A stretch of DNA of 64,000 nt, from the NCBI GenBank assembly GCA_003280915.1, contig QCDL01000001.1, forward strand, positions 62,001-126,000, written 5' to 3'. The notes under the pieces are model-generated. The model did no database searches, was not told where the DNA came from, and saw only the letters and a program-made list of their open reading frames with translations. This document shows positions 1 through 64,000 of the stretch, piece by piece (the first letter of the stretch is position 1; every line of letters begins with the position of its first letter). The translations under genes and the position numbers were made by a program. This DNA comes from Prochlorococcus sp. AG-355-I04. Its GTDB lineage: Bacteria; Cyanobacteriota; Cyanobacteriia; PCC-6307; Cyanobiaceae.

Positions 1-326
1 TTTGAACGTGCAGAATTGTGCGATTCATTAGTTAAGTTAATTAAATTTTTAAAATTCTCAGAATTAAACTCTTTTGCTACCTCAAATCTTTTTGGGCCAT
101 CCAGAGTAACATATTTACACTTCTCGAAAGCTATATATGAAATGCCATCAGATTCCTCCCAAAATGAAGAAAACGGATATTGATTTATTAACAATTCATA
201 AACTTGAAATAAATCAATACAAGGAATCTCAACACAAATACTTACTAATCCAGAATTTTCAACTTTCTTATCGAAAGAGGAAAATACATCTTTTAAAAAA
301 TCTGTTAAGTTTAAATCATTTTTCAT
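1..326 (-). CDS. menF: Isochorismate synthase MenF, N-terminal part (gene runs off the window)
   Basis: Reading the minus strand from the ATG at 326-324 gives an open frame to the window edge, about 108 residues, starting MKNDLNLTDFLKDVF and passing through a stretch FWEESDGISYIAFEKC that resembles the N-terminal part of chorismate-using isochorismate synthases. The enzyme would convert chorismate to isochorismate, the first step of phylloquinone synthesis. The catalytic C-terminal domain lies outside the window, so the call rests on this N-terminal likeness and on the divergent menA-menC-menE genes 101 bp away. A short plus-strand open frame at 137-346 lies inside it and is a shadow. Confidence 0.75.
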   Translation of the reverse strand, partial: MKNDLNLTDFLKDVFSSFDKKVENSGLVSICVEIPCIDLFQVYELLINQYPFSSFWEESDGISYIAFEKCKYVTLDGPKRFEVAKEFNSENFKNLINLTNESHNSARS

Positions 327-427
327 TACTTATTGAAAATAACTAAAAATGATGCAATAAAGTAAAAAATGTAACTCAATTTATAAACTACATTCAATAA
401 TTATCTAATTTTGCATGTTAATTAAAA

Positions 428-1345
428 ATGGACGAAGATAAAAAAAAATTATGGAAAAAAGCAATAAAATGGCCTCTCTATTCTGTTGCCATACTTCCAG
501 TTTTAATAACAGGGGCTTACTTGCTCAATCAATATGAAGAGGTAAAAATTTATAATTTGATTTCATTTACTTTAGCTGCAATTTTGATATTACTTTGGGA
601 AAATCTAACTAATGATTTATACGACGCAGAAACAGGAATCGATGAATTTAAATTCCATTCAATTGTAAATCTAGTAAAAAATAAAAAAATAATTCCATTT
701 ATTGCATATACATCTTTAGTTATTGGTTTATTAATAATTTTAATTATTTCAGTATCAACAAGTATAAACATATTTATGTTGGTGGCAGCTTGCTGCTTCT
801 TAGGATATTTATATCAAGGTCCTCCTTTTAGATTGGGCTATCAAGGTTTAGGAGAACCATTATGCTGGCTTGCATTTGGACCTTTTGCTTACTCTGCAGT
901 CTTAATTGCGTTAAATCCGTCTAATATTTACTTCGAAGATATTCCATGGAAAGTTTCTTTATTACTTGGTTCAGGACCTTCCTTGGCAACAACTCTTGTA
1001 TTATTTTGTTCTCATTTTCATCAAATTTCTGAAGATAAAAAGCATGGGAAAAATTCACCTTTAGTTCGCTTAGGGGCAAAAAAAGGTTCTCAATTTGTGC
1101 CTTGGATCATTTTTACAATATATATTTTTCAACTTTTCACAATAGTTTATGGATTTATTCCAGTGTTTTGCATCCTTTATTTGCTTAGTTTTCCTCAAGC
1201 AATAAGACTTATAAATTTATTAAAATCTTCTTATGCAAAACCTTCTGCAATAAAAAATTGCAAATTCGTCGCAATAAAATTTCAAACTCTTAATGGAATT
1301 GGTTTAATCACAGGATTAATATTTAATTACTTGCTAAATAAATGA
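428..1345 (+). CDS. menA: 1,4-dihydroxy-2-naphthoate phytyltransferase (UbiA family)
   Basis: This 305-residue membrane protein has about eight hydrophobic segments. It carries the two Asp-rich prenyl-diphosphate motifs of the UbiA family: NLTNDLYDAETGID near residues 59-72, and a second acidic/basic loop (SEDKKHGKNS) near residue 200. In cyanobacteria MenA attaches the phytyl chain to DHNA to make the phylloquinone precursor used as the A1 acceptor of photosystem I. It is the first gene of a tight plus-strand run; its stop overlaps the menC start by 4 bp, which implies translational coupling. It diverges from menF, so a shared promoter region probably lies at 327-427. Confidence 0.92.
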   Translation: MDEDKKKLWKKAIKWPLYSVAILPVLITGAYLLNQYEEVKIYNLISFTLAAILILLWENLTNDLYDAETGIDEFKFHSIVNLVKNKKIIPFIAYTSLVIGLLIILIISVSTSINIFMLVAACCFLGYLYQGPPFRLGYQGLGEPLCWLAFGPFAYSAVLIALNPSNIYFEDIPWKVSLLLGSGPSLATTLVLFCSHFHQISEDKKHGKNSPLVRLGAKKGSQFVPWIIFTIYIFQLFTIVYGFIPVFCILYLLSFPQAIRLINLLKSSYAKPSAIKNCKFVAIKFQTLNGIGLITGLIFNYLLNK

Positions 1346-2307
1346 ACTTAATATTTCAAAAAAAATCTTATAGCTTTAAGTTATTGGCCAAAATAGAAAA
1401 TTCCAAAACCAATTACCATACAAAATCGGGTTGGATAATTAAATTAATAAGTAATGATAAAAAAATAGGGTTTGGAGAAGTTTCGCCGCTTCATAAAAAA
1501 GACTTAAAAAAGTGTGCGAAACAACTAGATATGATCCCTGAGTATATAGAGGAATTTAATTTATCTGAGCAAATAAATATTTTTCACCCATGCATTCAAT
1601 CTGCAATAAATTCTGCATTAGCTGAGATCAATGGAAAAATAATATTTAAAAAAAACTATTACTTTGATGAAATTGATAAAACAGCTATATTGTTAAATCA
1701 TGAAAATGTAGTTTCAGATCTAAATGATATAAAAAAAAGACATTGTGATATTGGAAAATCATTAACCTTAAAATGGAAAGTAGCACTAAAAAACAACCAT
1801 GAGGAAGAAACAAAATTAGAAGAAATTTTAAGCAAAATAGGTAATAATATCAAGTTAAGAATAGATGCTAATGGTTCTTGGGGAAGAGACATAGCTAATA
1901 GATGGGCTGATATTTTGAAAGATAATAAAAATATAGATTGGTTAGAACAACCTCTCTGTGTTGATGATATTGATGGACTGACAGAACTAAACAAAAAAAT
2001 TCCAATAGCCTTAGACGAATCACTTTTAAAATTTCCAACTTTGATTGATGAGTGGAAGGGATGGCAAATTAGAAGGCCTTCTCAAGAAAATAATCCAGTT
2101 AAGCTTTTAAGAGAATTAGAAAATAAAAAAGCTTTAATATCTATAAGTACCTCATTTGAAACTGGAATAGGAACAAGATGGCTCCATCATTTATCTTCTC
2201 TACAATTACAAGGACCAACGCCAAAAGTTCCTGGTTTAGCAATGAATAAATTCCCTAATTCATTTCTATTTTTAAATGAAGCAAAAAAAATATGGGATCA
2301 ACTATGA
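1342..2307 (+). CDS. menC: o-succinylbenzoate synthase (enolase superfamily)
   Basis: The 321-residue protein shows the enolase-superfamily catalytic set. There is a Lys-x-Lys pair at about 144-146 (TLKWK), metal ligands Asp175 in RIDANGSW, Glu202 in DWLEQPL and Asp225 in IALDES. The enzyme dehydrates SHCHC to o-succinylbenzoate in phylloquinone synthesis. It overlaps menA by 4 bp and menE by up to 16 bp, so the three genes look like one translationally coupled operon. The sequence is divergent and rich in Lys, Asn and Ile, as expected for a low-GC genome, but the active-site residues are kept. Confidence 0.9.
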   Translation: MNLIFQKKSYSFKLLAKIENSKTNYHTKSGWIIKLISNDKKIGFGEVSPLHKKDLKKCAKQLDMIPEYIEEFNLSEQINIFHPCIQSAINSALAEINGKIIFKKNYYFDEIDKTAILLNHENVVSDLNDIKKRHCDIGKSLTLKWKVALKNNHEEETKLEEILSKIGNNIKLRIDANGSWGRDIANRWADILKDNKNIDWLEQPLCVDDIDGLTELNKKIPIALDESLLKFPTLIDEWKGWQIRRPSQENNPVKLLRELENKKALISISTSFETGIGTRWLHHLSSLQLQGPTPKVPGLAMNKFPNSFLFLNEAKKIWDQL

Positions 2308-3506
2308 AAAATAAAATTCATACTATTGAAGTTGAAAATAACGAAACTAAATCTGTAGAAAAAATTATTGAAAAAATTAGAGAGAATAAAATTATTTATG
2401 TAAAAAACAAATTTTATGAAGACAAAGATGTATTAGATTCAATTACTGAAAATGGGCCAGCAATTATCTTAAACAGTAGTGGTAGTTCTGGAAAACCGAG
2501 ACAATGTTTTCACCATTTAAATAATCTTAAATTATCTGCAACTACATCAGGTCAATGGCTAATAGAGCAAGGATTTGAATTACAAAACTGCTTAATTTTA
2601 AATACTTTACCCCTGAACCATATAAGTGGATTAATGCCAATTTTTAGAAGTCAAACTTGGGGATGTGATTGTATTAATATTTCTCCGAATTTGATAAAAA
2701 AAACTCGAGAACTTTTACTTTTCACAATTAAATTTAAAAAAAACAAAAAGCACTTGATTACGTCATTAGTACCTACCCAATTACAAAGACTTTTAGCTCA
2801 AAAAGATGGAATTAGTTGGCTAAAAATTTTTGATCTAATTTGGGTAGGTGGAGCTTCAATTTCAGACGAAACTGCAGAAAAATGTATAAAAGAAAAAATA
2901 AAATTAGCACCTTGTTACGGCTCAACTGAAACAGCAGCAATGGTTACGAGTTTAAAACCAAAAGAATTCTTAATGGGTTTTAAAAATGTTGGAGAAATAC
3001 TACCTGATACAAAAATAAGAATTAACGCACAAGGATTAATCGAAATAAAATCATCCAGAATTGGAATCGAAATAATAGATTCTTTAAAAACTGATAATTT
3101 CAAAAATAAAAATGGGTGGTGGCAAACAAGTGATTTAGGTGAAATTAAGCAAATCAATAATTCTTACTATTTAAAATTTCTTGGAAGAAGTGATAATGCC
3201 TTTAATTCAGGAGGAGAAGTTGTTTTTCCTGAAGTAATTGAATCTAGATTAAATGATTTCATTATGAAAGAAAATATCCCAATTAATAAATTCAATATTT
3301 CGAAAGTGTCTAACAAATTATGGGGAAATAAAATTAAAGTAATAGTTGAATTTAGAGAACTTACAAATGATAAAAATATTGAAATTTCTTTAAATTTATT
3401 AAAAAATTTTTCTCAAAGTTGGCCTAAACATGAAAAGCCTGAAAAATGGATTGTTAAAAACAAAAATAGCATTACAGAAAAAATAAACTATAAATTTCAA
3501 AAATAA
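2292..3506 (+). CDS. menE: o-succinylbenzoate-CoA ligase (AMP-forming)
   Basis: The protein is 404 residues and has the adenylate-forming enzyme motifs in order: the phosphate loop SSGSSGKP near residue 58, YGSTETAAM near residue 213, WWQTSDLGE near 277, and LGRSDNAFNSGGEVVFPEVI near 297-316. It activates o-succinylbenzoate to its CoA thioester in the phylloquinone pathway. Two starts are possible: ATG at 2292, or ATG at 2304, which overlaps the menC stop as ATGA. The second looks better for coupling and removes four residues. It is convergent with the thioesterase gene, with only 3 bp between stops. Confidence 0.9.
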   Translation: MGSTMKNKIHTIEVENNETKSVEKIIEKIRENKIIYVKNKFYEDKDVLDSITENGPAIILNSSGSSGKPRQCFHHLNNLKLSATTSGQWLIEQGFELQNCLILNTLPLNHISGLMPIFRSQTWGCDCINISPNLIKKTRELLLFTIKFKKNKKHLITSLVPTQLQRLLAQKDGISWLKIFDLIWVGGASISDETAEKCIKEKIKLAPCYGSTETAAMVTSLKPKEFLMGFKNVGEILPDTKIRINAQGLIEIKSSRIGIEIIDSLKTDNFKNKNGWWQTSDLGEIKQINNSYYLKFLGRSDNAFNSGGEVVFPEVIESRLNDFIMKENIPINKFNISKVSNKLWGNKIKVIVEFRELTNDKNIEISLNLLKNFSQSWPKHEKPEKWIVKNKNSITEKINYKFQK

Positions 3507-3509
3507 TAA

Positions 3510-3962
<453 letters not shown>

Positions 3963-3971
3963 TTAAAGAAA

Positions 3972-5159
3972 TTATCTATCAACAGATCCCATAATGACAT
4001 CTATTGAACCAAGGATTGCCATAATATCAGCGATTTTGGCACCCTTAAGAATATGAGGCAATATTTGCAGATTATTTAAATCAGCCGCTCTGATTTTAAA
4101 TCTCCATGGGGTAACTTCATTATTTCCTTGAATAAATACACCTATTTCTCCTTTGCCAGACTCTAATCTTGTATATAATTCTCCGTTAGGAATTTTAAAA
4201 GTTGGAGCAACCTTCTTAGCTACATATTGATAGTCGATACCAAATATTTCACTTTTCTTATCTTCAGTCGACATTCTTTGAGCTTCTAAATTTTCTGTTG
4301 GACCTCCTGGAATCATTTTGCAGGCTTGGCGAATGATGCTTAGTGATTGTCTCATCTCTTCAACTCTTACTCGATATCTCGCATAACAATCTCCTTCTTT
4401 TTCCGAAGCAATCTGCCAATCAAAATCGTCATAACATTCATAACTATCCACTTTCCTTAAATCCCAGGAAACTCCAGAAGCTCTAAGCATTGGCCCAGAT
4501 AAAGACCAATTAATTGCCTGATCTCTTTGTATTGTCCCTAGACCTTCAATTCTTTTTCTGAAAATTGGATTATTTGTAATTAATTTTTCGTATTCATCTA
4601 TCTTAGGACCAAACCAATCGCAAAAGTCTATACATTTTTCTAACCATCCGTATGGGAGATCACATGCGACACCGCCTATCCTAAAGAAATTATTATTTAT
4701 TAGCCTTTGTCCAGTAGCAGCTTCCCAGAGATCATAGATCATCTCTCTTTCTCTAAAAATGTAGAAAAATGGAGTTTGAGCTCCTACGTCTGCTAAAAAG
4801 GGACCAAGCCATAAAAGATGATTAGCAATACGATTAAGTTCGAGCATAAGAACTCTGATGTAACTAGCTCTTTTGGGAACTGGAATATTAGCTAATCTTT
4901 CAGGAGCATTTACTACAATAGCTTCATAAAACATTCCTGCTGCATAATCCATTCTGCTTACATAAGGGACATACATTACATTTGTTCTATTTTCAGCTAT
5001 CTTTTCCATTCCTCTATGTAAATATCCAATTACTGGCTCACAATCAATGACATTCTCACCATCAAGAGTTACAACTAACCTTAAAACCCCATGCATTGAG
5101 GGATGATGAGGGCCAAAATTGACCACCATTGGTTCTGTTCTAGTCTCTAGCTGAGCCAT
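3972..5159 (-). CDS. ndhH: NDH-1 complex subunit H (49-kDa type)
   Basis: This 395-residue protein is full length for NdhH, with the conserved [10 protein letters not shown] at 15-24, the [11 protein letters not shown] segment after it, and a C-terminus ending in [10 protein letters not shown]. NdhH is a peripheral-arm subunit next to the plastoquinone site of thylakoid NDH-1, which carries out cyclic electron flow and respiration in cyanobacteria. The start at 5159 diverges from rsmH by 38 bp. Nine other NDH-1 subunit or accessory genes are scattered through this window rather than clustered. Confidence 0.97.
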
Positions 5160-5197
5160 TCGAAATTTAACTTCTAAACAAATCTTAGTCGAAAGTT

Positions 5198-6100
5198 ATG
5201 CAAACTGACCTATCTGATTCATCTTTTTTCAATCATCAATCAGTTATGACAGATGAGATTATAGCCTCATTAGAGCATTACCCACTTGTACATAACAATC
5301 AAATTAAGGGAATAGACGCAACTTTAGGCGGAGGCGGGCACTCTTATCATTTATTGAGAAAATATTCGGATTTAAATATAATTGGACTTGATCAAGATCC
5401 ATTCGCAAGAAAATCAGCATTAAAAAAACTTGATGAGTTTAAAAGTAGGATTGATATAAGGGCTTCAAATTTTGCTGATTTTGTACCAAAAGAAAAAGTT
5501 TCTTTTGTGATTGCAGATCTTGGAGTAAATAGTAACCAACTTGATGACCCTAAAAGAGGATTTAGTTTCCAAAAAGATGGTCCGCTTGATATGCGCATGA
5601 ATCCTTTGCTTGATGTTGATGCAGAGAAATTAATTGAGGTTTTAAATGAAAAAGATCTAGCCAACCTAATCTATAAATATGGAGATGAGAGATTATCAAG
5701 AAAGATTGCTAGGAAAATAAAATTGGATTTGAAGGAAAATGGAAAATATTCTGGGACAAAAGAGTTAGCTTACTCAATTGCAGGCTGCTTCCCACCAAAG
5801 CAAAGATATAAAAAAATACATCCAGCAACAAGAACATTTCAAGCACTAAGAATTGCTGTTAATAAAGAAATTGAAGTATTAGAAAAATTTTTGCAAGTTG
5901 TACCAGAATGGCTTTTGCCAGGGGGTATTATTTCTGTTATTAGTTTTCATTCTCTTGAGGATAGGTTAGTTAAAAGTTGTTTTAAGAATGATCAAAGACT
6001 AAAAAACCTGACAAAAAAGCCAATAACTCCTTCAGAACAAGAAGTCGAACTTAATAAAAGAGCTAGAAGTGGAAAATTAAGAATTGCTCAATTAAATTAA
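5198..6100 (+). CDS. rsmH: 16S rRNA m4C1402 N4-methyltransferase RsmH (MraW)
   Basis: The 300-residue protein has the SAM-binding loop DATLGGGGHS at 40-49, the MraW-type segment RKIHPATRTFQALRI-like stretch in the last third, and the C-terminal VISFHSLEDRLVK. It methylates N4 of C1402 in the decoding site of 16S rRNA. In many bacteria it heads the division/cell-wall cluster; here it stands alone between ndhH and a cysteine desulfurase gene, as in other marine picocyanobacteria. It is convergent with the desulfurase, 13 bp between stops. Confidence 0.95.
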   Translation: MQTDLSDSSFFNHQSVMTDEIIASLEHYPLVHNNQIKGIDATLGGGGHSYHLLRKYSDLNIIGLDQDPFARKSALKKLDEFKSRIDIRASNFADFVPKEKVSFVIADLGVNSNQLDDPKRGFSFQKDGPLDMRMNPLLDVDAEKLIEVLNEKDLANLIYKYGDERLSRKIARKIKLDLKENGKYSGTKELAYSIAGCFPPKQRYKKIHPATRTFQALRIAVNKEIEVLEKFLQVVPEWLLPGGIISVISFHSLEDRLVKSCFKNDQRLKNLTKKPITPSEQEVELNKRARSGKLRIAQLN

Positions 6101-6113
6101 AAGCCAATAATTT

Positions 6114-7259
6114 CTATCGTAATGATCTGATTGTATTTGTAAGAATATTAATTGCTTGTTTTATATCTTTTGAATTAGTACTTAATCCAATACTTAACCT
6201 TATTGAAGATTCTGCTTCTTTAAGAGATCTACCTAAGGCTAGTAAAACATGAGATGGTTCACCATTACTACATGCAGATCCAGTAGAACAAATTATTTTA
6301 GATTTTAAAAGTTTATGAAACTTTGCTCCATTTAAGTCCAATACAGTCAAATTTAAATTGTGAGGTAATCTTTTTTCTATGGAGCCATTAATTAATAAAC
6401 CAGAATTATTTTGTAACAACCCCTCCAAAAGGTTATTTCTATAAAAAAGTAATTTCTCAGCATTATTTTTTTGATTAAGAACTGCTATCTCTATTGCTTT
6501 AGCAAAGCCAACTACTAAAGGAAGAGGTAATGTGCCAGACCTAAGACCATATTCCTGACCTCCTCCAACAATTAAAGGCTCAAGATTAATGTATTCATCA
6601 ATCAAAAGAAGTCCTATCCCTTTAGGGCCGTATATTTTGTGAGAACTCATCGTTATCATGTTTACATCTGATAAAAGATTGTCTAAAGCCATATAACCTA
6701 AACATTGTGCAAAATCAGAGTGAAATGTTATTCCTCTCGATTTACATATCTTTGAAATATTTTCTATGGGCTGAATAACTCCTATTTCGTTATTTGCCAA
6801 CATGACACTAACCAGAAATGTATCTTCTCTTATTTTTTTTTTGAATTGTTCTTCTGAAATTAAGCCATCTTTCTCAGGATTAATTTCTGTAACCATAAAT
6901 CCCTCTTTTTTTAGTTGGTTTAAGGGCTCTAAAACAGCTTTATGCTCGGTTTTTAAGGTAATAATATGTCCATAATTGCCTGTTTTTTTATAGAAATTTC
7001 TAGCAAAACCTAATAAGGCTAAGTTATTAGATTCAGTTGCCCCACTTGTAAAAATAACTTTTTTATTCTTAAGAAATAAATTTTGTTCTATTTTTTCTCT
7101 TGATGCTTCCAATATAGCGCTTGCGTTAATCCCCGCCAAATTAGATTTATTTGCAGGGTTAGAAAATATCTCACTCCAAAAAGGTTTCATAGAATCAACG
7201 ACATCTTTAGAGCAAGGAGTCGAAGATTGATAGTCTAGTAGTATGGGAGTTGATAGCAT
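6114..7259 (-). CDS. Cysteine desulfurase (NifS/IscS class I type)
   Basis: The 381-residue PLP enzyme shows SGATESNNLALLG at about 72-84, the PLP lysine K208 in SSHKIYGPKG, and a catalytic cysteine C330 in CSTGSACSNGEPSH. It would release sulfur from cysteine for Fe-S cluster and thio-cofactor synthesis. The Cys-loop sequence (SACS) is of the NifS/IscS class rather than the SufS class. It diverges from the rre1-like gene with a 59-bp gap. I give no symbol because nifS and iscS are both used for this group. Confidence 0.92.
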   Translation of the reverse strand: MLSTPILLDYQSSTPCSKDVVDSMKPFWSEIFSNPANKSNLAGINASAILEASREKIEQNLFLKNKKVIFTSGATESNNLALLGFARNFYKKTGNYGHIITLKTEHKAVLEPLNQLKKEGFMVTEINPEKDGLISEEQFKKKIREDTFLVSVMLANNEIGVIQPIENISKICKSRGITFHSDFAQCLGYMALDNLLSDVNMITMSSHKIYGPKGIGLLLIDEYINLEPLIVGGGQEYGLRSGTLPLPLVVGFAKAIEIAVLNQKNNAEKLLFYRNNLLEGLLQNNSGLLINGSIEKRLPHNLNLTVLDLNGAKFHKLLKSKIICSTGSACSNGEPSHVLLALGRSLKEAESSIRLSIGLSTNSKDIKQAINILTNTIRSLR

Positions 7260-7318
7260 TATGTTTAGTATATAAAATTCTGTTTATTACTAGAAAATCA
7301 AATTAAAGAATTAAAAAA

Positions 7319-8047
7319 ATGAATGAAATTAATCAAATAAATAATGAACCGGTAAGAAAATCAAGAATTTTATTAGTTGATGATGAGCCTGGTTTAAGAA
7401 CAGCTGTTAAAACATTTCTTGAAGATGAAGGCTTTGAAATATTTATTGCAGTTGATGGAGAAGATGGTTGGGAAAAAGCTCAAACAGTCTTCCCCGATTT
7501 GATAATTAGCGATGTTATGATGCCTCGAGCCAACGGTTATGCTTTATTAGAAAAAATTAGAGAGGATGAAAAATTAGGAGGAACTCCAGTAATTTTTCTA
7601 ACTGCAAAAGGAATGACCCTAGACAGAACAGAAGGTTATCTTGCAGGAGTTGATGATTATATTTCCAAACCTTTCGATCCCGATGAATTAGCTGCGAGAG
7701 TCAAAAATGTAATCAACAGACAAGAACGATTATTAAAAGAAGCGGCACGATTCGCAGATATTGACGTAAGCAAAATGGCAAAACAAATTACTGAAATAAA
7801 ATCTATGCTCTCAGACCAAAACCAGACTAATCCAGAAAATAAAATAAATCTTCCTAGTTTCACTCCTAGAGAAGCAAGTGTGCTTCAACTAGTAGCAGAG
7901 GGACTGATGAATAAAGAAATTGCAAGACAGCTTGAAACATCTATTAGAAATGTTGAGAAATATGTAAGTAGACTTTTTATCAAAACAGGTACATCAAGCC
8001 GAACAGAATTAGTTCGTTATGCACTTGAAAATCATTTAGTAAAATAA
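7319..8047 (+). CDS. ycf29: Response regulator, receiver plus LuxR HTH (Rre1/Ycf29-like)
   Basis: This 242-residue protein has an N-terminal receiver domain with acidic pair D21/D22, phospho-acceptor D65, T95 and K117. A LuxR-type helix-turn-helix follows at about 181-225 (FTPREASVLQLVAEG, then MNKEIARQL). The C-terminal tail ELVRYALENHLVK closely matches what I recall of Rre1/Ycf29, the partner of the Hik2 sensor in cyanobacteria that responds to redox and stress. No kinase gene is nearby. The family assignment is firm. The exact ortholog is an inference from the C-terminus and the small regulator set of these genomes. Confidence 0.85.
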   Translation: MNEINQINNEPVRKSRILLVDDEPGLRTAVKTFLEDEGFEIFIAVDGEDGWEKAQTVFPDLIISDVMMPRANGYALLEKIREDEKLGGTPVIFLTAKGMTLDRTEGYLAGVDDYISKPFDPDELAARVKNVINRQERLLKEAARFADIDVSKMAKQITEIKSMLSDQNQTNPENKINLPSFTPREASVLQLVAEGLMNKEIARQLETSIRNVEKYVSRLFIKTGTSSRTELVRYALENHLVK

Positions 8048-8048
8048 A

Positions 8049-8750
8049 TTATTTAATTTTTTCGAATTCAATTAGTTTTGAAAAATAAAAAGGAGCTTGA
8101 TTTAATTTCTTTTTAACAACTTTAAATCCTCTTTCTTTGGCAGCATTAATAATACCCTTTTCTTTCAATGTATAAGCTCTTGTAGTTTTACTTGGCCCAG
8201 GAAATAATTTTCCAATATTTTTTAGAATAGCAAGAACTGGGGTATAAGGAGCAAAGCTAACGATTAGTTTTTCTTTGCTTAAATCGCATAGATGTTGGAC
8301 CATTTCTTCTGCGACCGGCTGAGGATAATGAATAAATACATCCAAACAAACTACAACATCAAATAAACCTTTTAATTTTTCCAGATCGCAGATTTCATAT
8401 TTTATTTTACCTTGATTCAAACCTAATTCATGAATGCGTTTTTTTGTTTCTTTAATCATTTCAGAAGAAATATCGCTCATCTGTAGTTCTTTTATACCGA
8501 GTTTTAGTAAAGGTATGGAAAGACTTCCTACACCACAGCCTGCATCACAATAACTTTTTTTTGTTAGTTCAGGATAATTTTTGATGTATGAGATTACATC
8601 ATCTACAGTTTTTTGATGTCCTTTCCTAATATTTTTCTGAACTGTATTAATTTCATCAGATTTGCTATAAATTTTATTCCATCTCTCAAAGCCAGTTCCA
8701 TTAAAATACTCCCTGACTTCACTTTTTTCGATAATCTTATTTGACGTCAT
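8049..8750 (-). CDS. chlM: Magnesium-protoporphyrin IX O-methyltransferase
   Basis: The 233-residue SAM-dependent methyltransferase has motif I as CDAGCGVGSLSIPLL at 68-82. It also has the ChlM/BchM features EYFNGTGFERWNKIY near the N-terminus and VSFAPYTPVLAILKNIGKLF toward the end. It methylates the propionate of Mg-protoporphyrin IX, the step after Mg-chelatase in chlorophyll synthesis, at the thylakoid or envelope-like membrane. It is convergent with the rre1-like gene (1 bp between stops) and divergent from purE. Confidence 0.93.
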   Translation of the reverse strand: MTSNKIIEKSEVREYFNGTGFERWNKIYSKSDEINTVQKNIRKGHQKTVDDVISYIKNYPELTKKSYCDAGCGVGSLSIPLLKLGIKELQMSDISSEMIKETKKRIHELGLNQGKIKYEICDLEKLKGLFDVVVCLDVFIHYPQPVAEEMVQHLCDLSKEKLIVSFAPYTPVLAILKNIGKLFPGPSKTTRAYTLKEKGIINAAKERGFKVVKKKLNQAPFYFSKLIEFEKIK

Positions 8751-8839
8751 AATATTCTATGAAAATTTATTCTTTTCATACTAACTAACTGGCACCAAAT
8801 TAATTGCGCGCCATTATAGGAAAGAATTGATTTGTTATT

Positions 8840-9376
8840 TTGTCAGAATTGAATTCTAAAGAAATTTATAAAATTGCTGTCGTAATGGGTAGTGATTCAG
8901 ATCTAAATACATTGAAACCAGCCATTGATATTTTAAGAGAATTTAGAATAAAAACTGAAGTTTGTATACTTTCTGCTCATCGAACACCTATTGAAATGAT
9001 GGAATATGCAAAAAATGCAGAATCAGAAAACATAAAAGTAATAATTGCCGGTGCTGGGGGTGCTGCTCATCTTCCAGGAATGCTGGCATCCATAACTTGC
9101 ATTCCTGTAATTGGAGTACCAGTAGAGAGTAAGACACTGAAGGGAATTGACTCTCTTTTATCAATCGTTCAAATGCCCTCTGGAATTCCAGTTGCAACAG
9201 TTGCAATTAATGGAGGACAGAATGCTGGATTATTGGCAATAGGGATGGTCAGTTTATTTGATGAATCCATAAAAAAAAATTTAAAAGAATTCCGAGAAAA
9301 TCTACATACACAGGTAAGAAATAAAAATAATAAGTTATCAACTATTGGACCTGACAATTATCTTCAAAATAAATGA
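8840..9376 (+). CDS. purE: N5-carboxyaminoimidazole ribonucleotide mutase PurE
   Basis: The 178-residue protein has the PurE landmarks GSDSDL at 17-22, SAHRTP at 45-50 and GAGGAAHLPGM at 71-81. It interconverts N5-CAIR and CAIR in purine synthesis. No ATG precedes the conserved core in frame; the best start is TTG at 8840. The C-terminus has a short Lys/Asn-rich tail beyond the usual end. It is convergent with cysC, 15 bp apart. Confidence 0.95.
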   Translation: MSELNSKEIYKIAVVMGSDSDLNTLKPAIDILREFRIKTEVCILSAHRTPIEMMEYAKNAESENIKVIIAGAGGAAHLPGMLASITCIPVIGVPVESKTLKGIDSLLSIVQMPSGIPVATVAINGGQNAGLLAIGMVSLFDESIKKNLKEFRENLHTQVRNKNNKLSTIGPDNYLQNK

Positions 9377-9391
9377 ACTAATATTTTTCTA

Positions 9392-10030
9392 TTAGGCCTT
9401 GTTAAGAAAGTTTTCTTTTTTGAGGTAGTTAATAACTTTTCTAACGGAATAATTTAAATCTAACGAACCTGTATCAACAACAATTTCAGGATTATGAGGA
9501 GCTTCATATGGACTAGAAATCCCTGTAAATTCCTTAATTTCACCCGAACGAGCTTTCTTATAAAGACCTTTAGTATCCCTATTTTCACAAACTGTGATAT
9601 CAGCAGAACAATAAACTTCAATAAAATCCTTAGATCCAATAATTTTTCTCACCTTATCTCTATCGCTAATAAATGGCGAAACGAATGCCGTAATAGTTAT
9701 TATCCCAGCATTCATAAATAAATTCGCAACTTCTCCAATTCTTCTTATATTTTCTTCTCTATCTTCATCCGAGAAACCAAGATCTTTACATAAACCGTGC
9801 CTAATATTATCTCCATCCAACACATAAGTCGAAAAACCATCTAAGTGTAAAACTTCATTTAAGGCGTTGGCCAAAGTACTTTTACCAGAACCAGATAAAC
9901 CTGTAAACCAGATAACCATACCTTTATGACCTCTCATTTTCTCTAACTTTTCTCTATCAATTGTTAAATTGTGCCACTTTATATTGGTTGACTTTGTTTG
10001 ATCTTGTTCTTTCATTGTTTGCATCATCAA
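9392..10030 (-). CDS. cysC: Adenylylsulfate (APS) kinase
   Basis: The 212-residue protein has the P-loop GLSGSGKST at 44-52, DGDNIRHGL at 72-80, the lid region REENIRRIGEVA after it, and ISSPYEAP near the C-terminus, all typical of APS kinase. It phosphorylates APS to PAPS for sulfate assimilation or sulfation. The first residues include three clustered Met codons, so the true start may be a few codons inside. It follows the SUI1-like gene by 27 bp on the same strand. Confidence 0.95.
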   Translation of the reverse strand: MMMQTMKEQDQTKSTNIKWHNLTIDREKLEKMRGHKGMVIWFTGLSGSGKSTLANALNEVLHLDGFSTYVLDGDNIRHGLCKDLGFSDEDREENIRRIGEVANLFMNAGIITITAFVSPFISDRDKVRKIIGSKDFIEVYCSADITVCENRDTKGLYKKARSGEIKEFTGISSPYEAPHNPEIVVDTGSLDLNYSVRKVINYLKKENFLNKA

Positions 10031-10057
10031 AATTAAAAACCTATCTTAACCCTTGCT

Positions 10058-10378
10058 TCATAAATTATGAAATCCCTCTTTACGAAGAAACTCAATTGAT
10101 TTCGATACCATATCGCCCTGTAACTGGATATTGCTATCAATTAATGTTCCTCCAGTCCCACAAAAAACTTTAATTTTTTTTAGTAATTCTTTTAATAAGA
10201 TTTCATCCTCAGTACCTAAACCTCTAATTAAAGTTATAGTCTTGCCCTTTTTACCTTTTTTTTGTTTTGAAATGTTTATTCTTGATCTTTTATTGAAAGT
10301 ATCTATCTTAGCTGTTTCTTCAGATTTTTTTTCTTGATTATCAAATTCAATCCAATTCTTTTTTCCCATTATTTTCAA
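10058..10378 (-). CDS. SUI1/eIF1-like translation factor (YciH type)
   Basis: This 106-residue basic protein has a C-terminal SUI1 domain: the stretch TLIRGLGTEDEILLKELLKK, then KKIKVFCGTGGTLIDSNIQLQGD and a final FLRKEGFHN. Bacterial SUI1 proteins resemble eIF1 and can affect start-site fidelity. The N-terminal 45 residues are charged and poorly conserved. It is upstream of cysC on the same strand and diverges from trpB with only 39 bp between starts. Confidence 0.9.
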   Translation of the reverse strand: MKIMGKKNWIEFDNQEKKSEETAKIDTFNKRSRINISKQKKGKKGKTITLIRGLGTEDEILLKELLKKIKVFCGTGGTLIDSNIQLQGDMVSKSIEFLRKEGFHNL

Positions 10379-10417
10379 TATAATCTATAGTTAGTTAATA
10401 CTTATTGTATAGAAAAA

Positions 10418-11662
10418 GTGGTAAGTACATTTTCTCGCAAAGATCAAAACTATAAAAATGACGATTTAAATCAACCCTCCAAAGAGGGAAGATTTGGGAA
10501 ATATGGTGGCCAATATGTTCCTGAAACGCTAATGCCTGCTCTTTTTGAGCTTGAAAAAGCTGCGTCTAATGCATGGAAAGATAAACTTTTTGTAGAAGAA
10601 TTAAATCATCTACTAAAGACTTATGTAGGAAGAGAAACACCACTTTATGAAGCCAAAAGACTTACTGAACATTACAAAACCAAACAAGCAACTCCTAGAA
10701 TATGGCTTAAAAGAGAAGATTTAAATCATACTGGTGCTCACAAAATTAATAATGCCCTTGGACAAGCTTTATTAGCAATAAGAATGGGCAAAAAAAGAAT
10801 AATTGCAGAAACTGGAGCCGGTCAACATGGAGTTGCTACTGCAACTGTTTGTGCGAGATTTGGCTTGAAATGTATTATCTACATGGGTGCTGAAGACATA
10901 AAAAGACAATCCCTTAACGTTTTCAGAATGAAACTTCTAGGAGCTGAAGTTAAAGTTGTAAATTCTGGAACTGCAACACTTAAGGATGCTACTAGTGAAG
11001 CCATTAGAGATTGGGTTTCTAATGTCGAAACCACACACTACATTTTAGGATCTGTTGCCGGCCCACACCCTTTCCCAAAGATTGTGCGAGATTTTCATGC
11101 AGTTATAGGTGAAGAAACTAAAAAACAATGTTTGGAATCATTTGGATCTTTTCCCGATATTTTGCTTGCTTGTGTAGGCGGGGGATCAAATGCAATGGGG
11201 CTTTTCCATCCTTTTGTTAAAGAAACTTCTGTGCGTCTTATTGGAGTTGAAGCTGCAGGAAGCGGAGTTGATACTGATAAACATGCTGCCACTATCACTA
11301 GAGGGTCAATTGGAATTTTGCATGGATCAATGAGTCTTCTCTTACAAGATGATAATGGTCAAGTACAAGAAGCTCACTCAATAAGTGCAGGTTTAGATTA
11401 TCCTGGAGTAGGTCCTGAACATAGCCATTTAAAAGATATAGGTAGAGCAGAATATGGATCAGTAACAGATCAAGAAGCTTTAGATGCCTTAAGACTTGTT
11501 AGTGAACTAGAAGGAATCATACCTGCACTTGAAACTTCCCATGCCTTTGCTTGGTTAGATAAATTATGCCCTACTCTTGAAAAAGATACTCATATAGTTA
11601 TCAATTGCTCTGGCAGAGGCGACAAAGATGTTAATACTGTTGCATCTTCATTAGATATTTAA
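10418..11662 (+). CDS. trpB: Tryptophan synthase beta chain
   Basis: The 414-residue protein is full length for TrpB, with [18 protein letters not shown] near 25-42, the PLP lysine K109 in [13 protein letters not shown], the phosphate-binding [10 protein letters not shown], and SGRGDKDV near the end. It condenses indole with serine. The start is GTG at 10418, the only in-frame candidate before the conserved core. trpA is not in the window, so the pair is split as is usual in cyanobacteria. It is convergent with the rhodanese gene with no spacer at all. Confidence 0.97.
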
Positions 11663-12013
11663 TCAATACCTTGGTATTGATGGGTCAATATATCTACTCC
11701 ATCCATCAATACCCTCCTCCAAATTCCATATTTCGCTCACAATATTATTATCCAAGCACCATTGAGAAAAGTTATAACTTCTTATTCCTGCATGACAGGT
11801 AACTACAATTTCTCTATCTAATAAACCAGCAAATATTTCTTCAACATATTCAGATGTAACTTTACTAATTGGTATATGTAAAAATTCTTTTGAGAAACGA
11901 GCCAGTTCAAGCTCTGACTGCTCTCTTACATCAATCAAGACTGGATCTTCTTTCTCAGAATTAAACCAATCATTTAGACTAGAAGCATTTATAGATTTTG
12001 GATAACTTCCCAA
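11663..12013 (-). CDS. Single-domain rhodanese
   Basis: The 116-residue protein has the rhodanese fold signature: PVLIDVREQSELELARF at 24-40 and the active-site loop VVTCHAGIRSYNFSQWC with catalytic Cys73. Such proteins move sulfane sulfur or act as sulfurtransferases; the substrate cannot be told from sequence. The start is TTG at 12013. It ends exactly where trpB ends on the other strand. A link with sulfur genes nearby (cysC, desulfurase) is possible but not shown. Confidence 0.9.
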   Translation of the reverse strand: MGSYPKSINASSLNDWFNSEKEDPVLIDVREQSELELARFSKEFLHIPISKVTSEYVEEIFAGLLDREIVVTCHAGIRSYNFSQWCLDNNIVSEIWNLEEGIDGWSRYIDPSIPRY

Positions 12014-12102
12014 TTTATAGTATAAATTATGTGTTATTTACAATTTAATAAATTAAGTTGCAGTAGGAAGTTTATTGTTAAAAATAAAAATAAACATTGA
12101 TA

Positions 12103-13563
12103 ATGAAACTTAGAGTAGTAGCAATAATCCTATTATTATCTTTATTACTCTTTTTTGGTTTTAAAAAAGTTTCTACTAATAAAAATAAAGAACAAAGTAC
12201 AAATATTGAGCAACTAAATATCTTAAAATATGCGCCTGAAAACAATAAATTATTATTTATTTCAAATTTAGATAGTGTTAATATCGTTAATAATAAAGAA
12301 AAGGATAAAAATCCAACAAATAAAGATAACTTTTTTTTAATAAAAGACTCTATATTAGATTACTTAGGAATAGATCTAGGCAACAATAAATTAGAAGATA
12401 TCTATAATAATGAACTTATAATCTCAACTTTTGAAAATAATAAAAAGCTTAAAGATGATATTTTGATTGTTTTTAAAATAAAGCCAGAAAAAACAATAGA
12501 TGATTTATTAAATTTGCCTAATAAAATAGATCAGATTGATGAGATAATTTCAATTAATAGAGAAAACAAAATAAATTTTCTTAACTATATATACCGAACC
12601 GACGATAATTATATAATTGCTTCATCAGATAAAAAATTAATCAAAAATAGTATTAACTCTAGTGAAAATTTTAACAAAAAAAAATTTCAATATGAGGGAG
12701 AACTTGTTGGACTGAACAATGAAAAAAATATATTATTCACAAATAAATTTTTGGAAAGTAAATTTTTTAATAAAGAAATTTTTCCTGAGAATAATGGGGA
12801 TAAAATTGCTACAATTTTTGACTTTAAAAATAAGCAACTAACTTTAAAATCATATTTACTAAATAATAAAAAAAATATTGATATTCTTACTTACGAAAAG
12901 TTAATGAATAAAGAGAATAGTAATGAAGATAATCCTGAAAATTTAATTTTTTGTGATACGAAAAATTTTGACAAACATCTTAATCCCTTAATAAATGATT
13001 TTCAACTCAGTTTTTTTGAAGAGTTTAATCAAAATAATAATCAAAACATTTTAATTCTCAATTCAAATAAAGATTGGCTTATTACATTTGAAAAAAATAA
13101 TGAAGATCAATTTGATTTAAGTGCTTTGAAAAAGCTAAAAGATTTCAACAAATATACTTTGAAACAAAATGAAGATATTTATTCGATATATTCAAAAGAT
13201 ATTCTTGAAGAAAAAGACGATGTTATAAAACAATTAACTTTTGAAAATATCTATTCAATAGAGTCAGAAGATTTACAAATCATAAGTAATAATTTAATTG
13301 ATGGTAAAGAATTTGAGGAAATATCAAAAAAATTTTTTAACCTAAAAAGTAATAAAGATAAATCTGCTTTTCTTTATTCAAAAGTTGATATCAAAGATGG
13401 TAATTCTAATAAAATTGAATATTTTTCTAATTTGCAGGACCTTAATTTTCTCATTAAAAATATTTTAAAAATATCAAATGAAGAATCACTAGAAATCATA
13501 AGTCAGTCTATTCCTGAAAAAAATCCAATTATTTACAGAGAAACAATATTAAATATTCTTTAA
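12103..13563 (+). CDS. Membrane-anchored hypothetical protein, DUF3352-like
   Basis: The protein is about 486 residues from the ATG at 12103. A TTG two codons upstream is also open but less likely. An N-terminal hydrophobic stretch (VVAIILLLSLLLFFGF) looks like a signal anchor; the rest is predicted soluble and very rich in Asn, Lys, Glu and Ile. A segment LKYAPENNKLLFISNLD after the anchor, followed by repeated short beta-like units, recalls cyanobacterial DUF3352 proteins of unknown function, but I am not certain. It stands alone between the rhodanese gene and gltA. Confidence 0.7.
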   Translation: MKLRVVAIILLLSLLLFFGFKKVSTNKNKEQSTNIEQLNILKYAPENNKLLFISNLDSVNIVNNKEKDKNPTNKDNFFLIKDSILDYLGIDLGNNKLEDIYNNELIISTFENNKKLKDDILIVFKIKPEKTIDDLLNLPNKIDQIDEIISINRENKINFLNYIYRTDDNYIIASSDKKLIKNSINSSENFNKKKFQYEGELVGLNNEKNILFTNKFLESKFFNKEIFPENNGDKIATIFDFKNKQLTLKSYLLNNKKNIDILTYEKLMNKENSNEDNPENLIFCDTKNFDKHLNPLINDFQLSFFEEFNQNNNQNILILNSNKDWLITFEKNNEDQFDLSALKKLKDFNKYTLKQNEDIYSIYSKDILEEKDDVIKQLTFENIYSIESEDLQIISNNLIDGKEFEEISKKFFNLKSNKDKSAFLYSKVDIKDGNSNKIEYFSNLQDLNFLIKNILKISNEESLEIISQSIPEKNPIIYRETILNIL

Positions 13564-13688
13564 ATTAAATTTATTCAAACAAGCTTCAAAAACAACATTT
13601 TAATTTTTTGCGAAGTTAATATCTTGTGGTTAATTAAAAATTATTTGACTATCTTTAATCTATAAGTATTTGATATTGAATTAAGCAA

Positions 13689-14834
13689 TTGGATAGTAAC
13701 AAACTAATTTTAAAACCAGGATTAGAGGGTGTCCCAGTTACTAATTCATCCATATGTGATATTGACGGCAACAAAGGTAAATTATTGTACAGAGGCTATT
13801 CCATTGAGGAACTATCCAAAAAAAGCAGTTTTTTAGAAACCGCTTACCTATTGATTTGGGGTGAATTGCCCACAGCTATTCAACTAAGAGATTTCGAACA
13901 AGAAGTTCAGATGCATCGAAGGTTAAGTTTTAGAGTTAGAGATATGATGAAATGTTTCCCTGCAACTGGTCATCCTATGGATGCTCTTCAATCTAGTGCA
14001 GCTTCTTTGGGGCTCTTCTATTCGCGTAGAGCAATAGATGATCCTAATTACATCTATAACGCAGTCATAAGACTAATAGCAAAAATACCCACAATGATTG
14101 CAGCGTTCCAACTTATTAGAAAAGGACAAGACCCAATTCAACCTAGAGATGATCTAACTTACTCATCAAATTTTCTTTACATGTTGACTGAAAAAGAACA
14201 AGATCCTATAGCCGCAAAAGTTTTTGATAGGTGCTTAATTCTACATGCCGAACATAGTTTAAACGCAAGTACATTTAGCGCTAGAGTGACTGCAAGTACT
14301 CTTACAGATCCGTATGCTGTCATTGCCTCTGCAGTAGGAACCTTGGCTGGCCCATTGCATGGAGGAGCAAACGAGGATGTGATTGCGATGTTAGAAGAGA
14401 TTAAAACCCCAGAAAATGCTGGGTCTTTTTTAGATAATGCAATAAAAAATAAAAGTAAAATAATGGGCTTTGGCCACAGAGAATATAAAGTCAAAGATCC
14501 TAGAGCAATAATTCTTCAAAAACTTGCAGAAGAACTTTTTATTAGATTTGGAGCAGATGAAATGTATGAAGTTGCTAAATCACTTGAGGCAGAAGCAATT
14601 CCAAGACTTGGACCTAAGGGTATATTCCCTAACGTGGATTTTTATTCTGGCCTTGTTTATAGAAAACTTGGTATTCCTCGTGATTTATTTACTCCAATTT
14701 TTGCCATATCTAGAGTGGCTGGTTGGTTAGCTCATTGGAGAGAGCAACTTGGAGCAAATAGAATTTTCAGACCATCGCAAATCTATACAGGTTCAGCACC
14801 AAGAGATTGGATCAGCTTAGAAAGTAGAGAATAA
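13689..14834 (+). CDS. gltA: Citrate synthase
   Basis: The 381-residue protein has the citrate synthase active-site histidines in HAEHSLNAST (186-195), GPLHGGANE (221-229) and GFGHREYKVKDPRA (260-273). It condenses oxaloacetate and acetyl-CoA. Prochlorococcus has an incomplete oxidative TCA cycle, so the product mainly feeds 2-oxoglutarate for nitrogen assimilation. The start is TTG at 13689. It lies upstream of the ndhAIGE run with a 75-bp gap on the same strand. Confidence 0.96.
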   Translation: MDSNKLILKPGLEGVPVTNSSICDIDGNKGKLLYRGYSIEELSKKSSFLETAYLLIWGELPTAIQLRDFEQEVQMHRRLSFRVRDMMKCFPATGHPMDALQSSAASLGLFYSRRAIDDPNYIYNAVIRLIAKIPTMIAAFQLIRKGQDPIQPRDDLTYSSNFLYMLTEKEQDPIAAKVFDRCLILHAEHSLNASTFSARVTASTLTDPYAVIASAVGTLAGPLHGGANEDVIAMLEEIKTPENAGSFLDNAIKNKSKIMGFGHREYKVKDPRAIILQKLAEELFIRFGADEMYEVAKSLEAEAIPRLGPKGIFPNVDFYSGLVYRKLGIPRDLFTPIFAISRVAGWLAHWREQLGANRIFRPSQIYTGSAPRDWISLESRE

Positions 14835-14909
14835 TATTTGCAGCTTTTCATAAAAAACACACATATTGTTTGTGAAGAGTTAATCTATTAAGTAAATAAC
14901 ATAAAAATT

Positions 14910-16028
14910 TTGGAATACGGATTAGATCTCGAATATAGTTTTAATGAATTCTTAAAAGGTTTTGGCCTTTCTAGCGAAATCGCTCATATAATATGGCTCC
15001 CTCTTCCTATGCTTTTGGTTTTGGTAGCGGCAGTTGTTGGCGTTTTAGTAACAGTTTGGCTTGAAAGAAAAATATCTGCTGCTGCTCAACAAAGAATAGG
15101 TCCAGAATATGCTGGAGCGCTCGGCGTCCTCCAACCAATTGCAGATGGTCTTAAGTTACTTGTCAAAGAAGATATTATTCCTGCCAAAGCGGATGGGATT
15201 CTTTTCACTGCAGGACCAATATTAGTTCTTGTCCCAGTGATTCTGTCCTGGCTAATTGTTCCTTTTGGACAAAACCTTTTAATAAGTAACGTTGGCATTG
15301 GAATTTTCCTATGGATTGCTTTAAGCAGTATTCAGCCAATTGGCCTTCTTATGAGCGGATACGCATCAAATAATAAGTATTCTTTATTAGGAGGTTTAAG
15401 AGCAGCGGCTCAATCAATAAGTTATGAAATTCCTTTAGCTTTATCTGTACTGGCTATCGTACTAATGACAAATTCTTTAAGTACTGTTGACATTGTCAAC
15501 CAACAAAGTGGTGCTGGAATCCTAAGTTGGAATATATGGAGACAACCAGTTGGTTTTATAGTCTTTTGGATTTGTGCTCTTGCAGAATGTGAGAGACTTC
15601 CGTTTGACTTACCTGAAGCTGAAGAAGAATTAGTTGCGGGATATCAAACTGAATATGCAGGGATGAAATTCGCATTGTTCTACCTAGGTAGTTACATTAA
15701 TTTAATTCTTTCCGCTTTATTAGTATCAATACTTTATTTGGGAGGATGGGGTTTTCCTATTCCAGTTGAATTAATAGCTAAGTTTCTTAATTTACCTATT
15801 AATGCACCCTTTATTCAGGTTTTCACTGCATCAATAGGAATTGTAATGACTGTACTAAAAGCATATCTTTTAGTTTTTATTGCAATATTATTACGTTGGA
15901 CAACTCCTAGAGTAAGAATTGATCAACTCTTAGATCTAGGATGGAAGTTTCTTCTGCCAATTTCTCTTGCTAATCTTTTGATAACAGCAGGATTAAAACT
16001 TGCTTTTCCGCAATTCTTCGGTGGTTAA
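14910..16028 (+). CDS. ndhA: NDH-1 complex subunit A
   Basis: This 372-residue protein has about eight transmembrane segments and the conserved NuoH/NdhA loop sequences [30 protein letters not shown] and [20 protein letters not shown]. It anchors the peripheral arm and forms part of the quinone channel. The start is TTG at 14910. It opens the ndhA-ndhI-ndhG-ndhE run, the order found in cyanobacteria and chloroplasts. Confidence 0.97.
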
Positions 16029-16096
16029 ATTTAAGTAAAAATACTTAAATTAAAAATTATTCCACTAAAATAAAATAACCAAGTAAATTCTTCGAA

Positions 16097-16723
16097 ATGA
16101 ACAATTTCCTTCAACAAATAAATAGCTATATCAAAGAAGCATTTAATGCTGGCAAATATTTATACAATGGCATATCGGTAACTTTTGATCATCTTCGAAG
16201 AAGACCAGTTACTGTTCAATATCCATATGAAAAATTAATTCCTTCTGAAAGATATAGAGGAAGGATACATTATGAATTTGATAAATGTATTGCTTGTGAA
16301 GTTTGTGTGAGAGTATGTCCCATAAATCTCCCAGTAGTTGATTGGGTAATGAATAAAGAAACCAAAAAAAAGGAACTTAGAAATTATTCAATAGATTTTG
16401 GAGTTTGTATTTTTTGCGGAAATTGTGTTGAATATTGCCCAACTAATTGTCTGTCAATGACCGAAGAATATGAATTAGCCACTTTTGACAGGCACAATTT
16501 AAATTTCGATAATGTCGCACTTGGCAGACTACCCACAAATGTCACAACAGATCCTTCAGTTAAACCTCTAAGAGAACTTGCCTATCTTCCTAAAGGTGTC
16601 ATGGACCCTCATGAAATCCCAGCTTCAGATGCAAGAGTTGGTAAATTACCGGAAGAAGTTTATGATTGGATGAGGCCTGAATCCAATGAAAATAAAGATA
16701 AAGTTTCTAATCCAAACAATTAA
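16097..16723 (+). CDS. ndhI: NDH-1 complex subunit I (two 4Fe-4S clusters)
   Basis: The 208-residue protein has two complete ferredoxin-type Cys motifs: C64, C67, C70 and C74 in [12 protein letters not shown], and C104, C107, C110 and C114 in [12 protein letters not shown]. It carries the electron-transfer clusters N6a/N6b of the peripheral arm. The C-terminal tail is the long cyanobacterial form. It lies 68 bp after ndhA and 13 bp before ndhG. Confidence 0.98.
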
Positions 16724-16736
16724 TTCACATTAATTT

Positions 16737-17336
16737 ATGTCCATTGCCATAACAACACAATTTATTTGTTTTACAGTTCTATCTTTAGTTGTCATTATTG
16801 GAGCACTTGGTGTTGTGTTGCTCGAAAGTATCGTTTATTCAGCATTTCTGCTTGGTGGAGTTTTCATGAGTGTTGCAGGATTATATCTTCTATTAAATGC
16901 AAGTTTTGTTGCTGCAGCTCAAGTTTTAGTTTATGTGGGTGCAGTGAATGTATTAATAATTTTTGCAATAATGCTAGTCAACAAAAAAGAAGATTTAAAG
17001 CCTATTAATGACATTAAATCGAGAAGAATTATATCAACATCGATATGTTTAACCCTTCTAAGCCTCTTAATAAGAGTTGACTTGACCAATGTATGGAGCT
17101 TATCAAGTCCTCAAAACTCTATTGGAGAAGAATCAACTATTAGGATTGGTGAACATCTTTTTAGTGATTATTTACTCCCATTTGAAGTAGCTTCAGTCTT
17201 ACTTTTAATGGCAATGATTGGGGCTATTGTTTTAGCTAGAAGAGATGTAATGAGCAAAGATATTTCGACAGGACTACCTGTTGATCAAGAGTTAATTGAA
17301 AAATCATCAGAACCATTACTTACAAATAAAAATTAA
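16737..17336 (+). CDS. ndhG: NDH-1 complex subunit G
   Basis: The 199-residue protein has about five hydrophobic segments and the conserved region VAAAQVLVYVGAVNVLIIFA (58-77) followed by MLVNKKED. It is a membrane-arm subunit equivalent to NuoJ. The acidic, polar C-terminus after the last membrane helix is as usual for cyanobacterial NdhG. It is between ndhI and ndhE with 13- and 18-bp gaps, consistent with co-transcription. Confidence 0.96.
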   Translation: MSIAITTQFICFTVLSLVVIIGALGVVLLESIVYSAFLLGGVFMSVAGLYLLLNASFVAAAQVLVYVGAVNVLIIFAIMLVNKKEDLKPINDIKSRRIISTSICLTLLSLLIRVDLTNVWSLSSPQNSIGEESTIRIGEHLFSDYLLPFEVASVLLLMAMIGAIVLARRDVMSKDISTGLPVDQELIEKSSEPLLTNKN

Positions 17337-17354
17337 CCTTTTGTATTTCTTATT

Positions 17355-17675
17355 ATGAATTTAGAATCAATTCCTCTTCAAGCTTTTTTAATAGTTTCTT
17401 CAGCACTATTTTGCATTGGTATTTGGGGATTATTAAATAGCAGAAATGCAGTCAGAGTTCTTATGAGCATTGAATTAATGCTCAATGCGGTAAATATAAA
17501 CTTGATGGCGTTTTCTTCCTATATTGATAATAATTTAATTCAAGGACAAGTTTTTACAATTTTTGTGATTACTGTTGCTGCCGCAGAAGCAGCCGTTGGA
17601 TTAGCTATATTGTTATCTCTTTATAGAAATAGGGTGACTGTCGATATGGAAAGTTTTAATTTATTAAAATGGTAA
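17355..17675 (+). CDS. ndhE: NDH-1 complex subunit E
   Basis: The 106-residue protein has three membrane helices. It contains the NuoK-type motif [17 protein letters not shown], with the conserved Glu, and the second buried acidic region [12 protein letters not shown]. It is the small proton-channel subunit of the membrane arm. It is the last NDH gene of the run; nadK starts 9 bp after it. Confidence 0.97.
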
Positions 17676-17684
17676 AAGCATTAA

Positions 17685-18596
17685 ATGAAACTTTCATTAG
17701 TGCTTATTGTATATCGTTCAGATAGTTCTATAGCTCAAGAGGCTTCAAAATTCTGTGAAGAAGTTCTTAAAGCAAAAAATATTAAATCAAACAGAATTGA
17801 AAGTAATTTTCATAAAGATGAAATTGAAAAATATTTTTCTAATTCAGAATCACAACCAAATATTGGCTTAGTTCTTGGTGGAGATGGAACCTTCCTGAAA
17901 TGTGCAAATGCATTAGCTGATTATGATATTCCTTTATTGAGTATTAATATTGGAGGTAATTTAGGGTTTCTTACTCAAGAGAAAGAATTTTTATTTGACA
18001 AATCTTTTATTGAAATCCTTGAAAATGAAGAATATTTAATTGACTTTCGTAATAGATTAAATTGTAATGTTTGTATTGAGGGGACAAGTTCTGAGAAAAA
18101 AATCATAAAAAGCTATAACGCCTTAAATGATTTTTATTTTAAGTCTGTTGAAGAAGATATTTCTCCGACTAACCAAATACAAATTGAAATAGATAATGAG
18201 AAGGTAAATGAATATAAAGGTGATGGATTGATTGTATCTACAACAACGGGTTCAACAGCCTACTCAATGGCTGCAGGAGGTCCAATAGTACATCCTAGTA
18301 TAGATGGAATGATTATTAACCCTATATGCCCAATGAGTTTGGCTAGTAGACCAATCGTCATACCTAATACAAGTAAGGTAATCGTTAAGCCAGTAAAAAA
18401 AAGTAAAGGGGAAATTAAATTATGGACTGACGGTTCAAAATGTATGACCATTAAGGAAAATTATTATTGTGAGATCAAAAAAGGGAAATCACCCTGCAAA
18501 ATAATAAAGTTTAAAAAAAGCACAAGTTACTATAATACCTTAATAAAAAAACTAGATTGGAAAGGCGATTTGTCTCCAAAAAATTTTAAAAATTAA
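17685..18596 (+). CDS. nadK: NAD kinase
   Basis: The 303-residue protein has the NAD kinase motif [11 protein letters not shown] (65-75) and the second conserved block [20 protein letters not shown]. It phosphorylates NAD to NADP. The position immediately behind four NDH-1 genes (9-bp gap) suggests it is co-expressed with them, which ties NADP supply to electron-transport capacity. The CYTH gene starts directly after its stop. Confidence 0.95.
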
Positions 18597-19073
18597 ATGG
18601 CCTTTGAGATAGAAAGAAGATTCCTTATAAAAAATGATAATTGGAAAGAATTCATAAATAAAAAAGTTTATATTGAACAAGGCTATTTTTCAAAAAGTTT
18701 AGATGGTTGGATTATTAGGGTAAGACTTATAGGCAAAAACTCTAAAATTACACTTAAAAAACATATCAAGGGTTTTACCAACTTTGAATTTGAATACTCC
18801 ATTCCACGAAGCGATGCTGAAACAATTATGTCAAATCTTTCAAACACAATTAAAAAAGATAGATACTTTCTAGAAATTGAAAAAAAATTTTGGATTATAG
18901 ATTGCTTTAAAGAAAATAATTATCCACTTGAAATTGCAGAAATTGAACTTTCTAATGAAGAAGAAGATTTTTTTCTCCCATCTTTCATTTCAAAAGAAAT
19001 TACTGGGCTGACCCATTACTCCAATTTCAGTCTCGCTAACAATCCTTTTTCAAAGTGGGAAGAAGACTATTGA
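18597..19073 (+). CDS. CYTH-domain protein (triphosphate tunnel family)
   Basis: The 158-residue protein begins FEIERRFLI, the CYTH ExExK signature with Arg at the position usually Lys (R8). It keeps later conserved charged strands such as GWIIRVRLIG, KITLKKHIKG, FEFEYSIP and LEIAEIEL. CYTH proteins bind or cleave triphosphates (inorganic triphosphatase, thiamine triphosphatase, adenylate cyclase). Stand-alone bacterial proteins of this size are mostly tripolyphosphatases, but the substrate here is unknown. Its ATG follows the nadK TAA with no gap, so the two are probably co-translated. Confidence 0.85.
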   Translation: MAFEIERRFLIKNDNWKEFINKKVYIEQGYFSKSLDGWIIRVRLIGKNSKITLKKHIKGFTNFEFEYSIPRSDAETIMSNLSNTIKKDRYFLEIEKKFWIIDCFKENNYPLEIAEIELSNEEEDFFLPSFISKEITGLTHYSNFSLANNPFSKWEEDY

Positions 19074-19159
19074 ACAACTTTCAAGAGCAACTAGTCAAAG
19101 TAGCCACTCATCCTTTATATTTTCTTTATATTTATCAATGAAATTTTTATTTACTTCAG

Positions 19160-19351
19160 ATGTATGGTCTTTACGACAAAGAAGGTATATTGAGATTTGT
19201 TGATTCAGACAAGGATGCATGCATTGCATATGCTGAACTCTTCGACTTAGGATCTACAAATTATTGTCTAATGGATTTGGCTAATGATACAAAAAAAGTA
19301 AAAGGTGGTAATACTAATCTTGATCAGAGTCTGGGAGTGTACAACAATTAA
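19160..19351 (+). CDS. Small conserved-looking hypothetical protein (63 aa)
   Basis: The frame encodes MYGLYDKEGILRFVDSD followed by an acidic body with one Cys-containing patch (DACIAYAELFDLGSTNYCLM). It has no membrane segment or known motif that I recognise. The first half reads like a folded strand-turn-strand unit, and the composition fits a real gene. Its last 38 bp overlap the 3' end of the pedR-like gene on the other strand, so the two transcripts are antisense there. Function unknown. Confidence 0.6.
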   Translation: MYGLYDKEGILRFVDSDKDACIAYAELFDLGSTNYCLMDLANDTKKVKGGNTNLDQSLGVYNN

Positions 19352-19592
19352 ATCCATCTCTACAAATCTTTCCATTGTCCATTGCCCAATTCAAAAGTGC
19401 GACTCTATTTTTAGATCCAGTTTTTGTAAACATATTACTCACATGGTTATCAACAGTTCTTTTACTAATAGTTAGTTTTACTGCAATTTCTTGATTTGTA
19501 AGCCCGTCAGCTACAAGATCAATGATTTCCATCTCTCTTGCTGAGAGACCCATCATATCAATGTTGTTTACTTCTTCTTCAACCATTTGCAT
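19314..19592 (-). CDS. pedR: Small LuxR-type regulator, PedR-like
   Basis: The 92-residue protein is almost only a LuxR helix-turn-helix (LSAREMEIIDLVADG, then TNQEIAVKLTISKRTVDNHV, about 16-52). It ends in a Cys-rich tail GKICRDGFNCCTLP with C77, C83 and C84. Size, domain and tail match PedR of cyanobacteria, a redox regulator whose C-terminal cysteine reports thioredoxin state when photosynthetic electron flow changes. There is no receiver domain. It diverges from metF with a 77-bp gap. The ortholog call is from memory of the family, without alignment. Confidence 0.82.
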   Translation of the reverse strand: MQMVEEEVNNIDMMGLSAREMEIIDLVADGLTNQEIAVKLTISKRTVDNHVSNMFTKTGSKNRVALLNWAMDNGKICRDGFNCCTLPDSDQD

Positions 19593-19669
19593 TTAAACAG
19601 TTCCTTTTTTATATTAATTAAGTTTAGCAATCTCAGTACACTTGTTAACCAACTAGGAAACAAAAGCAA

Positions 19670-20560
19670 TTGAAATCAAAACTTCAGCAGACTTTAGAAA
19701 AAAAATCTAAAGTAATAACGGCAGAATTAATGCCGCCAAGAGGTGGAAGCCCCATAAGATCTCTTAAGATAGCACAACTTTTGAAGGATAAGGTACATGC
19801 TGTTAACATTACCGATGGAAGCAGAGCTGTAATGAGAATGTGCAGCTTGGCAATGTCCAAACTATTACTGGAAAATGGGATAGAACCAGTAATGCAAATT
19901 TCTTGCAGAGATCGTAATAAAATTGCTTTACAATCAGACATTCTGGGAGCAAATGCTTTAGGAATTAGAAACATCTTATGCATTACCGGTGATTCAGTAA
20001 AAGCTGGGGATCAACAAGATGCTAAAGCCGTTCATGAGTTTGAGTCAGTTAGATTGCTTCAACAAATTCAGTCTTTCAATAAAGGAATTGATCCTACTCT
20101 AGGAGAACTTTCCGATAAAAAAACATTTATTTTTGCAGGTGCTGCAGCTGATCCTAGTTGCAGAAATAAAAGAAGTTTAGAAAATAGAATGAGAAAGAAA
20201 AAAGAGGCTGGAGCTGGATTTATACAAACTCAAATGGTTATGGAAAAAGAAAATTTAATAGAGTTTTGTGAAAAAATTAGCAATCCTCTTGAAATTCCTG
20301 TAATAGCAGGTGTATTCCTATTAAAGTCTTACAAAAACGCTCTCTTTATAAACAAATACGTTCCAGGCGCAAATATACCTGAAAGTATCTTAAATCGTCT
20401 TAAAGATGCTAAAGACCCATTACAAGAAGGAATTAAAATTGCAGCTGAACAAGCTCATGATTTTTTAAATATCGCAAATGGTGTTCATCTAATGGCCGTA
20501 AAAGCAGAGCACTTAATTCCTGAGATTATTGAAAAAGCTGATCTTAGTCTGGAATATTAA
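19670..20560 (+). CDS. metF: 5,10-methylenetetrahydrofolate reductase
   Basis: The 296-residue protein is a single-domain MTHFR with ITAELMPPRGG at the N-terminus, VNITDGSRA, and the flavin-binding segment ILCITGDSVKAGDQ near residue 105. It makes 5-methyl-THF for methionine synthesis. The start is TTG at 19670, the only start codon ahead of the conserved N-terminus. Its last 17 bp overlap the end of the nucleotidyltransferase gene on the minus strand. Confidence 0.9.
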   Translation: MKSKLQQTLEKKSKVITAELMPPRGGSPIRSLKIAQLLKDKVHAVNITDGSRAVMRMCSLAMSKLLLENGIEPVMQISCRDRNKIALQSDILGANALGIRNILCITGDSVKAGDQQDAKAVHEFESVRLLQQIQSFNKGIDPTLGELSDKKTFIFAGAAADPSCRNKRSLENRMRKKKEAGAGFIQTQMVMEKENLIEFCEKISNPLEIPVIAGVFLLKSYKNALFINKYVPGANIPESILNRLKDAKDPLQEGIKIAAEQAHDFLNIANGVHLMAVKAEHLIPEIIEKADLSLEY

Positions 20561-21722
20561 TCAAATCAGTACCTAATAATTCTGCCATAGCTTTCTGCTG
20601 AGGCGATGGCTCAGTCAAATCGGATCTTCTTGAATCTGCTATTAACCAATCTAAAGATGCATCTTGCAAATCAAAATGATCTCCATTTTTCCCAACACAA
20701 TATTTACCAAACACTAACTTATCCATAAGTCTTACACCTTTACCAATTTTAGAATAATCAAAAATGATTGAGTTATCTATAGTTGCTCCCTCGCAAATGC
20801 AACAACTAGGTCCAATCATGGAAGGTCCAATAATAGTCGCTCCATCCTCGATCCTAGTCATGCCTCCTATATAAACCGGCCCGGTAATATTAACCTTTTC
20901 CCAGTTAGCCGCTACATTCAAACCGGTAAAAACTCCTGGTTTTATTTCTTTCCCTGGAATTTGTACTTGTCTTACCTTACCTTGCAATACATTTCTAATA
21001 GCACTCCAATAATCAGGAACTTTTCCAATATCTACCCATTCAAAATCCATTGGTAATGCAAAAAATGGTAAATCCATTTCAACAAGTTTAGGGAAAAGAT
21101 CAGCTCCAATATCAAATTTCTCTGCTGAAGGTATGTAATTAAAAATTTCGGGTTCGAAAAGATAAATTCCTGTATTTATAGAGTCACTTAAAGCTTGATC
21201 AACTGTTGGCTTTTCCTGAAAAGCCTTTATACGACCATTTTCATCAGAAACTACGACTCCGTAACTTGATACTTGATCTTTAGTTACCTTCTTTGTTATT
21301 AAGCTAGCAATAGCTCCTTTCTGCTTATGTTTTTTAACAGCTTGAGTTAAATCTAAATCAACTAAAGCATCACCACACAAAACAACAAAAGTTTCATCAA
21401 AGAAATTTTGAAAATCCTGAATTTTTTTTAATCCTCCTGCTGATCCCAAAGCATCACCAATTAATTCTCCATCTTCAATTCTTCCCTCAAAACTATAGGC
21501 AATTTCTACTCCAAATCTTTGCCCATCCCTAAAATAATTTTCAATTTCTTCAGCCAGATGTGAAACATTTACCATTATTTCCTTAAAGTTATGTTCTCTT
21601 AAAAGTTCCAAGAGAAACTCCATAACAGGTTTTTGCAAAATCGGAATCATAGGTTTGGGAATCACATGCGTAATAGGCTGAACACGTGTACCCTTACCTG
21701 CAGCAAGTATCATTGCCTTCAT
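20544..21722 (-). CDS. Sugar-phosphate nucleotidyltransferase with left-handed beta-helix domain
   Basis: The 392-residue protein starts with the nucleotidyltransferase motif MKAMILAAGKGTRVQPIT and KPMIPILQKPV (1-33). It ends in hexapeptide-like repeats (TGPVYIGGMTRIEDGATIIG and following). It would activate a sugar 1-phosphate with GTP, UTP or another NTP; mannose-1-phosphate guanylyltransferase and glucose-1-phosphate uridylyl/thymidylyltransferase are the likeliest. The exact sugar cannot be fixed by eye. It lies 48 bp downstream of scpA on the same strand. Confidence 0.88.
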   Translation of the reverse strand: MKAMILAAGKGTRVQPITHVIPKPMIPILQKPVMEFLLELLREHNFKEIMVNVSHLAEEIENYFRDGQRFGVEIAYSFEGRIEDGELIGDALGSAGGLKKIQDFQNFFDETFVVLCGDALVDLDLTQAVKKHKQKGAIASLITKKVTKDQVSSYGVVVSDENGRIKAFQEKPTVDQALSDSINTGIYLFEPEIFNYIPSAEKFDIGADLFPKLVEMDLPFFALPMDFEWVDIGKVPDYWSAIRNVLQGKVRQVQIPGKEIKPGVFTGLNVAANWEKVNITGPVYIGGMTRIEDGATIIGPSMIGPSCCICEGATIDNSIIFDYSKIGKGVRLMDKLVFGKYCVGKNGDHFDLQDASLDWLIADSRRSDLTEPSPQQKAMAELLGTDLINIPD

Positions 21723-21770
21723 GAATTCAAAACCTCTTTTTAAAGATTATACGTTATTACTAATAAGCTC

Positions 21771-22593
21771 CTAAACAGCAGAAGGAACGGTCTTGGTTAC
21801 ATCAAGATTCTCTATAGGCAATTGAGCTAAACCTCCTTCAGGAATTATTCTTTTAATCTGAATTGGGCCATATAAGTAGTTAATTTGTTTTATTTCAATT
21901 TTGCTTTCAGATGATAAAAATAACAAGGCCCAAAAAACCCCCAAACGATCTTTATCTAAATCATTTTTTTCAACAGTTTGCCATTTCTCAACTAGATATT
22001 CAAAATCTGTCCACTGTAATGCTTTTTTCCCACCCATCAATAAATTTACCTAGTGCTTTAGTGGTTTCCGGTAGTTTCTCGCGATGAGCTAACGACTTTA
22101 CTTGAGAAATTAAAGCTTTATCTGAATATTTTTTATTTCTTTTTCTCTTCATTAGTAAAAGGTCTTGGGTTTCTATAACTTCAGCAATAGACTCTAACTG
22201 ACTTACCAGTTCTCCCAGAGTTGTTGTACGTTTGAGAATTGGTTGTGCTATTGACCTCCTCCTTAGATATTTTTCAGGATATTTTGGTATATCAAATTCT
22301 CGGTCAATCCAATCTTGATCATCAAAGTCAAAATCATCTTCGAAATCGGAAGAATTGTCTTTGAAAACATCAGATTCCAAAACTTGAGCCTTTAAATTAA
22401 CTAGTACGGAAGCAGCAAAAAAAGCTTCGCTTGTCTCAGATAAATCCTTATGGTAGGAACTTTTGCTATATGATTTGCTGCCGAAAGATTGTGAATATTG
22501 CTCTAAAAAACTATCAATTACACTTATCACATCAATATCCCATGGATCAAGATCACCTTTACCTGCGGCGTCTTGTAGAAACTTAATCAACAA
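21771..22593 (-). pseudogene. scpA: Segregation and condensation protein A, broken by a one-base frameshift
   Basis: Two overlapping frames encode the two halves of one ScpA. 22593-22000 gives LLIKFLQDAAGKGDLDPWDI through GKFIDGWEK; 22040-21771 resumes with KALQWTDFEYLVEKW and the winged-helix C-terminus. The join is at the six-T run 22023-22028: dropping one T makes a single continuous protein (...GWEKALQWTDF...). ScpA is the kleisin of the Smc-ScpAB condensin. The shift is either a real mutation, a programmed slip, or a homopolymer sequencing error. The start is also unclear: the listed TTG at 22593 lies inside sequence that still looks coding upstream. Confidence 0.8.
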
Positions 22594-22716
22594 TCTAGGT
22601 CCTAATTGTTGTCTATGAATAGGGTTGTAGTTAGATATTTTTAAATTGGTAATTACTATACATAAGATATACCCTTAATTATTTAATGCCAAACAATGTC
22701 GCATTAATTTTAAAAA

Positions 22717-24357
22717 TTATATAGTTGGAGCTTTTAGGATCTCATTTGTTTTAGTTCCTGAAAAAATATTTGTTTTCACAGCACTTTTAACTGCAGTTAA
22801 ATCTCGATCCACCAAATTATTGATAGATGCAATGTAACTTTCAGTAATTAATCTAGGGTACAAACCTATTCCAATAATCGGTAAAAGTAAACAAGCAATA
22901 ATATAAACTTCCCTTGGCTCTGCATCTATAAGTTTTCGTTCTTCAATCAATTTAGGATTTTCTTTACCAAAGAAAATTTCTCGTAACATTGAAAGTAGAT
23001 AAATAGGAGTAAGTATTACACCGATAGCAGCTAAAGAAGCCATCACTACCCTAAACGGAAGTGTATAAACTTCATCAGTAACAAATCCTGTAAATACCAT
23101 TAATTCGGAAACAAATCCGCTCATACCGGGCAAAGCTAAGGAAGCAAGGGAGCAAGCAGTCCATAGGGCAAACATGATCCTCATTTTTTGTCCAACACCA
23201 CTCATTTCATCAAGTTTAAGAGTCTTTGTCCTGTCATAGGTGGCACCAACAAGAAAAAATAAACTTGCACCTATTAATCCATGACTAACCATTTGCAGCA
23301 TAGCTCCACTTGTTCCAAGGCTACTAAAACTCCCTATACCAATAAGAACGAAACCCATATGACTTATCGAACTATATGCAATTTTTCTTTTAAGATTTCT
23401 TTGAGCAAAAGAAGTTAATGCAGCATAAATTATATTAACTACCCCTAGAACTATTAATAATGGGGCAAATTGAGCATGAGCAACGGGTAATAATTGTGCA
23501 TTAAATCTTAAAAGAGCATATCCTCCCATCTTTAATAAAATTCCTGCTAGAAGCATATGAACAGGAGCTGTAGCCTCTCCATGAGCATCTGGAAGCCAAG
23601 TATGAAGAGGTACAATTGGTAGTTTCACTCCAAATGCAATTAAAAGCCCGATGTAACATAATATTTGGAATTTTTGACTAAAGTCTTGAGCTGCCAAGTG
23701 AGAAAACTCAAAGTTAGGTATTTCTGTACCATAAAAACCCATTGCTAACGCTGCTAAAAGAATGAAGATAGAACTACCAGCTGTATAAATAATGAATTTT
23801 GTTGCTGCATATTGTCGATTTTTGCCACCCCATATAGCCAATAATAAATAAACGGGAATTAACTCAAGTTCCCAAGTTAGAAAGAATAAAAGCATATCTT
23901 GTACTGCAAAAACAGCGATTTGCCCACCATCCATAACCAATATCAAAAAGAAAAATAACTTTGGTTTGAACTTTACTGGCCATGCAGCAAGAACTGCTAA
24001 AGCAGTTATAAAACTAGTTAACAATATTAAAGGCATTGACAAGCCATCAACGCCAACAGACCAAGTAAGACCTAAATCAGGGAGCCAGCTAATATTTTCT
24101 TTCAGTTGAACATTTTCATTACTAATATCAAAGCCATTTATATATGAACCTACAGTTATTAAAAAAGTTATTAATGCAATAGACAATGCGAACCATCTCA
24201 CCTCTTTGCCATCCCCTTTATCCGGGAAAAAAGGTATCACAAATGCACTACCAATTGGAAATAAAATTGAAGCAGATAACCAAGGAAAATTTGACAATCC
24301 AGCTCCCAAAGTTCCCAACATTTGTGTCGCAAAATGTGTATAAAAATAAGTACTCAA
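22717..24357 (-). CDS. ndhD: NDH-1 complex subunit D (proton-pumping, NuoM-like)
   Basis: The protein is 546 residues from a TTG at 24357, or 534 from the ATG at 24321. The latter gives [18 protein letters not shown], which may be the true start. It has about 14 membrane helices and the conserved [17 protein letters not shown] and [20 protein letters not shown]. It is an antiporter-like subunit of the NDH-1 membrane arm, here the respiratory/cyclic (D1) type by its pairing with ndhF. It lies 85 bp downstream of ndhF on the same strand. Confidence 0.96.
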
Positions 24358-24442
24358 TTTAATAAGAAATTTATCTTAAATAAAGTCTAGAAATTTTCTG
24401 TATTTTTTCACCCCAATGGACAGTGAAGACACACAATTGTAA

Positions 24443-26464
24443 TTAAGATACTTGTGGAGATTGAATACCAAATATAGCAACTAGTAGAATTACTCCTCCA
24501 AAAACAATAAGCGCATAAAATTGAGCCCTACCAGTCTCAAAATATTTTAGACCTTCTCCACTACCTAAAGTTACAAGTCCAGTAAGATTTACGACGCCAT
24601 CAACAACCTTAGAATCAACTTCTAAGACTTCTTTAGCAAGTTTTCTACTACCCTTAACAAAAAGTTTTTCATTGATAGCATCTAGATACCATTTATTGGA
24701 TAAAAACCTGTTGATACTAGGAAACTTTTCAGCAAATAAAACTGATAAATTAATTTTTTTCACAAAATATGCCTGATAAGCAATAATGATTCCAGCTGAT
24801 GCAATAAGGACTGAAGCTATCGCTAAAGGCAAAAATTCTTTTAATTCGAAAGCTTTTGCAGCAGTCTCTGCTTCTTCCGGATCTAGTAAATTTGCAATTT
24901 TGCTATCCCATGGAAGTCCCATAAAACCGATAATTAGAGATGGTACAGCTAGAAATACCAAGGGAAATGTCATTGACCAGGGTGACTCATGAATAGAGCC
25001 ATGTTCTTCATGCTGTTCTTCATTTTCTTCATCTTGGTTTGTTTTAGAGGCTAATAGAAGCTCTTTTTGCAAATCTTTATTCTCACCTCTAAAATCTCCT
25101 TCAAATGTCAAGAAATAAAGCCTAAACATATAAAAAGCAGTCATACCAGCAGTTAGAAGTCCTATAAACCAAAAAGCTGGAAATGATATAAATGCATTTC
25201 CTAGGATCTCGTCTTTACTCCAAAAACCTGCCAATGGGGGAATACCACTAATTGCTACGCAACCTATTAAAAATGTTGTTGATGTATATGGCATTTTTTT
25301 TCTTAAACCGCCCATTAATCTCATATCTTGAGCTAATACAGGCTGATGGCCAACTACTTCTTCCATAGCATGTATTACTGAACCAGATCCCAAAAAGAGC
25401 ATTGCTTTAAAGCAAGCATGAGTCACCAAATGAAAAATTCCTGCAACTGGCGCTCCACAACCCATTGCAAGCATCATATACCCAAGCTGAGAGACTGTGC
25501 TATAAGCTAAACCTTTTTTTAAATCCATTTGGGTCAAAGCTATAGAGGCTCCTAAAAAACAAGTAATGGTACCAACTAAAGCAATAATGAACTGAATAGA
25601 GGGGAATATTGAATACAAAGGTTGAAGTCTTGCTACAAGAAATATGCCTGCAGCAACCATTGTTGCAGCATGGATAAGTGCAGAAATAGGTGTCGGGCCT
25701 TCCATCGCATCAGGCAACCACACATGAAGAGGAAACTGAGCAGATTTTGCCATTGGCCCTAAAAAAACTAAAAAACAAAGCAATAAAGCAGCCCAAATAG
25801 GTATCGAATTATCAGATATTGATTGAGAAATTCCAGTGGCTATTTCATTAAAATCAAAACTATTTGTTGCCCAAAATAGGCCAAGAATTCCTAGTAATAA
25901 TCCAAAATCTCCCACTCTATTAACAACAAATGCTTTTTGTGCAGCGTGGGCAGCACCATCCCTGTCATACCAAAAACCAACCAACAAATAAGAACACATT
26001 CCAACTAATTCCCAAAAAACATAAATTTCTAATAAATTCGGACTAACTATTAATCCCATCATTGAACTACTAAATAATGCTAAATATGTAAAAAATCTGA
26101 CATAACCTTTGTCATGCGCCATATAACCATGAGAGTAAATCATCACCAGCAACGTTATAGTCGTTACAAGAGCAAGCATTACACTCCCCAAAGGATCAAG
26201 GACAAAACCCATCGGGATTGTAAAATCCCCAGCACTAGCCCATACAAATAATTTTTCTACAGATTGATAACCATTAACTTGTTCAATCAGAGCTTTGTAA
26301 CTAATTACTGCAGAAATGCCAACAAAAGAGATAAGACCTACAGAAACAATTTCTCTAGAATTATTAATTTTCTTGTTAATACTTATCAGACCTAATCCAG
26401 AAAGCACTGCTCCAATAAGTGGGAAAACGGGAATTAACCAGGCAATTTCTGAAGCTTGAGGCAT
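24443..26464 (-). CDS. ndhF: NDH-1 complex subunit F (NuoL-like, distal pump)
   Basis: The 673-residue protein has about 16 membrane helices, with FWELVGMCSYLLVGFW, AKSAQFPLHVWLPDAMEGPT and LAYSTVSQLGYMMLA as hallmarks. A charged loop with Glu/His (DEENEEQHEEHGS) falls in the last third, and the C-terminal part holds the lateral helix. It is the outer proton pump of NDH-1. The gene sits in a Z-ISO-ndhF-ndhD minus-strand run. The divergently placed rbcR gene lies 846 bp upstream of its start. Confidence 0.97.
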   Translation of the reverse strand: MPQASEIAWLIPVFPLIGAVLSGLGLISINKKINNSREIVSVGLISFVGISAVISYKALIEQVNGYQSVEKLFVWASAGDFTIPMGFVLDPLGSVMLALVTTITLLVMIYSHGYMAHDKGYVRFFTYLALFSSSMMGLIVSPNLLEIYVFWELVGMCSYLLVGFWYDRDGAAHAAQKAFVVNRVGDFGLLLGILGLFWATNSFDFNEIATGISQSISDNSIPIWAALLLCFLVFLGPMAKSAQFPLHVWLPDAMEGPTPISALIHAATMVAAGIFLVARLQPLYSIFPSIQFIIALVGTITCFLGASIALTQMDLKKGLAYSTVSQLGYMMLAMGCGAPVAGIFHLVTHACFKAMLFLGSGSVIHAMEEVVGHQPVLAQDMRLMGGLRKKMPYTSTTFLIGCVAISGIPPLAGFWSKDEILGNAFISFPAFWFIGLLTAGMTAFYMFRLYFLTFEGDFRGENKDLQKELLLASKTNQDEENEEQHEEHGSIHESPWSMTFPLVFLAVPSLIIGFMGLPWDSKIANLLDPEEAETAAKAFELKEFLPLAIASVLIASAGIIIAYQAYFVKKINLSVLFAEKFPSINRFLSNKWYLDAINEKLFVKGSRKLAKEVLEVDSKVVDGVVNLTGLVTLGSGEGLKYFETGRAQFYALIVFGGVILLVAIFGIQSPQVS

Positions 26465-26498
26465 GTTTTAAAAAACTTATATTTAAGATTTTAAACTG

Positions 26499-27227
26499 TC
26501 AATTGAAAAATTCAGACAAAAATGATGAATTAAATGTTTTAACAGCAATATTTATATATTGATGAGACCACCAAAGTACGCCTATTGCAATTAATATGCC
26601 AAATTGAGATAACCTAAAAAATTCTTTAATCTTAAATTCTTGCCTCCCCTCAAGTATTGCCATAAAGGGGATTATGGAAGTATTTTTTTTAAAATTTTCA
26701 AATTCTTCTCCAAATCTATTTGCTAATCTCTTGTCACCATGCCAGATTGCAAAAAGATGATGCAAAACTAAGCCAATAGAAGTTACTAATGTGAATGATG
26801 TACCAATCCATAAAGTATGAGCAAAACACCAAATTATCTGACCAAATGCTTGAGGATGTCTTGTAATTCGCATTATTCCAGTTCCATAGATTCGTACTTT
26901 AGGTTTTAAAACCGAAGGAATTTCTAGCAAATTGTAAGTAGCGGGATATAAAAATAAAAAACTTATTGCAGTTAAGAACCAAACGACCATAAAAACAAAA
27001 TTATTGCCCTGTAAATTCCATAATCTGATTCCGTCATATCTATGAGCCAAAAAATAACTGATCAAGATAATTGCAGATGGCAAACTTAAAAAAACAAAAC
27101 ATAACCGCCATAATCTCGGACCCATAATAGATTCTGCTTTGATTCTTAAAGCAGCTCCCCCACTATGAATAACCGCAAAAATCAAAATCAAAAGTAAGAT
27201 GATTAGGGAAGTTTTATGTGTCTCCAT
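26499..27227 (-). CDS. NnrU-family membrane protein, probable 15-cis-zeta-carotene isomerase
   Basis: The 242-residue protein has about six hydrophobic segments. It carries the NnrU core RITRHPQAFGQIIWCFAHTL with two histidines suited to haem binding, preceded by YGTGIM. Plant and cyanobacterial Z-ISO belong to this family and isomerise 9,15,9'-tri-cis-zeta-carotene between the Pds and Zds steps. Pds, CrtB and Zds are all in this window, so the pathway needs this step, which makes Z-ISO the best guess. Other NnrU proteins act in nitrogen oxide metabolism, for which there is no other sign here. It is 34 bp upstream of ndhF. Confidence 0.72.
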   Translation of the reverse strand: METHKTSLIILLLILIFAVIHSGGAALRIKAESIMGPRLWRLCFVFLSLPSAIILISYFLAHRYDGIRLWNLQGNNFVFMVVWFLTAISFLFLYPATYNLLEIPSVLKPKVRIYGTGIMRITRHPQAFGQIIWCFAHTLWIGTSFTLVTSIGLVLHHLFAIWHGDKRLANRFGEEFENFKKNTSIIPFMAILEGRQEFKIKEFFRLSQFGILIAIGVLWWSHQYINIAVKTFNSSFLSEFFN

Positions 27228-27310
27228 AAATTTAAAATGTTCAAATAATTTTTGTTCTTAACAAGAATGCTACAAAGCATTAGAATTATAAGAAATTGTA
27301 GGCATAATAA

Positions 27311-28255
27311 ATGCCAGAATTACCTTTTACACTCGACCAATTAAGAATATTAAAAGCTATAGCAGCTCAAGGAAGTTTTAAAAAAGCTGCAGATCTCTTA
27401 TACGTAACCCAACCTGCCGTGAGTTTACAAATACAAAATTTAGAAAAACAACTTGAAATCACAATTTTCGATAGAGGTGGCAGAAAAGCTCTATTGACTG
27501 AAGCAGGGAGACTATTACTTGAATATTGTGAACGAATTTTGAATCAATGCGACGAAGCTTGTAAAGCTATTGAAGATTTAAATAGCTTAAAAGGTGGAAC
27601 TCTTGTTATTGGAGCGAGCCAAACAACGGGTACTTATTTAATGCCGAGAATGATAGGACTATTCAGACAAAAATACCCTGATGTATCGGTTCAACTTCAA
27701 GTTCATAGTACGAGAAGAACTGGTTGGAGTGTCGCCAATGGACAAATTGACTTAGCCATTATTGGCGGACAATTACCTGGAGATTTGGAAAATTTGCTAC
27801 AAGTAATTCCATATGCCACTGATGAATTGGCATTAGTTTTACCATCTAAACATCCACTTTCGACTAAAAAAGAGCTTCTAAAAGAAGACTTATACAAATT
27901 AAATTTTGTAACATTAGACTCACAATCTACAACAAGAAAAGTTGTTGACAAACTTCTCCAAGATTCTGGGCTTGATATTCAAAGATTAAAAATTGAGATG
28001 GAACTTAACTCTCTTGAAGCAATCAAGAATGCGGTTCAATCAGGTTTAGGTGCTTCCTTTTTGCCTGTTGTTTCTATTGAAAGAGAATTATCGGCTGGAA
28101 CAATCCACAAAGCATTCATTTCTGATTTAGAGGTTAAAAGAGAACTTAAATTAATTACTAATCCATCAAGATATACTTCAAGAGCATCAGAAGTATTTAA
28201 GAAAAACATTCTTCCGCAATTTGCTAGTTTAGAAAGTCCTTTGAGGTATTTATAA
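27311..28255 (+). CDS. rbcR: LysR-type regulator RbcR (Ycf30)
   Basis: The 314-residue LysR protein has an N-terminal winged [23 protein letters not shown] and [20 protein letters not shown], about 6-48. A periplasmic-binding-like effector domain follows. The N-terminus is of the CbbR/RbcR/NdhR group, which senses carbon-metabolism intermediates and controls RuBisCO and inorganic-carbon or NDH genes. It diverges from the Z-ISO-ndhF-ndhD run with 83 bp between starts, so that gap may hold its operator. It is convergent with the DUF3172 gene, 6 bp apart. Confidence 0.9.
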
Positions 28256-28261
28256 TTTTGA

Positions 28262-28885
28262 TCAAAACTGAATTGCTTCTTTGTTAATACCTACCCCGCC
28301 GTCTTCTGCTTGTCCATCCCCTTTTATTATAAATTTATTTTCATTTACATCAGTCTGATAAACACACTTAACTATTGGCTTATCTCTTATAGAACCAATA
28401 TAAGCAAAAGTATTCATCCTTTGCTTACATTCTCTTACATCTTCATTACTAATTGCGCCCTGTTTTTGTAACACTGTCCAATTCTCTCTTCTAATCACAC
28501 ATCCCGGCTGAAGAGCTGGTTGCGTTACAAAACTAGTAGATGGATTTAGAGTCGTATACATTTCAACATCAATTACAAAAGCACTAGCTCCCCATTGTCT
28601 GCAAAATTCAGGGTCTGGAACAGCCATATCTAATTGTTGTTGACTTGCTATATTTCCCTGCCCGCCATCAGTTGTACTTGTAATAGCACTCCCGATACCA
28701 ACTCCTAAAATTAAAACTCCAGCAAGTACAGCAATGGTTCCTGTACTAAAGTTGATCTTTTGTTCAGAAGAAGCAGGCAATCTATTGCTTCTTTGACCAT
28801 ACTGTTCCATGTCCCTTGGATTTGGAGGATAATAACTTCTATTTGAGCCTCTTCTTGGCCTTCTGTTTGATGGTGGTCTATTCAC
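28262..28885 (-). CDS. DUF3172 membrane-anchored protein
   Basis: The 207-residue protein has a basic, Arg/Asn/Pro-rich N-terminus, one membrane helix at about 50-68 ([19 protein letters not shown]), and a soluble domain. The soluble domain has the DUF3172 signature [20 protein letters not shown], then [20 protein letters not shown] and [14 protein letters not shown]. Three or four cysteines are conserved in the domain. The family is cyanobacteria/plastid specific and has no assigned role that I know. Its ATG overlaps the ndhM stop by 4 bp, so it is probably translated with ndhM. Confidence 0.85.
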
Positions 28886-29229
28886 AGTACTTCATTAGTC
28901 TTTGGTAAACCCATTGAATAATTCATTACCCTACAATCAGGGTTATAACTAAGCTGACCGTTTTGAAGCAAAAATTTAATTAAACATTCGATTTCTGATC
29001 CTATTTTTCGAAGTTCATAATCATCTAAATCCTTTCCTGCTCTCTCTTTTATTAATTCATTGAATTTTTCATTTATTTTGTTCAGAGAATCTTGGTTCCA
29101 AATAAATTCGTTATCGGGATCTAAATCAAGAGTTAGTTTATTGGGATGAAACTTTAATTCTTCATCTACCACTTCGGCAGTAAAAATTCTTACATGCCTA
29201 GTAGTCGATTTTAAAAGCATTTTTTCCAT
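28882..29229 (-). CDS. ndhM: NDH-1 complex subunit M (oxygenic-type)
   Basis: The 115-residue soluble protein matches Ndh[18 protein letters not shown] at the N-terminus (a second Met at position 4 may be the start), [13 protein letters not shown], and [15 protein letters not shown] near the end. NdhM is specific to oxygenic phototrophs and sits at the interface of the peripheral arm near NdhO and NdhN. It diverges from pds with a 90-bp gap. Confidence 0.93.
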
Positions 29230-29277
29230 AATTTTACGAAATAATCAACGAAAAAAACTATTATGTTCTAACTTTAA

Positions 29278-30726
<1,449 letters not shown>

Positions 30727-30751
30727 AAATCCATTTATCAGCTAAAACTTT

Positions 30752-31660
30752 TTGAAAAATTCAATTTCTCAACTAGATCAAGCATACGAGATATGCCGAA
30801 AAGAAACACAACAATGGGCTAAAACCTTTTACTTAGGAACTCTTTTATTGCCACAAGAAAAAAGAAAAGCTATTTGGGCGATTTATGTTTGGTGTAGAAG
30901 AACAGATGAAATAATGGATAGCGTAGAAGCTTCAAATAAATCGCAAGATGAGCTTTCAGACAATCTAGATGAATGGGAAGAAAATACTAAAAATGTATTT
31001 AAAGGAATTATCAAATCTGAATTAGACTCAGTTTTATTAGATACAATCGAGAAATATCCACAAAGTATTCAACCTTATCTAGACATGATAGATGGCCAGA
31101 GAATGGACCTAAATAAATTTAGATACAAAAATTTTGATGAATTGAAACTCTATTGCTATAGAGTCGCAGGGACTGTTGGTTTAATGACTCAGAATGTGAT
31201 GGGGATTGATAGCGCTTATACATCAGCTCCATGGAGTGCAATGCCTGACCCCTCTGAAGCAGCTATCGCTCTAGGAATTGCAAATCAATTAACAAATATA
31301 TTGAGGGACGTGGGAGAAGATAGACAGAGAGGTCGTATTTATCTACCGCAATCGGATATTGAAAAATTCAATTATTCTGAAGAAGAACTTTTAAAAGGAA
31401 AAATAAACAATCAGTGGAAAGCACTGATGAACTTTCAATTAACAAGGGCTCGCGAATGGTTCCAAAAATCTGAGGATGGTATTAAGTGGCTATCTTCTGA
31501 CGCAAGATGGCCAGTATGGACGTCTTTACGCCTTTACAGAGGAATATTAGATTCTATTGAAAGGTTAGATTATGATGTATTTAACAATAGGGCTTTTGTA
31601 AAAAATTCAGTAAAAGCTCTTGAAATTCCAATTTCTTTTTTAATTTCTCGAATTAAATAA
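30752..31660 (+). CDS. crtB: Phytoene synthase (intact copy)
   Basis: The 302-residue protein has both Asp-rich motifs of squalene/phytoene synthases: RRTDEIMDS (D52, D56) and NILRDVGEDRQRGRIYLP (D186, D190). It joins two GGPP to phytoene. The start is TTG at 30752, 25 bp after pds. From residue about 92 onward (base 31026) the gene is part of the 1478-bp tandem repeat, so a headless copy of the same region lies at 32504-33138. This copy retains the full reading frame and the pds linkage and is presumed to be the working gene. Confidence 0.95.
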   Translation: MKNSISQLDQAYEICRKETQQWAKTFYLGTLLLPQEKRKAIWAIYVWCRRTDEIMDSVEASNKSQDELSDNLDEWEENTKNVFKGIIKSELDSVLLDTIEKYPQSIQPYLDMIDGQRMDLNKFRYKNFDELKLYCYRVAGTVGLMTQNVMGIDSAYTSAPWSAMPDPSEAAIALGIANQLTNILRDVGEDRQRGRIYLPQSDIEKFNYSEEELLKGKINNQWKALMNFQLTRAREWFQKSEDGIKWLSSDARWPVWTSLRLYRGILDSIERLDYDVFNNRAFVKNSVKALEIPISFLISRIK

Positions 31661-32080
31661 CTAAGCAGGCGTCTTCTGATTAGCCAACAAATCTTTTAAT
31701 TTAGATAGTTCTCCAGCCCATCTTGGATCAGGAGCTTCCAAATTTGGAGCATCACTGTGAACAATTTTCTTAAAGTCCTTCCTCTTCTTATTCTTGTTTA
31801 ATTTTCCGCTGTTTCTTTTATTTGAAGCAGAATCTTTCTTTTCTGATAGCTCTACTCTTAATTTAGATCCATTAAATTCAAAACCGTTTAACTTTTCAAT
31901 TAATAAATTAGCATTGTCTTCATTATTAGATGTGGCAAAACCAAACCCCCTGCATTCCTTTGTTTCCTTATCTAGAACTGCTTTAAATCTTATTGAATCA
32001 GAAACTGACTTTAAAAGTTTATCAAATTCTTTTGGATTAAATCCTTGTGGTAAGTTGCCAATGTAAATACGAATGCTCAT
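31661..32080 (-). CDS. RRM RNA-binding protein, copy 1
   Basis: The 139-residue protein has one RNA recognition motif with RNP2 IYIGNL (5-10) and RNP1 CRGFGFAT (43-50). A basic, low-complexity tail with KNKKRKDFKK follows, then a short acidic end. Cyanobacterial single-RRM proteins often act in mRNA localisation to thylakoids or in cold and light stress; the role here is unknown. This gene is complete in both copies of the tandem repeat, and the two predicted proteins are identical. It is convergent with crtB with no spacer. Confidence 0.92.
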   Translation of the reverse strand: MSIRIYIGNLPQGFNPKEFDKLLKSVSDSIRFKAVLDKETKECRGFGFATSNNEDNANLLIEKLNGFEFNGSKLRVELSEKKDSASNKRNSGKLNKNKKRKDFKKIVHSDAPNLEAPDPRWAGELSKLKDLLANQKTPA

Positions 32081-32138
32081 AAATTTTTAAAAATGATTTT
32101 GAAGTCTGAACTTCTAGACAAAACTAAGCTATGTGTAT

Positions 32139-32503
32139 TTAATCACATTTTGGTGCATTTTGTTCAATCCATCGCTTTGCTTTATAAATAGCTTCATCAA
32201 AATTATTCAATCTTTTATATGCAAGTTCAATAGAAAGATACTGTAAAAGCTCTCCTAAGATAGGCCCATCCTTTATTTTTAAATTGTTTTTGATTACTTC
32301 ACCATTAATTAAGTTTGAAGGATGAAATAATTTGTCATCTTTATCACGCCATCTATGAAGCCAATCCACTCGTAAGTTTTGAGGTAAATAAAAAATAAAT
32401 GATGGAAGAAACATCTCTAATTCTTTATGTAATGCATATCTATCTGATTCAGTTAATTCAGCTATATTTTTTCTCTTCAACAAAAAGTGCCATTTTCGTA
32501 ATA
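32139..32503 (-). pseudogene. 3' fragment of cca (tRNA nucleotidyltransferase), duplication by-product
   Basis: This stretch is identical to the last about 121 codons of the full cca gene at 33617-34834. It is cut at 32503 where the second repeat copy begins and crtB sequence takes over. A start codon inside it would give only 114 residues (from 32483), lacking the whole catalytic head domain with GGYIRD and DIDIV. It has no promoter of its own that I can see. It is best read as the truncated end of repeat copy 1. Confidence 0.9.
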
Positions 32504-33138
32504 ACTCAGTTTTATTAGATACAATCGAGAAATATCCACAAAGTATTCAACCTTATCTAGACATGATAGATGGCCAGAGAATGGACCTAAATAAATTTAG
32601 ATACAAAAATTTTGATGAATTGAAACTCTATTGCTATAGAGTCGCAGGGACTGTTGGTTTAATGACTCAGAATGTGATGGGGATTGATAGCGCTTATACA
32701 TCAGCTCCATGGAGTGCAATGCCTGACCCCTCTGAAGCAGCTATCGCTCTAGGAATTGCAAATCAATTAACAAATATATTGAGGGACGTGGGAGAAGATA
32801 GACAGAGAGGTCGTATTTATCTACCGCAATCGGATATTGAAAAATTCAATTATTCTGAAGAAGAACTTTTAAAAGGAAAAATAAACAATCAGTGGAAAGC
32901 ACTGATGAACTTTCAATTAACAAGGGCTCGCGAATGGTTCCAAAAATCTGAGGATGGTATTAAGTGGCTATCTTCTGACGCAAGATGGCCAGTATGGACG
33001 TCTTTACGCCTTTACAGAGGAATATTAGATTCTATTGAAAGGTTAGATTATGATGTATTTAACAATAGGGCTTTTGTAAAAAATTCAGTAAAAGCTCTTG
33101 AAATTCCAATTTCTTTTTTAATTTCTCGAATTAAATAA
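32504..33138 (+). pseudogene. 3' fragment of crtB (phytoene synthase), duplication by-product
   Basis: This is identical to crtB codons about 92-302. The first in-frame Met (32563) would give a 191-residue protein that keeps the second Asp-rich motif NILRDVGED but lacks the first (RRTDEIMDS), so it should be inactive as a phytoene synthase. It is separated from the pds promoter by the first cca fragment on the other strand. It is treated as a non-functional remnant of the duplication. Confidence 0.9.
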
Positions 33139-33558
33139 CTAAGCAGGCGTCTTCTGATTAGCCAACAAATCTTTTAATTTAGATAGTTCTCCAGCCCATC
33201 TTGGATCAGGAGCTTCCAAATTTGGAGCATCACTGTGAACAATTTTCTTAAAGTCCTTCCTCTTCTTATTCTTGTTTAATTTTCCGCTGTTTCTTTTATT
33301 TGAAGCAGAATCTTTCTTTTCTGATAGCTCTACTCTTAATTTAGATCCATTAAATTCAAAACCGTTTAACTTTTCAATTAATAAATTAGCATTGTCTTCA
33401 TTATTAGATGTGGCAAAACCAAACCCCCTGCATTCCTTTGTTTCCTTATCTAGAACTGCTTTAAATCTTATTGAATCAGAAACTGACTTTAAAAGTTTAT
33501 CAAATTCTTTTGGATTAAATCCTTGTGGTAAGTTGCCAATGTAAATACGAATGCTCAT
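33139..33558 (-). CDS. RRM RNA-binding protein, copy 2
   Basis: The 139-residue protein is identical to the copy at 31661-32080: single RRM with IYIGNL and CRGFGFAT, then a basic tail. This copy lies directly downstream of the intact cca gene (58-bp gap, same strand), so it keeps what was probably the ancestral upstream context. Copy 1 sits behind the truncated cca fragment instead. If the duplication is real the cell has two complete genes for this protein and a doubled dose. Confidence 0.9.
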   Translation of the reverse strand: MSIRIYIGNLPQGFNPKEFDKLLKSVSDSIRFKAVLDKETKECRGFGFATSNNEDNANLLIEKLNGFEFNGSKLRVELSEKKDSASNKRNSGKLNKNKKRKDFKKIVHSDAPNLEAPDPRWAGELSKLKDLLANQKTPA

Positions 33559-33616
33559 AAATTTTTAAAAATGATTTTGAAGTCTGAACTTCTAGACAAA
33601 ACTAAGCTATGTGTAT

Positions 33617-34834
33617 TTAATCACATTTTGGTGCATTTTGTTCAATCCATCGCTTTGCTTTATAAATAGCTTCATCAAAATTATTCAATCTTTTATATGC
33701 AAGTTCAATAGAAAGATACTGTAAAAGCTCTCCTAAGATAGGCCCATCCTTTATTTTTAAATTGTTTTTGATTACTTCACCATTAATTAAGTTTGAAGGA
33801 TGAAATAATTTGTCATCTTTATCACGCCATCTATGAAGCCAATCCACTCGTAAGTTTTGAGGTAAATAAAAAATAAATGATGGAAGAAACATCTCTAATT
33901 CTTTATGTAATGCATATCTATCTGATTCAGTTAATTCAGCTATATTTTTTCTCTTCAACAAAAAGTGCCATTTTCGTAATAACTTAGTTTTTGCAATCTC
34001 AGCTTTACTAAATTTAAGTTTCTCTAAAGATAAAACATCTAAAATTTGAGCAATAAAAAATGATGGTAAAAATTTTTCTTTTTCTTTCTGATTTAGTTCT
34101 GCATAATTAATTTTCTCTAAATCCAAAAAAAAAGAATCTTCATATAAATTATCACTACCAAATATATTTAATTTTTTTATCAACAATACTGCATTAAGAA
34201 CATTTGCTCCATGTACTATTTTCTGTATTTCATAATTAATCCTCTCATTAGCTACAAGATATAATTTTTCTTTATTTTTTTTTATAAAAGTTATTAAATT
34301 AAAATCAATTTTAAAATCCAATTCTGAAACAAATCGAAAACATCTTAATATTCTTAAAGGATCATTTAGTAAATTGTTTTCGGAATGAGTTCTAAGCAAA
34401 GAAATCTCTAGATCTTTAAGACCATTTAAAGGATCAAACAAACATTTCTTATCAAATAAAAAGGCAATTGAATTAATCGAAAAGTCTCTAGAACATAAAT
34501 CGCCTTCTATTGTAGATGAAACCTGATTTGCAATATCAATATAAATATGATTAAGAAAAATTCTTACTACTTCTCTTTTTTCATCTAAAATTATAAATTT
34601 TGATCCGATATTTTCTGCAATTTTCTTACCAATTTCAATTGCATTTAAAGGTACTACAATATCAATATCTACCTTTTCATGTTCTCTTCCTAAAATAATA
34701 TCTCTTATGTAACCACCAACCAAATATGAGCCTTTAGGTAATAAACCTAATATTGAATCCAAATTATGAAATTTTATACTTGTTTCTAATTCATCAATTA
34801 TTAGTGTATGATTTGTTTGAATGTTCCTTTTCAT
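33617..34834 (-). CDS. cca: tRNA nucleotidyltransferase / poly(A) polymerase family (intact copy)
   Basis: The 405-residue protein has the class II nucleotidyltransferase head: GSYLVGGYIRDIILGR (35-50) and the metal-binding VDIDIV (55-60). The segment DPLNGLKDLEISLLRTHSE and DPLRILRCFRFVSEL follow. It adds or repairs the CCA end of tRNAs, or is a paralogous A-adding enzyme. The C-terminal 121 codons are repeated at 32139-32503. Its start is only 14 bp from the start of ycf34 on the other strand. Confidence 0.9.
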   Translation of the reverse strand: MKRNIQTNHTLIIDELETSIKFHNLDSILGLLPKGSYLVGGYIRDIILGREHEKVDIDIVVPLNAIEIGKKIAENIGSKFIILDEKREVVRIFLNHIYIDIANQVSSTIEGDLCSRDFSINSIAFLFDKKCLFDPLNGLKDLEISLLRTHSENNLLNDPLRILRCFRFVSELDFKIDFNLITFIKKNKEKLYLVANERINYEIQKIVHGANVLNAVLLIKKLNIFGSDNLYEDSFFLDLEKINYAELNQKEKEKFLPSFFIAQILDVLSLEKLKFSKAEIAKTKLLRKWHFLLKRKNIAELTESDRYALHKELEMFLPSFIFYLPQNLRVDWLHRWRDKDDKLFHPSNLINGEVIKNNLKIKDGPILGELLQYLSIELAYKRLNNFDEAIYKAKRWIEQNAPKCD

Positions 34835-34848
34835 TTTATTTATTAATT

Positions 34849-35100
34849 ATGTGCATTTGCATCAACTGTAAATGGGTTGATAGATGTATCACATATCATG
34901 ATGTGGAGAATAATCATGGTGTAGATCATATTTGTGATCTACCTAATTTTAAAGCAAAAAAACCATTCATTCATGTCAATATAATTAAAGATAATAATGG
35001 TGACTATAAAACTGATTGGGATGTTCAATCTTGTGAAAGTTTTGAAAATGAATTTGGTAAATGGTCTAAATGCAATCCAGGCATGGAGTTACCTGTTTAA
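34849..35100 (+). CDS. ycf34: Ycf34 Fe-S protein
   Basis: Starting at the ATG at 34849 gives an 83-residue protein beginning MCICINCKWVDRC, with the Ycf34 cysteine motif (C2, C4, C7, C13). A later HICDLP, a Cys near SCESFE and CNPGMELP near the end complete the pattern. A longer frame opens 96 bp upstream but runs through the cca start and is not needed. Ycf34 in Synechocystis binds an Fe-S cluster and is needed for normal photosynthetic electron transport and pigment content. tsaB follows after 9 bp. Confidence 0.92.
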   Translation: MCICINCKWVDRCITYHDVENNHGVDHICDLPNFKAKKPFIHVNIIKDNNGDYKTDWDVQSCESFENEFGKWSKCNPGMELPV

Positions 35101-35109
35101 AGGTAATAA

Positions 35110-35763
35110 ATGACAAATAAACTCAAACAAAGAGAAAATTACCCTTCATTTGTGATTCATAGCACAGAAAATTCTTTTGGCTTTGGGTATAGAAAAAATA
35201 ATACCCATGAATCTGATGTATTATTTATCAAAAAATTTGATAATGACCTTTGCAACAACTTAGTTAATGATCTTAACAAATTCATTTCTAAAGAAAATTT
35301 ACAAAAAATAAATAAGTTAGCTGTCAGCATAGGGCCAGCAAATTTTAATGCTTCACGACTTATTGTAGTTTTAGCAAGAACTATCTCTCAACAAATAAAT
35401 TGTCCTCTAGACAGTTTTAGTTCATTTGAAATAATGGCAAAAAGAATTGCATCAAAAAATAACATCTTTACAAACAAAAAATCATTCTGGATTTACAAAA
35501 AATTAAAACGAAAGGGTTATATTGCAGGTAAATATGAGATTTGCCATTACGAAAAAAACTCCTTGGATGTAGTCATTCGCGAAACAGTTTCACCAAAAGT
35601 TGTCAAAGAACTTGAGAGTGAAGAATCTTCTTTTGAGGCTAATTATGATGATAAAAAAGATCTAAAAGAACTATTAAACTTATCAAATAAAAATTTATTA
35701 AATTCAACTGAAAATTCTTGGCGAAAAGTTTTGCCTCTTTACCCTATTTCTCCAATTAACTAA
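35110..35763 (+). CDS. tsaB: TsaB-like protein (t6A tRNA modification)
   Basis: The 217-residue protein lacks strong motifs but contains KLAVSIGPANFNASRLIVVL followed by ARTISQQINCPLDSFSSFE. This aligns in pattern with the TsaB/YeaZ stretch GPGSFTGLRIG...A...G.PL..VSS.E. TsaB is the non-catalytic partner of TsaD in making N6-threonylcarbamoyladenosine on ANN-decoding tRNAs. The usual Gly-Ser-Phe-Thr-Gly turn is replaced by PANFNASR, so it is a divergent member. It is downstream of ycf34 and convergent with plsC. Confidence 0.72.
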   Translation: MTNKLKQRENYPSFVIHSTENSFGFGYRKNNTHESDVLFIKKFDNDLCNNLVNDLNKFISKENLQKINKLAVSIGPANFNASRLIVVLARTISQQINCPLDSFSSFEIMAKRIASKNNIFTNKKSFWIYKKLKRKGYIAGKYEICHYEKNSLDVVIRETVSPKVVKELESEESSFEANYDDKKDLKELLNLSNKNLLNSTENSWRKVLPLYPISPIN

Positions 35764-35767
35764 GTAT

Positions 35768-36388
35768 TCATCCAATCAGATTATTAATTTTATCTTGAAG
35801 GCGCATAGTTACAGAATTCAGATCATCTCTTGAGGAACTTTGTGGAGGTTGAACAGGTTTTCCCACTTTAATAACAATTTTTGAAAACAAAGGAATAAAG
35901 AATTTAAATCTTATTAGTTTATGTGAATTAACTATTGCAACAGGCAATAATAATTTTTGATTTTTAAAGGCTAATAATGCTGCACCTTGTTTGGGCTTAT
36001 TCACCCGTCCATTTTTTTGACGAGTGCCATCAATAAAAATTCCAATACAATTATCATTTGATAATTTTTTACATGCTGTTTTGATTGTATTTTTATCAGC
36101 AATTCCTCTTTTTACAGGATACGCTCCACAAGCCTTGATAATGAATCCGAGAAAAGGAATTTTAAAAAGCTCTGCCTTAGCCATAAAAGATATATTACGT
36201 CCAAGGGCATGACCTAACAAAGGAGGGTCAAGTAAAGAACCATGATTAGAAACCATTATGAAGGAATCTTTTTGCGGAATATTGTCTCTACCTATTAAAT
36301 GACCTTTAAATACAAATTTATAAATAGGAAATACAAAAAGCTTGCTAACTAATTCATAGGTTAATTTTTGAATAGTATGATTTGTCAT
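35768..36388 (-). CDS. plsC: 1-acyl-glycerol-3-phosphate acyltransferase (PlsC family)
   Basis: The 206-residue protein has the acyltransferase HX4D motif in SNHGSLLDPPLLG (H49, D54), then FMAKAELFKIPFLGFIIKACG, and the FIDGTRQKNGRVNKPKQGAA block. It adds the second acyl chain to lysophosphatidic acid. It is the last gene of the rpaB-plsX-fabH-fabD-plsC minus-strand run, with a 5-bp gap from fabD, so acyl-chain synthesis and glycerolipid assembly are encoded together. Confidence 0.92.
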   Translation of the reverse strand: MTNHTIQKLTYELVSKLFVFPIYKFVFKGHLIGRDNIPQKDSFIMVSNHGSLLDPPLLGHALGRNISFMAKAELFKIPFLGFIIKACGAYPVKRGIADKNTIKTACKKLSNDNCIGIFIDGTRQKNGRVNKPKQGAALLAFKNQKLLLPVAIVNSHKLIRFKFFIPLFSKIVIKVGKPVQPPQSSSRDDLNSVTMRLQDKINNLIG

Positions 36389-36393
36389 ACAAA

Positions 36394-37290
36394 CTAATAA
36401 GAGATTTGATCTGAAGATGAAACTTGAGAAATTTTTACATCTTTAAGATGCCTTTTTCCTAAACCGCTTAGTACATTAGAAGGACCAATTTCAACAATAT
36501 GAAGATCACTATCTTTTGCCATTAAATCCATAGTTTCTCGCCACCTCACTCCATTACACATTTGCTTTTCTAATCTAAATTTAAGCTCATTTGGATCACT
36601 ACAAATTGAAGGTTCATAATTGCTTATGACTGGGAAAGAAGGATTGTTAAATTTAATCTGTTTTAAATACTCAGAAAATTTTGATGAAGGTTCATTCATA
36701 AATGGTGAATGAAATGCACCTGAAACATTTAATTTCAAGAATCTTTTACAAGAAATTTCTCTTGATAAATTATCTAATGCTTCAGTAGATCCTGATAAGA
36801 CAACTTGGGAAGAGCTATTATCATTCGCAATTACAATATCATCAATTTTTTGTACTAATAGATCAAGTTGATTTCTATCAAAACCAATTACTGCTGCCAT
36901 GGATCCTTTCCCAGCATTTACCATTAATTGAGACCTTTCTTTTATTAGAGAAACACAATCTTTGAATGAAAAAACATCCGCACAATAAAGTGCAGTAATT
37001 TCTCCAAGACTATGCCCAGCAACATAAGTTGGTTTAAATCCATTTTCCTTTAATGCATCTAATAAAATTGATTCAACTAAAAAAAGACAAATTTGTGTAT
37101 TTCTTGTGTTATTCAAATCAACAAGAGGATTTATTGGTTCAGTATTTAACTCACAAATTTCAAATAAATTCCTTTCAAATATCTCAGATGCATAACTAAA
37201 CCTCTCTTTTGTGTTGGGCAAATTTTCAATTTGTTTTGCCATTCCAATTTTTTGCGAACCCTGTCCAGGGAATACCCATGCAACTGTCAT
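36394..37290 (-). CDS. fabD: Malonyl-CoA:ACP transacylase
   Basis: The 298-residue protein has FPGQGSQ at 7-13, the nucleophile S94 in AGHSLGEITALYCA, and a conserved His in GAFHSPFM. It loads malonyl groups onto acyl carrier protein for fatty acid synthesis. It lies 16 bp after fabH and 5 bp before plsC on the same strand. Confidence 0.96.
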   Translation of the reverse strand: MTVAWVFPGQGSQKIGMAKQIENLPNTKERFSYASEIFERNLFEICELNTEPINPLVDLNNTRNTQICLFLVESILLDALKENGFKPTYVAGHSLGEITALYCADVFSFKDCVSLIKERSQLMVNAGKGSMAAVIGFDRNQLDLLVQKIDDIVIANDNSSSQVVLSGSTEALDNLSREISCKRFLKLNVSGAFHSPFMNEPSSKFSEYLKQIKFNNPSFPVISNYEPSICSDPNELKFRLEKQMCNGVRWRETMDLMAKDSDLHIVEIGPSNVLSGLGKRHLKDVKISQVSSSDQISY

Positions 37291-37306
37291 AATGCTCCTT
37301 TGTTTT

Positions 37307-38314
37307 TTAACCCCATTTAATTAGGGCTGCACCCCAACTTAACCCAGCACCAAAACCACTTATGGCAATAATATCATTTTGTTTAATTCTATTATTTCTA
37401 ATAGCCTCATCCATCACTAGTGGGATTGTTGCTGCTGAAGTATTACCATATTTTTCTAAATTACTAAGAATTTTTTCTCTAGGAATTTTTAACCTGTCTC
37501 CTACGGAATCCAATATCCTTTGATTAGCTTGATGCAACACAAGCCAATCAACTTCATCGGGAGTATAGTTTATTTTTTTAAACAACTTTTCAAGAATTAT
37601 CGGAACCTCTCTAACTGCAAATTTATACACTTCCTGACCATTCATCTGAATTGGAGAAAAAGCTCCACTTGAAAAATCAATATTATCAATTATTGAATCC
37701 TTATTATTTTTTGAGGGAAGATTAAGAAAAGAACCCCTTTCTCCATCAGTTCTCATATCAAAACCAATTAAATTATCAAATTCATTAGTAGCTTCAATTG
37801 CTAATGCACCTGCACCATCTCCAAAGAGAATACAACTTCTTCTGTCATTCCAATCGACAAAGCTTGATAGTTGATCTGCTCCAATAACAATAGCCCTTTT
37901 AAATCTGCCCCCTTTTAAAAATTGTGAGGCTGTAATTAAGGCAAATAAGAAACCACTACACGCTGCAGTTAAATCGAAAGCGACAGCATTAGCTGCTCCT
38001 AATTTAGCTTGAATGGATGGCGCTGATCCAAATAAATCATGTGGAGTAGAAGTAGCTAAAACAATTAAATCAATCGTTTTAATATCCCAACTAGCCATTT
38101 CTATAGCAGTTAAAGCCGCCTTATAACCCATCTCAGTGACATTATCTCCTAAGCTAGAGATTCTTCTCTCAGAAATTCCAGTTCTAGATTTTATCCATTC
38201 ATTACTTGTATCAACCTTTTTACTAATTTTTTGATTAGTTAGAATTTGGTCAGGTACGTAACTTCCGCTTCCCTTGAATGATACTCCAATCTGATTAAAA
38301 TTTATTCCTTCCAA
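37307..38314 (-). CDS. fabH: 3-oxoacyl-ACP synthase III (KAS III)
   Basis: The 335-residue protein has the active-site Cys119 in TAACSGFLFAL, the His in WLVLHQANQRIL, and Asn in YGNTSAATIP, the full Cys-His-Asn triad of FabH. It starts fatty acid chains from acetyl-CoA and malonyl-ACP. It lies 53 bp downstream of plsX and is followed by fabD. Confidence 0.96.
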   Translation of the reverse strand: MEGINFNQIGVSFKGSGSYVPDQILTNQKISKKVDTSNEWIKSRTGISERRISSLGDNVTEMGYKAALTAIEMASWDIKTIDLIVLATSTPHDLFGSAPSIQAKLGAANAVAFDLTAACSGFLFALITASQFLKGGRFKRAIVIGADQLSSFVDWNDRRSCILFGDGAGALAIEATNEFDNLIGFDMRTDGERGSFLNLPSKNNKDSIIDNIDFSSGAFSPIQMNGQEVYKFAVREVPIILEKLFKKINYTPDEVDWLVLHQANQRILDSVGDRLKIPREKILSNLEKYGNTSAATIPLVMDEAIRNNRIKQNDIIAISGFGAGLSWGAALIKWG

Positions 38315-38367
38315 AAGAGTTTTTTAGTTACTTATATTAGTCAAACATAAATTTGACTAAATATGTT

Positions 38368-39786
38368 TTATGAATTTAAAACTTGAAGCTTTTGAAGTTG
38401 ATTTAAATTGTCCATAACACCATGATTCACTGCAGAGTGAGCCAAGCGAAGAGCACTAACTACTGATAAAGATTTGCTACTTCCATGACCAATAACGCAA
38501 ATACCGTTCACCCCAAGTAATAAAGCTCCTCCATGTTCGGCATGATCTAACCGTTTCTTAATTCTAAGTAGATTACTTTTTAAAAAAGCTGAACCAACTT
38601 TCCCCCGCCTTCCTCGTGGCAGCTCAGATCTCAAAATATCTAATAAAACTCCTCCCACAGATTCAAGAAATTTCAATAAAATATTTCCAGTAAATCCATC
38701 ACAGACTACTACGTCGAAACTACCTGATAATACATCTCGCCCTTCACAATTACCTCCAAAATTAAAACTTTTTTCAGAAGATAATAATTCAAATGTTTTT
38801 AGTGATAAATCATTACCTTTGCATTCTTCTTCTCCGATATTTAAAAGACCAATTCTTGGTTTTTTTACCTGCAAGACATCTTGTGCATAAATATTACCGA
38901 GAAGAGCAAATTGATGCAGATAAGATGGCTTACAATCAGTATTTGCACCGACATCTAAAACTAAGACCGGGCGAGTTTGATCCCTTGTTGGAAATAATGC
39001 TCCTATAGCTGGTCTATCAATCCCTTTCAATCTCCCAATTCTAAATATAGCAGAAGCCATCATGGCACCTGAATTACCTGCTGAATAGACAGCTTCAGCT
39101 TTATTATTTCTCACTAAATCCATTGCGACGTTAATACTTGCATTTTTCCTTTTTCTAACTGTAGTAGCTTCTTCATTCATTCCAATAGGCTCTCCACTAT
39201 CAATTAATTCAAGACGATTATTATGTATTTCATTTTCTAATAATTCTGCTAAACCAGTTTTTTCAGCTGCATCTTTAACTTTTTCAATTTTGCCGACAAA
39301 CTTTATATTTATTGGAAATCTACTGATAGCTTCAAGGCAACCCTCAAGAATTGGACCAGGAGCATAATCTCCACCCATACCATCAACAGCGATCCAAATT
39401 CTGTTAGATTGAGAACCCTCCACTTTATCTAAAATATTATCGTTATTTTGTAACCTTTTTAATGGGTCAAAAACTAAGGGCTGTAATGTATTTTTAGCTA
39501 TTGAACTAGCGTTTGAGACAACACTACTAGCAGTATTCACAACAGATTCAGCGCTAGAAACTACATTACCTGCAACATTACCCGCAACATTACTAGCAAC
39601 ATTACTAGCTGTGCTCACAACAGAGCCAGCACCAGAAACCATATTACCCGCAACATTACTAGCCGTTGCTGCAGAACTAGCAGCAGTATCAACTATAGAA
39701 GTTACAGCAGAATTTCTTTTGTACCAAATAACTAATCTTCTAATAGCTCTGGACTTGTTAATTTTTTGCGCTGTTTCTTTCCCCAT
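38368..39786 (-). CDS. plsX: Phosphate acyltransferase PlsX with long repetitive N-terminal extension
   Basis: Residues 129-472 are a normal PlsX, starting NRIWIAVDGMGGDYAPGPI, with YSAGNSGAMMASA and ILVLDVGANTDC-like segments. PlsX makes acyl-phosphate from acyl-ACP for the PlsY step. Ahead of it are about 128 extra residues. First comes a basic helix (KSRAIRRLVIWYKR), then residues 31-98 made nearly only of Ala, Val, Ser, Thr, Asn and Gly in repeats such as ASNVAGNMVSGAGSVVSTAS. The pattern suits a long amphipathic helix that could hold this peripheral enzyme on a membrane; that role is inference. The ATG directly follows the rpaB stop. Confidence 0.93.
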   Translation of the reverse strand: MGKETAQKINKSRAIRRLVIWYKRNSAVTSIVDTAASSAATASNVAGNMVSGAGSVVSTASNVASNVAGNVAGNVVSSAESVVNTASSVVSNASSIAKNTLQPLVFDPLKRLQNNDNILDKVEGSQSNRIWIAVDGMGGDYAPGPILEGCLEAISRFPINIKFVGKIEKVKDAAEKTGLAELLENEIHNNRLELIDSGEPIGMNEEATTVRKRKNASINVAMDLVRNNKAEAVYSAGNSGAMMASAIFRIGRLKGIDRPAIGALFPTRDQTRPVLVLDVGANTDCKPSYLHQFALLGNIYAQDVLQVKKPRIGLLNIGEEECKGNDLSLKTFELLSSEKSFNFGGNCEGRDVLSGSFDVVVCDGFTGNILLKFLESVGGVLLDILRSELPRGRRGKVGSAFLKSNLLRIKKRLDHAEHGGALLLGVNGICVIGHGSSKSLSVVSALRLAHSAVNHGVMDNLNQLQKLQVLNS

Positions 39787-40533
39787 TTATTTACCATCGT
39801 AAGGAGAAATATCAACAATCCGTTGAAAAAGATATCCTGTACCCCTTGCTGTCAAAATTAATTCAGGATTTGCTGGATCAGCCTCAAGTTTTGACCTTAA
39901 TCTTGATATGTGAACATCCACGACTCTCGTGTCTACATGCCTCTCGGGGGTATATCCCCAAACTTCTTTCAAAATCTCTCCTCTACTAAATGGCTCTCCT
40001 GACCTGCTTACCAAAAGCTCTAAAAGACTAAATTCCATACCAGTTAATCTAATTCTCTCATCGCTTTTAAAAACTTGTCTTCGATTAGTATCAATTTTTA
40101 TATCCGTTACCAAAATTAATCCTGAATTAGGCATTCCAGGAATTTGTTCTTTGTCAATTCTCCTTAGAACGCATCTAATTCTAGCTTCTAATTCTTTAGG
40201 ACTAAATGGTTTAACAACATAATCATCAGCCCCTAATTCTAAACCTGTTATCCTATCTGCAACATCTCCTAATGCAGTTAACATAACAATTGGAACATCA
40301 GAATCTTTCCTTAATTCTTGACAAACTCCATAGCCATCTAATTTTGGCATCATAACGTCAAGTACAACTAAATCAGGCTCATAGTCTTTAAATAACTTTA
40401 GTGCTTCTTTACCATCACATGCAGTTACTACTTTGTAGCCAATCATGGAGAGGCGCGTCTCCAGAATTCTTCTAATACTTGCCTCGTCATCTGCGACAAG
40501 AATTGTTTCTTTAGTTTGACTAGATAGAGCCAT
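39787..40533 (-). CDS. rpaB: OmpR-type response regulator RpaB (Ycf27)
   Basis: The 248-residue protein has a receiver domain with D15/D16, phospho-acceptor D59 in LVVLDVMMPKLDGYGV, and ITGLELGADDYVVKPFSPKE. A winged-helix domain with [20 protein letters not shown] follows. This matches RpaB, the essential cyanobacterial regulator of high-light genes and photosystem expression that works with the kinase Hik33/NblS. It heads the run plsX-fabH-fabD-plsC with no gap before plsX. It diverges from radA with 107 bp between starts. Confidence 0.93.
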   Translation of the reverse strand: MALSSQTKETILVADDEASIRRILETRLSMIGYKVVTACDGKEALKLFKDYEPDLVVLDVMMPKLDGYGVCQELRKDSDVPIVMLTALGDVADRITGLELGADDYVVKPFSPKELEARIRCVLRRIDKEQIPGMPNSGLILVTDIKIDTNRRQVFKSDERIRLTGMEFSLLELLVSRSGEPFSRGEILKEVWGYTPERHVDTRVVDVHISRLRSKLEADPANPELILTARGTGYLFQRIVDISPYDGK

Positions 40534-40640
40534 TTGTTTCTATTAGCTAATCAGTAAGAGTATTAATTATTATCCTAATCTAACTTGTAGAGGGGCAATA
40601 TCCCAAACAATCTAGTTCCAATACTGTACTCAAAAACTAA

Positions 40641-41993
40641 ATGTCAAGAAAATTGTCGACTTTTATTTGTCAAAATTGCGGAACTGAAACTTCTCAATAC
40701 TTTGGGAAATGCCTTAATTGCAACTCATGGAATTCCATTGTTGAAGAAATTAAACGCAAAGGATCTAAACAGCAAGATATTAAAAATAATAAGAAATCTA
40801 TACCTTTTAATGAAATTACATCAAAAACGATATCAAGATTTACAAGTGGTTTTAGAGAATTTGATCGAGTTCTTGGAGGCGGCATAGTACCTGGATCTGT
40901 TATTTTGCTTGGAGGAGAACCAGGTATAGGAAAAAGCACAATAGTTCTTCAATCAGCAGGAAAAATATCTCTCAGTGAGAAAGTTTTATACATAACAGCA
41001 GAAGAATCTTTAGAACAAGTAAAAATTAGATGGGAAAGATTAAATCAAAGCAGTAAAGATTTAAAAATTTTTGCTGAAACTAACTTATCCCTGATTATTG
41101 AAGAAATCAAACGTATAAATCCAAGTCTGGCAATCATAGATAGTATTCAAGCCATCCATAATCATGAAATGGAAAGTTCACCAGGATCGGTTTCTCAAGT
41201 TAGAGCATGTTCATCTGAATTGCAAACCCTTGCCAAAGAAAATAATATTGCACTTCTAATAATTGGTCATGTAACCAAAGATGGTGCTTTAGCTGGTCCT
41301 AAAACCCTGGAGCATTTAGTTGACACAGTAATAAACTTTGAAGGAGATAATATTTCCTCACATAGATTACTAAGAAGTATAAAAAATCGATTTGGATCAA
41401 CCTTTGAAATTGGAATTTTTGAAATGCTTGAAGAAGGCTTACGAGAGATAAAAAATCCAAGTTCAATTTTTACAAATAAAGAAAATACATCAGGTGTAAC
41501 AACTACGATTACCAATGAAGGCTCTCGACCATTAGCAGTTGATATACAAGCACTAGTAAATAAAACGTTCTACAGTAATCCAAGAAGAACTACAACTGGA
41601 ATTAGCATAAATAGATTGCATCAAATTCTAGCTGTAATTGAAAAACACGTAGGTATAAAATCATCTCAATTTGATTGTTATATAGCTACTGGTGGGGGTT
41701 TTGAGATAAATGATCCCTCATCTGATTTAGGTGTAGCAATATCAATTTTATCAAGTCTGAAAAATATTCCTCCTTTGGCAAATAGCTCATTTATTGGGGA
41801 ATTGGGTTTGAGTGGTCAGGTTAGAAAATCAAATAACCTTCGAACAAAGATTGAAGAAGCAGTAAGACTAGGAATCAAAAATATCGTAGTGCCAAAATTG
41901 GAGGAGGAACTACATAATAATTTTCAAAATTTAATAAATATCAAAGAGATTTCCAATATTAAAGAAGCAGTTGACTATTCTTTATCAGAGTAA
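40641..41993 (+). CDS. radA: DNA repair protein RadA
   Basis: The 450-residue protein has an N-terminal zinc finger (C10, C13, C24, C27), a RecA-like ATPase with Walker A GGEPGIGKST (91-100), the KNRFG motif, and a C-terminal Lon-protease-like domain (GELGLSGQVRKSNNLRTKI). RadA helps process branched recombination intermediates. It is convergent with ycf3, 5 bp between stops. Confidence 0.96.
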   Translation: MSRKLSTFICQNCGTETSQYFGKCLNCNSWNSIVEEIKRKGSKQQDIKNNKKSIPFNEITSKTISRFTSGFREFDRVLGGGIVPGSVILLGGEPGIGKSTIVLQSAGKISLSEKVLYITAEESLEQVKIRWERLNQSSKDLKIFAETNLSLIIEEIKRINPSLAIIDSIQAIHNHEMESSPGSVSQVRACSSELQTLAKENNIALLIIGHVTKDGALAGPKTLEHLVDTVINFEGDNISSHRLLRSIKNRFGSTFEIGIFEMLEEGLREIKNPSSIFTNKENTSGVTTTITNEGSRPLAVDIQALVNKTFYSNPRRTTTGISINRLHQILAVIEKHVGIKSSQFDCYIATGGGFEINDPSSDLGVAISILSSLKNIPPLANSSFIGELGLSGQVRKSNNLRTKIEEAVRLGIKNIVVPKLEEELHNNFQNLINIKEISNIKEAVDYSLSE

Positions 41994-41998
41994 AAATA

Positions 41999-42520
41999 TT
42001 AGAGATAAGCATCGATTGAACTTCTTCCTGAGTTTTTCAACCAGTTCTCAATATCTAGATACCCACCTGGATATAACCTTACTGCTTTAGACCAGACTTC
42101 AGCAGCTTTATCAAACCAAATATCTCTCTGATCTAAATCACCATTTTGCTCAGCGTATCTTCCCCTTTTTTCATAAATTAAGCCTATATTTTTAAGGCAT
42201 GATGGTTGTTTAGGATTTTCTAATAATGCTTTTTCATAAGTTTCAATAGACAAATCCTCTTCACCGTTACTCATATATATAATTGCCATATTTTTTAGAG
42301 TCTCACCCCTATCAATTTTATTTTCTTCGAGCAGTAAACTCTCTTTGTAATACTCTAATGCTTCAGAATAATCTCCATTATTTTGTGCAGCTAGACCATC
42401 TCTATAATAGATATATGCCTTTTTTTCCTTCTCTGCTATGGGCATTATTTTTACTATAGATTCTGCAATTACGGTAAAAGCTTTATCAATAAAATTGTCT
42501 CTGTTTTGATTGCTTGGCAC
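41999..42520 (-). CDS. ycf3: Photosystem I assembly protein Ycf3
   Basis: Choosing the GTG at 42520 gives [20 protein letters not shown] and exactly 173 residues, the usual Ycf3 length. A longer open frame reaches 42613 but its extra N-terminus is hydrophobic and unlike the family. Three tetratricopeptide repeats are visible ([20 protein letters not shown], then [20 protein letters not shown], then [20 protein letters not shown]). Ycf3 is a thylakoid chaperone for assembling PsaA/PsaB. It diverges from the P-type ATPase gene. Confidence 0.93.
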
Positions 42521-42632
42521 TTCTTTAAATCTATTAAAATTATTATAGTAATTTAAAAAATAACTATTTAAAATGTCTATTACATTTATTATTATAGTTA
42601 AAAATAAGGTCAAACATTAATTTGCTTCTATC

Positions 42633-44936
42633 GTGACAAATATGGAGAGCATGCAATTAAACATTTCAGGAATGAAGTGCGGGGGTTGTGTTAGTACTGT
42701 TGAAAAAATATTGAATAATTCTGATGGGATTGAAAATGTTTCTGTTAACTTACTTACCGAAAGTGCATATTTTGAAATTACTCAGAAACATATAGAAATA
42801 GAAAAAGTTCTCGAAAACCTCAAAGATAATGGTTTCCCATCAAAGATTTACATAAATGATTTTTCAAAAAAAATAAATAAAGCAGAATTAGAAAAAAAAA
42901 AAAAGTGGAATAATCAATGGAAAAAACTAACTTTTGCCCTATTACTTTTAATATTTTCAGGATTAGGTCATCTGGCAGAGGGAAAATATATAAATTTTCC
43001 AATATTAGGTAATATATTTTTTCATGCTGCACTAGCAACGTTAGCTCTTTTTTTTCCTGGCAGAGGAATAATTATTAATGGATTTAAATCATTTATTAAG
43101 AACCATCCCGATATGGATTCTTTAGTATCTCTTGGAGTAACTAGTGCATACACAACAAGTCTTCTATCCTTAGTATTTCCTGCAACTGGTTTTCCTTGTT
43201 TTTTTAATGAACCAGTTATGCTTTTAGGCTTCATACTAATTGGGCGTTTTTTAGAAGAACGAGCAAGATACCAAACTGGTTCATCCATTGGAGAGTTATT
43301 AGATCTTCAACCTGAAATGGCCAATATCTACACAGAAGATAATCAAGTAAAATCAATAAGAGTAAACTCTTTAAGAACTGATCAAGAAATTCAAGTTTTA
43401 GCAGGAGACAGAGTACCTGCTGACTGCATTGTTTCTCAAGGTAATTCATATGTTGATGTTTCACATATTACTGGAGAATCCAAACCTATCGAAGTTAAAG
43501 AAGGAGATAATCTATCTAGTGGGTCTTTAAATCTAAATTCAACTCTTAGACTTAAAGTACAAAAGGTCGGAGGAGATTCTTCTCTTGCAAAGCTGGTAAA
43601 TCTTATTGAGTCTGTAAACGCTAAAAAACCTCGCATTCAAAGAATTGCTGATGAAATTGCAGGCAAATTTACTTATTTTGTACTTCTTTTTGCTACTTTA
43701 ACCTTCTTCTTTTGGTGGAAGGGGGCAAGACAAATTTGGCCAGATTTATTAAGTCATAATCATCAATTCATCACTCACTCAGGCCATACACTTCATAGTT
43801 CGCTTGGTAGTAATGCTGAGAATTTCCTTAGTTTAGCCATTCAATTGTCAATTGCTGTTTTAGTAATAGCTTGTCCTTGCGCATTAGGTTTAGCCACCCC
43901 AACCGTAATAACTGTCGCATCAGGTAAAGCTGCAAAAAAAGGAGTTTTATTTAAAGGCGGGGACAAAATAGAGATGGCTTCAAAAATTAATCACATTATT
44001 TTTGACAAGACAGGGACTCTAACAAAAGGTAAGCCTTTTATTGTTGATTATAAAAATAATGATGATCATTCATTTTTATTAAAAATAGCTGCAAGTTTAG
44101 AAAAGGAAAGCAGACATCCAATTGCAGATGCCTTAATTCAAGAGGCAAAAAAACAAAATTTAAGTTTATTTCCAATAAAAAAATTTTTAACTCATTCAGG
44201 AGTAGGTATTTCTGGAGAATTAGAGTCAATTGATGGAATTATTAACATTGGAAATATTGAATGGCTATTAAGTCAAGGAATAATTATTGATAGTGATGCA
44301 AAAAAAGTCATTGAAAATGAAGAAACAAAAACGAACACTATCGTTGGTGTAAGTATCAAAAAAAAGTTATTAGGCCTTATCTTAATAGGAGATTTACTCA
44401 GAGATGATTCAATTAAAACAGTTCAAAAGTTAAGAGAAAAGAAATTTAAAATTAATATTTTAAGTGGAGATAGGAAACATACAGTTTTAGCTCTAGCAAA
44501 AAAAATTGGCTGTAAAGAAACAGAAGTAAAATGGGATCTTCTTCCTGAAATGAAGCTAAAGACTATAGAAAATTTAAAAATTAATAATAAAGTAGCAATG
44601 ATTGGTGATGGTATTAATGATGTCCCAGCCTTAGCATCCTCAGATTTAGGAATTGCGGTTGGATCAGGGACTCAAATAGCAAAGGCAAATGCAGATGTAG
44701 TATTAATGGGAGATCAACTTAATGGATTACCCTACGCCTTAAATCTTGCAAAAAAAACTATAAGAAAAATAAAGCAAAATCTAACATGGGCTTTTGGTTA
44801 CAACTTAATAGCTATACCATTAGCCTCTGGTATTTTATTTCCAAAATACGGTATTCTTCTTACTCCCTCAATAGCAGCATTATTCATGGCTATTAGCTCT
44901 ATTACAGTTGTAATTAATGCTTTATCTTTGGATTAA
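42633..44936 (+). CDS. Heavy-metal P1B-type ATPase, copper type
   Basis: The 767-residue protein has an N-terminal metal-binding domain (GMKCGGC, C16/C19), about eight membrane helices, the ion-path CPC at 414-416, the phosphorylation motif DKTGTLTKG with D458, the P1B-specific SRHPIA, and GDGINDVPAL from 658. CPC plus an HMA domain means Cu(I) transport, as in CtaA/PacS, which feed plastocyanin. Which of the two this is cannot be told from sequence. The start is GTG at 42633. tmk begins right after its stop. Confidence 0.92.
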   Translation: MTNMESMQLNISGMKCGGCVSTVEKILNNSDGIENVSVNLLTESAYFEITQKHIEIEKVLENLKDNGFPSKIYINDFSKKINKAELEKKKKWNNQWKKLTFALLLLIFSGLGHLAEGKYINFPILGNIFFHAALATLALFFPGRGIIINGFKSFIKNHPDMDSLVSLGVTSAYTTSLLSLVFPATGFPCFFNEPVMLLGFILIGRFLEERARYQTGSSIGELLDLQPEMANIYTEDNQVKSIRVNSLRTDQEIQVLAGDRVPADCIVSQGNSYVDVSHITGESKPIEVKEGDNLSSGSLNLNSTLRLKVQKVGGDSSLAKLVNLIESVNAKKPRIQRIADEIAGKFTYFVLLFATLTFFFWWKGARQIWPDLLSHNHQFITHSGHTLHSSLGSNAENFLSLAIQLSIAVLVIACPCALGLATPTVITVASGKAAKKGVLFKGGDKIEMASKINHIIFDKTGTLTKGKPFIVDYKNNDDHSFLLKIAASLEKESRHPIADALIQEAKKQNLSLFPIKKFLTHSGVGISGELESIDGIINIGNIEWLLSQGIIIDSDAKKVIENEETKTNTIVGVSIKKKLLGLILIGDLLRDDSIKTVQKLREKKFKINILSGDRKHTVLALAKKIGCKETEVKWDLLPEMKLKTIENLKINNKVAMIGDGINDVPALASSDLGIAVGSGTQIAKANADVVLMGDQLNGLPYALNLAKKTIRKIKQNLTWAFGYNLIAIPLASGILFPKYGILLTPSIAALFMAISSITVVINALSLD

Positions 44937-45575
44937 ATGAAAGGAAAATTTATCGTTATTGAAGGTATTGATGGATGTGGTAAAACTACCCAAATAGATG
45001 AAATATCTAAATGGCTACCTAATAGTGGTCTAATAAAAAAAGGGTCTAAATTAATCACAACTAGAGAGCCGGGAGGCAGTCTTCTAGGAAAAAAAATAAG
45101 AGGACTGATTCTTGATAATAATGAAAATTACCGGCCTTCATCTCTTGCGGAATTATTGCTTTATTCAGCTGATAGAGCTGAACACGTTTCCAAAATTATT
45201 TCACCTGCTTTAAATAACAATGATTGGGTAATAAGCGATAGATTTTCCGATTCTACTCTGGCTTATCAGGGTTATGGAAGAAATATAAATTTAGAAATTA
45301 TTAAGAATATTGAATCTATCGTCTGTCAAGGAGAATCTCCTGATCTCACTTTCTTCTTAGAAATTTCTCCAGAAGAAAGCATATTACGTAGAAAAAATGA
45401 AATTCCAGACAGAATAGAATCAGAAGGTATTAGATTTTTAGAAAAAGTAAATGAAGGCTTCAAACTAATTGCCAAACAAAAAAACTGGAAAGTAATATCT
45501 GCTTCACAAAATATTCAAACTATTTCTAATCAAATTAAAGAGACTTTGCTAAAGAATTTTTCTAATGACAAATGA
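44937..45575 (+). CDS. tmk: Thymidylate kinase
   Basis: The 212-residue protein has the P-loop [10 protein letters not shown] (9-18), [14 protein letters not shown] and the DR(F/Y) motif [15 protein letters not shown]. It makes dTDP. Its ATG follows the ATPase stop with no gap, and its stop overlaps holB by 4 bp, so all three are likely co-translated. The tmk-holB pairing is common across bacteria. Confidence 0.96.
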
Positions 45576-46534
45576 TTGAGAATAAAAGTAATAATTTTTT
45601 CTTAAATGAAGAAGTCAATACCTGTCTTAAAAACATAATTAAAAACCAATCATTTGCTAATGGTTATATATTTTATGGTGCTGAAGGAGTAGGAAAAAAG
45701 CAGACTGCTCTGAAATTTATAAAAGAGATTTTCAAACAGTCTTCACCAAACGAAAATGTTGAAGAGAAGATTACAAACAATAACCATCCTGATTTTTTAA
45801 TTATTGAACCTGATTCTCTTTTTGCAACTAAAAGTTCAGGAAGTTTAGATCCCGAAAAAACAATAAAAAGTGGATATGAGATTATTAAAATTGCTCAAAT
45901 ACGTAATATCAAAACTTTTCTTAGTCAAAAATCAATAAACTCAGAAAAAAAAATTGTTTTGATTATTGATGCACACCTCTTAAACGAAGCAGCCTCAAAT
46001 TGCCTTTTAAAAACCTTAGAAGAACCTAGTAACGGCATTTTTATTTTACTAACGTCTAAATTAAACCTTCTCTTAGATACGATCATCTCAAGATGTCAAA
46101 TCGTCAGATTTCGATCTTTTTCTAGTACACAAATACAATCAATTTTAAAAGAATACTTAGACACTTCTAAATTAAAGATCAATACAAAATTAAAATTCGA
46201 AGATTTAATAAACTCTGCAAATGGATCTCCAAATCAATTATTGAAAAATATTGAAATTTGGAACGATTTTTCGGATGAAATTATAAATAAATTAGATTCT
46301 CCAATTAAAAGTAGTCTGGAAATATTAGAAATATCTAAATCAATATCTGAAAAATTAGAAATTTCTCAGCAGATTTGTTTAGTAAATTTAATTCAAACAA
46401 TTTGGTGGAGAAAAACAAAAAATATCAGATTTGTTAAAAAACTTGAAAATTTAAAATACCTCTTAAAAAAAAACATACAACCAAGATTGTCTTGGGAAAT
46501 AACTTTATTAAAAATTTCAATAGATGATATATGA
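45572..46534 (+). CDS. holB: DNA polymerase III delta' subunit
   Basis: The 320-residue protein has a degenerate P-loop [14 protein letters not shown], a [13 protein letters not shown] segment, and the clamp-loader sequence [20 protein letters not shown] with the SRC motif ([10 protein letters not shown]). It is the stator subunit of the sliding-clamp loader. The position after tmk supports the call. It is convergent with rpaA, 2 bp apart. Confidence 0.93.
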
Positions 46535-46536
46535 GA

Positions 46537-47328
46537 TTAATCTACTGCAGAATTTATCAAGTCAGGATTTCTTGCTTGAATAAACTCTTGCCTAGCAGTT
46601 TCCACTTGAGAACCAATAGGTAACTCGAGACAATATCCGGCACCGTATACAGTTTTTATATAAATAGGTTTGCGTGGATCGGGTTCAAGTTTAGTTCGCA
46701 AGTGTCTAATATGAACTCTTATTGTCTCAATATCATCATCAGGTTCATATCCCCATACTTCTTTAAGAATTAATGCTGGCGATACAGTTTGACCATGTCT
46801 CTGCAAAAGACAATGAAGAAGTTCAAATTCAAGATGAGTTAACCTAACAGGAGATTCAAACCATATAGCTTCGAATCTTTCCGGAACAAGAGTTAAAGGG
46901 CCATAATTTAATATTTCTTGCTGGTTACTAGAATTTAGTTGTGCTCTATTGGTTCTTCTTAATAAAGCTTTGATGCGTACATGTAATTCTTCTAAATCGA
47001 ATGGTTTAGTAATGTAATCATCTGCTCCAGAATTAAACCCAGTAACTTTATCTTTAAGGCCGCCTAACGCAGTTATCATCAAAATTGGTATATTTGATGT
47101 TCTTTCATCTCTTCTTAGTCGCTGGCATAAAGTTAAACCATCAACACTTGGTAACATTAAATCCAAAAGTATTAAATCAGGTGAATATTGAAGAGCTAAT
47201 GCTTGTCCTTTAATTCCATCTTCAGCTTTTTGGACATCGAAACCAGAATGTTCTAAATGCCTAGCCACCAGATCACGCATATCACGATCGTCTTCAATTA
47301 AAAGAATTGAAATTTTCATATTTATCAA
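46537..47328 (-). CDS. rpaA: OmpR-type response regulator RpaA
   Basis: The protein is 263 residues from the first Met or 260 from a Met three codons on (47319), [17 protein letters not shown], which fits the family start better. The receiver domain has phospho-acceptor D56 in [20 protein letters not shown], then [18 protein letters not shown] winged-helix domain with [19 protein letters not shown] follows. RpaA is the output regulator of the cyanobacterial clock through SasA/CikA. Upstream of the start is a 394-bp gene-free stretch. Confidence 0.9.
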
Positions 47329-47722
47329 CTATTAAATTAAAATTAAGTTTTTGTAATATGATTCTCTCAAGAATTTATAGATATTGCTGAATTACTGTAA
47401 ACAATTTTATCAATTAGATTTATCAAATAACTTAGTGATAGTAAAGGATTGAGTAGAAATTACAAATTTTTAAAATGTTGAAATTTTAGAATTTCTTTCG
47501 ATTTTGTTTACTTTTTCTTAATAAACGAAGGATTATTAGAAACAAATAATGATTCAAATTGAAAGAATATCTAATTCAGATTGACATCATAAGGTATAGA
47601 AAAATTGAAATAAATTGAGATTTGCAATTTCAAGTAGGAATTAGCTAAGTTTAATATTTTTGATTTCTCCAAAATGTTTGGACTTATAATTTTGTCTATA
47701 TTTAAAAAAAATTTAAGTATCT
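47329..47722. other. Gene-free stretch upstream of rpaA
   Basis: At 394 bp this is the longest intergenic gap in the window. It separates the divergent starts of rpaA and the hypothetical gene at 47723. All ATG-initiated frames in it are very short. It is very AT-rich. It contains a possible TTGACA box at 47581-47586 without a good -10 partner at normal spacing, and a minus-strand gtttacag at about 47405-47412 that resembles one half of an HLR1 (RpaB) box. I can name no RNA gene in it. Confidence 0.5.
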
Positions 47723-48082
47723 ATGAAAAAGAAGTCTATTATCTATTCAGATTTATCAAAAAAACAACTAGAAATTCTTAAAGAACTTTACATTCAAAAA
47801 AAAGTTGAATCGATGAGTCATCAAGAACTTAAACAATATGTATTAGAAATTATTTCCCATCAGATAAACGATACTATTGGCAAAGAAGAGGAAATGGAAG
47901 CATGGAGGGAAATGTCAGATTTCTTTGGAAAACAATTTGAAATAATTATCCTAGAAATACAAACAAAATACATTGATGATAAAAACATAATTGAGACAGA
48001 AATAGATTCTCAGAAGCAAAGAATAGAATTACTAGAAAGGAATAATTTAGATCAAGAGAAAAAGGATATGTGGGATGACTAG
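47723..48082 (+). CDS. Hypothetical protein, charged and helical (119 aa)
   Basis: The frame encodes a highly charged protein with no membrane segment: KKQLEILKELYIQKKVES then ELKQYVLEIISHQINDTIG and a C-terminal coiled-coil-like stretch IDSQKQRIELLERNNLDQEK. Cysteine is absent. I do not recognise a family. It probably folds as helices and may self-associate or bind nucleic acid or another protein, which is only a guess from composition. It is isolated by a long gap on each side. Confidence 0.65.
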   Translation: MKKKSIIYSDLSKKQLEILKELYIQKKVESMSHQELKQYVLEIISHQINDTIGKEEEMEAWREMSDFFGKQFEIIILEIQTKYIDDKNIIETEIDSQKQRIELLERNNLDQEKKDMWDD

Positions 48083-48370
48083 AGTTTCCAGAATGGTGTA
48101 ATAGTCCAAACAATATCAACAAAAAGATATCTTAATTTTAAAAAATGAAAATCAATCAAAGAACTTATTTTTTTTTCATTTTTATGGAGAATTTAATAAA
48201 TGTTCTAATTACTGTTCTTAAAAAACATTTTTTTAATTTTTAAACATTATTTAAAACCAAATGTTTAAATATTTTATATGTTCTATATACTGTTCTTAAT
48301 ATTGTATCAAATATACTTGATTTTATTTTCGGCAAACTACTCTTTGACAAAAAAAGAGGTCTAAGAAATA
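48083..48370. other. Non-coding region with two 22-bp near-repeats and an inverted repeat
   Basis: Two copies of a 22-bp element, at 48200-48221 and 48278-48299, agree at 20 of 22 positions. Each contains tgttct twice with a 12-bp period. Between them is a perfect 8-bp inverted repeat, taaacatt (48241-48248) and aatgttta (48260-48267), with an 11-base loop. No credible gene is present; an open frame crossing it runs through the tRNA. It lies between convergent transcription units (the gene ending at 48082 and tRNA-Asn). Confidence 0.6.
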
Positions 48371-48395
48371 AAAAAGTCACCTTTTTAGGGTGACT
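48370..48395 (-). terminator. Rho-independent terminator of tRNA-Asn
   Basis: On the minus strand agtcacc, a 7-base loop and ggtgact form a 7-bp stem (48375-48395), followed directly by a run of T. This is 26 bp past the tRNA 3' end, the right position and strand for its terminator. It is the clearest intrinsic terminator I noticed in the window. Confidence 0.75.
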
Positions 48396-48421
48396 GTGGA
48401 TAACTTTTCGGTACCTATAAA

Positions 48422-48493
<72 letters not shown>

Positions 48494-48499
48494 ATATAA

Positions 48500-48530
48500 A
48501 ATGAATTTAGCTCTTTAATGTACCTTATGA
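48500..48530 (-). promoter_or_regulatory. Possible promoter of tRNA-Asn
   Basis: On the minus strand a TTGTCA, a 17-base spacer and CTAAAT lie ahead of the tRNA, with 11 bases between the -10-like box and the first tRNA base. The -35 is good and the -10 is weak. Read-through from the ABC ATPase gene 49 bp upstream is an alternative. Confidence 0.3.
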
Positions 48531-48542
48531 CAAGTAGAAGAG

Positions 48543-49229
48543 TTAATTATATTGAAATTTTGATGGTTCTTGCCAGCTAGATAAAAAACCATTTTTCAAC
48601 TCTGCAACTGCATCAGCATAAGTTAATTCTTCATAACGATGAGTAATCCACAAAGCTGATAAAGGGTTTTTATGGTCACTTGTAAGATTTTTAATAGTTT
48701 GTAAAACTTTTAATTGACTGGTTTGATCAAGTAACGCTGTAGGCTCATCTAAAAGAATAAAATTTCTATTACTAATCAGAGCGCACGCAATAGTTAAGCG
48801 TTGTTTTTGTCCACCGCTCAAAGTATGAACTGGCCTTTTTTCAAAACCAGTCATTCCAACCTGATCAAGCACATATTCAATTTTTTTATTAATTTCATTT
48901 TGACTTATATTCTGATTAATATTAATCAGAAGTTCACTCCTACAATTTGGCATCAATATTTGATGATCAGGGTTTTGAAAAACCATGCCAATATTTGCAT
49001 TAGAGTCAATGAAACCATTTTTGGGTTTGATTATTCCATTAATTAATTTTAAAAGAGTACTTTTTCCACTCCCGTTTTTACCTACGACCATCCAAAATCC
49101 AGGTTTTTTTATTGAGAAGTTACATTTAAAAATTAAATTTTCTTTTTCTCCAAGATATGAAAAAGAAACGTCTTTGAATTGAATATGAGGTATTTCATTT
49201 TCAAGTGAATCTCGCATTAATTCTATCAA
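48543..49229 (-). CDS. ABC transporter ATP-binding protein
   Basis: The 228-residue protein has Walker A GKNGSGKST (50-58), the signature LSGGQKQRL, and Walker B FILLDEPTALLD. Its sequence resembles ECF/cobalt-type or plastid-type ATPases. No membrane partner is next to it, so the substrate is unknown. It overlaps the UPF0367-like gene by 4 bp, suggesting the two are translated together. Confidence 0.85.
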   Translation of the reverse strand: MIELMRDSLENEIPHIQFKDVSFSYLGEKENLIFKCNFSIKKPGFWMVVGKNGSGKSTLLKLINGIIKPKNGFIDSNANIGMVFQNPDHQILMPNCRSELLININQNISQNEINKKIEYVLDQVGMTGFEKRPVHTLSGGQKQRLTIACALISNRNFILLDEPTALLDQTSQLKVLQTIKNLTSDHKNPLSALWITHRYEELTYADAVAELKNGFLSSWQEPSKFQYN

Positions 49230-49504
49230 TCTATGTTGAGAGAAAATCCTGGCCTTTTAGCTCCTCCTGCTACTGATGATTTTTCATATATCTGAACAGA
49301 AATGATTTCTTTAGCTCTTACAGCAATTAATTTATCTTGCACTTTGTCACACCTTAATTCGATCAAGTTTGAGGATTCTAAAGTTTCATTCATAGAACTT
49401 TTTATTTCATCATAAATTCTTTTAACATCATCAAATTCTTTCTTCTGAATTGAAAGTGGAAAAGGTGAATATCTCAGACTTAGTTCTAACGAATACATAA
49501 TCAT
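49226..49504 (-). CDS. UPF0367-like small cyanobacterial protein
   Basis: The 92-residue protein has MYSLELSLRYSPFPLSIQ at the N-terminus (a Met at position 3 is the likely start), a middle LIELRCDKVQDKLIAVRAKE, and an end GGAKRPGFSLN. This pattern, with SPFP, a CD(K/R) and KRPGF, matches what I recall of the cyanobacterial UPF0367 family, which has no known function. Overlap with the downstream ABC ATPase suggests a shared role. Confidence 0.7.
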   Translation of the reverse strand: MIMYSLELSLRYSPFPLSIQKKEFDDVKRIYDEIKSSMNETLESSNLIELRCDKVQDKLIAVRAKEIISVQIYEKSSVAGGAKRPGFSLNID

Positions 49505-49651
49505 AATGAAAACTTCCTTTTATATTACTAAATATTTTTTCTCAGGAAGTTATTTAAATTAAATTCTTTTGAGAAAATTACATAAAAGATCTTTAAATAC
49601 AATTATTATAAATATTAGGAGAAATTAATTTGCATTTTAAAAAATAACTGC

Positions 49652-50620
49652 ATGGAAATAGCAAATGATATAACTTCACTGGTTGGCAATACCCCATTAG
49701 TTAAATTAAATCGAATCAAAAAGTATTTTGATTGTTATCCAGAAATAATAGCCAAACTAGAAAGTTTCAATCCATCAGCGTCCGTTAAAGATCGGATCGC
49801 TTATTCAATGTTATGTAAAGCTGAAGAAGAAGGATTGATAACGCCAGATAAAACAACGTTAATTGAAGCAACTAGTGGGAATACTGGTATCGCATTAGCA
49901 ATGGTTGCTGCAGCAAAAGGCTATAAATTGATATTAACTATGCCGGATACGATGAGTATCGAGAGAAGGGCAATGTTGAGAGCATATGGAGCTGAATTAC
50001 AGCTAACACCAGGAAAAGACGGAATGAAAGGAGCTTTAGATTTAGCTAATGAGTTGTCTTCAACCATTACAAATAGCTATCAATTTAATCAGTTTGAAAA
50101 CTTTGCGAATCCAGATATTCATGAAAGAACGACGGCTCAAGAAATATGGTCCCAATCCAATAACAATTTAGATGGACTAGTTACAGGAGTAGGCACAGGA
50201 GGAACAATTACTGGTTGTGCACGTTTTTTGAAAAAAGTTAATCCAAATTGCAAAATTTATGCCGTAGAGCCCAAAAAAAGTGCTGTGATTTCCGGAGAAA
50301 AAGCAGGATCTCATTCGATTCAAGGAATTGGAGCGGGTTTCGTACCAAAAGTTCTTAATACTAAATTAATTGATGAAATTATAAAAATAGATGACGATGA
50401 AGCATTTTATTATGGGCGTTTATTAGCTAGATTAGAAGGCCTTTTATCTGGCATAAGCAGCGGTGCAGCTTTAGCAGCAACTATAAAAATCGGCAAAAGA
50501 AAAGAACTAATGAATAAAAGATTGATAGTTATTCTTCCAAGTTTTGGAGAAAGATATTTATCAACCGCAATGTTTGAATCTAATACTTCAATTCAAGCCA
50601 GAAAAGATGGTTATCTTTAA
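49652..50620 (+). CDS. cysK: Cysteine synthase (O-acetylserine sulfhydrylase)
   Basis: The 322-residue PLP enzyme has NPSASVKDRIA with K46, TSGNTGIALAM (74-84), and GVGTGGTITGCARFL. It makes cysteine from O-acetylserine and sulfide. The start is ATG at 49652. A J-domain gene follows after 16 bp. CysK and CysM types cannot be separated with full certainty by eye, but length and motifs favour CysK. Confidence 0.92.
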   Translation: MEIANDITSLVGNTPLVKLNRIKKYFDCYPEIIAKLESFNPSASVKDRIAYSMLCKAEEEGLITPDKTTLIEATSGNTGIALAMVAAAKGYKLILTMPDTMSIERRAMLRAYGAELQLTPGKDGMKGALDLANELSSTITNSYQFNQFENFANPDIHERTTAQEIWSQSNNNLDGLVTGVGTGGTITGCARFLKKVNPNCKIYAVEPKKSAVISGEKAGSHSIQGIGAGFVPKVLNTKLIDEIIKIDDDEAFYYGRLLARLEGLLSGISSGAALAATIKIGKRKELMNKRLIVILPSFGERYLSTAMFESNTSIQARKDGYL

Positions 50621-50636
50621 TGCATAATTTATAAAA

Positions 50637-51314
50637 ATGGAAAAAAATTTATATGAAGAATTAGGTCTCAAACAAAATGCAACCAGAAGTGAAATTAAAT
50701 CTTCATATCGCTCTTTAGTTAAGCAACATCATCCTGATAAGGGGGGGGAAAAAGAACGATTTCTTGCAATACAAAATGCCTGGGAAACTCTAAATGACCC
50801 TATCAAAAAGAAACAATACGATAGCAGTTTTTCCTTTTCCAGCTCATCATTTGATTCATTAAATGAAAATTGGGAGGAGAAATTTAATTCAAAAAAACAT
50901 AATTCTTCAATTAAGGATAAAGAAGTTGAAACATGGATTAAAGAAATTTATAGTCCGATAAATAGATTAATTAGTCAAATCATTAAACCTTTGAATAACG
51001 AAATAAAAGAACTATCTGCGGATCCATATGATGACGAACTAATGGAAAATTTTTGCAGTTATATTATTCTTTCACAAAAGAAAATAGAAAAAGTTGAAAA
51101 AATTTATAACAAAAAAATAGTTCCAAAGTCTATTTCAGCTTTAGGCCTCGATCTTTATCATTGTTTTTCACAAGTTAAAGATGCACTATCAGAATTTGAT
51201 AGATATACGCAAGGATACGTAGATAATTACTTATTTGATGGCAAAGAAATGATCAAAGAAGCAAAAAGAATACAAACAAAGATGTCTATAGAGAAAAAAA
51301 ATAAAAACTTTTAG
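50637..51314 (+). CDS. J-domain (DnaJ-like) protein
   Basis: The 225-residue protein has an N-terminal J domain (NLYEELGLKQNATRSEIKSS through FLAIQNAWETL) with the HPD triplet at 32-34. There is no Gly/Phe region or zinc finger, and the C-terminal 150 residues are helical and unfamiliar. It is a class III J protein that would direct DnaK to a specific client. A run of seven G at 50742-50748 lies in frame and is intact. It is downstream of cysK and convergent with ndhO. Confidence 0.88.
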   Translation: MEKNLYEELGLKQNATRSEIKSSYRSLVKQHHPDKGGEKERFLAIQNAWETLNDPIKKKQYDSSFSFSSSSFDSLNENWEEKFNSKKHNSSIKDKEVETWIKEIYSPINRLISQIIKPLNNEIKELSADPYDDELMENFCSYIILSQKKIEKVEKIYNKKIVPKSISALGLDLYHCFSQVKDALSEFDRYTQGYVDNYLFDGKEMIKEAKRIQTKMSIEKKNKNF

Positions 51315-51325
51315 ATATAAAAATT

Positions 51326-51562
51326 TTATTGAGTATATTCTTTAAGTTGATCTAATTTCAACCAAACATCTGGAACAGGTCTGCGCCATCGAACCTGAGC
51401 ATATTCGTCTTTGACTGAAAGAATCTCTCCAGGACCTTCAAAGACATAATTAGGTAGATCATCATCACTGGCTAACGCTTCGATACTTTTTATATAATTT
51501 TCTCTATCGATAAAAACTAAGCTTCCTTTCTTGAGAGGTTTCTTTGGAATAGAATCTGTCAT
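51326..51562 (-). CDS. ndhO: NDH-1 complex subunit O
   Basis: The 78-residue protein has LKKGSLVFIDRENYIKSIEA, then GPGEILSVKDEYAQVRWRRP and PDVWLKLDQLKEY, an SH3-like fold typical of NdhO. It is an oxygenic-phototroph-specific subunit that tunes NDH-1 stability and ferredoxin use. It stands alone, 11 bp from the J-domain gene on the other strand. Confidence 0.94.
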   Translation of the reverse strand: MTDSIPKKPLKKGSLVFIDRENYIKSIEALASDDDLPNYVFEGPGEILSVKDEYAQVRWRRPVPDVWLKLDQLKEYTQ

Positions 51563-51698
51563 AATAAATTCAAGAAAGTTATTTGAAATTCATTATACAA
51601 AAACTTGTTTGAAAACTATTGAAAAAAATTAATACCGGAATAATAATTACAAACGTCTAAAAAATTTAATAGCCTTAAATGATAAACATTTATAAGAT

Positions 51699-52625
51699 AT
51701 GCGTCTTTTACTACTTGGCTGCACTGGATTTGTTGGTAAAGAATTAGTACCAACACTACTCAATGAAAATCATGAAGTATATATTGTAAGTAGAAAACCC
51801 ATTAGTAAATTAAAGCTTGATTTAGATTTCAATAAGTTTAAATTTTTTCAAATAGATTTATCAAAAGAAAAAAACTGGAATAACGAAAATCTTCTAAATA
51901 TATTAAGAGAGACAGATGGAATTATTAACTTGATGGGAGAACCCATAGCAGAAAAAAAATGGACTTCTGAACAAAAACAGGAGATTGAAAATAGTCGTAT
52001 TAACACCACGAAATTCATGATGAAGACCCTTAAAGATTTAAAAATAAACCCAAAAGTCATTATAAATGGATCTGCTATAGGTTATTACGGTACAAGCTTG
52101 TCTAGTGAATTCACTGAAAATAGTCCTGGAGGAAAAGACTTTTTATCTAATCTTTGCAAAAAATGGGAAGCAGTCGCCGCTGAAAAACCATTTTTCTCAA
52201 GGTTAGTTATTTTTAGAATTGGAATTGTTCTAGAGAAAGATGGAGGAGCATTAGGAAAAATGCTCCCTATATTTAAAGTTGGATTAGGTGGACCAATTGG
52301 AGATGGTAAGCAATGGATGAGTTGGATTCATAGAACTGATTTATGTGCATTAATTATTCAAGCATTAGTTGATAAAAAGTATTCGGGAGTATTTAATGCT
52401 GTTGCACCAAATCCAGTATTAATGAAAGAATTTTCTCAGACTTTAGGCAAATGTCTTAATAGACCTAATTTACTTCCAGTGCCTGGAGCGGTTTTAAAAA
52501 TATTGTTAGGAGATGGAGCGAAAGTTGTTTTAGAAGGACAAAAAGTAATTAGCAGTAAAATCAAAAATTATAATTTTAAATATCCTCTTCTTGAGAAAGC
52601 AATTTACGCCTCCACCAAGAATTAA
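51699..52625 (+). CDS. NAD-dependent epimerase/dehydratase family protein (SDR39U1/YfcH type)
   Basis: The 308-residue protein has the Rossmann start LLLGCTGFVGKELVPTLL, IINLMGEPIAEKKWTSEQKQ, SAIGYYGTSL, and WMSWIHRTDLCALI. These are typical of the TIGR01777 family. The Tyr of the YxxxK site is not clearly kept, as in relatives. Substrate unknown. Its last 50 bp overlap the end of the minus-strand two-helix membrane protein gene. Confidence 0.88.
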   Translation: MRLLLLGCTGFVGKELVPTLLNENHEVYIVSRKPISKLKLDLDFNKFKFFQIDLSKEKNWNNENLLNILRETDGIINLMGEPIAEKKWTSEQKQEIENSRINTTKFMMKTLKDLKINPKVIINGSAIGYYGTSLSSEFTENSPGGKDFLSNLCKKWEAVAAEKPFFSRLVIFRIGIVLEKDGGALGKMLPIFKVGLGGPIGDGKQWMSWIHRTDLCALIIQALVDKKYSGVFNAVAPNPVLMKEFSQTLGKCLNRPNLLPVPGAVLKILLGDGAKVVLEGQKVISSKIKNYNFKYPLLEKAIYASTKN

Positions 52626-52845
52626 TACCGTTTACTAAAGCACCAATAATAAGAATTGTTATCAATGGAACTACAAGAGGATTCCAAACTATCTGAATAA
52701 AATTAATAAAAATAAATATTCCATTAAATTGCATGATGATTGCAAAAATAAAAAATATTGCAAAAAAAATGACAGTAAATAAATTTATTAATAACAAATT
52801 ATCGATAATTTGTTTTAACTTATTTTGATTATTCTCCTTAGTCAT
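52576..52845 (-). CDS. Small two-helix membrane protein (89 aa)
   Basis: The frame encodes a short charged N-terminus and two hydrophobic segments (LINLFTVIFFAIFFIFAIIM and IVWNPLVVPLITILIIGALV) with a basic end (SWWRRKLLSQEED). No family is recognised. It overlaps the upstream glycosyltransferase-like gene by 8 bp, so it probably works with it, and overlaps the epimerase gene on the other strand by 50 bp. Confidence 0.7.
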   Translation of the reverse strand: MTKENNQNKLKQIIDNLLLINLFTVIFFAIFFIFAIIMQFNGIFIFINFIQIVWNPLVVPLITILIIGALVNGINSWWRRKLLSQEEDI

Positions 52846-54040
52846 TTTTTATGACAATATTCATATCATCAACCATTTTAAGACAAGCTTTGTTTTCACC
52901 CAGTCTTTTTTTAGCATTTTCATTACATGAGATCATAAACTTCTTATTTAGCTGTATAAGGTATATTATTTTTATGATCAATTTAATTGTCTGATTGATT
53001 TGATCATTTTTATCTTTAAAATTACTGGCACAAAAAACATATTTCCCAAGTAAACGTCTTTGCGCTTCTGCAAAAGTTTTTGTAAATTGAGGACCTTTAC
53101 CTTCAATCTGAATAACCGGTTTTCCTAATCCAATCGCTTGCTCTGCTGCTGTTCCTGCCATGCTAATACAGCATCTACTTTTCAATAATATTTTGTCAAA
53201 CTTATTCCAATATATATTCACTTCTAAAAATTTATATTGGAATTTCAAGAGATTATTATCTTTTATATTTTCTATTTTTAACCATCCTCTTTTTTGAAAT
53301 ATCTCCTTTATTTTTGATGAAGATAGAGCATTAACTATTGCAAAATTAAACTGAATTTTTTGAAAATATCTTAAATCTGACAATGCCTCTAATACATCTA
53401 AAATCAAAACAAAATTATCTAAAATCTCAGGGAATCTACTTCCTGGAAATAATCCAATACTAAATTCATCTTTATTTAAATCTTCGTTTCTAGGAAAAAA
53501 CTTATCCATAAATGGGTTGCCTAAAAAAGACACTTTCTTTTTTAACTGCAAAGTTAAATCATTAGCTGTAAGGGAATCTCTCGTATATATTTTTTTTGCT
53601 TTTTTTGAGAGCAAGAAAAATTTAGAAGGCCATGGTAATTTCAACTTCCCTTCATAATGGCTGGAATAAGCAACTAGATACGTAAAAAAATCTTTCTTAC
53701 AAACCCATGCAAAAAAAACTGGCACAATATCTCCAACTACAAAAAAATAATCATATTTTTTTTTTATTTTAAAAGTTAAATATAATCTTTTTAGAAGATA
53801 AAATATTTCTCCTCCTAATATTTCAGTAAGTCTTCCCTTAAAAGAATTATAACCAATTCCTCCAGTTCTAAATTCCTTCGTTTTACCGATAATCTTAATT
53901 TTTTCTTTTTCGTAATGGTTTCCCATGCCAACAATTGGCAAAGCATGAACAGAATAACCACTTTTTACGAATTGTTTAGCTATTAGACTGCCAGATAGAT
54001 CTTCTCCATGCCCATTACTTAAAATTAAAATCTTAAACAA
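52838..54040 (-). CDS. Lipid-A-disaccharide-synthase-related glycosyltransferase-like protein
   Basis: The 400-residue protein has a GT-B-like layout: MFKILILSNGHGEDLSGSLI at the N-terminus and a nucleotide-sugar-site-like SMAGTAAEQAIGLGKPVIQI near residue 290. It resembles the cyanobacterial TIGR03492 group, remote from LpxB. True LpxB acts in lipid A assembly; the acceptor here is unknown, and many cyanobacteria make an altered outer-membrane lipid. It sits in a minus-strand run after an A-type Fe-S carrier gene and a TPR gene. Confidence 0.75.
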   Translation of the reverse strand: MFKILILSNGHGEDLSGSLIAKQFVKSGYSVHALPIVGMGNHYEKEKIKIIGKTKEFRTGGIGYNSFKGRLTEILGGEIFYLLKRLYLTFKIKKKYDYFFVVGDIVPVFFAWVCKKDFFTYLVAYSSHYEGKLKLPWPSKFFLLSKKAKKIYTRDSLTANDLTLQLKKKVSFLGNPFMDKFFPRNEDLNKDEFSIGLFPGSRFPEILDNFVLILDVLEALSDLRYFQKIQFNFAIVNALSSSKIKEIFQKRGWLKIENIKDNNLLKFQYKFLEVNIYWNKFDKILLKSRCCISMAGTAAEQAIGLGKPVIQIEGKGPQFTKTFAEAQRRLLGKYVFCASNFKDKNDQINQTIKLIIKIIYLIQLNKKFMISCNENAKKRLGENKACLKMVDDMNIVIKND

Positions 54041-54041
54041 T

Positions 54042-54470
54042 TTAAAATTCCAACCATTTTTTTACTTTGTTTAATTCAGGCCAATCTGGATATCTACTTA
54101 ATCCGTCTTCAACAGATTCTTTCAACTCACTTTTAACATCTGGCATCATCATAGACATTTTTTTTATTAACTCAATATGATCCCTAACACCTTTATTATT
54201 GGTAGCCAAAAGAGCTAAAGACAAATTCATTCTAGCTTGTGGATCCTGCTGATTTAATCGAACAGCTTGTCTGGCAGCTGACAAAGCTTCTTCATTATTT
54301 TTCAAAAGTAATTGAAGCCATGATAAACAAGTCCAAGCAGCAAAATGATTTGGAATTTGCTGTATAATTTTTTGAAAATCTTGAACGATTGGAATTAAAT
54401 CTTGTCCTGCTTTGTATCTTGATAAAGCTGAATTAAAATCCTCTTCGATGGGATTAATTTCGTTATTCAT
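54042..54470 (-). CDS. TPR-repeat protein
   Basis: The 142-residue protein has two to three tetratricopeptide units (FAAWTCLSWLQLLLKNNEEA, then LSAARQAVRLNQQDPQARMN). TPRs bind partner proteins. The flanking genes, an A-type Fe-S carrier 6 bp upstream and a glycosyltransferase-like gene 1 bp downstream, are in the same transcript direction, but no specific partner can be named. Confidence 0.82.
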   Translation of the reverse strand: MNNEINPIEEDFNSALSRYKAGQDLIPIVQDFQKIIQQIPNHFAAWTCLSWLQLLLKNNEEALSAARQAVRLNQQDPQARMNLSLALLATNNKGVRDHIELIKKMSMMMPDVKSELKESVEDGLSRYPDWPELNKVKKWLEF

Positions 54471-54476
54471 TATTTA

Positions 54477-54869
54477 TTAAACTGCAAAAGAGCTTCCACA
54501 ACCGCAAGTTTGAGAAGCATTGGGATTTACAAAGTTAAAGCCACCTCCAATTAATTCCTTACTAAAATCTAACTGCATTCCATAAATATATAAAAGACTT
54601 TTAGGATCACAAACAACTTGAAAGCTTTGATCAGCTTTTAATGAATAATAATAAACTTTATCATCGGGATTTATTTCATCAGTTCCTATAAAATCCATCG
54701 TATAACTCATCCCACTACAACCGCCAGATCTTACTCCTACCCTTAGTGCTTTTTTATCACTTTGGCCCTTCAATAAATTTGCAATTTGTTCTATAGCATC
54801 ATTCGTAATTAAGATACCTTTACCATCATCAGAATTTTTAATTTCCTGTTTAACTTCTACATTTTCCAT
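54477..54869 (-). CDS. A-type Fe-S carrier (HesB/IscA/SufA family)
   Basis: Starting at the ATG at 54869 (MENVEVKQEIKNSDDGKG) gives 130 residues. A longer frame to 54929 adds an unconserved head. The three conserved cysteines are in RSGGCSGMSY and the C-terminal CGCGSSF. It passes Fe-S clusters to target proteins. The gene diverges from zds with 99 bp between starts. Confidence 0.92.
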   Translation of the reverse strand: MENVEVKQEIKNSDDGKGILITNDAIEQIANLLKGQSDKKALRVGVRSGGCSGMSYTMDFIGTDEINPDDKVYYYSLKADQSFQVVCDPKSLLYIYGMQLDFSKELIGGGFNFVNPNASQTCGCGSSFAV

Positions 54870-54951
54870 AAACGAGGGATTTCTACTATTTATAATATAA
54901 AAACTTAATCGATAGGATGCATAGAACAAACGTTATCCAAACTTGATTTGT

Positions 54952-54957
54952 TATAAT
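54952..54957 (+). promoter_or_regulatory. Possible -10 box for zds
   Basis: A perfect tataat lies 11 bp upstream of the zds GTG. Initiation about 7 bases after it would give a leader of only about 5 bases, so zds may be nearly leaderless. There is no good -35 at 17-18 bp, which is common in cyanobacterial promoters. Confidence 0.35.
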
Positions 54958-54968
54958 TTTAAGAAAAA

Positions 54969-56423
54969 GTGAAAATTGCAATAGTTGGTTCTGGATTAGC
55001 TGGTCTTACAGCAGCAGTCAATTTAGTTGATGAAGGCCACGAAGTAGAAATTTACGAGAGCAGGTCATTTTGGGGAGGTAAAGTAGGAAGTTGGGAAGAT
55101 AAGGATGGCAACCACATAGAAATGGGTTTACATGTATTTTTTTACAATTATGCAAATCTGTTTAAATTAATGAAAAAAGTAGGAGCTTTAGACAATTTAC
55201 TCCCGAAAGATCATACTCATCTATTTATCAATAATGGTGGTAATTTAAAATCATTAGACTTCAGATTCCCTTTAGGTGCTCCATTCAACGGACTTAAAGC
55301 TTTTTTTACCACTGAACAACTCACATGGGTAGATAAGTTAAGAAATGCCTTGGCTTTAGGGACAAGTCCAATCGTTAGAGGATTGATAGACTATGAAGGC
55401 GCAATGAAAATAATTAGAGATCTAGATAGAATTAGTTTTAAAGAATGGTTTTTAAACCATGGTGGAAGTGAAAAAAGTTTAGAAAGAATGTGGGATCCTA
55501 TCGCGTATGCATTAGGTTTTATTAATTGCAAAGATATTTCAGCAAGATGCATGCTAACTATATTCATGATGTTTGCTTCAAAAACAGAAGCCTCAAAACT
55601 TAATCTTTTAAAAGGTTCCCCACATAAGTGGTTAACGCAACCTATCGTCGACTACATCACAAACAAAGGAGCAAAAATACATCTTAACCATAAGGTAGAA
55701 GAAATTATTTATGAAAAAGAATCTTCCTCTTATTCAGTAAATCAATTAAACATATCTTCTCCTGAAGGAATTAAGGCAGTGTTTGCAGATAAATTTCTAG
55801 CTGCCTGTGATGTACCTGGAATAAAAAAAATAATTCCAAAAGAATGGTATCAATTTAAAGAATTTGAAGGTTTAAAGAAACTTAGAGCTGTAGCTGTTGC
55901 CACAATCCAATTAAGATATGACGGTTGGGTCACTGAATTACAAAAAGATAATACTGGAAACGAACCAATTGGACTAGATAATCTTCTTTATTCTGCTGAT
56001 GCCTCTTTCAGTTGTTTTGCTGATTTAGCACTAGCAAGTCCAGCAGACTATAGAAAAAAAGATATGGGATCGCTTCTCCAATGTGTTTTAACTCCGGGCG
56101 ATAGATGGATGGGAAGATCCACAGAAAGAATTACAAAAGAAATTGATAAAGAGGTTCGTCGTCTATTCCCATCCTCAAAAAACCTTAAATTGCTTTGGAG
56201 TAACGTGGTACAAATTCCACAATCACTCTATAGAGAAGCTCCCGGTATGGAACCTTTCAGACCCGATCAAAAAACATCTATATCTAATTTCTTCATGGCT
56301 GGTAGTTATACAAAACAAGATTATATAGATTCTATGGAGGGAGCTACAATGAGTGGTCATTTAGCTGCCGCCGCAATTTTAGAGAAGAAAGCCGAATTAG
56401 CAAAAAATCTTGCAGTAAGTTAA
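54969..56423 (+). CDS. zds: Zeta-carotene desaturase
   Basis: The 484-residue flavoprotein begins with the FAD-binding [18 protein letters not shown] and [13 protein letters not shown], has [13 protein letters not shown] at about 55-67, and ends with [20 protein letters not shown]. It desaturates zeta-carotene to neurosporene and lycopene. The start is GTG at 54969. It is separate from the pds-crtB pair but shares their plant-type ancestry. An SRPBCC gene follows 3 bp later. Confidence 0.95.
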
Positions 56424-56426
56424 TTA

Positions 56427-56897
56427 ATGGGTACTTGGCTAAAACATGACGTAATAACAGTAGTTAATGCGCCTCTTGAAAATGTATGGGACACATGGAG
56501 CGATTTAGACTCAATGTCACTTTGGATGAGCTGGATTGAATCTGTAAAAACAGTTGACGAAGAAACTAATACGTTACCAGATTTAACAGAATGGACTTTA
56601 GCTGCTAATGGCTTTAGGTTTAAATGGAAAGCTCAAATTACAGAAAGGGTTGAAAAAAGCAAACTTAAATGGAAATCAATAGGAGGTTTACCAACTGAGG
56701 GATCAGTAGTTTTCGAAAGTAAAACTGATAAAATCACAACGGTAAATTTAGCAATAACTTATGAACTACCAAAAATGATTGCTAGGTTTATGGAAGAAAA
56801 TATTTTAGGAAAAATGGTTACAAACGAATTGCAGGCCAATATTGATAGGTTCAAAGATTTAGTTGAAAAGAACTATACAAAAAATTTTTCTAATTAA
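56427..56897 (+). CDS. SRPBCC (cyclase/dehydrase-like) protein
   Basis: The 156-residue protein has the START-like pattern VNAPLENVWDTWSDLDSMSL and MSWIESVKTVDE near the N-terminus, with a long C-terminal helix (ANIDRFKDLVEK). The fold makes a pocket for hydrophobic ligands. The close coupling to zds (3-bp gap) suggests a ligand linked to carotenoids or tetrapyrroles, but that is inference. Its last 8 bp overlap hemD on the other strand. Confidence 0.82.
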   Translation: MGTWLKHDVITVVNAPLENVWDTWSDLDSMSLWMSWIESVKTVDEETNTLPDLTEWTLAANGFRFKWKAQITERVEKSKLKWKSIGGLPTEGSVVFESKTDKITTVNLAITYELPKMIARFMEENILGKMVTNELQANIDRFKDLVEKNYTKNFSN

Positions 56898-57702
56898 AAA
56901 TATTAATTGCTACATCTAGTAGTCCTTCAAAAGTATATTTTTTTGCCTGACAATCAACTCTTCCAAAAATCTTGTTACATATTTTTGTTGTCTGAGGTCC
57001 AATAGTTAATAACTTAATTTGATCAAAAAATTCTAACCATTGTTTACCAAGGTTTTTTTCGAGTAAAAAAGCAGCATTTACTACGGTTTTACCGCTTGAG
57101 AAAATAATTGCATCGACTTTTCGATTAGAAATAATATCAATTGTTTCTTCCGGTATTGAGTCAGGACACCTAGTTTCATATGCAGCAACCTCAAATACAC
57201 GAGAACCAGCCTTTCTAAATTGATCTGCTATTAAATCCCTACCACCTGTTTGAACTCTTGGTACAAAAACTCGAAGTCCATAACCAGATACTGGGAAATT
57301 ATCAATTAAACTTTCAGCAACAAATTCTGGAGGTATGAAATCAGCCTTAATCCCAAAATCATCAAGAGTTCTTGAGGTTTTTTCTCCGACTACGGCGATT
57401 TTTGTTTTTTTAGAACATTCTTTTAATGAACTATTAAAGTATTTAAGTCTTTTATCCACAAATTTGATTCCATTACTACTGGAAAAAATAATCCAATGAA
57501 AATCATTTATTTGATTTAATGCTTCATCAAGAGGATTCAAATCATCAGGATCAGCAATGCTTAATGCAGGTAAATCAAATACATTAGCGCCCTTGCTTAT
57601 GAATATCTTTTTTATATCCAATATCCCTTCTTTTGATCGAGTAATAATTATATTTCTTTGATCAAGGGGTAGATCAACTTTTGGCATCCTTATCCTCAGC
57701 AT
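56890..57702 (-). CDS. hemD: Uroporphyrinogen-III synthase
   Basis: The 270-residue protein shows the weakly conserved HemD fold: IIITRSKEGILDIK, then FHWIIFSSSNGIKFVDKRLK and VDAIIFSSGKTVVNAAFLLE, and a final LLTIGPQTTK. It closes the linear tetrapyrrole to uroporphyrinogen III. The start at 57702 overlaps rbfA by 29 bp; a Met five codons later (57687) reduces the overlap. It is last in a DUF751-rbfA-hemD run. Confidence 0.88.
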   Translation of the reverse strand: MLRIRMPKVDLPLDQRNIIITRSKEGILDIKKIFISKGANVFDLPALSIADPDDLNPLDEALNQINDFHWIIFSSSNGIKFVDKRLKYFNSSLKECSKKTKIAVVGEKTSRTLDDFGIKADFIPPEFVAESLIDNFPVSGYGLRVFVPRVQTGGRDLIADQFRKAGSRVFEVAAYETRCPDSIPEETIDIISNRKVDAIIFSSGKTVVNAAFLLEKNLGKQWLEFFDQIKLLTIGPQTTKICNKIFGRVDCQAKKYTFEGLLDVAINIFN

Positions 57703-58066
57703 TATGATTTTGATTTTTATTTTTTAATTCATCGAGAAGTTTCAAGACTGATAATCCTTTATCAAGAACAACATCGTCTTTAAAAATTATCTCTGGAACT
57801 CTTCTCATCTCAATTCTTTTGCCTAAACTATGCCTTATAGAGCTTTTAGCAGTATTCAAGTTTGATACAATTTCTTTCCTCACTTTCTCTTGAGCACTTG
57901 AAGTTACATAAATTTTACAGTGTTGCAAATCACCTGATAAATCAATCTTAGAAATATTGACGAAATGATCTCTAATAAGGTCATTTTCTAAATCATTCTG
58001 CAAAATAAGGGTTATTTCTTTCTTCAAAAGAGAAGAAACTTTTGCAAGACGGTAATTATTTGGCAT
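57674..58066 (-). CDS. rbfA: Ribosome-binding factor A
   Basis: The 130-residue protein has NNYRLAKVSSLLKKEITLIL at the N-terminus, the AxG-like KH-fold segment LQHCKIYVTSSAQ, and RVPEIIFKDDVVLDKG, matching RbfA. It assists late 30S subunit maturation. It overlaps DUF751 by 1 bp and hemD by 29 bp, so these three genes look translationally coupled. Confidence 0.93.
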   Translation of the reverse strand: MPNNYRLAKVSSLLKKEITLILQNDLENDLIRDHFVNISKIDLSGDLQHCKIYVTSSAQEKVRKEIVSNLNTAKSSIRHSLGKRIEMRRVPEIIFKDDVVLDKGLSVLKLLDELKNKNQNHNAEDKDAKS

Positions 58067-58284
58067 TATGGTTGTAAATTTATTGGGTTTGTCATCGCTT
58101 GCAAGACAAAATAAACAGTTATGAAAGCACTTAAGACAGAAGATATCAAACCTACTATTGTGAGTGGATTTGATCTATTCTTGAATAAAGGTTCAAGCAA
58201 AGCAACAAGTCCTCCAAGAATGATAGATATCAAATACTTTGGATATCTCGCAACATTAGAGAAAAATTCGCCCATCAGCTCCAC
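58066..58284 (-). CDS. DUF751 small membrane protein (Ycf33-like)
   Basis: The 72-residue protein has FFSNVARYPKYLISIILGGL and a second helix TIVGLISSVLSAFITVYFVL, the two-helix layout of cyanobacterial DUF751/Ycf33. No role is firmly known; it is found in cyanobacteria and red-lineage plastids. Its start is 45 bp from the start of the divergent GST gene. Confidence 0.8.
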   Translation of the reverse strand: MELMGEFFSNVARYPKYLISIILGGLVALLEPLFKNRSNPLTIVGLISSVLSAFITVYFVLQAMTNPINLQP

Positions 58285-58329
58285 AAATAGATTACTTTTT
58301 TAGCTAAGTTTTAACAAACATTAAACAGC

Positions 58330-59055
58330 ATGATTACATTATATCAATTTAGGCATAGTGCTTTTTGTTTAAAAACAAGAATGGCCCTTCATGCAAAAAA
58401 ACTACAATATCGAGTTGAAGAAGTAACACCTGGAATAGGCCAATTTGAAATCTTTAAATTATCAGGTCAAAAACAAGTACCTGTAATAGTCGATAGTAAT
58501 GATCAAGTTATTAATGACTCTTCAACTATTTGCGAATATATAGATAAAAAAAATGAAAACAATCCACTTTTTCCGGAGGATCCAATATTATTTGCACAAT
58601 GTAAACTAATTGAAGACTGGGCAGATACTACAATGGCTACAACTTGTAGAAAAGCTTTAATAAAATCTGCAATAGAAAATCCACAGCTAAGAACTGCATT
58701 ACTTCCAGATGAAATACCTTCTTCAGTTAAAAGTATTGTTGATAAATTACCTTTTGAAAATCTTAGTAAAATTTCTAATGTAGTTTTGTCTTCTAAAGAA
58801 AATTTAGAACTCCAAAAATTACTGGAAGCTTTATCAAAATCCTTGATCAACAAGAAATATTTAGTTGGAGATAATTTATCAATTGCAGATATTTCAATTG
58901 CTGCTCAATTATCCCTTATTAAATTTCCAAAGTCTGCAGGACCAATTCTTTCAGGAGAGGGGAGCCAAGAATACATAAACAACCCTTATTTAGAAAATCT
59001 TTTCATTTGGAGGAACAACTTAGAAGAATATCTTTTTAGTGCTAACTCTCAATAA
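58330..59055 (+). CDS. Glutathione S-transferase family protein
   Basis: The 241-residue protein has a thioredoxin-like N-terminal domain (ITLYQFRHSAFCLKTRMALH, then KLSGQKQVPVIVD and INDSSTICEYID). A helical C-terminal domain with YLVGDNLSIADISIAAQLS follows. The ending N-cap box SIADI is typical of GSTs. The catalytic residue is probably a Ser or Cys near FRHSAFC. Substrate unknown. Its last 14 bp overlap the DUF6816 gene. Confidence 0.88.
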   Translation: MITLYQFRHSAFCLKTRMALHAKKLQYRVEEVTPGIGQFEIFKLSGQKQVPVIVDSNDQVINDSSTICEYIDKKNENNPLFPEDPILFAQCKLIEDWADTTMATTCRKALIKSAIENPQLRTALLPDEIPSSVKSIVDKLPFENLSKISNVVLSSKENLELQKLLEALSKSLINKKYLVGDNLSIADISIAAQLSLIKFPKSAGPILSGEGSQEYINNPYLENLFIWRNNLEEYLFSANSQ

Positions 59056-59749
59056 ATTCAAACTTCAATTTATATTTATTTGTTTTGATAGCATGAATAG
59101 AAGGATCACCAACTTTTGAACCATAAGAAGCAACATATTGCACTCCACAAATTGATGGTTTGATTGAATTATCAACTTCCAATATTTCTTCGGAACATTT
59201 TTGAAATTTACTAATGGTCTCTACCTGATTAATCCTTGAAGCACCTGGCTTATGTGCTGTTTGTATAACTAGCTCATCTGCGAAAAAAATATCATTATCT
59301 TGAATTTGATTTCTCCCTGTAATTCTTGAATCAATATAAAAATCATCTTTTAAATAAGTAATTTGATTATTAATAGATTGAGGATCATTTACAACCTTGA
59401 TTAAGGTTTCACCAAATATTGCTTTTCCAATAGACTCAGAATTTTTTGCACGATTACCAACAATTAAATCTGAATCATTCTTAAAGAAATTTACTTTATA
59501 AATAACTGGCTCTTCTGAATCATTAACTATATCTTGAGAAGTAACCAGCCAATTCCCCTCAAACCATTTAGGATAAATTAAGTCCTTAGAAGTATCCGAT
59601 AATTTAAAATTTGGCATATATAATTCTGGCCATTGATTTACACGATTTTCCAAAAACTCTCGTACGTTAGAATCTACTAGAGCAAAAGAACTGTCTAAAA
59701 AAATTCCTTGAAAAATCAAGCAAAGAATTAATCCAAGAAGAATTTTCAT
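59042..59749 (-). CDS. Secreted or lumenal protein, DUF6816-like
   Basis: The 235-residue protein starts with a signal peptide (KILLGLILCLIFQGIFLDSS then FA). The mature part contains YPKWFEGNWLVTSQDIV and NQITYLKDDFYIDSRITGRN. The PxWFxGxW pattern recalls the cyanobacterial/plastid DUF6816 group of thylakoid-associated proteins; I hold this loosely. No catalytic residues are evident. Confidence 0.7.
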   Translation of the reverse strand: MKILLGLILCLIFQGIFLDSSFALVDSNVREFLENRVNQWPELYMPNFKLSDTSKDLIYPKWFEGNWLVTSQDIVNDSEEPVIYKVNFFKNDSDLIVGNRAKNSESIGKAIFGETLIKVVNDPQSINNQITYLKDDFYIDSRITGRNQIQDNDIFFADELVIQTAHKPGASRINQVETISKFQKCSEEILEVDNSIKPSICGVQYVASYGSKVGDPSIHAIKTNKYKLKFEFIES

Positions 59750-59750
59750 T

Positions 59751-60008
59751 ATGTCAAATCCACTAATAAGAGCATCAGATCATTATGTATTATTAGAGCC
59801 AGATTCAAAGGAAAAAATTGTATCAAAGCAAGAAGCAATTTTATGGTTGAAGAATTGGCTTAATAAGATAGAAACACAAACAATATATCAGAATATAGAA
59901 GATCCTGATCAGGATTTTTTTGAAGAATTATTGGAAAGCACTTATGAATTAGAAATAAAATTAGGATACGTTATCAAATGGTTTGCAGTAAGAATTGAAC
60001 CAGATTAA
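59751..60008 (+). CDS. CRR7-like small protein
   Basis: The 85-residue acidic protein has HYVLLEPDSKEKIVSKQEAI near the N-terminus, LLESTYELEIKLGYVIKWFA in the second half, and a final VRIEP. This matches my memory of the chlororespiratory reduction 7 (CRR7) family, first found in plants as an NDH assembly factor. Its presence beside so many NDH-1 genes in the window is consistent. Its start is 1 bp from the DUF6816 start on the other strand, and it overlaps aroK by 4 bp. Confidence 0.68.
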   Translation: MSNPLIRASDHYVLLEPDSKEKIVSKQEAILWLKNWLNKIETQTIYQNIEDPDQDFFEELLESTYELEIKLGYVIKWFAVRIEPD

Positions 60009-60562
60009 ATGATTATTTCTTTATGAATCGCATTAATTATTTTCATAGCAACTTCTTCAATATTTTCTTTTTTTACTTGAATTCTTAAATCTGCTTGAGA
60101 ATACAAATTTTCTCTAGATTGAAAAATGCTCATATATAGATCATTTAGATTCTTTCCCTGAAGAAGTGGCCTATTTTCAATTTCATTTTTCAATCTTTCA
60201 ATTGCTATATCTTTGTCGAGATCTATCCAAGCAATTATTCCCTGTCTTAAGATTCCCCAGTTTTCCGATTTGGTAACTATTCCTCCTCCAGTTGAGATTA
60301 CTAATGAAGGAATTTTGATAGTTTCTTTAAGGCAGTTTGCTTCTAATTCGCGGAAATTATCTTCTCCTTCATCCTTAAAAATTTGATTGATAGATTTTTT
60401 TGCCAACTTCTCTATTAATGAATCTAAATCAATGTATTTATACTTCAATAATTCAGCCAGCTTCAAACCAGTTTGTGACTTACCAGAACCCATCATTCCT
60501 ATTAAAAATATGCTTCTACCTTTAATAGCATGAACTGTTTTTTTGATAATGGATTGTTCCAT
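60005..60562 (-). CDS. aroK: Shikimate kinase
   Basis: The 185-residue protein has the P-loop GMMGSGKSQTG (22-32), a shikimate-binding DLDSLIEKL, and the GG motif STGGGIV, with a lid containing RPLLQGK. It phosphorylates shikimate on the way to chorismate, which also supplies menF at the window start. It diverges from the PTPS-like gene with 50 bp between starts. Confidence 0.94.
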   Translation of the reverse strand: MEQSIIKKTVHAIKGRSIFLIGMMGSGKSQTGLKLAELLKYKYIDLDSLIEKLAKKSINQIFKDEGEDNFRELEANCLKETIKIPSLVISTGGGIVTKSENWGILRQGIIAWIDLDKDIAIERLKNEIENRPLLQGKNLNDLYMSIFQSRENLYSQADLRIQVKKENIEEVAMKIINAIHKEIII

Positions 60563-60612
60563 AAAGACAAAAGCGTATTTAAAACCTTAAGATAGTATTA
60601 TCGCAGACAGGT

Positions 60613-61539
60613 ATGACTTCTACACAACCCAAACCATCTCATGGAAAAGGACGTGAATGCGTCATAACTCGACGTGCCTGCTTTAGTTCTAGTCACCGTT
60701 ATTGGCTTCCTGAAAAAAGCCCAGAAGAAAATTTATCTCTTTTTGGAAAGTGCAGTATTGCACCAGGTCATGGTCATAATTATGAACTTATTGTTTCAAT
60801 GGGTGGAGAACTAGACTCTGATGGAATGGTACTTAATCTCTCTGATGTAAAACACTCCATTAAAGATAAGGTTACTGGACAATTAGATTTTCGTTTTTTA
60901 AATGATGTCTGGCCCGAATTTAATGTTAATAATCAAGAAGGTATACTTCCCACAACTGAAGCATTAGTAAAGGTCATTTGGAGTCGTCTGAAGGATGATT
61001 TACCTCTTACAAGTCTAAGACTTTATGAAAACCCAAATTTATGGGCAGATTATTTTGGAAAAAACATGGAAGCATTTTTAACAGTTCAAACTCATTTTGC
61101 AGCCGCTCATAGACTTGCAAAAGAAGAGATATCCTTTGATGAAAACAAAAAAATCTATGGGAAATGTGCCAGAGTTAATGGACATGGTCATAACTATCTT
61201 GTCGATATAACTGTAAAAGGAGACATTGATAAAAGAACAGGAATGATTTGCGACTTATCTGCCCTCCAGGAGATAATCAACGATTTAGTTGTTGAACAAC
61301 TAGATCATACTTTTCTTAATAAAGACATCGAATTTTTCCAAAATTGTGTTCCAACTGCTGAAAATATAGCTTTATATATTTCTGATATTCTTAAAAATCC
61401 AATACATGAAATTGGTGCAACATTACACAAAATAAGACTCCAAGAGAGCCCAAATAATGCTGCAGAAATTTATGTTGATCAAAAGCTAACCAATTCATTG
61501 AAGTTGAAATTTGAAAATAGTTTAGTCTCACAAACTTGA
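60613..61539 (+). CDS. Twin-domain 6-pyruvoyl-tetrahydropterin synthase / QueD family protein
   Basis: The 308-residue protein contains two PTPS domains in tandem. The first has the zinc His in SSSHRY (H28), a possible catalytic C47 in FGKCS, and GHGHNY (H53, H55). The second has AAAHRL (H166), C185 in YGKCA and GHGHNY (H191, H193). Most QueD/PTPS proteins are one domain of about 120-150 residues, so this is a duplication and fusion. Whether it makes a pterin or a queuosine precursor is open. It overlaps the RibD-like gene by 4 bp. Confidence 0.9.
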   Translation: MTSTQPKPSHGKGRECVITRRACFSSSHRYWLPEKSPEENLSLFGKCSIAPGHGHNYELIVSMGGELDSDGMVLNLSDVKHSIKDKVTGQLDFRFLNDVWPEFNVNNQEGILPTTEALVKVIWSRLKDDLPLTSLRLYENPNLWADYFGKNMEAFLTVQTHFAAAHRLAKEEISFDENKKIYGKCARVNGHGHNYLVDITVKGDIDKRTGMICDLSALQEIINDLVVEQLDHTFLNKDIEFFQNCVPTAENIALYISDILKNPIHEIGATLHKIRLQESPNNAAEIYVDQKLTNSLKLKFENSLVSQT

Positions 61540-62186
61540 GTATCCCAAGAGTAATAATTGTTATAGCATCTAGTCTTGATGGGAGAATTGCATTTCCTGG
61601 AGGTGGAGAATCGCATCTTGGAAGCGAAGAAGATAAAAAAATGTTAAATCAACACTTATCAATGGTTGACGCCACCATTTTTGGTTTAGGTACTTTAATA
61701 GCTCATCAATCAACTTACCTAATTAAAAATCTCAATGGTAATGACGAAGTGACAATATCAAAAAAACAACCAGTTTCTATAGTTGCTTCAAATAGCAAAA
61801 AATTTAACAGTAATTGGAAATACTTTCGTCAACCAATTAGAAGATGGCTAATAAGCTCAAGTAAAGTTGATAATTCTTCAAATAATGACTTCGAGAAACA
61901 ACTCCTTTTCGAAGATTCATGGAGTAAAACGTTAATTTCACTTAAAAAACAAGGGATAAATGATCTAGCTCTTTTAGGAGGTGCAAAACTTATAAATTCA
62001 TTCATAAAAGAGGATCTAATAACAGATATAAAAATTACAATAATTCCACAAATTATTGGAGGTAAATATACATGGATCCCTCCAGAAAAAACAAATGAGA
62101 TTTTTAATCTCAAAAGACTATGGGAAATAAAATCAGTTCAAAATTTAATGAATAATGAAATCCATATTCATTACAAAAAAATTTGA
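61536..62186 (+). CDS. RibD C-terminal-type reductase
   Basis: The 216-residue protein has IVIASSLDGRIAFPGGGESH (9-28), MVDATIFGLGTLIAHQSTYL, and LLGGAKLINSFIKEDLITDI. This is the reductase domain of RibD without the deaminase domain. It may reduce a pyrimidine or pterin intermediate with NADPH. Coupling to the twin PTPS gene (4-bp overlap) hints at a pterin role, as inference. The start is TTG at 61536. Confidence 0.82.
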   Translation: MSIPRVIIVIASSLDGRIAFPGGGESHLGSEEDKKMLNQHLSMVDATIFGLGTLIAHQSTYLIKNLNGNDEVTISKKQPVSIVASNSKKFNSNWKYFRQPIRRWLISSSKVDNSSNNDFEKQLLFEDSWSKTLISLKKQGINDLALLGGAKLINSFIKEDLITDIKITIIPQIIGGKYTWIPPEKTNEIFNLKRLWEIKSVQNLMNNEIHIHYKKI

Positions 62187-62203
62187 AATAAATTCAATAT
62201 TAA

Positions 62204-63358
62204 ATGAACCAAAAAATACATAAAGTTGAAGTCAAATTGTCAATTAAGGAAATCTCCAAGGAGATATGGAATGAATTAACAAATGAAATCAATAATCCAT
62301 TCTATGAATGGACTTGGCTTAAAAACCTTGAAATATCAAAAAGTGTCTCAAGAGAAACTGGTTGGCAACCTCTATATTTTGTTGCTTATAAAAATGAAGA
62401 AATATTAGGAATTGCTCCACTTTTTTTAAAAAATCATAGCTATGGAGAATTCATTTTTGATCAATCATTTGCAAGATTGTCTCAAGAGCTGAATTTAAAT
62501 TATTACCCTAAATTAATTGGAATGAGTCCTTATAGTCCTGTAAATGGATATCAATTTCTTTATAAAAAAAATGAAGATAAGAAAGAAATTACAAATTTAC
62601 TCATAAACCATATCGAAAGCTTCGCAATTACAAACAAAATTTTAAGTTGTAATTTTTTATATATTGATGAAAGCTGGGGCGACCATCTTAAATCTTTGGG
62701 ATACCATGAATGGATAAATTCCAGCAGTGAATGGAGGAGTAATGGAGAAAAAACGTTTGATGATTTTCTTTCAAGATTTAACTCTAATCAGAGAAAAAAT
62801 ATAAAAAAAGAGAGGAAATCAATTACTAAACAAGATATTAAAATAAAAATTTTTAATGAAATTGATATCAACCAAGAAATACTCGAAAAAATGCATGATT
62901 TTTATGAACAGCATTGTTCGAGGTGGGGAGTCTGGGGAAGTAAATATTTAACTCCTACATTTTTCGAAAAAATTCTTGATAATAAAAAAAATCTTTTACT
63001 TTTTAGCGCATCAAAAAATGATTCAAATGATATTTTTGCTATGTCTATGTGCGTTAAAAATAAAAACAACTTATGGGGTAGATATTGGGGTAGTCAAGAA
63101 GAAATATCTAATTTACATTTTGAATTATGCTACTACCAGCCAATTGAATGGGCAATAAAAAATAGTATCCATTTGTTTGATCCTGGAGCAGGCGGGAAAC
63201 ATAAAAGAAGGAGGGGGTTTTTTGCGAAAAGCACCATTAGCTTGCATAAGTGGTTTGATAAAAATATGGAAAATATAATTTATCCTTGGCTAAATGAAGT
63301 TAATAAACAAACTAAGATGGAAATTGATATTGAAAATAAATCTATACCATTTAAATAA
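62204..63358 (+). CDS. FemAB/GNAT-like acyltransferase (COG3146/DUF482 type)
   Basis: The 384-residue protein has NPFYEWTWLKNLEISKSVSR near the N-terminus, LSRFNSNQRKNIKKERKSI in the middle, and FDPGAGGKHKRRRGFFAKS near the end. These fit the peptidogalycan/DUF482 group. The substrate is unknown; the fold suggests an acyl-CoA or aminoacyl donor. It lies 17 bp after the RibD-like gene. Confidence 0.8.
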   Translation: MNQKIHKVEVKLSIKEISKEIWNELTNEINNPFYEWTWLKNLEISKSVSRETGWQPLYFVAYKNEEILGIAPLFLKNHSYGEFIFDQSFARLSQELNLNYYPKLIGMSPYSPVNGYQFLYKKNEDKKEITNLLINHIESFAITNKILSCNFLYIDESWGDHLKSLGYHEWINSSSEWRSNGEKTFDDFLSRFNSNQRKNIKKERKSITKQDIKIKIFNEIDINQEILEKMHDFYEQHCSRWGVWGSKYLTPTFFEKILDNKKNLLLFSASKNDSNDIFAMSMCVKNKNNLWGRYWGSQEEISNLHFELCYYQPIEWAIKNSIHLFDPGAGGKHKRRRGFFAKSTISLHKWFDKNMENIIYPWLNEVNKQTKMEIDIENKSIPFK

Positions 63359-63418
63359 AAAATTATTTAGCTTTACCAAAGATTATATTAGTAATATAGT
63401 TTTTATTAACTTCTAAGA

Positions 63419-63802
63419 ATGGATTCTAGTAAAAGTTTCGACGAAATAAATATTGATGATAATCTATCCAACCGATATATAGACTTAGATCCAAACGGTT
63501 ATTTTATTATAAAAGTAGATTTTGTAGAAAATAAAATAATTTTGGAGCACTATCTAAATAATATTAATGATGATGGATATGCGCTTGACCCAGAAACAAA
63601 TGAACCAATTAAATGCGACTCTGAAAATAAAAGAGTTAGTAATGAAGTGTTTGAAGGTATTAGTGCAAAACAACTTGGAATATTCATCACTGAAGAAAGA
63701 AACGACTTAATCACCAGATTCGACCATGCTCTATATTTAGGCCGGGAACTACAAAAAGCAGAAGAATGTTTATACAAAAGATTACCCTACATACAAGATT
63801 AA
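63419..63802 (+). CDS. DUF4346-like protein
   Basis: The 127-residue acidic protein has NRYIDLDPNGYFIIKVDFVE, DPETNEPIKCDS, and a final LITRFDHALYLGRELQKAEE, the pattern of the DUF4346 family seen in cyanobacteria and methanogens (there as part of, or beside, MtrA-like proteins). No function is assigned. It is 60 bp after the acyltransferase gene and 64 bp before the mini-protein. Confidence 0.75.
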   Translation: MDSSKSFDEINIDDNLSNRYIDLDPNGYFIIKVDFVENKIILEHYLNNINDDGYALDPETNEPIKCDSENKRVSNEVFEGISAKQLGIFITEERNDLITRFDHALYLGRELQKAEECLYKRLPYIQD

Positions 63803-63866
63803 GAAATTAAACGAAAAAATCTAATCTTTCCATCTGATGTTAAATTAAATAAAAATAAAAAATTTA

Positions 63867-63959
63867 ATGAACATCATTTTCTATTTTGCATTTATTGGTT
63901 TTGGTTTTGGAGCTGCTTTCGCATTAGATAAACTCTTAAGAGCAGTTAAATTAATTTAA
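63867..63959 (+). CDS. petL: PetL-like 30-residue membrane protein
   Basis: A short frame encodes MNIIFYFAFIGFGFGAAFAL followed by DKLLRAVKLI: one membrane helix with an end that resembles cyanobacterial PetL (final GLRxVKLI-like). PetL is a peripheral single-helix subunit of cytochrome b6f. The gene is too small for confident calling by sequence alone. Its ATG is preceded by an A-rich stretch and no clear Shine-Dalgarno. Confidence 0.55.
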   Translation: MNIIFYFAFIGFGFGAAFALDKLLRAVKLI

Positions 63960-64000
63960 AAAAACTACAAAATTTTAATAGTCTCTCCATACAAATCATA

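Follow-up and report, generated by a model that had tools for sequence, protein, structure and literature searches.

The gene-free interval between a DUF7326 gene and a tRNA-Asn gene in the analysed stretch of Prochlorococcus DNA (64,000 nucleotides, here called the window, from a genome of 1.56 Mb in 52 contigs) contains two conserved elements at a conserved spacing, each a head-to-tail pair of 12-bp units, and a related unit is found in some genomes between lipA and a gene for a small serine-resolvase-like protein. We consider it fairly likely that the stretch is a remote, res-like candidate double site of this protein, which would then be a domesticated serine resolvase. Features are collected in Table 1.

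Table 1. Features of the element locus (window positions) and position of the resolvase-like gene in the source genome
Feature	Position	Strand	Remarks
Gene-free interval with element pair	48083..48420	.	338 bases, from DUF7326 to tRNA-Asn
Element 1, head-to-tail pair of 12-bp units	48200..48221	+	TGTTCT at 48201-48206 and 48213-48218
Spacer	48222..48277	.	length conserved, sequence not; contains non-conserved inverted repeat
Element 2, head-to-tail pair of 12-bp units	48278..48299	+	TGTTCT at 48279-48284 and 48291-48296
DUF7326 gene, 119 aa	47723..48082	+	PF24012, 66.8 bits vs cut-off 27
tRNA-Asn(gtt), facing the pair	48421..48494	-	Rfam match
Terminator-like stem-loop of the tRNA unit	48375..48395	-	predicted
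OmpR-family response regulator (rpaA-like), which we take to be rpaA	46537..47328	-	Response_reg and Trans_reg_C
Resolvase-like gene, copy of the source genome	G000:C10:40240-40860		outside the window

Of the 22 positions of the two elements 20 are identical, and TGTTCT occurs twice in each element at a 12-bp offset; this observation of the initial annotation was confirmed by reading and by shuffling. Dinucleotide shuffling of the 339-bp stretch (300 rounds) gave 22-mer self-matches of at most 18 positions (20 was reached in 0/300), and in 2000 shuffles two copies of TGTTCT-N6-TGTTCT were found in none and one copy in two. The repeat between the elements could be extended to 32 nt at 81%. An inverted repeat with an 11-base loop had also been reported between the elements; it is real, with perfect arms of 10 bp (48239-48248 and 48260-48269) rather than 8 bp, is scored by the repeat search as 14 nt at 93%, and was not conserved in the aligned relatives. 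When the source genome was searched for the repeat, the strong copies were the two window elements and looser forms were not above control. At up to three mismatches the 20-mer gave four matches, as did the control, the mismatch-free ones being elements 1 and 2 only; the profile search returned the elements at E 3.1e-6 and 2.3e-5, with the next best match at 0.15; and the loose TGTTCT-N6-TGTTCT (up to two mismatches) was not enriched (368 matches vs 408 for the reversed control), so a genome-wide regulon of this motif was not supported.

DUF7326 was present in 32/60 sampled genomes, all from the genus Prochlorococcus (g1; 32/37 of its genomes). Thirty loci including that of the window were fetched by DUF7326, and the 29 with at least 250 bases downstream served as the unbiased sample: fetched without the motif, 20 of them carried both elements downstream of DUF7326 and nine lacked the pair. 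Overall the pair was found in 99/110 unique loci, a biased figure because loci L062 and above were mostly motif-fetched. The 18-mer (up to one mismatch) occurred in 124/200 genomes of the genus, the reversed control giving 8 matches in 7 genomes. Element starts were 77–81 bp apart in 89 of the 99 pairs (quartiles 78–80); the other ten distances were 69 (two), 75, 76, 82 (two), 89, 90, 91 and 93 bp, those of 90 and 93 being due to extra units. The distance from the DUF7326 stop to the elements had quartiles of 110–116. Mean major-base frequency was 0.94 and 0.95 in the two 18-bp cores, 0.81–0.87 in the six bases 3' of each core and 0.56–0.71 in spacer and flanks. In three loci a third unit stood at exactly 12 bp, which identifies the element as a 12-bp direct repeat and not as one 22-bp word. 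The elements are thus conserved footprints, and the initial description of pairs that look like protein sites, oddly placed between converging units, was borne out; the refuting condition named there, absence of the element from relatives, does not hold, as relatives carry it.

Arrays of the unit were also seen at other places. The record of the cultured strain MIT 9314 (L130) has the array as well. Seven genomes share a further array locus (L253:3485, L254:4209, L255:3985, L256:4106, L257:4046, L258:3961, L259:4014) with two units in five of them and three in G025 and G129, and an unknown 96-aa ORF lies upstream of this array in 5/7. G022 has two three-unit arrays 50 bp apart (L251:4069-4148) in a gene-poor stretch ~1 kb downstream of a gene that is presumably metK-like. 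The viral contigs L218, L235 and L241 have one region in common, with three TGTTCT at 12-bp offsets. In 40 viral contigs with the pattern no DUF7326, ABC gene or rpaA was found within the examined stretch, and the non-Prochlorococcus contigs among the matches listed had no DUF7326 and, in a few cases, distant rpaA or ABC matches; pattern matches in both kinds of contig were taken as chance.

DUF7326 is a neighbour of the pair and not essential to it, for a genome of genus g63 (G312) carries the pair without DUF7326. The g1 genome G031 has its two arrays, one of them with three units, on the side of tRNA-Asn at a distance of ~133 bp, not 79 bp, and its DUF7326 is ~4.5 kb away; on these two grounds a tie of the element to DUF7326 was rejected. 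The predicted fold of the DUF7326 protein (AlphaFold) is all helical with a mean pLDDT of 67. A phage link of this protein was also dismissed, because tblastn gave no match at 1e-5 among 50,697 phage records and PHROGs gave only weak matches (0.003–0.007) of unknown function. On the other side of the interval, the full tRNA adjoins in 44 of the 99 pair-bearing loci with its 3' end (48421 in the window), a short remnant of the tRNA end is followed by other DNA in 23, no tRNA end lies within the stretch in 31 and one locus is cut. The tRNA-Asn 3' end resembles an insertion place of islands (e.g. L035, L036, L043, L081, L091); that the pair is a factor needed for such islands was not supported, because a tRNA-end remnant is present in G008, where the pair is lacking.

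The resolvase-like gene was found in 31/37 g1 genomes, many of them incomplete, at E ≤2.2e-79 and in 22/22 near-complete ones, and lies ~0.33–0.35 Mb from the window locus in three single-contig relatives. Two pairs upstream of it, at about -155 and -129 and thus 26 bp apart, are oriented opposite to the gene, and a further pair at about -62 has the direction of the gene. A matrix built from window-locus elements only exceeded the 95th percentile of pooled shuffles in 52/52 upstream regions of the resolvase-like gene (mean 17.2 vs 1.1; of 53 selected loci L292 was left out, its upstream region being other, coding-like sequence) and in 0/28 control regions upstream of DUF7326. The best site was not above the maximum of the region's own shuffles in 7/52 upstream regions (one a tie), and in the source genome the site is weak, scoring 9.1 where its own 60 shuffles reached 12.5. 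Of 28 genomes examined by the profile search, 13 gave a match upstream of the resolvase-like gene, ten of them placed by coordinates (G268, G271, G160, G002, G130, G241, G024, G207, G228, G115) and three by tblastn (G064, G143, G205). The search also returned strong arrays from other places in G022, G025 and G129 and some eight further matches near chance level (E 0.008–0.095), and no match at E 0.1 in G015 and G242, though both have the gene. Since the underlying alignment (A1, 50 sequences) includes one resolvase-upstream sequence (L252) and two from G022, this search is slightly circular, and the matrix test repeats it with window-locus elements only. Directly 3' of the resolvase-like gene a conserved ORF of 70 aa was seen (L271:1284-1496; 73–90% identity, two distant copies), without an NCBIfam match and, for the G136 copy, without a Pfam match.

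The G136 copy of the resolvase-like protein matched PF00239 at 1.4e-16 (61.3 bits vs cut-off 23.3) and HTH_7 at 0.0016, below the cut-off (18.9 vs 23.8 bits). Against the PDB the copy of the source genome gave resolvase/invertase chains down to 5.9e-13, and the matches of the protein were chains of DNA invertases, Sin, Tn3 and gamma-delta resolvase; these similarities place it in the small serine resolvase family. In the alignment of 47 proteins of the genus the column of the nucleophile serine holds T in 27, I in 15, S in four and A in one. Of two further catalytic columns, which we take to be those of R45 and R71, the former is K in 47/47 and the latter K in 34, S in 11, A in one and R in one; the YAR and LDR arginines are present in 47/47. 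The combination of catalytic serine and arginines of an active enzyme was not found in the 47 genus proteins; 8/10 sister-genus homologues keep all these residues. The C-terminal HTH, of which the C-terminal block was seen, is nearly invariant within the genus, and in a tree the 47 proteins form one group (100/98), with long-branch warnings for two rows from other genera. As four proteins keep the serine, one has the R71-like arginine and all have the YAR and LDR arginines, loss of activity is something that we infer: the resolvase is probably catalytically dead and would have been retained for DNA binding, not recombination. Recombination by the protein, for instance in chromosome dimer resolution, was set aside because of the changed catalytic residues.

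Related sites were also found outside the genus. Summed over the upstream 300 bp of ten sister-genus homologues, TGTTC/GAACA occurred 30 times (8.8 expected, shuffle maximum 18); L326 and L329 had none upstream, and L327 and L328 showed no excess. A same-orientation TGTTC pair 79–82 bp apart, resembling the spacing of the window elements, was present in 9/14 sister-genus homologue loci, these 14 having been picked from 34 (two places twice) after half-sites or catalytic residues had been seen. By reading, the sister-genus sites differ from the window elements in being TGTTCC-like with the second half at 13–14 bp instead of 12 bp; several of the nine loci have an additional inverted GGAACA closer to the gene, and eight of the nine homologues have the catalytic serine. 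Upstream of the homologues in L412, L413, L415-L418 and L322 the layout was TGTTC, ~80 bp, TGTTC, ~60 bp, GGAACA; the repeated sister-genus layout possibly represents the res sites of those resolvases. In genus g41 unit arrays lie beside divergent resolvase homologues in 2/4 genomes: upstream of the gene in G284, where AGAACA stands three times at 12 bp, and as a pair adjoining the gene in G289; the remaining two genomes gave no pattern match. G312 (g63) has a perfect core preceded at 80 bp by a weaker core; the two lie between tRNA-Asn and an rpaA of 83% identity, DUF7326 gave no match within the 3-kb locus, and this genome also encodes resolvase homologues. Pattern matches in G057, G041, G304 and G293 were near neither gene.

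The best-fitting precedent is the Sin system, with which the window locus shares head-to-tail half-sites, a (here presumed) serine-recombinase partner and two sites a short distance apart. As described in the available part of PMC2428073, the Sin dimer at the head-to-tail site II is catalytically inactive and pairs two sites via the DNA-binding domains, and HU bends the spacer (PMC2428073 and PMC2764113, each as available in part). By analogy, each window element could be taken by one dimer on its 12-bp half-sites, and two dimers ~79 bp apart in the same orientation could pair with each other, perhaps with the help of HU; this pairing would put a bend into the interval towards which DUF7326 and tRNA-Asn converge. 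The same protein would set its own level by acting on the related sites, most of them weaker, that precede its gene. No strand exchange would be expected, since the column of the nucleophile serine and two columns of catalytic arginines are changed. The arrangement differs from Sin in that the site is far from the gene and the catalytic columns of the presumed partner are changed; by eye no inverted crossover site I was recognised in the aligned stretch of the element locus. With Tn3 and gamma-delta res the locus shares several (here predicted) recombinase subsites and the presence of related sites upstream of the recombinase gene, whereas Tn3-type regulatory subsites, as far as the partly available sources describe them, are inverted repeats and the window elements are direct repeats with a remote copy. 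The output would probably be local: transcription could be insulated or blocked within the gap, or local DNA structure could be set. The stretch may also be a regulator sink or a chromosome-structure site, as the initial annotation suggested.

In a further version the dead resolvase, with catalysis lost and pairing retained, would serve as a chromosome tether clamped on two fixed places, the region of its own gene and the gap between rpaA and tRNA-Asn, and would thereby bridge the origin region. In G022, G064 and G015, where a gene near the contig start is presumably dnaN, the DUF7326/element locus lies at 125–142 kb and the resolvase-like gene ~200–210 kb before the contig end. This version is weakened by the absence of the pair at DUF7326 in G022 and G015, only G064 of the three having it, and we regard it as quite unlikely; that the two loci pair with each other is a possibility of a speculative kind. 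If true, it would mean a sequence-specific bridge of the origin region in Prochlorococcus made from a transposon-type enzyme.

A different transcription factor might instead bind at both places and control the resolvase-like gene together with the window locus, the resolvase itself not being the binder. The degenerate own-gene sites of the source genome would suit this reading, but the unit recurs beside the divergent g41 homologues and TGTTC upstream of several sister-genus homologues, so the other factor would have to follow the resolvase gene family, and the reading appears rather unlikely. A box in the HLR1 sense for the neighbouring OmpR-family regulator or for RpaB would agree with the distance of only ~0.9 kb between the rpaA-like gene, which scores below the cut-off of the NCBIfam RpaB model (206 vs 330 bits), and the pair, and with the direct repeats that are usual for OmpR-family regulators. 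HLR1 is likewise a direct-repeat element in cyanobacteria; in the available part of PMC9241938 it is given as (G/T)TTACA(T/A)(T/A) twice with 2 nt between, hence a period of 10 bp, so that the initial annotation was wrong in equating its spacing with the 12 bp found here and right in calling the core different (TGTTCT vs (G/T)TTACA). As period and core differ, and as the other recurrent place of the unit is the resolvase-like gene, the proposed RpaB/HLR1 analogy was given up; with 0/28 matrix hits upstream of DUF7326 and strong sites at few loci per genome, unlike those of a global regulator, binding by either regulator is improbable. The cyanobacterial LexA box has a palindromic consensus, whereas the window half-sites are direct and not inverted.

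It is similarly improbable that the pair is a relic, in the sense that an old tRNA-Asn island left part of a res site without present function: tRNA-end remnants followed by other DNA in 23/99 loci do mark a busy insertion place, and similarly spaced sites exist at sister-genus resolvase genes, but a core frequency of 0.94–0.95 against 0.56–0.71 around it and the fixed spacing speak for present selection. An sRNA gene, a promoter or an element of the DUF7326 mRNA 3'-UTR acting as RNA could be read from a gene-free stretch that is bounded by a terminator-like stem and has a -10-like TATACT with a weak -35 at element 2. Against such readings, several relatives have TTTACT or AATACT in place of the -10-like word, the g63 pair has no DUF7326 beside it and the unit also stands upstream of another gene. 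The sRNA gene considered in the initial annotation found no support, as only the tRNA reached the gathering score of an Rfam model in the window and folding z-scores were -1.24 (+) and +0.73 (-); we give these readings very little weight. That the repeats arose by chance in AT-rich DNA would accord with the lack of genome-wide enrichment of loose matches, but this is extremely unlikely given the shuffles (0/300 and 0/2000) and is already refuted by the conservation.

Small resolvases, sites beside resolvase genes and a head-to-tail site II are already known. Among the open-licence papers listed, no account of the resolvase-like protein or of its predicted sites was found; PMM0128/PMM0129 are not named in the main text of PMC2518516 or PMC7368042, and 'resolvase' in PMC2921402 means RuvC. 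On the reading as a candidate double site of the resolvase-like protein, a near-universal recombinase-like protein with catalytic changes, an almost frozen DNA-binding domain and few predicted targets per genome would be an unusual domestication, and a conserved non-coding stretch without an annotated gene would gain a function. Prochlorococcus is a very abundant ocean microbe with few regulators, and to our knowledge its chromosome organisation is poorly known; prediction of dif failed for the cyanobacteria according to the available part of PMC3025954. Judged from sequence comparison, the findings point to a DNA-binding control or chromosome-shaping system in Prochlorococcus for which we found no earlier description.
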